34,352 nt of DNA, from the NCBI GenBank assembly GCA_018609125.1, contig JABAYF010000009.1, positions 1 to 34,352 of the forward strand, written 5' to 3'. The translations under genes were made by a program, and so were the position numbers. Below, piece after piece: positions 1 through 34,352 of the stretch (its first letter is position 1; each line of letters begins with the position of its first letter). The stretch is from Candidatus Nanopelagicales bacterium (lineage in GTDB: Bacteria; Actinomycetota; Actinomycetes; S36-B12). The notes under the pieces were generated by a model, which worked only from the letters and a program-made list of their open reading frames with translations, did not search any database and was not told where the DNA came from.

Positions 1-47
1 GGGGTGCCACTGACCGACGGAGTGTGGGAGGCAGGCGTTCGCGTGGT

Positions 48-587
48 CTAGGTCGGCAAAGCCGACAGCACCCGATCCAGTCGGTTGCCGGGGTCACCGG
101 CGAGATCAAGCCGGTTCCCCTCGGACAACTTTGGCCAGACGTGGGTGCCGATGGCACCATCGGCGGCCAATGCATAGGCCTGACCATCGCGTTGACCTCG
201 ATCCGATGCCCAGCCCACGTCAGGGCGACACCACACGATGAGGTCATAGGTGGCTGCATCGGCAAGTCCATCGACGAGGAGATCGTGGTTGTCGAAGTAC
301 AGGAGTGAATACACCGCTGTCATCACCGGCAGCGGGTCGGCCACGATTGCCGGTGTCTGCACGTGGGCAGCTGCCCGCAGCACCGTGTTCATGGTGGCTT
401 GCTGGGTCAAAAATATGCCCTCTTGGTCAGCCAGTGAGGGCACTCGACCAAAGGTGGTCACGAACTCGCGCAGGTATTCCTCACCGATGAACGCAGGAAT
501 GGCATTGGCGAGTTGCTGAGCCAGTGTCGTTTTTCCGGTGCACTCACCACCAAGGAGACCGATGCGGAAAGGGGCTCCTTGGGTCAC
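48..587 (-). CDS. NadR-like AAA ATPase / ribosylnicotinamide kinase-type protein
   Basis: A 179-residue P-loop kinase. The Walker A motif GGECTGKTT lies at residues 13-21 and matches the GGESSGKS type of the ribosylnicotinamide kinase domain of NadR. Further NadR-like features are EEYLREF near residue 36 and YDLIVWCRPDVGW near residue 114. NadR kinase domains phosphorylate nicotinamide riboside to NMN with ATP in the cytosol; the NMN adenylyltransferase domain of full NadR is absent, so this would be a stand-alone kinase. The start is GTG at 587, whose GTGA overlaps the stop of the upstream DUF6159 gene, so the two are probably co-transcribed and translationally coupled. The family call is fairly secure; the substrate is inferred, since related AAA_28 proteins have other or unknown substrates. 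Confidence 0.75.
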   Translation of the reverse strand: MTQGAPFRIGLLGGECTGKTTLAQQLANAIPAFIGEEYLREFVTTFGRVPSLADQEGIFLTQQATMNTVLRAAAHVQTPAIVADPLPVMTAVYSLLYFDNHDLLVDGLADAATYDLIVWCRPDVGWASDRGQRDGQAYALAADGAIGTHVWPKLSEGNRLDLAGDPGNRLDRVLSALPT

Positions 588-1426
588 TTGCGCGTTTGAA
601 TGGCCGCAGCGAGATCGTTGCTGGCAAAACCGCCCAGCGCCTGATCGTCATGGGCGTAGCGGAACAGCACCACGCTGAACACGCCACGCATCATCGACAG
701 CAGGAGTGATCCGATAATGAAAATGATGACACCCACGACCGCGATGGCGATGCCGGCCGCATCAACATTGGATGACATGAGATAAACGCCAAGCACGATG
801 AAAACGAGCGCGGGAAGAAAGGTGAACAGTGCGATGCGTCCACCAATGCGCACGCCGCCGAAAACCTGGAGGCCCCAACGCTTCTGCACCAATTTACGCG
901 AGAGGTTGATTGCGTGAATTGGGCCGGCAGAATCAAGCATGATGTAGGGCAGAGTGAAAAAGTTCACGATGCGCCAAACCACCAGAATTCCGGCCGCCGC
1001 AATATTACGGACCACGCCGGCGGCACCGCTGCTGTCGCCGCGAACCAGTGAAGCTACGCCATTGACGAATAACGCAACGATGGCCCAACCCATCAGTGGG
1101 AAGAAGCGACCCAGGGCAGTGCCGAGGCCGTAGCCCACCCCGCTGGGGCGACCAGCCAGCTGGGCATCTGTGGCAGCAACGAGAGCACCCGCGGTGAAGG
1201 TGAGTGCCAGCGGCGTAACGATGACACCCAGCACCGCCAACACGATGGCCAAGGCAGCAGTACCGGCTGCCAGCGCGATAGCAGCCGGAACCCAAAAGAC
1301 AACCAGGGGAATCAGCGCGAAAATGAAGCCCAAAACCGGAAAGGTGAGCAGGTAGCGATTCTCACCCACGATTTTCCATGATTGATCGGTCAGTTGTCGC
1401 GACTGTTTCCATCGAGAATTGGCCAT
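584..1426 (-). CDS. DUF6159-type multi-pass membrane protein
   Basis: A 280-residue integral membrane protein. Hydrophobic segments lie near residues 27-47, 50-82, 108-126, 142-165, 195-217 and 224-258, giving about six to seven TM helices. The N-terminus (residues 5-30, with SWKIVGENRYLLTFP) resembles DUF6159 proteins, whose function is unknown. The ATG start at 1426 is preceded, with a 6-nt gap, by a TAATTT hexamer on the minus strand and no Shine-Dalgarno sequence, which suggests a leaderless message. It is the first gene of a two-gene minus-strand unit with the NadR-like kinase and is divergent from the beta-oxidation operon. No catalytic residues are evident. Confidence 0.7.
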   Translation of the reverse strand: MANSRWKQSRQLTDQSWKIVGENRYLLTFPVLGFIFALIPLVVFWVPAAIALAAGTAALAIVLAVLGVIVTPLALTFTAGALVAATDAQLAGRPSGVGYGLGTALGRFFPLMGWAIVALFVNGVASLVRGDSSGAAGVVRNIAAAGILVVWRIVNFFTLPYIMLDSAGPIHAINLSRKLVQKRWGLQVFGGVRIGGRIALFTFLPALVFIVLGVYLMSSNVDAAGIAIAVVGVIIFIIGSLLLSMMRGVFSVVLFRYAHDDQALGGFASNDLAAAIQTRK

Positions 1427-1432
1427 GGCGTG

Positions 1433-1438
1433 AAATTA
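1433..1438 (-). promoter_or_regulatory. candidate -10 element (TAATTT) for the DUF6159 gene
   Basis: On the minus strand TAATTT ends 6 nt before the ATG at 1426. There is no Shine-Dalgarno sequence in between, so transcription would start at or next to the ATG. No convincing -35 element is visible. Confidence 0.45.
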
Positions 1439-1451
1439 GCAGTGACCCCCC

Positions 1452-1480
1452 TTGAAACACCGGTTACCCATGAGTAGCCT
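1452..1480 (+). promoter_or_regulatory. candidate sigma70-type promoter of the fadA-fadB operon
   Basis: A TTGAAA hexamer (1452-1457) and a TAGCCT hexamer (1475-1480) are separated by exactly 17 nt. The predicted transcription start is near 1487, giving a leader of about 55 nt that contains overlapping inverted repeats (1490-1509) and the ribosome binding site of fadA. This TTGAAA also opens a longer TTG-initiated reading frame of the thiolase, which I consider spurious. Confidence 0.45.
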
Positions 1481-1489
1481 AGGAGTTGA

Positions 1490-1509
1490 CACTTGCTCAA
1501 TAAGTGAGC
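1490..1509 (+). promoter_or_regulatory. overlapping inverted repeats, candidate operator of the fad operon
   Basis: Two interleaved inverted repeats share this 20-bp site: CACTT (1490-1494) with AAGTG (1502-1506), and GCTCA (1495-1499) with TGAGC (1505-1509). It lies just downstream of the predicted transcription start, where bound repressor would block transcription. The TetR-type gene that closes the operon (start 4968) is the obvious candidate ligand, by analogy with TetR-family regulators of fatty-acid degradation. No binding data exist in the sequence. Confidence 0.4.
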
Positions 1510-1541
1510 GCCGACCAGGCCCGCCAGCAAAGGAGTCCGAC

Positions 1542-2753
1542 ATGACCGAGGCCTATATTTATGAAGCCATCCGCACCCCGCGAGGTCGCGGCAAAGCTAA
1601 CGGATCCCTGCATGGGGTGAAGCCGGTGAGCCTCGTGACCGGGCTCCTCAATGAACTCCAGGCCCGCCACCCAGGTCTGGATCCGGCAAACATCGACGAC
1701 GTCGTGCTCGGCTGCGTTACCCCGGTGGGCGACCAGGGTGCTGACATTGCCAAGACGGCCGCAATCGCCGCAGGCCTTCCCCCTACCGTGGCCGGTACGC
1801 AGATCAACCGTTTCTGCGCCTCAGGGCTTGAGTCGATCAACATTGCCGCCCAAAAGGTACGGGCCGGCTGGGATTCCCTCGTCGTTGCCGGTGGGGTGGA
1901 GTCGATGAGTCGTGTTCCCATCGGAAGTGATGGCGGGCCATGGGCGATGGATCCAGAAACCGCGTACGACTCCTACTTTGTGCCCCAGGGCATCAGTGCT
2001 GATCTCATTGCCACCATTGAAGGCTTCACTCGCGACGATGTCGATGCGTATTCAGTGCGGTCGCAAGAGCGCGCTGCGGCAGCCTGGAGCGGTGGACACT
2101 TCACCAAGTCGTTAGTGCCTGTCCGTGACAGCAATGGCGTCATCATTCTTGATCACGACGAACACATGCGCGCTGAAACCACCATGGAATCCCTGTCTAA
2201 GCTGTCCCCCGCGTTTGCGGCCATGGGCGACATGGGTGGCTTCGACGCGGTCGCGTTGCAGAAGTTTCACTGGGTGGAGCGCATCGACCATGTGCACACA
2301 GCAGGTAACTCTTCGGGCATTGTGGATGGTGCCGCACTGGTCCTGGTGGGTAGTGAAGAGGCCGGCCGCATCGCTGGACTCACCCCGCGCGGGCGCGTTG
2401 TGGCCACCGCGGTGAGTGGCGATGACCCGACCATTATGCTCACCGGCCCCACGCCGGCTACGCACAAAGTTCTTGCTGCAGCGGGCCTTACGCCCAAGGA
2501 CATCGATGTCTGGGAACTCAACGAAGCATTCGCTGCGGTGGTGTTGAAGTGGATGAAGGACTTCAATCTCGATATCGAACAGGTCAACGTCAACGGTGGT
2601 GCGATCGCCATGGGTCACCCCCTCGGCGCCACCGGCACGATGATCACCGGCACCGTGCTTGACGAACTTGAGCGCACCGGCGGCCGCTACGGCCTCATCA
2701 CCCTGTGCATCGGCGGCGGTATGGGCCTGGCCACCATTATTGAGCGGATCTGA
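1542..2753 (+). CDS. fadA: acetyl-CoA C-acyltransferase (3-ketoacyl-CoA thiolase)
   Basis: A 403-residue thiolase that cleaves 3-ketoacyl-CoA with CoA in the last step of beta-oxidation (reversible with acetyl-CoA). The nucleophile is Cys92 in NRFCASGLE; the other catalytic residues are His359 in [15 protein letters not shown] and Cys389 in LCIGGGMG; the NEAFA motif is at 327-331. The ATG at 1542 is chosen because AAAGGAG (1529-1535) lies 6 nt upstream and the protein then begins like the family ([13 protein letters not shown]). An in-frame TTG at 1452 would add 30 residues with no family similarity and overlaps the predicted promoter. fadB follows after 14 nt, forming the usual two-subunit beta-oxidation complex. 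The product is the trifunctional-type FadA or a close acetyl-CoA acetyltransferase; chain-length preference cannot be read. Confidence 0.93.
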
Positions 2754-2767
2754 GGAGACTTCACGCA

Positions 2768-4945
2768 ATGAACAACATGATTACCTGGGATCGCGGAACA
2801 GACGGTGTCGTCACCCTCACGATGGACGAGCCCGGTGCCAGCGCGAACACCATGAACGACGTGTTCATCTCTTCTCTAGAGCAAACACTGGATCGGATCG
2901 AGGCGGAGAAGGAGGACATCACCGGAGTTGTCATCACCAGCGCGAAGAAGACTTTCTTCGCCGGTGCTGATCTCAACCTCGTTATTCAAGCCACACCCGC
3001 CGACGCGCAGCGACTCGAATTAGAAACCGCTCGCATCAAAAAGGCACTGCGGCGCCTAGAAACGTGCGGTAAGCCCGTTGTTGCCGCGATCAATGGTGCC
3101 GCACTCGGTGGCGGTCTAGAAATTGCGCTCGCCTGCCACCATCGCATTGCGGTCGACGCTCGCGGAAGCGAAATCGGTTTACCTGAGGTGTCTCTAGGCC
3201 TGCTGCCGGGTGCCGGTGGCGTCGTCCGTACCGTGCGCATGTTCGGATTGCAAAAGGCGCTCATGGAGGTGCTGCTGCAAGGCCAGCGCCGCAAGCCGGC
3301 AAAGGCGGCAGAGGTAGGTCTCATTAGCGAGGTCGTTGCTGATCCGGCGGTCATGATGGCCAATGCCAAGACCTGGATCGCGGCTAACCCCGAAGCAGTG
3401 CAGCCCTGGGATGCCCCCGGCTACAAAATGCCCGGCGGCACACCGTCACAACCCAAGCTTGCGATGATGCTGCCGGCGTTCCCGGCAAACCTGCGCAAGC
3501 AGATCAAGGGCGCACCCATGCCCGCACCTTTGGCCATCATGTCGGCTGCGGTTGAGGGCGCACAGGTTGATTTCGCAACCGCTGAAAAGATTGAGGGCCG
3601 CTACTTCGTGAGCCTGGCTATCGGTCAAACAGCCAAGAACATGACGCAAGCGTTTTTCTTTGACCTGCAACACATCACCAAGGGTGGAGCTCGTCCCGAT
3701 GGCTTCCCGCGCTACACCGCGGTCAAGGCTCTGGTAATGGGCGCGGGCATGATGGGCGCCGGTATCGCTTACGTGTGCGCCCGTAACAACATTGAGGTCG
3801 TGCTCGTCGATACCACCCTCGCGGCGGCCGAAAAGGGTAAGGCCTACTCCCAGAACCTCCTCGATAAGGCTGTGTCCCGCGGACGCATGACCGAGCAGGC
3901 GCGCAATGACATTTTGGCCAGAATTCACCCATCCGACACCGTCGAAGACGGTGAGGGCGCCGATCTTGTTGTCGAGGCGGTGTTTGAAAGCCAGGAATTG
4001 AAGACCGAGGTCTTCGGCCGGATCGAACCTGTTGTGGCCGCTGATGCACTGCTCGGCTCCAATACTTCCACGCTGCCCATCACCGGGTTGGCCGATGGGG
4101 TAAAGCGCCAGGAAGATTTCATTGGGCTGCACTTCTTCTCACCGGTGGACAAAATGCCGCTATTGGAAATCGTGGTGGGTGCAAAGACCTCCGACGCCGC
4201 CATCGCTAAGGCGCTGGATTTCGCCGCGCAAATCAAAAAGACCCCGATCGTGGTGAACGATTCTCGTGGTTTCTTCACCTCCCGCGTGATCGGTACCTTC
4301 ATGGGCGAAGCGGTGGCCATGCTCGCCGAGGGCGCGCCGGCACCCTCCATCGAACAGGCGGGTTTGCAGGCCGGGTACCCCACCGGCCCGTTGGCACTGT
4401 TCGACGAGGTCAGCCTCACCCTGGGTCGGCGCATCCGCGAAGAAGGTCGCGTCGCGGCCAAGGAAGCTGGGCAAGATTTTGCCGAGCACCCGTCGTTTCC
4501 CGCCATTGACAAGATGGTGGTGGAGTTCGAGCGTGGCGGCCGAGCAGCGGGTGCGGGTTTTTATGAGTACGCCGACGGCAAGCGGCTGGGCCTGTGGGAT
4601 GCCCTCGGTGAACACTTCGGCGGCGACAACATGACGATGCCCTTCATCGATATGAAGGAGCGAATGCTCTTCGCCGAAGCTATCGAGAGCATAAAATGCC
4701 TTGATGAAGGTGTTCTTCGGTCGGTCCCCGAGGCCAATATTGGCTCGATTTTCGGTATTGGTTTCCCGCCGTGGACCGGTGGTGTGCTGCAGTACGTGAA
4801 CGGCTACGTAGCACCCGATGGCACGGTCAGTGGACCGGTCGGATTCGTGGCTAGAGCGCGTGAACTTGCCACTGTCTACGGCGATCGATTCACCCCACCC
4901 GCATCCGTGGTGGCCCTGGCTGAATCAGGTGGCCGCTACTCCTAA
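2768..4945 (+). CDS. fadB: 3-hydroxyacyl-CoA dehydrogenase / enoyl-CoA hydratase (FadB/FadJ type)
   Basis: A 725-residue bifunctional enzyme for the two middle steps of beta-oxidation. Residues 1-200 are a crotonase domain with the catalytic glutamates Glu118 (GGGLEIAL) and Glu140 (GLPEVSLGL). The NAD-binding domain starts near 320, with GAGMMGAGIA at 325-334; the catalytic His455 sits in GLHFFSPVDKMP, and NDSRGFFTSR follows near 500. The C-terminal helical 3-HCDH domains fill residues 505-725. Length and order match FadB/FadJ alpha subunits. A GAGGAG Shine-Dalgarno (2752-2757) overlaps the fadA stop and precedes the ATG. FadA is expected to form the beta subunit. Acyl-CoA dehydrogenase and acyl-CoA ligase are not in the window. 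Confidence 0.95.
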   Translation: MNNMITWDRGTDGVVTLTMDEPGASANTMNDVFISSLEQTLDRIEAEKEDITGVVITSAKKTFFAGADLNLVIQATPADAQRLELETARIKKALRRLETCGKPVVAAINGAALGGGLEIALACHHRIAVDARGSEIGLPEVSLGLLPGAGGVVRTVRMFGLQKALMEVLLQGQRRKPAKAAEVGLISEVVADPAVMMANAKTWIAANPEAVQPWDAPGYKMPGGTPSQPKLAMMLPAFPANLRKQIKGAPMPAPLAIMSAAVEGAQVDFATAEKIEGRYFVSLAIGQTAKNMTQAFFFDLQHITKGGARPDGFPRYTAVKALVMGAGMMGAGIAYVCARNNIEVVLVDTTLAAAEKGKAYSQNLLDKAVSRGRMTEQARNDILARIHPSDTVEDGEGADLVVEAVFESQELKTEVFGRIEPVVAADALLGSNTSTLPITGLADGVKRQEDFIGLHFFSPVDKMPLLEIVVGAKTSDAAIAKALDFAAQIKKTPIVVNDSRGFFTSRVIGTFMGEAVAMLAEGAPAPSIEQAGLQAGYPTGPLALFDEVSLTLGRRIREEGRVAAKEAGQDFAEHPSFPAIDKMVVEFERGGRAAGAGFYEYADGKRLGLWDALGEHFGGDNMTMPFIDMKERMLFAEAIESIKCLDEGVLRSVPEANIGSIFGIGFPPWTGGVLQYVNGYVAPDGTVSGPVGFVARARELATVYGDRFTPPASVVALAESGGRYS

Positions 4946-4954
4946 CGCGGTCGT

Positions 4955-4978
4955 CACCCGCTCCCGCATGAGCGGGTG
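4955..4978 (+). promoter_or_regulatory. perfect 9-bp inverted repeat across the TetR start codon
   Basis: CACCCGCTC (4955-4963) and GAGCGGGTG (4970-4978) are exact reverse complements separated by 6 nt. The ATG at 4968 begins in the loop and ends at the first base of the right arm. As RNA this would sequester the start; as DNA it could be an autoregulatory operator. There is no T-run, so it is not a typical intrinsic terminator for fadAB. Confidence 0.5.
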
Positions 4979-5540
4979 CGATCGCCGTCGTCAACTCGTG
5001 CAGATCGGCTGGCAACTACTGCAAAACCAGCCGATCCACGAGCTGGCTCTCGATGAGGTGGCCGCTGCCGCTGGCATCTCTCGTTCCCTTCTTTTCCACT
5101 ATTTTCCCACCAAGGGCGACTTCTATGCCGCCGTCGTGGAAGCTGCGGGTGCGCGCATGCTCAAACCCGTTCGAGTCACCGGCAGTGACACTCCTGAGCA
5201 GCGTGTACGCGTCCTCATCGAGGGATTTATCCGGCTCGTGGAGCGCAACCGAGTGGGCTACACCTCGTTGGTGCGAGGTGCCGGTGGCGGTGACGTTCGC
5301 GTTGTTGATGCGATGGCGCGCGTACGTGATTCGTTGGTGCCGCGGTGGCTGTCAGCAGCCGGCATCAGTGATGTATCGACACCGGAAACTGAACTCACCC
5401 GCCTCGTTGTTCGAGGGTGGTTGGTTGGGATGGAAGAAACTGTTTTGGCGTGGAACCCCCAACGTGTCGCCCGTGATGTATTAATCGATCATCTCGTGCG
5501 GTCGTTTTTCGCTGAAATTGAGCTTGCTGCGACGTCGTAG
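4968..5540 (+). CDS. TetR-family transcriptional regulator
   Basis: A 190-residue TetR-type repressor. The N-terminal helix-turn-helix spans about residues 28-47 (LDEVAAAAGISRSLLFHYF), followed by the usual PTKGDFY segment; the C-terminal ligand-binding part has no recognisable ligand signature. The start is placed at ATG 4968, which lies in a 9-bp hairpin 22 nt after the fadB stop. An in-frame GTG at 4929 inside fadB would add 13 residues and is possible. The position directly behind fadA-fadB suggests it controls beta-oxidation, probably with an acyl-CoA as inducer; this is inference from context. The reading frame is open further upstream within fadB, but those residues do not look like TetR. 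Confidence 0.88.
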   Translation: MSGCDRRRQLVQIGWQLLQNQPIHELALDEVAAAAGISRSLLFHYFPTKGDFYAAVVEAAGARMLKPVRVTGSDTPEQRVRVLIEGFIRLVERNRVGYTSLVRGAGGGDVRVVDAMARVRDSLVPRWLSAAGISDVSTPETELTRLVVRGWLVGMEETVLAWNPQRVARDVLIDHLVRSFFAEIELAATS

Positions 5541-5543
5541 CAA
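5524..5543 (+). repeat. near-perfect 20-bp palindrome at the end of the TetR gene
   Basis: The arms TTGCTgCGACG and CGTCGtAGCAA mirror each other with a single mismatched pair; the TetR stop codon (5538-5540) lies inside. There is no following T-run. It may be a transcription pause or a binding site, or may have no function. Confidence 0.35.
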
Positions 5544-5592
5544 CGCACAGATTGCACCCGTGTGGCAGCGCCGATTTTTGTTGGCAGCCCAG

Positions 5593-5598
5593 TAGCGT
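5593..5598 (+). promoter_or_regulatory. candidate -10 element (TAGCGT), leaderless start
   Basis: TAGCGT is followed by exactly 6 nt and then the ATG at 5605. No Shine-Dalgarno sequence is present. The spacing equals that seen at several other starts in the window. Confidence 0.4.
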
Positions 5599-5604
5599 CG
5601 ACCC

Positions 5605-6024
5605 ATGACCGAGCAAGACCTCTCACACCTGTCCGGTGTGTCAGGTGCTGCCCGCTTCATTCGCATCGTGCTTGGTCTCGGTGCACTGCTCTTTATCGTC
5701 TCCGGTATCGCATTGCTGATCGCACCGTCCCTGCTGGCCGAACAACTAGGCCTCGAGGCACTCGCCGACACCAATTGGACTCTGCAAATGCTGGGTGCAG
5801 CACTCATTGGGCTCAGCGGTCAGATGTGGTTGGTGCGCCGCGCTCCCGATCATCCCGTGCTCGGCAGCGCCGTGGTCATGTTGGTCGCCGGTGGCCTCAT
5901 GGTGGTGCTCACCCTCACCCTGCCCGGCCCGTGGACCATCCTGCGCTGGGTCTACCTGGGCGTTGGCGTCATCTTCTGGCTGACGTATGCACTCCTTGTC
6001 TGGAGCAGTCGCCGCCGAACCTAG
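5605..6024 (+). CDS. four-TM membrane protein of unknown function
   Basis: A 139-residue integral membrane protein with hydrophobic segments near residues 20-42, 58-77, 86-106 and 112-133 and a basic C-terminal tail (SSRRRT). I do not recognise a family and see no conserved polar residues inside the membrane segments that would suggest transport. It is a monocistronic plus-strand gene after the TetR regulator and has its own candidate leaderless promoter. Its TAG stop and the TAG stop of the convergent Nudix gene share the same CTAG (6021-6024). Confidence 0.7.
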   Translation: MTEQDLSHLSGVSGAARFIRIVLGLGALLFIVSGIALLIAPSLLAEQLGLEALADTNWTLQMLGAALIGLSGQMWLVRRAPDHPVLGSAVVMLVAGGLMVVLTLTLPGPWTILRWVYLGVGVIFWLTYALLVWSSRRRT

Positions 6025-6527
6025 ACCGATGAGGGGTTGTCGTACAGCGCGAGTAGCCGGGGAAGTAGTTCGGCGAAGGGCGCGAAGAGTGGAATGTGAG
6101 GCAGGTCATCGCGTCGCCACCACCGGGCCTCATCGTTTTCAGGCGACAGGGTGGCCTCGTAGTGAGGTTGCTCGGCAACGTCGGCGCAGCAGGTGTGGTA
6201 ACTCCAATCGCCGGGTGCAACTGCATCTTCTAACACCCCTACGAGGGCGAAGCCGTTGGGCACCCCACCGATTTCTTCGTCGAATTCACGGAGCGCAGCC
6301 GTGACCGGGTCTTCATGGGAGTCGATAGCGCCACCGGGCACCGACCATTCGCCATTGCCCCGATGCACCCAGGCTGCACGCTTGGCCAGTAAGAACCATT
6401 CAACGCCGTCGGAATCAGTGTGGCGCAGTAAGATTCCGGCGGCTCCAAAACGGCCCCAAAAGACCCGCCCGTCGTCGAGTTTTACCCAGCCATCACCGGA
6501 TCCGGGCGCATGATTGCCAACGGTCAT
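6021..6527 (-). CDS. Nudix hydrolase
   Basis: A 168-residue Nudix-family pyrophosphohydrolase. The Nudix box begins at the second Gly of PGGAIDSHE and continues to REFDEEIGG, fitting G-x5-E-x7-R-E-U-x-E-E-x-G, so the metal-binding glutamates are present. The N-terminal part (WGRFGAAGILLRH) and the segment WSYHTCCADV fit the beta strands of the fold. The substrate cannot be read; NTPs, oxidised nucleotides and nucleotide sugars are all possible. It starts at ATG 6527, 4 nt after the stop of ppa, so both are probably one transcription unit. The pairing of a pyrophosphate-releasing or related hydrolase with inorganic pyrophosphatase is suggestive only. Confidence 0.88.
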   Translation of the reverse strand: MTVGNHAPGSGDGWVKLDDGRVFWGRFGAAGILLRHTDSDGVEWFLLAKRAAWVHRGNGEWSVPGGAIDSHEDPVTAALREFDEEIGGVPNGFALVGVLEDAVAPGDWSYHTCCADVAEQPHYEATLSPENDEARWWRRDDLPHIPLFAPFAELLPRLLALYDNPSSV

Positions 6528-6531
6528 GGAC

Positions 6532-7032
6532 TTAGGGGTGCGGCTTCTCGTTATGACGCGCCCACGAGCGATGAATTTCAGCCTCCGCGTCCTCGCGGCC
6601 GACCCAGTTCGCGCCCTCTACTGACTTTCCGGGCTCGAGGTCTTTGTAGACCTCGAAAAAGTGCTGAATTTCAAGTCGATCAAATTCTGCCACGTGATAG
6701 ATGTCTCGGACATGCTCTAGTCGAGGGTCTCCCACGGGCACGCATAGGACCTTGTCGTCGCCGCCTGCCTCATCGGTCATGCGGAACATGCCCACGGTGC
6801 GACAGCGCACTACGACACCGGGGAAGGTTGCTTCCTGGACGAGAACAAGGGCATCAAGGGGGTCGCCGTCGAGGCCGAGGGTGTCGTCGATGTACCCGTA
6901 GTCGTGGGGATAGCGGGTGGCGGTGAACAGCATTCGGTCGAGGCGGATGCGGCCACTTTCGTGGTCCATCTCATACTTGTTGCGGCTACCGGTCGGGATT
7001 TCGACGGTGACGTCAAATTCCAGGGGTGTCAC
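6532..7032 (-). CDS. ppa: inorganic pyrophosphatase (family I)
   Basis: A 166-residue soluble pyrophosphatase that hydrolyses PPi to two phosphates with Mg2+. Family I motifs are present: [11 protein letters not shown] near residue 11, [24 protein letters not shown] at about 41-64 (with the metal-binding aspartates of DGDPLDAL), and DIYHV and [13 protein letters not shown] in the C-terminal half. Length matches the actinobacterial enzyme. The GTG start at 7032 has a strong AGGAGG Shine-Dalgarno 4 nt upstream. It is divergent from dacB, with a 70-bp shared upstream region that holds an 18-bp inverted repeat, and is followed closely by the Nudix gene. Confidence 0.96.
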
Positions 7033-7045
7033 TGGTCCTCCTTGG

Positions 7046-7063
7046 ACTAGGCCGTGACCTAGT
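7046..7063. promoter_or_regulatory. inverted repeat between ppa and dacB
   Basis: ACTAGG (7046-7051) and CCTAGT (7058-7063) are perfect inverted repeats with a 6-nt spacer, in the 70-bp region between two divergent genes. The position would suit a regulator acting on one or both promoters. A TAGTGT hexamer (7060-7065) overlaps the right arm on the plus strand and could be a -10 element for dacB. Confidence 0.35.
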
Positions 7064-7102
7064 GTTCTGCACGTGCGTCGGGGCGAAGGAGGTGTCTAGG
7101 TA

Positions 7103-8518
7103 GTGACATTCCTCGTTGCCATGAACCCTAGCCGACCCGGTGCTGGTGGTTCCGGGACTGGCAAGAATCGGGGTCGTGGACGGCTCATGTGGGCTGGGGC
7201 GTTGAGTTCAGCCCTGGTTGCCTTCGCCCTCGTTGCACCGGCTGGACCGGCACGCACCGACGTAGCACCCCAGGGCCCGGCCGGGCCCGTTCTGCCGGCT
7301 GCATCAACCACCGATCCCACCGGTACCTCACCTGAGCCGGCCGTGGTTGCGCAATTGCTTGATGCCATGTTTGCAGATGGCTCGGTGTCGAATTCTCTGG
7401 GTGCCTCGGTGTTTGATCCGGCGACCGGCAATGTGCTGTACGAGCGCGACAGTTTGACGCCGCGAACACCGGCCTCGGTGGTGAAAATCCTGACAGCGGT
7501 GAGCGTGCTTGATGCCTTAGGCCCACTCGCGCGGATCACCACCAACGTGCACTACGACCCGGCGAGCATGACGCTGACCCTGGTGGGTGCCGGTGACCCG
7601 ACCTTGGCTACAACCCAGGGGGAAGGTTCGTCGCTGGCGGCCTTGGCTGATGGGGTGTTGGCGGCAAGTAACGGCCCGGGTGCCAATGCCGCGGTGCAAT
7701 TGCGCTACGACGCGTCCTTATTCGGCGGTCCGGTCATTGCTGAGGGCTGGTCCCCGGTTTATCCCGCCACCGGTGTGGTGGCGCCACCGTCTGCGCTCTC
7801 CGTCGATGGTTCCCGGGCACCCGATGGTGTGACGTTCGTTGCCGATCCTGCGTTGACCGCTGCGGCCGCCTTCGCCGAACAACTGCAGCAACGCGGCCTC
7901 CAGGTGGATGCACCACAGCAGGGCGTGGCTGCGGGGGCCGCGGTCGTTGCCTCCACGAGCTCTGTACCACTCGCCACGATGACCCAGCGCATGTTGACCG
8001 ACTCTGATAACACCATGGCCGAGGTGCTTGGACATTTGGCTGGAGCAACCCGCAGCGGTGTGGGAAGTTTCGCGACCTCGGCCCAAGCAGTTGATGCGGC
8101 GCTAAGCGATCTTGATATTTCTGCATCCGATGTGACCCTGTATGACGCCAGTGGCCTGTCCACCGTGAATAGCGTTCCGGCGCGCACCTTCACCCAGGTG
8201 CTGTCGTCCATGGTGCGCAATCCCGCCATGTGGTGGGCCTGGCCAATCCCCAGTGGTTTACCCGTGGCGGGGGTTACCGGAACCTTGGCTAATCGTTTCT
8301 TCACCGCGGACACCGTTGCTGGTGCTGGCGTGGTTCGAGCGAAAACCGGCACCCTCACCGGGGTCTCTTCGTTGGTGGGCACCGTCGTGGATCGAGATGG
8401 CCGCCTGCTGGTGTTTGCCTTCATCGCCGATGGTGCCGGCGATATTGACCAGTCGCGCAGCGTGCTCGATCAAGCCGCCACCGTGCTGGCCCAATGCGGG
8501 TGTCGAGTCAGCTCGTAG
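7103..8518 (+). CDS. dacB: D-alanyl-D-alanine carboxypeptidase/endopeptidase (PBP4, peptidase S13)
   Basis: A 471-residue class C penicillin-binding protein that trims or cleaves peptidoglycan cross-links outside the membrane. A basic N-terminus followed by a hydrophobic stretch (about residues 29-49, ending in GPARTD) is a signal peptide or anchor. The S13 active-site triad is complete: SVVK at 125-128 with nucleophile Ser125, SDN at 301-303, and KTG at 414-416. Length fits actinobacterial PBP4. The GTG at 7103 is favoured because AAGGAGG (7086-7092) lies 10 nt upstream; an internal ATG at 7121 is an alternative. Downstream genes (DUF2342, tilS, hpt) follow on the same strand, the first with its own candidate promoter. 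Confidence 0.95.
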   Translation: MTFLVAMNPSRPGAGGSGTGKNRGRGRLMWAGALSSALVAFALVAPAGPARTDVAPQGPAGPVLPAASTTDPTGTSPEPAVVAQLLDAMFADGSVSNSLGASVFDPATGNVLYERDSLTPRTPASVVKILTAVSVLDALGPLARITTNVHYDPASMTLTLVGAGDPTLATTQGEGSSLAALADGVLAASNGPGANAAVQLRYDASLFGGPVIAEGWSPVYPATGVVAPPSALSVDGSRAPDGVTFVADPALTAAAAFAEQLQQRGLQVDAPQQGVAAGAAVVASTSSVPLATMTQRMLTDSDNTMAEVLGHLAGATRSGVGSFATSAQAVDAALSDLDISASDVTLYDASGLSTVNSVPARTFTQVLSSMVRNPAMWWAWPIPSGLPVAGVTGTLANRFFTADTVAGAGVVRAKTGTLTGVSSLVGTVVDRDGRLLVFAFIADGAGDIDQSRSVLDQAATVLAQCGCRVSS

Positions 8519-8527
8519 CCAGCGGCA

Positions 8528-8533
8528 TAGGCT
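8528..8533 (+). promoter_or_regulatory. candidate -10 element (TAGGCT), leaderless start of the DUF2342 gene
   Basis: TAGGCT is followed by 6 nt and the GTG at 8540, with no Shine-Dalgarno sequence. The same hexamer and spacing occur before the DUF2520 gene (20520-20525). Confidence 0.45.
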
Positions 8534-8539
8534 GAAGTC

Positions 8540-9577
8540 GTGACTACGGTGATCGACTGGGAGTTCGCGGTCGCGGCTGGGCGCCGCTTTGCCGCTGACG
8601 GACCGCATGTCAGCGAGGGTAGCGCTCGAGCAATCGTGGCTCAGATTCGTCGAGCAAGCCGTCGGGCGGTTGAACCGGTGGCCGAGGTGACCGGTCTGAT
8701 GGCACCCCTGGACGCCCATCACGCGGTTGTGGTGGGCCGGCCAGAGTGGATTCGGGCGAATATCGCCCAGATGCAGGTGGCCATGAGCCCGCTCACCGAA
8801 CTGTTGCAGCGCCAGGAACCCACCGTGCTGGTGCGTGAGGCTGGTGCGAAAGCAACCGCATTGCAATTGGGCGTCGTGCTGGGCTGGTTGTCGAGCAAGG
8901 TACTGGGCCAGTACGAAGCATTTGCCGTTCCCGGCCAGCCCTCTGGTCGACTGTTGCTGGTGGCGCCCAACATCGTCTCGGTGGAACGCCAACTCGACGT
9001 ACCCGCGAAAGACTTTCGGCTCTGGGTGTGTCTGCATGAAGAAACACATCGGGTGCAGTTCACCGCGGTGCCGTGGCTGAGTGATCATTTCACCGAAACC
9101 GTGCACGAATATTTGGCTGAAACGGACACATCTGGGTGGCAGACGCTGCGCCGGGTGATTGCGGCCCTCGTCGGCGCCCTACGGCAACCAGATAAACCGA
9201 CCTTGATTGACCTGGTTCACACCCCGCGGCAGCGCGAGATTTTGTCCCATTTGACCGCGCTGATGTCGTTGCTGGAGGGCCACGCCGATGTGGTCATGGA
9301 CGAGGTCGGGCCCCGGGTGGTGCCCAGTGTGAACGTGTTGCGTGAGCGTTTCGATAAACGCCGAAGCAATCCCAGTCGCCGTGAGGGGGCGCTGCGCAAG
9401 ATGCTGGGCGTGGACGCGAAACTGCGTCAGTACACCGAGGGAGCGGCATTTGTGCGCGCTGTGGTCGACCAGGTGGGTATGAGCGGGTTCAATGCCGTGT
9501 GGACCGGGCCGGAGACTTTGCCACGTCCCCATGAGATCGCAGATCCAGCACGATGGGTACGGCGCGTTCAACCGTGA
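8540..9577 (+). CDS. zinc-dependent metalloprotease-like protein (DUF2342 family)
   Basis: A 345-residue protein of the DUF2342 zincin-like family, which is typical of actinobacteria and sometimes labelled coenzyme F420 biosynthesis-associated. The zinc motif HEETH is at residues 166-170, preceded by a hydrophobic strand (LWVCL), and a second glutamate follows in ETVHEYL near 186-192. No signal peptide is visible, so the protein is probably cytosolic. Substrate and role are unknown; the F420 label rests on family naming only and no F420 genes are in the window. The gene sits between dacB and tilS, a neighbourhood common in actinobacteria, and overlaps the tilS start. Confidence 0.85.
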   Translation: MTTVIDWEFAVAAGRRFAADGPHVSEGSARAIVAQIRRASRRAVEPVAEVTGLMAPLDAHHAVVVGRPEWIRANIAQMQVAMSPLTELLQRQEPTVLVREAGAKATALQLGVVLGWLSSKVLGQYEAFAVPGQPSGRLLLVAPNIVSVERQLDVPAKDFRLWVCLHEETHRVQFTAVPWLSDHFTETVHEYLAETDTSGWQTLRRVIAALVGALRQPDKPTLIDLVHTPRQREILSHLTALMSLLEGHADVVMDEVGPRVVPSVNVLRERFDKRRSNPSRREGALRKMLGVDAKLRQYTEGAAFVRAVVDQVGMSGFNAVWTGPETLPRPHEIADPARWVRRVQP

Positions 9578-10569
9578 CAACCAGTGCGACCGAGCAGGTG
9601 CAGTTGGCGGTGCGACAGGCGCTGGGCGATCTGTCCGCCACAGATCGGGTGCTCATCGCCTGCTCTGGCGGCCCCGACTCTTTAGCACTGGCCTATGCCT
9701 GCTCGCAACTCCCGCTGCGGGCCGGGGTTGTGGTGGTGGATCACCAGCTGCAGGTCGGTTCGGCAGCCGTGGCACGCAAGGCGGCCGAACAGTGCGTTCA
9801 GTGGGGACTTAAGCCGGTGCTGACGCGTCAGGTGGTGGTGGGGAGTGGTCCCGGACACGGCGGCCCCGAGGCGGCAGCGCGAACCGCCCGACGAGAAGCA
9901 CTGATCGCCGCCGCTGACGAACTCAATGCAGCCGCCATCTTGCTTGGACACACACGCGATGACCAGGCCGAGACGGTACTGCTGCGACTCATGCGCGGCT
10001 CGGGGGCGAGAACTCTGGCCGCGATGGCACCCCGCGAAGGCATCTGGCGTCGGCCACTGCTGGATGTGCCGCGCGCGATCGTGCACGCCAGCGTGAGCAC
10101 CGTCAGCGTATGGCGGGACCCGCACAATATTGACCCAAGTTTCGCACGGGTTCGCGTGCGCGAGCACGTACTACCCGCCATGACCACACACCTCGGCGAC
10201 GACATCGTGATGGGTCTTAGCCGCAGTGCACGCATGCTGCGCGACGATGCCGATGCGCTCGACCACTTTTCACAGCAAGTGTGGGAGGCGGCCGCTCACA
10301 TCGATTGCGGCACAGTCACCATGGACATTCAAGCGTTGGAAGTGCAGCCGCGCGCAGTTCGCACCCGCCTGCTACGTCGAGCAGCGATTACTGCTGGTAG
10401 CCCGCCTGCAGCCCTCACCCTTAACCATGTGGAGCGCATGGAAGCCTTCATTATCGATTGGCGAGGCCAGGGAGCCATCGCCCTACCCGGCGGTGTCAGT
10501 GCCGAAAGAGCCTATGCAAGGCTGCGACTGTCGCCCTCACTCCAAGCTCGGGAGCCCACCTGTGAATAG
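9574..10569 (+). CDS. tilS: tRNA(Ile)-lysidine synthase
   Basis: A 331-residue PP-loop ATPase that converts C34 of the tRNA-Ile CAU anticodon to lysidine. The PP-loop motif SGGPDS is at residues 31-36, followed by VVVDHQLQ and LGHTRDDQAETVLLRLMRGSG; the C-terminal part has the expected helical region. The GTG at 9574 overlaps the DUF2342 stop as GTGA and is preferred; an ATG at 9553 would add 7 residues and cannot be excluded. It is followed by hpt with an 8-nt overlap, the conserved tilS-hpt-ftsH order. It is somewhat short compared with E. coli TilS and lacks its long C-terminal extension, as is usual in actinobacteria. Confidence 0.93.
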   Translation: MTTSATEQVQLAVRQALGDLSATDRVLIACSGGPDSLALAYACSQLPLRAGVVVVDHQLQVGSAAVARKAAEQCVQWGLKPVLTRQVVVGSGPGHGGPEAAARTARREALIAAADELNAAAILLGHTRDDQAETVLLRLMRGSGARTLAAMAPREGIWRRPLLDVPRAIVHASVSTVSVWRDPHNIDPSFARVRVREHVLPAMTTHLGDDIVMGLSRSARMLRDDADALDHFSQQVWEAAAHIDCGTVTMDIQALEVQPRAVRTRLLRRAAITAGSPPAALTLNHVERMEAFIIDWRGQGAIALPGGVSAERAYARLRLSPSLQAREPTCE

Positions 10570-11116
10570 TGACCACCTCAGCGCCGATATTTCTGAGGTC
10601 TTGCTGGATGAAGACAGCATCCATGCACGACTGGCCGAGGTGGCCGCAGAGGTTGATCGCGATTACGCAGGGCGAGATCTCCTCCTCGTGGGCGTGTTGA
10701 AGGGTGCCGTGGTGGTGATGGCAGATTTCATTCGCCATCTGAACAGTCACGTGACCATGGACTGGATGGCAATCTCCTCCTACGGCTCCGGCACCAAGTC
10801 ATCCGGTGTCGTGCGGATCCTGAAAGACGTAGACATTGACCTGACCGATAAAGACGTGCTTATCGTGGAAGACATTCTCGACACCGGCCTCACCCTGTCC
10901 TGGCTGATGGAGAACCTGCGCTCCCGCGGACCGGCTTCGGTGGAGGTGTTCACGTTCCTGCGCAAGCCTGAGGCCGTGCAGGTGGAGTTAGAACCAAAAT
11001 ATGTCGGCTTTGACATTCCCAATGAGTTCGTCGTGGGATACGGCTTGGACTACGCCGAGCAGTATCGCAACATGCGACAGGTGGGAGTCCTGCGTCCGTC
11101 GGTGTACGGCCGGTAG
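10562..11116 (+). CDS. hpt: hypoxanthine phosphoribosyltransferase
   Basis: A 184-residue purine salvage enzyme that makes IMP/GMP from hypoxanthine/guanine and PRPP. The PRPP-binding motif [11 protein letters not shown] is at 99-109; [16 protein letters not shown] (41-56) and [11 protein letters not shown] (72-82) match the PPi-binding and flexible loops; [11 protein letters not shown] near the C-terminus is the purine-binding signature. The start is GTG 10562, inside the end of tilS, with GGGAG a few nt upstream; a longer open frame upstream within tilS is not part of the family. The gene order tilS-hpt-ftsH is conserved in actinobacteria. Confidence 0.95.
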
Positions 11117-11140
11117 GAGACCCCACGCGGAACTCCTACC
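11112..11140 (+). terminator. hairpin between hpt and ftsH
   Basis: GGTAGGAG (11112-11119) and CTCCTACC (11133-11140) form a perfect 8-bp stem with a 13-nt loop that begins in the hpt stop codon. There is no T-run, so it could be a weak or factor-assisted terminator or an mRNA-stabilising structure. Confidence 0.4.
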
Positions 11141-11163
11141 CCCGGTGTACCGTCATATCCACA

Positions 11164-13140
11164 ATGAATGTCAAGCGTCTTTTCCGTGGCCCCATCTTTT
11201 GGGTCAGCATGGTCATCCTCCTCGTCCTGCTCGGGACGAGCATTGTCGCCAGCCTTGGCGGGCCCGCTGAGATCAGCACGAGCCAGGCCGTGTCGGACAT
11301 CCAAAGCAACCAGGTCTCCGCAGCCACGATCATCGACCGCGATCAAGTACTCGAACTCACCCTGCGCAACGGCAGTGAAGTGCGCAGCCAGTTCGTTACC
11401 GGCCAGGGCGTGGAGTTAGCGAATCTGCTCCAAACCAAGGTAGATGGCGGGCAACTTCCTGAGGGCTACAACATCGTGGTGCCCCAGGACAATATTTTGC
11501 TGAGTCTGTTGTTTACCCTGCTGCCCTTTGCTCTCATCATCTTGCTGCTCTTCTTCTTCATGACTCAGATGCAAGGCGGCGGCTCCCGATTGATGAATTT
11601 TGGCAAGGCCAAGGCGAAGCCGGTCAATAAAGATATGCCGCAGAGCACCTTCGCTGATGTGGCCGGTGCTGATGAGGCTGTCGAAGAGCTGCAGGAGATC
11701 AAGGAATTCCTGGCCGAGCCGGCAAAGTTTCAAGCGGTCGGCGCCAAAATCCCCAAGGGTGTGTTGCTTTACGGACCCCCGGGCACCGGTAAGACCCTCC
11801 TCGCCCGCGCGGTAGCTGGCGAAGCAGGCGTACCGTTTTTCTCCATCTCCGGCTCTGACTTCGTGGAAATGTTCGTCGGTGTGGGTGCAAGCCGAGTTCG
11901 TGATCTTTTCGAACAGGCCAAGGACAGTGCCCCGGCGATCATCTTCATTGACGAAATCGACGCGGTCGGCCGCCACCGCGGCGCTGGCCTCGGCGGTGGG
12001 CATGATGAGCGCGAACAAACCCTCAACCAGATGCTGGTTGAGATGGATGGATTCGACGTATCCAGCGGCGTCATCTTGATTGCGGCCACCAACCGTCCTG
12101 ATATTTTGGATCCTGCTCTGTTGCGCCCCGGGCGATTCGACCGACAGATTGCCGTTGAGCGACCCGACCTCGATGGCCGCCTGGCGATTTTGCAGGTGCA
12201 TGCTCAGGGCAAACCTTTTGCCGACGAGGTAGACCTTCTCTCCGTCGCCCGCCGCACGCCAGGATTTACCGGTGCCGACCTAGCGAATGTGCTCAACGAG
12301 GCGGCCCTGCTGACCGCACGTTCTGGTGGCCAACTCGTCGATGATGAGGCGCTCGATGAAGCGATCGATCGCGTCATCGCCGGGCCACAAAAACGCACCC
12401 GCGTGATGGACGATGAGGAAAGAGCAATCACCGCCTATCACGAAGGTGGTCATGCGCTCGTGGCCGCAGCGCTACCCGGCGGCGACCCGGTACACAAGAT
12501 CACGATCATGCCCCGCGGCCGAGCACTCGGCTACACCATGGTGTTGCCTGACCAAGAGAAGTACTCCACCACCAGGTCTCAGATGCTTAACCAATTGGCG
12601 TACATGCTTGGTGGTCGCGCAGCGGAAGAACTGATTTTTCATGATCCCACCACCGGTGCATCCAATGACATTGAGAAGGCCACCTCCGTAGCGCGTGCCA
12701 TGGTGACCCAGTACGGAATGACCGAACGCCTCGGTGCGATTCGCTACGGCCAAGAGCAGGGCGAGGTGTTTCTCGGCCGCGACATGGGTCATGTGCGCGA
12801 CTACTCCGAAGACGTTGCCGCTGCCATTGACGAAGAGGTGCGCAGTCTCATCGAAACTGCGCATCAGGAGGCCTATGACATTTTGGTCACCAATCGCGAT
12901 GTGCTCGATCGGCTCGTATTAGAACTGCTGGAGAAAGAGACACTCGACAAGGCCGAGGTGGAGGCCGTGTTTGTCGATCTGCGATTGCGCACCCCGCGCC
13001 CTGCCTGGACCGGTTCGTCACTGCGCCATCCCGACGAACGCGGCCCCATCAGTTTTCCGTCCACGAACGGACACCGCAGCCCAACCACGCCATCAGAATC
13101 TGAACGCGCGAATGGATCCGCACATGGACACGCCGAATAG
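11164..13140 (+). CDS. ftsH: ATP-dependent zinc metalloprotease FtsH
   Basis: A 658-residue membrane-anchored AAA+ protease for quality control of membrane and some soluble proteins. TM helices are at about 10-31 and 111-133, with an extracytoplasmic segment between them. The AAA module has Walker A GPPGTGKT (204-211), Walker B IIFIDEID (259-266) and the second region of homology near 310-329 ([20 protein letters not shown]). The protease zinc motif is HEGGH (426-430) instead of the common HEAGH, with Asp502 (SNDIEKAT) as the third ligand. The C-terminal 50 residues are low-complexity and polar. No Shine-Dalgarno sequence precedes the ATG, and a TCATAT hexamer ends 5 nt before it, so the gene may be leaderless. 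folE starts inside its 3' end. Confidence 0.97.
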
Positions 13141-13807
13141 TCCGAGCCCCGCGAGTGCTACCGGTACGGGCAGCCGTACACAGCGCTTGCAAGCCAATAG
13201 TGATATTGACTCGATCCGTGGTGGTCATGAGCCACCTGCAATCGCTGAATACGATCATGCCCGGGCTGAAAAGGCCGTCCGCGAGTTACTCATCGCGATC
13301 GGTGAAGATCCAGAACGAGAGGGTCTGCTGAAGACTCCGGCGCGTGTCGCGCGCGCCCTGGCCGAAAGCTTCTCGGGTTTGCACATGGTCGGTGAAGACG
13401 TTCTCACCACAACCTTTGACGAGGGACACGACGAACTGGTGCTGGTGCGCAATATCGAGGTGTACAGCACCTGCGAACACCACCTGGTGCCATTTCACGG
13501 CGTCGCACATGTGGGCTATATTCCCGGCGATGATGGCCGTATCACCGGTCTGTCAAAGCTTGCTCGCCTTGTGGATGTTTACGCCAAACGTCCGCAGGTG
13601 CAAGAGCGGCTCACCACTTTGATTGCCAATGCACTCCAGCGCGTTCTGCAGCCGCGCGGTGTCATCGTGGTCATCGAATGTGAACACCTGTGCATGTCCA
13701 TGCGCGGCGTGCGCAAACCTGGCGCCAAGACAATCACGAGCGCGGTGCGCGGACTATTGGCGAATCCAGCGACGCGCTCCGAAGCAATGTCTCTCCTCAT
13801 TAGGTGA
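13124..13807 (+). CDS. folE: GTP cyclohydrolase I
   Basis: A 227-residue enzyme that converts GTP to 7,8-dihydroneopterin triphosphate, the first step of folate synthesis. Zinc ligands of the type IA enzyme are present: Cys117 and His120 in [12 protein letters not shown], and Cys190 in [11 protein letters not shown]. The core begins near residue 43 ([13 protein letters not shown]); the first 40 residues are a polar extension. The start at ATG 13124 lies inside ftsH (17-nt overlap); ATG 13112 is an alternative, and the open frame further upstream is an ftsH shadow. It overlaps folP by 4 nt. This order (ftsH-folE-folP-folB-folK) is typical of actinobacteria. Confidence 0.95.
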
Positions 13808-14682
13808 CCTCAGTGCTGCATCCACGCGGGTTGCCACCCACACTCGCTCGACTTCAACGCACCTTGGTGTTGGGCATAGTCAATGTCACCCCAGACTCCT
13901 TTGCTGATGGTGGACTCTGGCTAGATCCGGCCGCCGCAGTCGCGCACGGCATTGCCCTGCATCGAAACGGCGCAGATATTGTCGATGTTGGCGGGGAATC
14001 AACGCGGCCCGGTGCTATGCGGGTGGATATGGGTAGCGAGTGCGCCCGTATCGAGCCGGTTGTTGCCGGACTTGTTGCCGCCGGTGTGCCGGTGAGCATT
14101 GACACGATGCGAGCCGAGGTTGCCGCCGTCGCACTCAACGCGGGTGCCTGCATGGTCAACGACGTCAGCGGCGGGGCGGCTGATCCGACGATGCTGCCGT
14201 GGCTGGCGACCGTGGATGTTCCCTTCATCGTTATGCACTGGCGTGGCCCGAGTGCGGTGATGAGTGAGTTGGCCGTGTACACCGATGTGGTAGCGGAAGT
14301 GATCGCTGAACTGCAGCAGCGACTAGCTGCGGTGAAGACTGCCGGCATTGATTTGTCTCGCGTTGTCATCGACCCGGGTATCGGTTTTTCTAAGGAAGCA
14401 GAACACAACTGGGCGTTGCTACATCACATAGATAGGCTGATTCAATTGGGCCATCCGGTGGCACTGGGTGCATCTCGTAAACGATTTATCGGTGCTCTAC
14501 TTGCCAATGCCGCGGGTGAGCCACGCCCCGTGCAGCAGCGCGACTATGCCACCGATGCCATTACCGCTCTAGCAGCGGCGCAGGGTGTTTGGGGAGTTCG
14601 TGTCCATGATGTAAGCGGAAGCCGTGATTGCGTTGCCGCGGCTACCGCATGGCGAAACGGAGAAGCGCATGGGTCGAGTTAA
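13804..14682 (+). CDS. folP: dihydropteroate synthase
   Basis: A 292-residue TIM-barrel enzyme that condenses 6-hydroxymethyl-dihydropterin pyrophosphate with p-aminobenzoate; the sulfonamide target. Signatures are [15 protein letters not shown] (23-37), GESTRPGA (64-71), [47 protein letters not shown] and the final VHDVSGS. The GTG start at 13804 forms a GTGA overlap with the folE stop, indicating translational coupling. The downstream folB starts inside its last codons. The catalytic set looks complete. Confidence 0.96.
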
Positions 14683-15085
14683 TGACCTTGACGTCATCGA
14701 GCTCGTGGGAGTCGGGGGCTTTGGCCATCACGGTGTATTGGCGCACGAGACAAGGGACGGTCAGGAGTTCTTAGTTGATGTGCGACTTCATGTGGACATC
14801 GCTCGAGCTGCCGCGCATGACGATCTCGATGCCACGGTTGACTACGGCGTGGTCGCCAACGAGGTACACAACCTCATTGTGGGGGAACCTTTTTTGCTGA
14901 TCGAAACCCTGGCTGAACACATCGCAGAGGCGTGCTTAGAGCATCGTGCGGTGCAGCGAGTTGAGGTGGCTGTACACAAGCCGCATGCACCGATCATGGT
15001 GCCTTTCGCCGATGTGGTCTTGCGCATTTCGCGTGCGCAAAAGTTGAATCCTGGCGAAGCTGTCGATGATGATGAGACCGAATGA
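14669..15085 (+). CDS. folB: dihydroneopterin aldolase
   Basis: A 138-residue enzyme that converts 7,8-dihydroneopterin to 6-hydroxymethyl-dihydropterin and glycolaldehyde. Family motifs are ELVGVGGFGHHGVLAHE near residue 11, with the Glu of FLVDVRL, TVDYGVVANEV, PFLLIETLAEHIAE and VAVHKPHAPI, whose lysine is catalytic. The ATG at 14669 has GGAGAA 4 nt upstream and overlaps the end of folP by 14 nt. The stop overlaps the folK start as ATGA. The length is normal. Confidence 0.95.
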   Translation: MGRVNDLDVIELVGVGGFGHHGVLAHETRDGQEFLVDVRLHVDIARAAAHDDLDATVDYGVVANEVHNLIVGEPFLLIETLAEHIAEACLEHRAVQRVEVAVHKPHAPIMVPFADVVLRISRAQKLNPGEAVDDDETE

Positions 15086-15561
15086 AAGGTCATCGAGTCG
15101 TCCTCGCGCTGGGTGCCAACCTCGGCGATGCGCATGCTGCGCTGCGGGGTGCGGTGTCTGCACTTGCCGACAACGACGATGTGGAGATCGAGCGTGTGTC
15201 AGCCGTTTACTCCACCACCGCGGTGGGTGGCCCTGAGCAGGATGACTATCTCAACGCCGTGGTGATTGCGAACACATCACTAGCCCCCCATGCGCTGCTG
15301 GCTTTGACACAGAGTATTGAAAATCTGTGGCACCGAACACGTACGGTGCGATGGGGTCCGCGCACGTTAGACATCGACATCATCACCTTTGATGATCTTG
15401 TCAGCGACTCTGTTGAGTTGACGCTGCCACATCCGCGGGCAATGGAGCGAGCATTTGTGCTTGTGCCGTGGGCCGATGTGGACTCCGGGATCGACCTCGC
15501 CGACGTGGATCAGTCCGGTGTGGTCGCCACGAAATTAGTGCTCACGATTGCGCCGCAGTGA
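15082..15561 (+). CDS. folK: 2-amino-4-hydroxy-6-hydroxymethyldihydropteridine diphosphokinase
   Basis: A 159-residue HPPK that pyrophosphorylates 6-hydroxymethyl-dihydropterin with ATP, supplying FolP. Motifs are VLALGANLGD at the N-terminus, YSTTAVGGPEQDDYLNAV in the pterin loop, the HPPK signature RWGPRTLDIDII (92-103), and LPHPRAMERAFVLVPWAD. It is coupled to folB by an ATGA overlap and to the DUF3180 gene by overlapping start and stop codons. Dihydrofolate synthase and dihydrofolate reductase are not in the window. Confidence 0.96.
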   Translation: MKGHRVVLALGANLGDAHAALRGAVSALADNDDVEIERVSAVYSTTAVGGPEQDDYLNAVVIANTSLAPHALLALTQSIENLWHRTRTVRWGPRTLDIDIITFDDLVSDSVELTLPHPRAMERAFVLVPWADVDSGIDLADVDQSGVVATKLVLTIAPQ

Positions 15562-16073
15562 TGTTGAGGCGCACCAGCATCGTCTGGCTCATCGTCTTGG
15601 CCATGGTGGGGTTGGGTGCCGGATGGACTCTGGTGCTCACCGTTGATGCGGTTGCCGGACGTATCCTCGGCGTGCCCCTCATGGCAAGTATCGCGCTGTG
15701 GGTGCTGGCCCTGGGCATTGTGATGTGGGCGGTGCTGAGTCGGTCGCGATTGCCCGGTGCCGCGCAATCTGGAAGTGATTCGATTCGTATCCGCACCGAC
15801 GACGTGACTGCGGCTGCCCATCAGGCCGCCAATCGCATGCCGCCGATCATTGCCGCTCGCACGGCCGCGCTGGCCATGGCTGCCTCGCGCACCGGCGCCC
15901 TCATCGGTGGCTTCTATCTCGGCATCAGCCTGGCCCTGCTCGGTTCAGTAGCCACGCCAACCGGTGCCGACTCCCTCACCGCCGCCTTGGTCGCGATGGG
16001 CGCGGCAGTGTCCATGACGATCGCCGGGGTGTGGCTGGAGTCGCTGTGCCGCATCCGCGACGACCAGCGCTAG
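15561..16073 (+). CDS. DUF3180 family membrane protein
   Basis: A 170-residue membrane protein with four hydrophobic segments: about residues 7-30, 36-60, 108-130 and 138-158. Between helices 2 and 3 is a soluble part with SIRIRTDDVTAAAHQAANRMPP and AARTAALAMAASRTGA. The pattern and the position directly after folK identify DUF3180, a family of unknown function found in actinobacterial folate clusters. The ATG at 15561 overlaps the folK stop by one base; a GTG at 15558 is an equal alternative. The TAG stop is the first half of a TAGGGT hexamer that may drive the next gene. Confidence 0.82.
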   Translation: MLRRTSIVWLIVLAMVGLGAGWTLVLTVDAVAGRILGVPLMASIALWVLALGIVMWAVLSRSRLPGAAQSGSDSIRIRTDDVTAAAHQAANRMPPIIAARTAALAMAASRTGALIGGFYLGISLALLGSVATPTGADSLTAALVAMGAAVSMTIAGVWLESLCRIRDDQR

Positions 16074-16076
16074 GGT
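16071..16076 (+). promoter_or_regulatory. candidate -10 element (TAGGGT), leaderless start
   Basis: TAGGGT, whose first three bases are the DUF3180 stop codon, is followed by 7 nt and the ATG at 16084. No Shine-Dalgarno sequence lies between. No clear -35 element is seen. Confidence 0.4.
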
Positions 16077-16083
16077 CGCACCC

Positions 16084-16374
16084 ATGAGCGAAGTGCTAGA
16101 AGACCTCCCGTTCGACGAACTCCGCCATCGGGCCTTTCGCGTGGCTGAGCATCGACTTGACCTGAGTTTCTTCGCCAGCGTTTTCTCGCACATGCCCGGC
16201 ATGCATGCGATCGAGGGTGAAGGTGGCGATCTTGGTTCCACCGGTGGCACCATCATCGAGACCGCGCGGGCAGCCCATGAGATGTTCGCTAAGGATCCTC
16301 AACTTGATGCCGATACCGAAGCACTGCTGCGGGCCCGGTTTGCTACATACCTGCGTGAACACGGTAAGGGCTAG
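16084..16374 (+). CDS. small acidic protein of unknown function
   Basis: A 96-residue, acidic, soluble protein with no signal peptide or TM segment. It begins with an acidic amphipathic stretch (SEVLEDLPFDELRHRAFRVAEHRLDL), has a glycine-rich middle (EGEGGDLGSTGGT) and ends in two likely helices. I do not recognise the family. It lies 10 nt after DUF3180, has its own candidate leaderless promoter and converges on the NuoD-like gene with 6 nt between stops. Coding support comes from a full-length frame, a typical start context and base usage like its neighbours. Confidence 0.7.
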   Translation: MSEVLEDLPFDELRHRAFRVAEHRLDLSFFASVFSHMPGMHAIEGEGGDLGSTGGTIIETARAAHEMFAKDPQLDADTEALLRARFATYLREHGKG

Positions 16375-16380
16375 TTCGTT

Positions 16381-17586
16381 TTAGTGGTCAAGATCGCCCA
16401 CCACATACATGAAGGATCCGAGGGCGAGTGGAAGTGCGCCCAGTGGTGTCCCAGGCATCGCCGCCGTCATTGACTGCACATTGGCATAGGACGCGGTACG
16501 TAAGCGCACCCGCCACGGCGTGGTCTCACCGGTGCTCACCAGGAGTACGCCATTAACTCCGGTCGCTGATTCAAGTCGCGCATAAGAGATACCCTCCGGA
16601 GCTCGCACAACCTTGGGCAGTTGCACATTCACTTCACCATCGGGAAGGCGATCAAGGCAAGCGTTCAGCAGATGCAGGTCGAGACCGACCTGTTCGCCCA
16701 GAATTCGGTAGCGGGTCATGGCATCGCCGGCGGTGTCCACGGCAATGGTGACGACGTCTTGTAGAAGCGGGTAGGCCAGAAGTGGAGCGTCCCGGCGCAG
16801 ATCAAGGTCAAGGCCACTAGCGCGAGCTACGGGCCCGCCCACACCGTAGGCGACGGCATCGTCATAGGTCAGCCGCGCGATGGGTGTCGTATCGGTGCTG
16901 CCTGCGTCAAGCGCTACCTGGTGCGCCGTAGATTCCACGATGCGCATCAAAATTGGTAGCTCTTCGGCGGTCAGATCGATAGCGCGACGTACGTCAGCAG
17001 TCCAGTTAGGTGGCGCATCATGGGCGAGCCCGCCGATGCGAGTAATCATCGGATGCACTCGGCCACCGCTCATGCGTTCCAGCGCGAATTGCCACGCCTC
17101 ACGTGCCTGCGCCCCAGCCACGTGAGCTGCGGGCACACCCACTCCGGGCAGCGTGGCCGCGCCCATGAGATGCGATAGCGCCGCCATCGCCCGGCTCATT
17201 TCGCACAGCACGGTGCGCAACCAGGTCGCGCGCTCGGGCACCTTCATGCCCAGTAGTGCCTCGGCTGCGAGGGCCATGGTCACCTCTGAAGTGACCGCGC
17301 TATGCCAATCGTGCCGGTTGGCCAGCATAAGCCCGGAGCGATAGTCCCGAGATTCCAGCAACTTCTCTGTGCCTCGGTGCAGGAGCCCGGGAATGGGCGT
17401 GGCCGCAGAAATAATGGGCGGGTTTCCGGCAAACGTGCAATGCAGTCGAAAAGCTCCGTGTCCGGCGGGATGAATATCGCCAAGGTCAACGTGGAGGTCA
17501 CCGGCGGCCATTCCGGTGGCGACCAGGGCTTCGAGGTTTCCAGAGTCTGGCACCGGCCCAGCCTGCCAGGTGCCCGGCTGTGGCAC
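16381..17586 (-). CDS. orphan NuoD-like (complex I 49-kDa subunit-like) protein
   Basis: A 401-residue homologue of NADH-quinone oxidoreductase subunit D, with no other complex I genes nearby. NuoD-like features are DIHPAGHGAFRL (37-48, with His39 and His43 where NuoD has HPSTHG), LLHRGTEKLLE (68-78), Tyr82 in ESRDYRS at the position of the quinone-site tyrosine, SHLM, VHPMITRIGG, and a C-terminal GSFMYVVGDLDH matching GSIDFVFGEVDR. It is divergent: by my manual alignment the conserved aspartate of LDLGA, partner of the quinone-binding histidine, is replaced (LPGVGV). The GTG at 17586 is only 9 nt from the divergent start of the PH-domain gene; the ATG at 17511 is an alternative start. It is probably not a complex I subunit; actual function unknown. 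Confidence 0.82.
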   Translation of the reverse strand: MPQPGTWQAGPVPDSGNLEALVATGMAAGDLHVDLGDIHPAGHGAFRLHCTFAGNPPIISAATPIPGLLHRGTEKLLESRDYRSGLMLANRHDWHSAVTSEVTMALAAEALLGMKVPERATWLRTVLCEMSRAMAALSHLMGAATLPGVGVPAAHVAGAQAREAWQFALERMSGGRVHPMITRIGGLAHDAPPNWTADVRRAIDLTAEELPILMRIVESTAHQVALDAGSTDTTPIARLTYDDAVAYGVGGPVARASGLDLDLRRDAPLLAYPLLQDVVTIAVDTAGDAMTRYRILGEQVGLDLHLLNACLDRLPDGEVNVQLPKVVRAPEGISYARLESATGVNGVLLVSTGETTPWRVRLRTASYANVQSMTAAMPGTPLGALPLALGSFMYVVGDLDH

Positions 17587-17595
17587 AGTGGGTGC

Positions 17596-18123
17596 GTGGA
17601 TTCTGCCTCGGTACCCTCGCGTTCAGCGGCGCTCGACGCAGCCTTCCAATCGCCCACCGAGCACTGGGTACCGTTATCTCCCCGGCTCATCACCGCTCGG
17701 CGCATCACCTTGAGTTTCGGTTACCTTTTTGTCGTTGCTGCCATCGTGGTGGCTGTGTTCATTCCGGCAATTCCACTGTGGTACCCCATTGGTGCCGGAG
17801 TTATCGCCGTGTTGATTTACGGCTGGGCCTGGTGGATTATCGGCCGTCGAGTACGTTCCTATGGTTACGTCGAGCGCGACGAGGATCTCCAGGTGGTCAG
17901 TGGCATTTTGATCCGCCGATTGGTCGTCGTGCCTTATGGCCGCATGCAGATCGTTGATCTCACCTCAGGTCCGCTGGACCGGTGGCTCGGAATTGCCACC
18001 GTGCAACTGCACACTGCTGCCGCCACCACCGATGCGGCGATTCCTGGGCTGCCACCGGAGCAGGCGGCCGCGTTGCGAGATCGCCTTGCAGCACGGGGCG
18101 AGGAACGTTCGGCGGGGATGTAG
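17596..18123 (+). CDS. bacterial PH-domain membrane protein (YdbS-like, DUF304)
   Basis: A 175-residue protein with two TM helices (about 37-58 and 63-82) followed by a bacterial PH (bPH_2) domain: ERDEDLQVVSGILIRRLVVVPYGRMQIVDLTSGPLDRWLGIATVQLHTA. The motif of a short strand, VPYxRIQxVD and RxxGLATVxxxT is characteristic of YdbS. The next gene encodes the YdbT-like partner, as in Bacillus, where ydbS-ydbT are adjacent. The start is taken as GTG 17596; upstream open frame residues are a shadow of the NuoD-like gene. The last 11 residues follow the PH domain. Role unknown; YdbST has been linked to resistance to antimicrobial peptides in Bacillus. Confidence 0.83.
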   Translation: MDSASVPSRSAALDAAFQSPTEHWVPLSPRLITARRITLSFGYLFVVAAIVVAVFIPAIPLWYPIGAGVIAVLIYGWAWWIIGRRVRSYGYVERDEDLQVVSGILIRRLVVVPYGRMQIVDLTSGPLDRWLGIATVQLHTAAATTDAAIPGLPPEQAAALRDRLAARGEERSAGM

Positions 18124-18127
18124 TGAG

Positions 18128-19474
18128 GTGTTAGCCGAAGGAAATGCCAGCCTTCACTCGCTGGCAACAGTGCCCCAGCGCACCCACCCGTTTACCCCGC
18201 TTCTCACCGCGGTTCGAGTGATCCCACCGCTGTACATCGGTGTCTTGGTGGTGGGTGTTGATTTCAGTAGCAGGGTGCCACTGCCCGGGTTCCTTATTGC
18301 CGGTTTCATCGCTATCGCAGCTGCTCTCGTGGTTGCGGCGATCAGTGCGGTGGCCTGGTGGCGGCTCACCTATTACTTCGATGCCGATGGTGACCTACGC
18401 GTTAATTCTGGACTGCTGCAACGCCAGGTGCGTCGCCTTCAACTCTCTCGTCTGCAAAGCGTTGATGCGGTGGCTCCACTTATTCCGCGACTCTTTGGGT
18501 TCGTCGAACTGCGGGTCGAGGTTGCAGGTTCGGGAGATTCGCGCGTAGTACTGCGGTTCCTGCGCCGCGATGAGGCGACGAAATTACAGGAAGAGATTTT
18601 GTCACGCCATGCCCAGCAGGAATCGGTAGCGTCTGCCGATGAGGTGGGTCCGGCGCTGGCGCCACTTGCCACCGGCGACCTGTTGGCCACGGTGCCCACC
18701 GGTCGCCTGCTGATCTCACTGCTGCTGCGCACATCCACGGTGGCGCTCTTCATCTTCACTGCACTTTTCGTCGCGATGACCGTGGCATTTCAAGGCTGGG
18801 CAGCCCTCGTTCTCGCGCTCATCACCGGCGGTGTTCCGCTCTTCGCTATCGTGCGGGAGTTTTTGACCTACTCCGATTTCACCGTCACTCGGAGTCGACA
18901 GGGTTTGCGATTACGATCAGGGCTGCTGCAAACGCAGAGTCGAACCGTACCGGCCGGACGAGTTCAGGCGGCGGAGTTCATCGCGCCGCTGCTCTGGCGA
19001 CGTTTCGATTGGGTGCGAGTGCAACTGACCGTTGCCGGTACCCAGAGCGAGGGCAGTGAAGTGGGTCGAACTGTGCTGCTGCCTGTTGCCCCGCGTGCCC
19101 AAGCCATGTCTGTTCTGGCGGAGGTCATGCCGGGACTCAACCTCGACGACATTGCCTGGGTGTGTGCACCACCAGGTGCTCGTTGGCGAGCGCCGGTGCA
19201 GTGGAAGTTCCTTGCTTTTGCTGAAACGGCGAAATACATTGTGACCCGATCCGGACGCATCACCCGCCGCATGGCCTTCGCCTCTCACGATCGGGTGCAG
19301 TCGGTGGGCATGAGCGAGGGCCTGTGGCAGCGGCGTCTAGGGCTTGCCAGCGTGGAATTTCACATTGCTCCCGGCCCGATCAACATCACCTCCTGGCACA
19401 TGGATCTTGCTCAAGCGCGACCTCTTGTTAACCGTGAGATCGCGTGCATGCTGTTGGCTGCCCGGGCGGTCTAG
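18128..19474 (+). CDS. multi-PH-domain membrane protein (YdbT-like, DUF304)
   Basis: A 448-residue protein with three bPH_2 units. TM pairs lie near residues 20-45 and 53-80, and again near 197-250. The PH units can be recognised as YYFDADGDLRVNSGLLQRQVRRLQLSRLQSVD, FTVTRSRQGLRLRSGLLQTQSRTVPAGRVQA and KYIVTRSGRITRRMAFASHDRVQSVGMSEG, each with the conserved RxQxV/A element followed by a short strand. The GTG start at 18128 lies 4 nt after the stop of the YdbS-like gene; the frame is open further upstream but unlike the family. Together the two genes form a YdbS-YdbT pair. It is followed after 2 nt by the methyltransferase gene, so all three are probably co-transcribed. Confidence 0.82.
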   Translation: MLAEGNASLHSLATVPQRTHPFTPLLTAVRVIPPLYIGVLVVGVDFSSRVPLPGFLIAGFIAIAAALVVAAISAVAWWRLTYYFDADGDLRVNSGLLQRQVRRLQLSRLQSVDAVAPLIPRLFGFVELRVEVAGSGDSRVVLRFLRRDEATKLQEEILSRHAQQESVASADEVGPALAPLATGDLLATVPTGRLLISLLLRTSTVALFIFTALFVAMTVAFQGWAALVLALITGGVPLFAIVREFLTYSDFTVTRSRQGLRLRSGLLQTQSRTVPAGRVQAAEFIAPLLWRRFDWVRVQLTVAGTQSEGSEVGRTVLLPVAPRAQAMSVLAEVMPGLNLDDIAWVCAPPGARWRAPVQWKFLAFAETAKYIVTRSGRITRRMAFASHDRVQSVGMSEGLWQRRLGLASVEFHIAPGPINITSWHMDLAQARPLVNREIACMLLAARAV

Positions 19475-19476
19475 CG

Positions 19477-20487
19477 GTGGCGGCGACTGCGAATAGCGCA
19501 CGACCGTGGCACGAGGCGTGGGCGCAGGCGCAGGTGAATGAGTTCTATCGAAGGAATTCCCCGACCGATCACTTTGATACAGCCATCGCCCACGCTGACC
19601 GAATCGCGGCAGCGCTGATGAAGATGCTGCGCGAAACTACTGCCCGCATGCCTGGATCGGCTGGTATCACCGTGGTTGATCTCGGGGCAGATTCTGGCCA
19701 GCTACTTCGCCAGATGTACCGGATTAATGCCGCTGATGAGCACCCAATCGATCACGTGAGGTGGGTGGGTATAGATCTTCGTCCACGTCCGTTCGATCTC
19801 CCGGCACACATCGAGTGGTGGACCGGCATCGCACCGGATGTGTTGCGTCTGATGGCACCCGAAGGAATTTGCGGCATGGTCATCGCGCATGAGTGGCTCG
19901 ATGATGTGCCCTGCCCCATAGTGCAGCGTGACGACGCCGACGTTGTACGTGAAGTGTGGGTAGATTCGGTAACCGGGGTGGAATCTTTAGGCCCGAAGTT
20001 GGACGAAGATTCACCCCAGATGCAATGGCTGCATCAATGGTGGTGGCCGGTGCGTTACCGTGGCGAGATTGGGCTGTCCCGTGATGTGGCCTGGGCGACT
20101 GTGTGCGCAAGTCTGAATGTCGGTACCGCTGTAGCCATCGACTACGCGCACACACGAGAGCAAAGATGCGCGGGGGATTTCGATGACGGCACCCTGGTGG
20201 CCTACCGCGACGGCATAGTCGTGCGTCCGGTGCCCGATGGATCTGCCAACATCACCGCGCGGGTGGCTCTAGATTCGTGCGCCGCGGCTGCGTCACCCTC
20301 GCAGTTGATGCAGCAGCGCTGCGTCCTAGATGAACCTCGCTGGCCGCTCCCACATCAGGCGCAATTGGACCCGCATCGTTACGCCGCTGACTTTCAGCGG
20401 GCAACAGCTGCGCTGACACTGCGGCAACGGAGCGGTCGCGGCGATTTTTGGTGGCTTCGACACGACGTAGGACTGCGCAGGCCCTAG
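19477..20487 (+). CDS. MidA/NDUFAF7-family SAM-dependent methyltransferase
   Basis: A 336-residue class I methyltransferase of the MidA (DUF185) family. The N-terminal signature NEFYRRNSPTDHFDTA (21-36) matches the FYTA-type segment of MidA; motif I is VVDLGADSG (66-74), and AHEWLDDVP (137-145) matches ANELLDALP. The human member NDUFAF7 dimethylates an arginine of complex I subunit NDUFS2, the homologue of NuoD. That makes the NuoD-like gene 1.9 kb upstream a natural candidate partner. GTG 19477, 2 nt after the YdbT stop, is preferred; GTG 19444 inside ydbT is an alternative. The C-terminal half is less conserved. Family assignment is good; substrate is inferred. Confidence 0.82.
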   Translation: MAATANSARPWHEAWAQAQVNEFYRRNSPTDHFDTAIAHADRIAAALMKMLRETTARMPGSAGITVVDLGADSGQLLRQMYRINAADEHPIDHVRWVGIDLRPRPFDLPAHIEWWTGIAPDVLRLMAPEGICGMVIAHEWLDDVPCPIVQRDDADVVREVWVDSVTGVESLGPKLDEDSPQMQWLHQWWWPVRYRGEIGLSRDVAWATVCASLNVGTAVAIDYAHTREQRCAGDFDDGTLVAYRDGIVVRPVPDGSANITARVALDSCAAAASPSQLMQQRCVLDEPRWPLPHQAQLDPHRYAADFQRATAALTLRQRSGRGDFWWLRHDVGLRRP

Positions 20488-20519
20488 GCATCGGTGTGTC
20501 CTAGCCGGAGGTGGGCATC

Positions 20520-20525
20520 TAGGCT
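20520..20525 (+). promoter_or_regulatory. candidate -10 element (TAGGCT), leaderless start of the DUF2520-panC-nadBC-coaX operon
   Basis: TAGGCT is followed by 6 nt and the ATG at 20532, without a Shine-Dalgarno sequence. The 44-bp gap before this gene is the only real break between 17596 and 25558, so this is the likely operon promoter. Confidence 0.45.
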
Positions 20526-20531
20526 GAGCAA

Positions 20532-21428
20532 ATGGCCGCAGAGGTGGGCGTCCCGCCGCGACTGCGCGTAGGCGTTATCGGGGTTGGTCGCGTCGGTGCC
20601 GTGCTCGGTGCGGCACTGCGCCGTGCCGGGCACCACGTTGTTGGCGTCCATGGTCGAAGCGACATATCGCGCGTGCGTGCCGAGGCACTTCTGCCCGGTG
20701 TTCCACTCCTGCCGATGAATGAGGTAGCGGCCGATTGCGATCTTCTCATTATTGCTGTTGCCGACGACGCGATCGGCGCTGTGGTGGAAGAAATTCAGTC
20801 AGATCTGCACATTGGTCAGTACGTGTTGCATGTCTCGGGCCGCCATGGACTCCAAGTGCTGGCATCGGTGCGAGCACAGGGTGCACTGCCGCTCGCGGTT
20901 CATCCCGTCATGACTTTCACCGGGACGAGTCTGGACCTGGACCGACTCGAGGATTGCCCGTTTGCTGTGACGGCTGATCCGATCATGATTGCCGTAGCTA
21001 GCGCACTGGTGATTGAAATGGGCGGTGCCCCCATCGTTGTTGACGAGGGCGCTCGCTCCCTCTACCACGCAGCCCTCACGCATGGCGCTAATCACTTGAT
21101 CACCGTGGTTGGGCAAACGATGCAACTGCTCCGTGCGGCGGGTGTGAGCGAACCTGAAGCACTCACCGGGCCACTCCTGCGGTCGTCGTTAGACAATGCG
21201 TTGAGGCTCGGCGATGCTGCGTTGACCGGCCCGGTGGCTCGCGGCGACGTAGACACCGTGTCTGCCCATCTTGAGGTCATCGCCCAGCAGGATCTTTCGA
21301 TCGCTAAAACCTATGCAGCCCTTGCCGCTGCTACCGCTGAGCGTGCCCAGCTAGTCGAACTCCTCGATTCGGTGGGGCGAGGCCGGGTAGACCGTGTCAT
21401 CAGCACTTTTTACAGCGCGGAAGACTGA
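20532..21428 (+). CDS. Rossmann-fold/DUF2520 protein, candidate ketopantoate reductase
   Basis: A 298-residue two-domain dehydrogenase-like protein. Residues 13-26 hold the dinucleotide motif VGVIGVGRVGAVLG; HVSGRHGLQVL and AVHPVMTFTG follow near 100-128; the DUF2520 helical domain begins at about 150 with SLYHAALTHGANHLITV. The architecture is that of 6-phosphogluconate dehydrogenase-like/ketopantoate reductase enzymes. It precedes panC with 4 nt between them, as in most actinobacteria, so it is a candidate to supply pantoate. That role is inferred from context; canonical PanE is a different subfamily, and IlvC can replace it in some species. Confidence 0.8.
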   Translation: MAAEVGVPPRLRVGVIGVGRVGAVLGAALRRAGHHVVGVHGRSDISRVRAEALLPGVPLLPMNEVAADCDLLIIAVADDAIGAVVEEIQSDLHIGQYVLHVSGRHGLQVLASVRAQGALPLAVHPVMTFTGTSLDLDRLEDCPFAVTADPIMIAVASALVIEMGGAPIVVDEGARSLYHAALTHGANHLITVVGQTMQLLRAAGVSEPEALTGPLLRSSLDNALRLGDAALTGPVARGDVDTVSAHLEVIAQQDLSIAKTYAALAAATAERAQLVELLDSVGRGRVDRVISTFYSAED

Positions 21429-21432
21429 CCAG

Positions 21433-22281
21433 ATGGAAATCTGTACGTCACCGGAAGAGATGCGCGCCCTTGAAGCAGCCGCAGGGCCAACCGTCGTGGT
21501 CATGACCATGGGTGCCCTGCATGCCGGACACACCCAGCTGATGGACGTTGCGCGCGGCTATGCGGGAACATCCGGTCGCGTGGTGGTCACCATCTTTGTT
21601 AATCCGCGCCAGTTCGGCCCGACCGAAGATTTTGACTCCTATCCCCGAACGTTCAAGCGTGACCTGCAACTGTGCGAAGAACATGAGGTCGATGTCGTGT
21701 TTGCGCCCGATGTTGAACAGATGTATCCCTCGGCCGAAACTAGTGTCTCAACAATCGCGATAACGGCCGGAGTCCTAGGCGATATCTTGGAAGGTGTGCA
21801 ACGCCCCGGACACTTCGACGGGATGCTCACGATCGTGGCCAAGCTATTTCACCTCACTGAACCCAATATCGCACTCTTTGGTGAAAAGGACTATCAGCAG
21901 CTAGTTCTCATTCGAGACATGGTGCATGCCCTGGACTGGCCACTTCATGTGGTGGGTGTCCCAACCGTTCGCGACGATGACGGTTTAGCGTGCAGCAGTC
22001 GCAATAAATTTCTTTCCAAGTCCGGTCGATCCCAGGCAGCTGCAGTGCCGCGGGCGCTGCAGGCTGGAGTGCAGGTCGCCCATCGAGGGACCGACGCGAT
22101 TGTGCGCTCGGTGACGCAGGTGTTGCACAAGGCAGATCTGGCGCCCGACTATGTCGAGGTGCGCGGTGCTGATCTGTCTGCTGATCCCAACACCGGAGAG
22201 GCTCGGCTCCTCGTTGCTGTCCCGGTGGAGGGTGTGCGGTTGATCGACAACACCGCGGTAAACCTTGGAGAGCATGCGTGA
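21433..22281 (+). CDS. panC: pantothenate synthetase
   Basis: A 282-residue enzyme that joins pantoate and beta-alanine with ATP. The nucleotidyltransferase HIGH-type motif is in MTMGALHAGHTQL (22-34; the usual proline before TMG is a methionine). FVNPRQFGPTEDFDSYPR, VQRPGHFDGM, FGEKDYQQL and the KMSKS-like SSRNKFLS complete the family set. ATG 21433 starts 4 nt after the DUF2520 stop; the GTG at 21394 inside DUF2520 is not favoured. The nadB-nadC gene overlaps its 3' end by 4 nt. panB and panD are not in the window; in many actinobacteria panD lies directly behind panC. Confidence 0.96.
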   Translation: MEICTSPEEMRALEAAAGPTVVVMTMGALHAGHTQLMDVARGYAGTSGRVVVTIFVNPRQFGPTEDFDSYPRTFKRDLQLCEEHEVDVVFAPDVEQMYPSAETSVSTIAITAGVLGDILEGVQRPGHFDGMLTIVAKLFHLTEPNIALFGEKDYQQLVLIRDMVHALDWPLHVVGVPTVRDDDGLACSSRNKFLSKSGRSQAAAVPRALQAGVQVAHRGTDAIVRSVTQVLHKADLAPDYVEVRGADLSADPNTGEARLLVAVPVEGVRLIDNTAVNLGEHA

Positions 22282-24803
22282 GCCGACTGCGTGCCGCGCA
22301 ACCCACCTGGCAGGTGAATGCTGATGTAGTCATCGTGGGATCTGGCATCGCGGGCCTTACCTGCGCACTGCATGCCCGCCGCGCCGGTCTGCGAGTGCTC
22401 CTGGTCACGAAGGGACGCGTCGATGAGGGCTCTACTCGGTGGGCACAGGGTGGAATAGCTGCAGCTTTGGCCGAGGACGATTCGCCCGATGATCACATGC
22501 TGGACACCCTGGTGGCCGGAGCCGGCCTGTGCGACGAAGAAGCCGTTCGCCTGTTGGTGAATGAAGGGCCAGATGCAGTGCGTGGGCTCATTTCCTTGGG
22601 CGCTCAATTCGACACCGATGCCGATGGGGCTTTGGTCTTGACGCGCGAGGGCGGTCATCTGCGAGATCGCATTACCCACGCCGGCGGTGATGCCACCGGG
22701 GTAGAGATCAGCCGGGCCCTCGTGGCTGCGGTACTGGCCGATAACGGTATTGAGTTATTCGAGAATGCCCTGGCATTGGACCTTCTGCGCGATAAAGACG
22801 GTGCAGCGCAGGGTTTGTCCTTGCACATTATGGGCGAGGGTGCGATCGATGGAGTAGGTGCCGTGCTGGCTCCCTCAGTGGTGTTGGCCACCGGCGGCTT
22901 CGGCCAGGTGTATGCGCAGACAACGAATCCATCGGTGGCCACGGGCGACGGGCTTGCGCTGGCCATCCGTGCGGGCGCTCGCATCGCTGATGTGGAGTTC
23001 GTGCAGTTTCACCCCACTGTTATGTGGCTCGGCGAGCAAGCGCAGGGCCAGCAGCCATTGGTCTCAGAAGCGGTGCGCGGCGAGGGCGCAATACTGCGTG
23101 ATGCGCAAGGGGAGAGCTTTATGGCCGGCGAGCATCCGCTGGCAGATCTAGCGCCCCGCGACATCGTGTCACGAGCCATCATGCGGCGTATGTTGGATAG
23201 CGGCGTGCCGCACCTGTGGTTGGATGCCCGTGCGTTTGGATCTGCCAAATGGCAGCAGCGGTTTCCGTCAATCTATGCCTCCTGCATCGACCATGGGATT
23301 GATCCGGTTAACGAACTGATTCCGGTGGCACCGGCCTCTCACTATGTATCCGGCGGCGTGGGTACAGACCGCAATGGCCGCACCACAATTCCGGGGCTGT
23401 ACGCCTGTGGCGAGGTTGCCTGCACCGGAGTTCACGGGGCAAATCGCTTGGCATCCAATTCACTTCTGGAAGGTCTCGTTTTCGCTGAGCGCATCGCGCA
23501 GATGCTTGCCCGACGCATGGATATATCAGCACCTGTCGTTCCGGACGAGGTGGTCGTTGACTTGGTTTCCACGCACGAGCGACCTGCAATGCAGCACATC
23601 ATGTCGGTGAACGCAGGCGTGCTTCGCAGTGCGGCAACCCTGGCTGTGGCTGAAGAGCAATTGGCAGCGATCGCAGCAGACTCTCACGGTGAACCTTGCA
23701 CGCAGGATTGGGAAACAACCAATTTGTTGCAGGTGTCCACCGCACTGGTTGAGCATGCCTACATCAGATTAGAAACCCGCGGGTCGCATTGGCGTGAGGA
23801 TTATCCGATCCGCGATGACGCGCATTTTCAGGTGCGATTGCTCAGCAATCTCACCCCCGACGGTCAATGGATGACCGCTCGTGAGACGGTGACCTCCATG
23901 ATCGCCGAGGAGGTCAGCAGCAATAGTGCAGAAGTAATCAAGATGCTGACTGATTCTGGTCTTGACCCCGACGCCATGCGTGCCCTGGTCCGCATGGCTA
24001 TCGCCGAGGATCTCGATGGCGGTGTCGATGTCACGAGTGAGGCAACGGTGCCGCGCGGACAAAGATCCCGCCTGCACCTGGTTGCTCGCGCTAGTGGAGT
24101 AGTGGCCGGGGTAGGTGTGGCCGGTCTGGTCTTCATTGAATCTGCCAAGGACCGTTTGGATCTCACCTTTGCGCGGTCCGATTGCGCATCGGTGGTGTCA
24201 GGCGATGTCATCCTCTCCGCCGTCGGGTCAACGCGAGACCTGCTTCTCGCTGAACGCACCGCCCTAAATCTGCTCGGTCATCTGTCCGGTATCGCCACTG
24301 CCACGGCCGAGTGGGCGCGGGCCATCGAAGGTACCGGTGCACGCGTTCGCGATACACGAAAGACGATGCCGGGGCTGCGGGCGTTGCAGAAGTATGCGGT
24401 GCGATGTGGGGGCGGGGTGAACCATCGGATGTCACTGTCCGATGCAGCATTAGTAAAGGACAACCACGTGGTCTCTGCCGGGGGGGTTGCCACAGCGTTC
24501 AACTCGGTGCGGGGCGCATTTCCGGGAATCCCCATCGAAGTCGAGGTGGATTCCCTCGATCAACTCAACGAGGTCTTGGATGCAGGGGCGGATCTGGTGC
24601 TGTTGGACAACTTCACCATTTCTGACACAGTCGAGGCTGTTCGGCGAACCAAGGGCCGCGCACGGCTGGAGGCCTCCGGTGGGCTTACCTTGGAGACGGC
24701 GCGTGCATTTGCCCAGACAGGCGTGGACTTTCTCGCTGTTGGGGCGCTCACGCATTCGGCGCCGGTGCTCGATATCGGTGCAGATCTTGAGGAGATCGCA
24801 TGA
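22278..24803 (+). CDS. nadB-nadC: fused L-aspartate oxidase / nicotinate-nucleotide pyrophosphorylase
   Basis: One 841-residue frame holds two complete enzymes of NAD synthesis. Residues 1 to about 550 are NadB: FAD motif VIVGSGIAGL (18-27), GSTRWAQGGIAAAL, His245 in EFVQFHPT, Arg294 in DLAPRD, His355 in SHYVSGG and Arg390 in HGANRLASNSLLEG, which match the E. coli active site as I recall it. Residues from about 560 are NadC: RDTRKTMPGLR (691-701), KYAVRCGGGVNHR (705-717), KDNH (727-730), EVEVD (754-758) and LLDN (775-778), plus a normal C-terminus. No stop or Shine-Dalgarno-spaced restart exists at the junction, although GAGGAGG (23907-23913) sits 29 nt before an in-frame ATG (23943). GTG/ATG overlaps tie it to panC and coaX. 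NadA is not here. Confidence 0.93.
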   Translation: MSRLRAAQPTWQVNADVVIVGSGIAGLTCALHARRAGLRVLLVTKGRVDEGSTRWAQGGIAAALAEDDSPDDHMLDTLVAGAGLCDEEAVRLLVNEGPDAVRGLISLGAQFDTDADGALVLTREGGHLRDRITHAGGDATGVEISRALVAAVLADNGIELFENALALDLLRDKDGAAQGLSLHIMGEGAIDGVGAVLAPSVVLATGGFGQVYAQTTNPSVATGDGLALAIRAGARIADVEFVQFHPTVMWLGEQAQGQQPLVSEAVRGEGAILRDAQGESFMAGEHPLADLAPRDIVSRAIMRRMLDSGVPHLWLDARAFGSAKWQQRFPSIYASCIDHGIDPVNELIPVAPASHYVSGGVGTDRNGRTTIPGLYACGEVACTGVHGANRLASNSLLEGLVFAERIAQMLARRMDISAPVVPDEVVVDLVSTHERPAMQHIMSVNAGVLRSAATLAVAEEQLAAIAADSHGEPCTQDWETTNLLQVSTALVEHAYIRLETRGSHWREDYPIRDDAHFQVRLLSNLTPDGQWMTARETVTSMIAEEVSSNSAEVIKMLTDSGLDPDAMRALVRMAIAEDLDGGVDVTSEATVPRGQRSRLHLVARASGVVAGVGVAGLVFIESAKDRLDLTFARSDCASVVSGDVILSAVGSTRDLLLAERTALNLLGHLSGIATATAEWARAIEGTGARVRDTRKTMPGLRALQKYAVRCGGGVNHRMSLSDAALVKDNHVVSAGGVATAFNSVRGAFPGIPIEVEVDSLDQLNEVLDAGADLVLLDNFTISDTVEAVRRTKGRARLEASGGLTLETARAFAQTGVDFLAVGALTHSAPVLDIGADLEEIA

Positions 24804-25558
24804 CCCTGCTAGCCATTGATGTGGGTAATACCAACACCGTGATCGGTCTGTTTGATGGTGATGTACTCACCGAGTCGTGGCGAATCAAGACCGATCCGCG
24901 CGCCACGGCCGATGAAATGGCCCTGACCTTCCGGGGTTTGCTGGACGGGTCACCCACCATCACCGGGGTAGTGCTGTGTTCGACAGTTCCTTCAGTGCTC
25001 CATGAAATGCGCGGCATGTTCCATCGCTACCACGACAACGTGCCCACGATCATCATCGAACCGGGCACCAAGACCGGCGTGCCGGTTCTGACCGATAATC
25101 CCAAAGAAGTCGGTGCGGATCGCATCGTCAACACCATCGCGGCCCACCATGCCTATGGCGGCCCGTGCATCGTTGTTGACTTTGGCACCTCCACCAACCT
25201 CGATGTTGTTAGCGCAAAGGGTGAGTTTCTCGGGGGAGCGCTGGCCCCCGGAATCGAAATCTCCATCGATGCTCTGGCACAGCGGGCTGCTCAACTGCGC
25301 AAGGTTGAACTTGTTCGACCTCGCTCGGTGATTGGCAAGAACACCGTTGAGGCATTGCAGGCCGGCGCACTCTATGGCTTCGCCGGGCAGGTGGATGGTC
25401 TCGTGCGTCGCATCATTGGCGAAATCGGCCCCGTCACCGCTGTGGTAGCAACCGGTGGCCTTGCGCCGGTGGTCGTGGCGGAGTCGGAGTGCATCACCCA
25501 TCATGACCCAGACCTCACCCTGGTCGGTCTGCGTTTGGTGTACGCGAAGAACGCCTAG
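24800..25558 (+). CDS. coaX: type III pantothenate kinase
   Basis: A 252-residue ASKHA-fold kinase for the first step of CoA synthesis from pantothenate. Motifs are [15 protein letters not shown] (4-18, catalytic aspartate and phosphate loop), [15 protein letters not shown] (97-111), [13 protein letters not shown] and [12 protein letters not shown], and VATGGLAP near the C-terminus. The usual TATTFD-type segment reads TSTNLD. The ATG overlaps the nadB-nadC stop as ATGA, which couples CoA and NAD synthesis genes. It is the last gene of the operon; lysS starts 38 nt later with its own candidate promoter. Confidence 0.95.
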
Positions 25559-25582
25559 CGCTTGCACGCATGTGTTGGCCGA

Positions 25583-25588
25583 TAGCCT
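25583..25588 (+). promoter_or_regulatory. candidate -10 element (TAGCCT) of lysS
   Basis: TAGCCT is followed by 8 nt and the GTG at 25597. No Shine-Dalgarno sequence is visible, so lysS may be leaderless. A TTGCAC at 25562-25567 is 15 nt upstream, a short spacing for a -35 element. Confidence 0.4.
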
Positions 25589-25596
25589 TACCTATT

Positions 25597-27090
25597 GTGA
25601 GCGATGTCGACGACCTTCCGGAGCAAATGCTGATCCGTCGCCAGAAGCGGCAGCAACTGATCGACTCTGGGCGCGAGGCGTACCCGGTGGCTCTGCCGAT
25701 CACCCACACCATCGGACAGATTCGTCAGGCTTATCCCGATCTTGCTATCGACTCCCAGACGGGGGAGCAGGTAGGGGTGAGTGGTCGAATCATTTTCCAG
25801 CGCAATACCGGCAAGCTGTGTTTCGCCACGATTCGAGCCGGCACGGGAGAAGAACTTCAGGTCATGATCTCGGTGGCATCGGTGGGTGAAGAAGAACTTC
25901 AGTCGTGGAAACACCTGGTCGATATCGGCGACCAGGTGTTCGTGCGCGGTGAGGTCATCACCTCCAAGCGTGGTGAACTTTCGGTCATGGCCGAGGAGTG
26001 GCGAATGGCCGCAAAGTCCCTGCGCCCGCTACCTGTGGCACATAAGCCCCTGACCGAAGAAACTCGCGTGCGCCAACGCTATGTCGACCTCATCGTGCGT
26101 CCGGAGGCCCGGCACATTGCACGTACCCGAATTGACATGATTGCCAGTCTCAGGCGCGGCCTGACCGACCGGGACTACCTGGAGATCGAAACCCCGATGC
26201 TGCAGACCATGCACGGGGGAGCCTCTGCGCGACCCTTCGTTACCCGTTCCAATGCTTTCGATCTAGAGCTTTATTTGCGCATCGCACCGGAACTCTTTCT
26301 GAAGCGGGCTGTGGTGGGCGGGCTGGAGCGCGTCTTTGAGATCAATCGAAATTTTCGCAATGAGGGTGCCGATTCCACTCACTCACCGGAGTTCGCGATG
26401 CTGGAGTTCTATCAGGCTTACGCTGACTATCGGGTGATGGCGACGATCACGCGCGAGTTGATTCAGCAGGCCGCGTTGACCACGACCGGCGGGCTCGTGG
26501 TGACTCACACTGATGGCAGCGAACACGACCTCTCGGGTACCTGGGCCGAGATTGACCTGTATGAGGCAACATCGGCGGCACTGGGCCAGCACATCACGCC
26601 GGAGACACCTCGCGATCAACTACTTTCTTGGTGTTCAGACACCGACATTGATGTTGCTCCCCAATGGGTTTGCGGAAAACTTGTGGAAGAACTCTTCGAA
26701 TATTATGTGATTCCTACGCTGACCGGCCCAACCTTCGTCTTCAACTACCCCGTCGACACATCACCTCTCGTCCGCGCGCACCGGGACAGGCCGGGTGTGG
26801 TGGAAAAGTGGGATTTATACGTCAACGGTTATGAACAGGCCACCGGATATTCAGAGTTGGTAGACCCGGTGATTCAACGTCAACGGTTGACCGAGCAAGC
26901 CCAACTGGGTGCCGGCGGTGATGCCGAGGCAATGCCACTTGACGAAGATTTTTTGCGCGCATTGGAAATCGGCATGCCACCCAGCGGTGGTGTCGGGCTG
27001 GGCATTGATCGGCTACTCATGTCGCTCACCGGTCTGGGCATCCGCGAGACGATTCTCTTTCCGTTGGTCAAACCCGAGGCGACCCAGTGA
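25597..27090 (+). CDS. lysS: lysyl-tRNA synthetase, class II
   Basis: A 497-residue class II synthetase. The N-terminal anticodon-binding OB fold covers about residues 50-160 ([12 protein letters not shown] to LSVMAEEW). The catalytic core has motif 1 near [27 protein letters not shown], motif 2 [24 protein letters not shown] and motif 3 [15 protein letters not shown]. Length is normal. The GTG at 25597 is preferred over an upstream ATG at 25570 because the added residues look like non-coding spacer and a candidate -10 hexamer would lie inside. The GNAT gene overlaps its stop by 4 nt. Confidence 0.96.
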
Positions 27091-27611
27091 ATGCGCAATT
27101 TGAGGCCAACGAGCACGCCATCATTGTTCGGACCGCTCGGACCCCAGATGTTTCCGCCATACGTTCCCTGATTAGTTCCTACACCGACGACGGACGTCTC
27201 ATGGCCAAGGCGCAGGTCACCTTATTTGAAAGCGTGCAGGAGTTCGTCGTTGCCGAATCTGGTGGGCGCATTGTGGGATGTGGTGCGCTGCACGTGATGT
27301 GGGAAGATCTCGCCGAGGTTCGAAGCCTCGCGGTGGAGCCGACTCTGATGGGTCAGGGGGTGGGTTCGGCCATGCTTACCACGCTTATTGAACGTGCCCG
27401 CAACATCGGTGTGCGACGAGTGTTCTGTCTCACCTTTGAGACGAAATTCTTCGGTGGCCACGATTTCGAAGTAATCGACAGCGCACCGGTCACCCACGAA
27501 GTGTTCGAGCAGTTACTGCAAAGTTATGACCAGGGTGTCGCGGAGTTTCTTGACCTCGAGCGGGTAAAACCCAATACGTTGGGCAACTTTCGGATGCTGC
27601 GTCGGCTATAG
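27087..27611 (+). CDS. argA: GNAT amino-acid N-acetyltransferase (mycobacterial-type N-acetylglutamate synthase)
   Basis: A 174-residue single-domain GNAT protein. Motif A is [21 protein letters not shown] (about 73-93), with the acetyl-CoA pyrophosphate loop [20 protein letters not shown] and a C-terminal region with LPNFRML-like NTLGNFRML match the short actinobacterial N-acetylglutamate synthase typified by Rv2747. This enzyme acetylates glutamate with acetyl-CoA in the first step of arginine synthesis. The GTG start overlaps the lysS stop as GTGA, so it is translationally coupled to a tRNA synthetase and away from other arg genes. Substrate assignment rests on overall similarity and length and is probable, not certain. 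Confidence 0.78.
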
Positions 27612-27614
27612 AGT
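27609..27614 (+). promoter_or_regulatory. candidate -10 element (TAGAGT) of the amidase gene
   Basis: TAGAGT, part of TATAGAGT at the end of the GNAT gene, is followed by 6 nt and the ATG at 27621. The spacing supports the ATG over the in-frame GTG at 27615. Confidence 0.4.
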
Positions 27615-27620
27615 GTGGCC

Positions 27621-28415
27621 ATGATGGGAAGCGCACGTCGAACTGCTGGCATCGCCGCAGGTGTGGTCGCGTCGGCAATGCTGGTCGCCTCGCTAGGGCC
27701 TATCGCGCAGGCTGACCCCGTGGTGGCCGAACAGTTGCGGGCAAAAAAGCCGTTACGCGGCATCACTATTGCGCTAGATCCGGGCCATCAATTAGGAAAT
27801 TCAAACCCGGCGTTCGCATCGAAATTGGCGCAGACCCGCTTCAACGGAACGATCACCAAGGGCTGCAACACCACGGGTACGGCAACGAACTCCGGATTCC
27901 CTGAAGCAACGTTCGTCTACAAGGTGACCAGGCGGGTGAAGAAGAGACTGGAGCGGCAGGGGGCGACAGTAAAAATGACGCGCACCACGAACTCCTACCA
28001 ACGGTGGGGGCCCTGCGTGTGGAAGCGCGGTCAGTTCGGTGCCAAGGTGCGTGCAGACATGCTGCTCTCCGTGCACGCCGATGGCGGTCCGGCTTCGGGC
28101 AAAGGGTTCTTCGTCATCGTTCCAGGTCTGGTGCCAGGCTGGACCGACGATATTGCGGCCAAATCCCAGCGCTACGGAAAGCGGCTGATTGAGGGCATGG
28201 CGAAGGCAGGGGCAACCCGATCGACCTACATCAGCGGCCAAACCCTGGTGTGGAATGACGTGACCACACTGAACTTCTCCGATGTGCCAGCCGTGCTCGT
28301 TGAGGTGGGAAACATGCGCAATGCCGAAGAGGCTCGCCTCATGCGCACCCGCCAGGGCCAAAACGACTATGCGGCCTGGCTGGTAGCCGGGGTGAAGGCG
28401 GCGGTACGCCGTTAG
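27621..28415 (+). CDS. N-acetylmuramoyl-L-alanine amidase (Amidase_3)
   Basis: A 264-residue secreted zinc amidase that cleaves the bond between MurNAc and the peptide stem. A signal peptide is visible (residues 1-31, hydrophobic AGIAAGVVASAMLVASLG and a cleavable AQA-D site). Zinc ligands are His56 in ALDPGH, Glu95 in GFPEATF and His152 in SVHADG; the catalytic glutamate is Glu228 in LVEVGNMRN. Two cysteines (Cys82 and Cys132) could form a disulfide. There is no cell-wall-binding domain; the organisation resembles mycobacterial Ami1/Rv3717. The GTG at 27615 is an alternative start. It is followed by a 220-bp gap before clpC. Confidence 0.92.
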   Translation: MMGSARRTAGIAAGVVASAMLVASLGPIAQADPVVAEQLRAKKPLRGITIALDPGHQLGNSNPAFASKLAQTRFNGTITKGCNTTGTATNSGFPEATFVYKVTRRVKKRLERQGATVKMTRTTNSYQRWGPCVWKRGQFGAKVRADMLLSVHADGGPASGKGFFVIVPGLVPGWTDDIAAKSQRYGKRLIEGMAKAGATRSTYISGQTLVWNDVTTLNFSDVPAVLVEVGNMRNAEEARLMRTRQGQNDYAAWLVAGVKAAVRR

Positions 28416-28635
28416 GGCCCCAGGCTCACCCGCGGCCGGGAATAACCCCGGTTCGTGAGGCGTTATGCGAAAGGCGGGCAATACGAGGGAGATTTGAGGT
28501 CACAATCTGGCGCCCCCTCGCCACCTGGCCCGTGCGGTACTAACATCGGTAGCGGGAACGAGCGCGGGCTGCACATGCGTCGTACTCATGAACCGACGAA
28601 TACGGCCACGACGCTGCAACGGTAGGGAGATAAAG
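28416..28635 (+). promoter_or_regulatory. upstream region of clpC with candidate promoter and leader hairpin
   Basis: This 220-bp gap, the longest in the window, holds no gene. A TAACAT hexamer (28541-28546, within TACTAACAT) is a candidate -10 element with no clear -35. GCGTCGT (28577-28583) and ACGACGC (28608-28614) are perfect inverted repeats that could form a stem in the mRNA leader just before the Shine-Dalgarno AGGGAGA (28624-28630). TGCGAAAGGCG (28466-28476) resembles a ClgR-type box only partially. ClgR and HspR/CtsR-type control of clpC is known in Gram-positive bacteria, but none is demonstrated here. Confidence 0.4.
28435..28455 (+). terminator. weak hairpin downstream of the amidase gene
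   Basis: GGCCGGG and CCCGGTT enclose a short A/T-rich loop, giving a stem of five GC pairs plus two G-U pairs. No T-run follows, so termination would be inefficient or factor-dependent. Exact bounds are approximate. Confidence 0.3.
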
Positions 28636-31140
<2,505 letters not shown>

Positions 31141-31160
31141 CGCTGAGGCCTGATCCGTTC

Positions 31161-31634
31161 ATGTCACGTCGGGGGCCGCTGATTCCGGGGATGCGTGAGT
31201 ATGACGCTCCCCGGCGTCGGCGGGGTTCGGCGCTGTGGCTGTGGAGTGGCGTGGGCGTCGTTTCGGTGGTCCTCTTGGTCGTGGTTGGGGGTATCGCCGC
31301 CGGTATCGGCCCGCTGCGCAGCCTGGGCGTGGTCGAAACGCCACTGACCGCCCTGAACTGGCGGGCCACGGATGACCCTGAGGTACTTCAGGTGGCGGTC
31401 GCCTTACCCGACTCGGGGCTGTGTACCGGCGATGAAGTGCGGGTGCGGGTTTTGGAGCGGCCTCGGGTGGTCGAAATGACCGCATATCGGGCGGCACCGC
31501 GCAGCAGCGATGAGTGCGCCGGAGTGGGTATCGCCGGGGATCGCACCTGGGTCGACGTGGAGTTGGCCAACCCCCTGGGTGAGCGCAGTATTATCGCAAT
31601 GCCGGGGCGAATCCCGCTGCTTATCGAGCCGTAG
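31161..31634 (+). CDS. single-TM anchored protein of unknown function
   Basis: A 157-residue protein with an arginine-rich cytosolic N-terminus (AxRRRRG), one TM helix at about 25-49 and an extracytoplasmic domain of about 105 residues. The soluble part has strand-like segments (TALNWRATDDPEVLQVAVALPDSG, VRVRVLERPRVVEMTAYRAA, RTWVDVELANPLGERSII) and two cysteines (in GLCTGDE and DECAG) that could form a disulfide, suggesting a small beta-sandwich. I do not recognise the family. It lies 20 nt after clpC and 36 nt before ftsE. Confidence 0.65.
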   Translation: MSRRGPLIPGMREYDAPRRRRGSALWLWSGVGVVSVVLLVVVGGIAAGIGPLRSLGVVETPLTALNWRATDDPEVLQVAVALPDSGLCTGDEVRVRVLERPRVVEMTAYRAAPRSSDECAGVGIAGDRTWVDVELANPLGERSIIAMPGRIPLLIEP

Positions 31635-31658
31635 GCCAGATCCCAGTGGTCGGTCGCT

Positions 31659-31664
31659 TACACT
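31659..31664 (+). promoter_or_regulatory. candidate -10 element (TACACT), leaderless start of ftsE
   Basis: TACACT is followed by 6 nt and the GTG at 31671. No Shine-Dalgarno sequence lies between. This would let ftsE-ftsX-smpB be transcribed separately from clpC. Confidence 0.4.
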
Positions 31665-31670
31665 CAGCAG

Positions 31671-32360
31671 GTGATTCTGTTCGAGCAGGTAACCAAGATT
31701 TACCCCAGCCAGACCCGTCCCGCCCTGGAAGACATCTCCTTGGAGATCGAAAAGGGCGAGTTCGTGTTCTTGGTGGGTTCGTCAGGCTCGGGCAAATCCA
31801 CTTTTCTTCGCCTTACCTTGAAAGAGGAGCGGCCTACCCAGGGCAAGGTGTGGGTGGCCGGCAAGGACCTCACCCGGTTGTCGAACTGGAAGGTTCCTAG
31901 CCTGCGTCGTCAAATTGGCACGGTCTTTCAAGATTTCCGGCTGCTGCCGAACAAAACGGTATCGGCCAACGTGGCGTTCGCCCTGGAGGTGATTGGTCGC
32001 CCACAAAGTCAGATCAAGCGCATCGTGCCTGAGGTGTTGGAGCTGGTCGGGTTGGAAGGCAAGGAGGGGCGCATGCCTGATGAACTCAGTGGTGGAGAGC
32101 AGCAGCGCGTAGCGATTGCGCGGGCGTTTGTGAATAAGCCAGCGATCCTCATTGCTGATGAACCCACCGGAAACCTCGACCCTTCAACGTCAGTGGGCAT
32201 CATGAAACTGCTTGATCGCATCAACCGCACGGGCACCACCGTGGTCATGGCCACGCACGATGCGGCGATTGTGGATCAGATGCGCCGACGGGTGATTGAA
32301 CTTGAGCGCGGGCACCTTGTGCGCGATCAGTCCCGCGGTGTCTACGGATACGCGAGGTAG
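31671..32360 (+). CDS. ftsE: cell division ATP-binding protein FtsE
   Basis: A 229-residue ABC ATPase that works with FtsX to activate peptidoglycan hydrolases at the septum. Walker A is GSSGSGKST (36-44), the Q-loop is in [10 protein letters not shown], the signature is LSGGEQQR (139-146), and Walker B is [12 protein letters not shown] (159-170), with ATHDAAIVD as the H-loop. The sequence matches FtsE more closely than LolD-type proteins in the N-terminus ([21 protein letters not shown]) and in gene order. The GTG start is 6 nt behind a candidate -10. In many actinobacteria prfB directly precedes ftsE; here an unknown TM protein does. Confidence 0.96.
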
Positions 32361-32366
32361 GGCGGT

Positions 32367-33275
32367 ATGCGCACAACTTTTGTTGCCAGTGAGGTGGGCA
32401 ACGGCCTGCGCCGCAACCTCACGATGACCCTGGCGGTCGTGATCACCGTGGGTGTTTCCCTCGCTCTGTTCGGCGTGTCACTGCTCGTGCGCGCTCAGGT
32501 CGACACCATGAAGGACTTTTGGTACGACAAGGTGGAGGTGTCACTTTTTCTCTGCAATGAGAATTCAGATACACCGTCCTGTTCGAACGGTGCTGTCACC
32601 GATGCCCAGCGCGAGCAGATCCGCGCCGACCTAGAATCCCTGCGGCCATTGGTGCAGGACATCTTCTTTGAATCCCAGGAAGAGGCCTACGCCCGTTTCG
32701 TGGAGCAGTACGCGAATTCGCCCATCGTTGACAACGTCACCCCCGATGCGCTGCCGGAATCCTTTCGGGTGAGTCTTTCTGATCCCACCCAGTACGACAT
32801 CGTGGCATCAGCATTTGTGGGCAGGCCAGGTGTGGAACAGGTCAATGATCAACGGGCATTCTTGGATCGATTCTTCCAGTTACTTGGTGGGCTGCAGGTT
32901 ATTGCGCTGGTCATCGCGATGGCCATGCTGGTGGTCACGGTTTTGCTCATCGTTAACACCATGCGGGTTGCTGCGTTTAGCCGGCGAAGAGAAACCGGAA
33001 TCATGCGCTTGGTGGGCGCATCCAATTTCTATATTCAATTGCCGTTCCTTCTCGAAGCGGCGATTGCTGCGGCCGTGGGAGCAGTGATTGCGACCGGTGG
33101 GTTGATTTTGGTGAAGGTGCTGATCATTGACAATGTGCTTGCACCCGCATTCCAATTCACCGCGTTCATTGGCTGGGATTCAGTGACGGCAGTTGTTCCC
33201 ATTCTGTTTATTGTCGGCATTGGCCTGTCATCATTGGCAGCATTTTTCACCCTGCGCAAATATTTGCGGGTCTAA
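32367..33275 (+). CDS. ftsX: cell division protein FtsX
   Basis: A 302-residue permease-like partner of FtsE. The N-terminal TM helix is at about 19-41, a large extracytoplasmic domain with two cysteines (Cys63 and Cys72) spans 42-170, and three further TM helices are near 175-198, 222-252 and 272-295. [23 protein letters not shown] (about 197-219) is the conserved cytoplasmic coupling loop. The start is ATG 32367, 6 nt after ftsE, with a GGGCGG stretch upstream. No hydrolase partner of the M23 or NlpC/P60 type follows; smpB does, 2 nt later. Confidence 0.95.
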
Positions 33276-33277
33276 CC

Positions 33278-33757
33278 GTGCCCCGCGAAATCGGGCGTAA
33301 GTTGATTGCGCAGAACCGTCGGGCACGACACGACTATTCCATTGACTCCAGCCTTGAAGCTGGCATTGTGCTCACCGGTACTGAAGTGAAGTCGTTGCGT
33401 GCGGGCCGGGCCACGCTCACCGATGGATACGCCACCATCGATAACGGCGAGGTGTGGCTGCGCGGGGTGCACATTCCGGAGTACTCCATGGGCACCTGGA
33501 CCAATCATGAGCCTCGGCGTGCCCGCAAGCTACTGCTGCGCGCAGAAGAAATAAAGAAACTCATCCACCGCACCCAGGTGAAGGGCTTCACTCTCGTGCC
33601 GATCAGCCTGTATTTCAAGGACGGCTACGCCAAGGTCGAAATCGCGTTGGCAACGGGGCGCAAATCTCACGACAAGCGCCACGCCATCGCCGAACGCGAA
33701 AGCAAACGTGAGGCAGCAAAGGCGATGGGTCGCCGCGCCAAAGGAATCACCGACTAG
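33278..33757 (+). CDS. smpB: SsrA-binding protein SmpB
   Basis: A 159-residue partner of tmRNA in ribosome rescue. It has the oligonucleotide-binding core ([81 protein letters not shown]) and the basic C-terminal tail ([28 protein letters not shown]) that enters the mRNA channel. The GTG start follows ftsX after 2 nt. An ssrA gene often lies near smpB, but I see none in the remaining sequence. A GC-rich hairpin follows at 33779-33795. Confidence 0.96.
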
Positions 33758-33778
33758 CACTTCGGATTAATTCCGTTC

Positions 33779-33795
33779 GGCGCTGCTAGAGCGCC
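33779..33795. terminator. hairpin between convergent smpB and the DUF1996-type gene
   Basis: GGCGCT (33779-33784) and AGCGCC (33790-33795) form a perfect 6-bp stem with a 5-nt loop in the 52-bp gap between two convergent genes. No T-run follows in either direction. A likely bidirectional termination or stabilising structure. Confidence 0.45.
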
Positions 33796-33809
33796 TGGGC
33801 GGGCGTGGT

Positions 33810-34352
33810 TTAGTCCTGGGCCTCGAGCATGATTACACCTGGACCCTTGGCTTTGACGACAGACCGGTCAATCGCGCGGATCGTCAAGATGACCCGGTCG
33901 TTGACGATGCGTGCCTTGCGCACCGTGGCCAGCATGGAGTCTTGCCCCCCTAAAGAAATCACCACACTGGGATGTGGTGTAGCGAGACGGTCAGAACCCC
34001 GGGCCCAGCCGAAGTCCTCGAGAGCCTCGCGCGGATCCGTTGATTCGACCATGCGACCCACGCGATCAAAGCGCGATACGCGAGCATCATGAATCACCAG
34101 GCGTGCAGAATTGATGCGGCCCGGTACAACGCGGATCTTTTGGGAGTTCCAGACGAACAGATCGGGTGCATATAGTTCCGGCTCATCCTGAGCGGCTCCG
34201 TCGTCGAGGATCGGGGTGAGGCGGGTCCCATCGCCAAGATTGCCAACGCCGCATTCGAGAGACTTATTGATGCAGTTGTCGACCAGGATGTCCATGATGG
34301 CCGGGTCCCATCCGTTCATCCAGTCGGCGTGGGTTGAATAGCCACCCGGGCC
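33810..34352 (-). CDS. 3' part of a DUF1996-type protein with an extra C-terminal domain (5' end outside window)
   Basis: The frame is open through the ATG at 34319 to the window edge, where it encodes GPGGYSTHADWMNGWD; this resembles the end of DUF1996 domains (HADFxNGWD), followed by ILVDNCINKSLECGVGN with cysteines typical of the family. After that comes a region of about 130 residues of mainly beta character (LFVWNSQKIRVVPGRINSARLVIHDARVSRF, SVVISLGGQDSMLATVRKARIVNDRVILTIRAIDRS) that I do not recognise. DUF1996 proteins are secreted and of unknown function. The true start is beyond the window, so the ATG at 34319 is not the start. It is convergent with smpB. Confidence 0.65.
   Translation of the reverse strand, partial: GPGGYSTHADWMNGWDPAIMDILVDNCINKSLECGVGNLGDGTRLTPILDDGAAQDEPELYAPDLFVWNSQKIRVVPGRINSARLVIHDARVSRFDRVGRMVESTDPREALEDFGWARGSDRLATPHPSVVISLGGQDSMLATVRKARIVNDRVILTIRAIDRSVVKAKGPGVIMLEAQD

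Follow-up and report, generated by a model that had tools for sequence, protein, structure and literature searches.

Gene organization of the locus and sample of relatives

The DNA analyzed here (the window) is the whole 34,352-nt stretch of contig JABAYF010000009.1 from a Candidatus Nanopelagicales bacterium, and its plus strand carries fadA, fadB and then a TetR-family gene, in that order. The genes and the candidate promoter in front of them are as follows.

1452..1480, + strand: candidate promoter TTGAAA-N17-TAGCCT, just 5' of the putative operator, read by eye
1542..2753, + strand: fadA, thiolase gene, first of the operon, named as in the preliminary description and by synteny
2768..4945, + strand: fadB, fatty acid oxidation complex alpha subunit (FadB/FadJ-like), stop codon TAA at 4943-4945
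4929..5540, + strand: tetR, gene of a TetR-family regulator, identified by PF00440 and PF21943

The NCBIfam FadJ/FadB models aligned with FadB at full length, with scores under their cut-offs, and the tetR product has a TetR_N domain (PF00440, 36.5 bits against a cut-off of 24; PF21943, 34.8 against 27). Hexamers similar to those of the candidate fadA promoter were seen by eye in some relatives, no consensus promoter was found in 4600-5700, and fadA-fadB-tetR would probably form a single transcript from 1452-1480. Among the literature matches listed (titles and abstract openings), there was no report on this operon.

The search for relatives covered 79 related genomes, 85 genomes of the family, 166 of the order and 394 of the class, and the contig search kept the best 80 of 263. 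After removal of duplicate contigs we had 15 distinct fadB-tetR junctions, all of which were used: the window, L034-L045, L124 (= L011) and L127, with L034 and L035 as same-genus relatives of the window and L036-L042 as orthologues from genus g8. Where a name is given, the carrier of the junction is an uncultured actinobacterium, in two cases with the label Candidatus Nanopelagicales. The 394 class genomes gave no further operon orthologue (L160 duplicates L044, and L161 is a stretch without fadA or fadB), the viral contigs searched for relatives gave none, and G001 and G069 were left out for cut tetR pieces or no adjacent fadB (L013, L012). Two other groups were compared. The best 80 of 263 included 68 standalone TetR relatives (L046-L113), from Streptomyces, Kribbella, Nocardioides, Nocardia and others, with no fadA/fadB match in flanking stretches of up to 6 kb on each side. 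In addition, 16 fadB loci without a tetR relative were fetched, which gave 11 usable rows; the cut fadB genes L157 and L158 were left out, and L149, L151 and L156 yielded no row.

Start codon of tetR

Two codons come into question as the beginning of tetR.

4929..4931, + strand: GTG, probable tetR start, inside fadB; the sole in-frame ATG/GTG/TTG from -60 to ATG 4968
4968..4970, + strand: ATG in the hairpin loop, very probably the internal codon Met14 of TetR, from residue conservation

The preliminary description had taken ATG 4968 as the TetR start. The residue before it, Arg13, is kept in all 15 operon orthologues, where it is encoded by CGC, CGG or AGG, and in all 68 standalone relatives (from the best 80 of 263). 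Residue 14 itself varies: 11 of the operon orthologues have Met there and the other four (L040, L044, L045, L124) have Leu, and among the same 68 standalone relatives just 1 has Met and 53 have Leu. Between the fadB stop and the counterpart of ATG 4968 the junctions have spacers of 22 to 100 nt. Spacer length is 1 mod 3 in 11/15 junctions (ten of the window's family and L043), as would be expected if length changes fall within a translated stretch. On this conservation (Arg13 kept, Met14 variable, spacer frame) ATG 4968 was rejected as the start, and it is very probably internal.

GTG 4929, which lies 17 nt ahead of the first base past the fadB stop, is the likely start. An equivalent GTG is present in L035 and in all seven g8 orthologues, though its presence could be explained by fadB's own codons, and no clear Shine-Dalgarno sequence was seen by eye at GTG 4929. 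In 14/15 junctions there is an in-frame start at -17 to +15 relative to the fadB stop; the exception is L043, which is without a start codon 5' of the hairpin. A FadB-TetR fusion made by readthrough or frameshift was also considered and dropped: the frame offset is 1 mod 3 in 11/15 but 0 or 2 in four, so no recoding event could be common to all orthologues.

A hairpin directly behind the fadB stop

The structure at the junction consists of an inner repeat and a longer stem built around it.

4947..4985, + strand: whole post-stop RNA hairpin, 16 pairs in two blocks (7 + 9) separated by bulge T4954 and capped by loop CCGCAT, from the MFE fold
4955..4978, + strand: inner perfect 9-bp inverted repeat, the one first noticed, by sequence match

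The perfect 9-bp repeat given in the preliminary description is exact (CACCCGCTC-CCGCAT-GAGCGGGTG), and it is the core of a longer stem, with 7 extra pairs (4947-4953/4979-4985) beyond the 1-nt bulge T4954. The whole stem opens 1 base past the fadB TAA, while 9 bases separate TAA from the inner repeat. The start codon had been placed in the loop, which is right for the A and T of ATG 4968-4970, but the G is the first stem base. Since the ATG is probably internal, the left arm would encode N-terminal codons of tetR, namely the basic TRSR stretch preceding the DNA-binding domain.

A bare 9-bp hairpin is unremarkable in this DNA, because the 34-kb window has 4 such sites (perfect 9-bp arms, loops of 3-8 nt), and 60 dinucleotide shuffles had 1.67 on average and 8 at most. 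The fold energy of the junction is a different matter. The 43-nt junction fold has -30.8 kcal/mol, a value reached by 0/1000 dinucleotide shuffles (window z -5.3), and 0/1000 synonymous recodings were as low as the window (-30.5 vs a mean of -14.1, 42 nt in frame). When a 106-nt stretch around the hairpin was folded, the diluted z was only -1.98 and 9/200 shuffles were as low. The Rfam scan of the window gave 0 matches at gathering score. The repeat 4955-4978 is the sole match to its pattern in the genome sequence searched, even with up to 3 mismatches allowed, and a reading as a repeat element was dropped for this single-copy occurrence. Elsewhere in the window, 25910-25940 holds a perfect 12-bp hairpin (AACACCTGGTCG/CGACCAGGTGTT, 7-nt loop), the longest perfect one among 25 inverted repeats listed.

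Probable operator of the TetR family

Because the palindrome at 4955-4978 adjoins a regulator gene, it could be read as a DNA operator for autoregulation by TetR, as the preliminary description had offered in the alternative. The comparison with standalone relatives leads elsewhere. The family operator is TTGAGCA(A/T)TGCTCAA, with the forms TTGAGCAATGCTCAA and TTGAGCATTGCTCAA, and matches to these with at most 2 mismatches lie upstream of 51/68 standalone relatives (best 80 of 263) vs 0/319 control stretches. No report of an operator of this TetR family was among the literature matches listed. Its counterpart in the window lies ahead of fadA.

1486..1500, + strand: probable TetR operator TTGACACTTGCTCAA in the fadA promoter, with 3 mismatches to the family palindrome

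This site is the sole TTGANNNNTGCTCAA match in the genome sequence searched, and degenerate operator copies of this kind begin about 31-63 nt ahead of fadA. Of the 11 fadA upstream regions examined, nine have a copy with 3 mismatches; the copy of L044 has 4 and that of L043 has 5, and by mismatch count these two are no better than chance. The hairpin region 4940-4995, on the other hand, has 8/15 mismatches in its best match, and the repeat sequence differs in relatives. TetR would thus probably bind 1486-1500 and not the hairpin region, and we regard an operator at the palindrome as very improbable. The GCTC-N7-GAGC site that had been described at fadA does occur in the window, but both same-genus relatives (L034, L035) lack the GAGC half.

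Two further features were seen among the operator sites. In 28/68 standalone loci (e.g. L072, L073, L077), an in-frame ATG, probably the tetR start, sits exactly in the center of the palindrome, and the repressor's own operator would therefore encode the repressor's first codons. In L043, the fadA promoter has, in place of the fadA operator, an inverted repeat at 2470-2516 with perfect 21-bp arms and a 5-nt loop (GTGGTTGATGGCTCTATTGAC/GTCAATAGAGCCATCAACCAC), which is the strongest fold among the control junctions described below.

The hairpin across orthologous junctions

The letters of the spacer and its protein sequence are variable, and spacers look unrelated between genera. Nevertheless, the fold was better than 95% of shuffles (at most 50/1000) at 12/15 junctions; the exceptions at the 5% level are L036 (67/1000), L039 (59/1000) and L044 (430/1000), the last of which shows no excess. 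The stems range from a perfect 12-bp stem in L042 to a long, GC-rich one in L127. The main stem begins 0-3 nt past the fadB stop in 10/15 junctions and 7-39 nt past it in L034, L038, L043, L045 and L124, with an outer stem opening at +0 in L038. When the 40-nt energy profiles of all 15 junctions (5-nt steps) are averaged, the minimum lies at +0 after the fadB stop (-20.8 vs -11 to -17 at other positions within 100 nt), although the minimum of the individual profiles falls inside -5..+15 of the stop in only 8/15. The fadB-tetR spacer of L034 has two consecutive hairpins (5961-6045), and its ATG lies 1 base past the fadB stop.

Compensatory changes in orthologues had been proposed as a check of the hairpin, and pairing is kept in most relatives, partly via compensatory change. 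When the window was aligned with L034 and L035, 44/48 pair cells were standard (91.7%), and a slid partner left 35-54%. Two pairs changed on both sides (G-C in the window to A-U in L034, and A-U in the window to C-G in L035), each being unpaired in the third sequence, but with only three sequences this is not significant, as 115/500 shuffles reached the same number of both-sided changes.

Exchange of the arms between species gave a broader view. The 5' arm of a junction pairs 14.7 kcal/mol better with its own 3' arm than with the 3' arms of other species, while 160 control offsets under identical treatment gave 5.8 (sd 1.2, extreme 8.9); the plain arm swap is biased, as the arms are taken from the fold, and the 160-position control corrects for that. 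The mean pair count of the main hairpin is unexceptional, with 25/160 controls reaching the same. Because 12/15 junctions beat their shuffles despite differing spacers, and because arms match their own partners beyond the controls, the hairpin looks to be under selection. Judged from these comparisons, it is a property of the junction and not of any fixed sequence.

Specificity of the structure signal

As controls we took 70 other same-strand gene pairs of the same loci, with genes called by simply taking the longest ORF. Over the 60 nt that follow the stop, the orthologues had a mean z of -2.25, with 8/15 at z <= -2, vs a mean z of -0.23 and 5/70 below -2 in the control junctions (Mann-Whitney p=9e-5). 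For the best 40-nt window at +0..+15, the orthologues averaged -24.1 vs -11.5 (lowest -19.9) for the 46 controls spaced <25 nt (p=5e-8) and -13.5 for the 24 wider-spaced controls, these being raw energies uncorrected for G+C. Both p-values are optimistic, because the 15 orthologues are related. Under the synonymous null, z was negative in 15/15 and at most 50/1000 recodings were as low in 10/15. With sliding 60-nt windows and mononucleotide shuffles, 8/15 junctions had a best window at z <= -2.5, a level found in 3% of the 4641 control windows; in this test L035 and L044 were ordinary. At the same place in the N-termini of standalone tetR genes (68 from the best 80 of 263), the mean z was -0.16, with 3/68 below -2. 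The computations thus support the hairpin itself, an excess over composition and codon constraint, a position at the stop in most orthologues, absence from standalone genes and an internal ATG.

These controls bear on a reading in which the hairpin has no function and a GC-rich, weakly constrained spacer simply gathers inverted repeats by mutation. The variable protein sequence and length of the spacer and the difference of hairpin sequences between genera agree with such a by-product. But neither the 70 other junctions nor the 68 standalone N-termini have a comparable excess, and the arm-matching score was unreached at the 160 control positions, so we consider it improbable; the controls are mostly coding DNA, which covers a bias special to loose spacers only in part.

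Post-stop structure was also found behind fadB genes without an adjacent tetR, with z <= -2 in 6/11 usable loci (L139-L141, L145, L147, L159) and no such structure in the other 5/11. Since these six have such structure, it is not exclusive to tetR, and part of the junction signal may belong to the end of fadB. In L139-L141 the hairpin stands behind the fadB of another genus, and in L139 and L140 the GTG that opens the next reading frame sits in the 5' arm of the hairpin, as read by eye.

Hairpins behind such solitary fadB genes (L145, L147, L159) could be terminators, and this gives some weight to a reading as an intercistronic mRNA element, in which the hairpin, as a terminator that lacks a U-tract and works in part or as a stabilizer of the 3' end, would leave more fadAB than tetR mRNA. 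However, the search for a canonical terminator in 4600-5700 gave 0 sites with stem and T-run. The stem also lies right against the stop codon, and ribosomes that terminate there would open its lower part; in-frame coding crosses the hairpin (11/15 spacers 1 mod 3), so the hairpin is not untranslated. We therefore hold this mRNA element to be rather unlikely.

Proposed role as a brake on re-initiation

We give a probability of about one half to the reading that the hairpin acts as a translational brake behind the fadB stop, limiting re-initiation into tetR. In this model, fadA-fadB-tetR would be transcribed from 1452-1480 and repressed by TetR at 1486-1500. Ribosomes would end fadB at 4943-4945, while tetR would begin inside fadB at GTG 4929, and in relatives the tetR start would mostly lie within a few bases of the fadB stop. 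Because tetR seems to start inside fadB or near its stop, we infer that it is translated largely by re-initiating ribosomes. The stable stem, placed at the edge of a ribosome that terminates or re-initiates, would then cut the share of ribosomes that continue into tetR, which would keep the repressor low relative to FadB, yet tied to FadB translation. Inhibition as the direction, like the size of the effect, belongs to this model, and the brake is the best explanation because overlapping genes, a structure that begins at the stop and a downstream repressor come together here.

The preliminary description had also tied the hairpin to repressor translation, through a stem that hides ATG 4968 from ribosomes until fadB is translated. 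As a junction feature this is plausible, but the hiding of ATG 4968 as a start fails if tetR begins at GTG 4929, as is likely, and a start at that very codon had been named as grounds for giving it up. A wider form of the idea has the tetR start region buried in the folded hairpin until ribosomes that translate fadB to the end, and no others, melt the stem, so that the repressor would be strictly proportional to FadB. In L036-L042 the GTG at +1 or +4 has bases that are almost always paired (unpaired probability <= 0.09), with a second GTG at +4 of L039 partly open; the stems lie next to the stop, beneath the terminating ribosome, in 10/15; and the next-frame GTGs of L139 and L140 lie in such a stem (by eye), tetR being absent there. 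All this is consistent with coupling through unfolding. But the window's likely start, GTG 4929, is outside the stem (unpaired probabilities 0.31-0.60), the geometry from start to stem varies among orthologues, and one library study, as far as the parts consulted go, found post-stop structure together with weaker coupling (PMC7518266; PMC12548453). We thus judge unfolding coupling to be clearly less probable than a brake, but it is possible, above all in genus g8 with its GTG at +1/+4 in the stem, if those codons are starts.

The analysis moves the likely start of tetR to GTG 4929 and points to a probable operator for this TetR family. The gene behind the hairpin encodes a repressor whose dose should matter, and if the hairpin is a brake, the junction would be a clear, testable case of an RNA structure that meters a regulator.

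Comparison with known systems

Actinobacterial I-shaped terminators are hairpins without a U-tract. The present hairpin is like them in its GC-rich stem without a T-run, and unlike them in lying within an operon and a downstream coding sequence and in abutting a stop codon.

In the pvuIIC-pvuIIR pair, as at the fadB-tetR junction, a regulator gene overlaps its neighbor by about 20 nt and hairpins are predicted at the junction, but the regulator is the upstream gene there (PMC2997769). In the part of that work drawn on here, disrupting the junction hairpins had no significant effect, which is a caution against inferring function from a hairpin (PMC2997769).

According to a 2025 review, coupled starts may also be surrounded by structure that serves coupling through unfolding (PMC12548453). 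The examples taken from it, f1 gene VII/IX, MS2 coat/lysis and rpmI-rplT, share with our junction a structure within reach of upstream ribosomes, but the likely start codon of the window is outside the structure (PMC12548453).

The closest parallel comes from Chemla et al. (2020), whose sections considered here report that a structure directly after the upstream stop was accompanied by lower downstream expression in a synthetic E. coli operon, and who named such a structure ribosome termination structure (RTS) (PMC7518266). Their claim for the role of RTSs rests on this synthetic set-up, and they state that native RTSs should be perturbed (PMC7518266). RTSs were counted where the next gene is at least 25 nt off or the neighbor is on the opposite strand, and they are depleted in gene pairs <25 nt apart or overlapping (PMC7518266). 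Here, GTG 4929 overlaps fadB, and even ATG 4968 is just 22 nt off. For the delta-LFE condition (at least 5 consecutive negative 40-nt windows, opening at -10..+20), the window had a run of 31/31 and all 15 orthologues had runs of 7-31 windows, with a randomization of our own that was modelled on that of PMC7518266 and is not identical to it. An energy of dG <= -6 kcal/mol in at least one window was found in 15/15 (-30.5 in the window), which is a weak criterion in GC-rich DNA. The hairpin agrees with an RTS in energy and delta-LFE, but with this gene spacing it is not one by definition; it may nevertheless work like one.

It is like an RTS in being a stable structure right behind a stop that beats its randomized versions and in its proposed control of re-initiation; it is unlike one in that the two genes overlap, that it forms part of the downstream gene's coding sequence and that it recurs across genera at one junction (PMC7518266). 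With less confidence than for the brake itself, we tentatively suggest that a hairpin free of fixed sequence, rebuilt in other letters in each lineage at one junction, sets the enzyme-to-repressor ratio of a self-repressed operon. It would be an RTS that meters re-initiation into an overlapping repressor gene and is written in the repressor's N-terminal codons, instead of insulating unlinked genes. The fadB-tetR junction thus offers a natural example with 15 divergent versions, in an overlapping-gene setting where RTSs are normally depleted.
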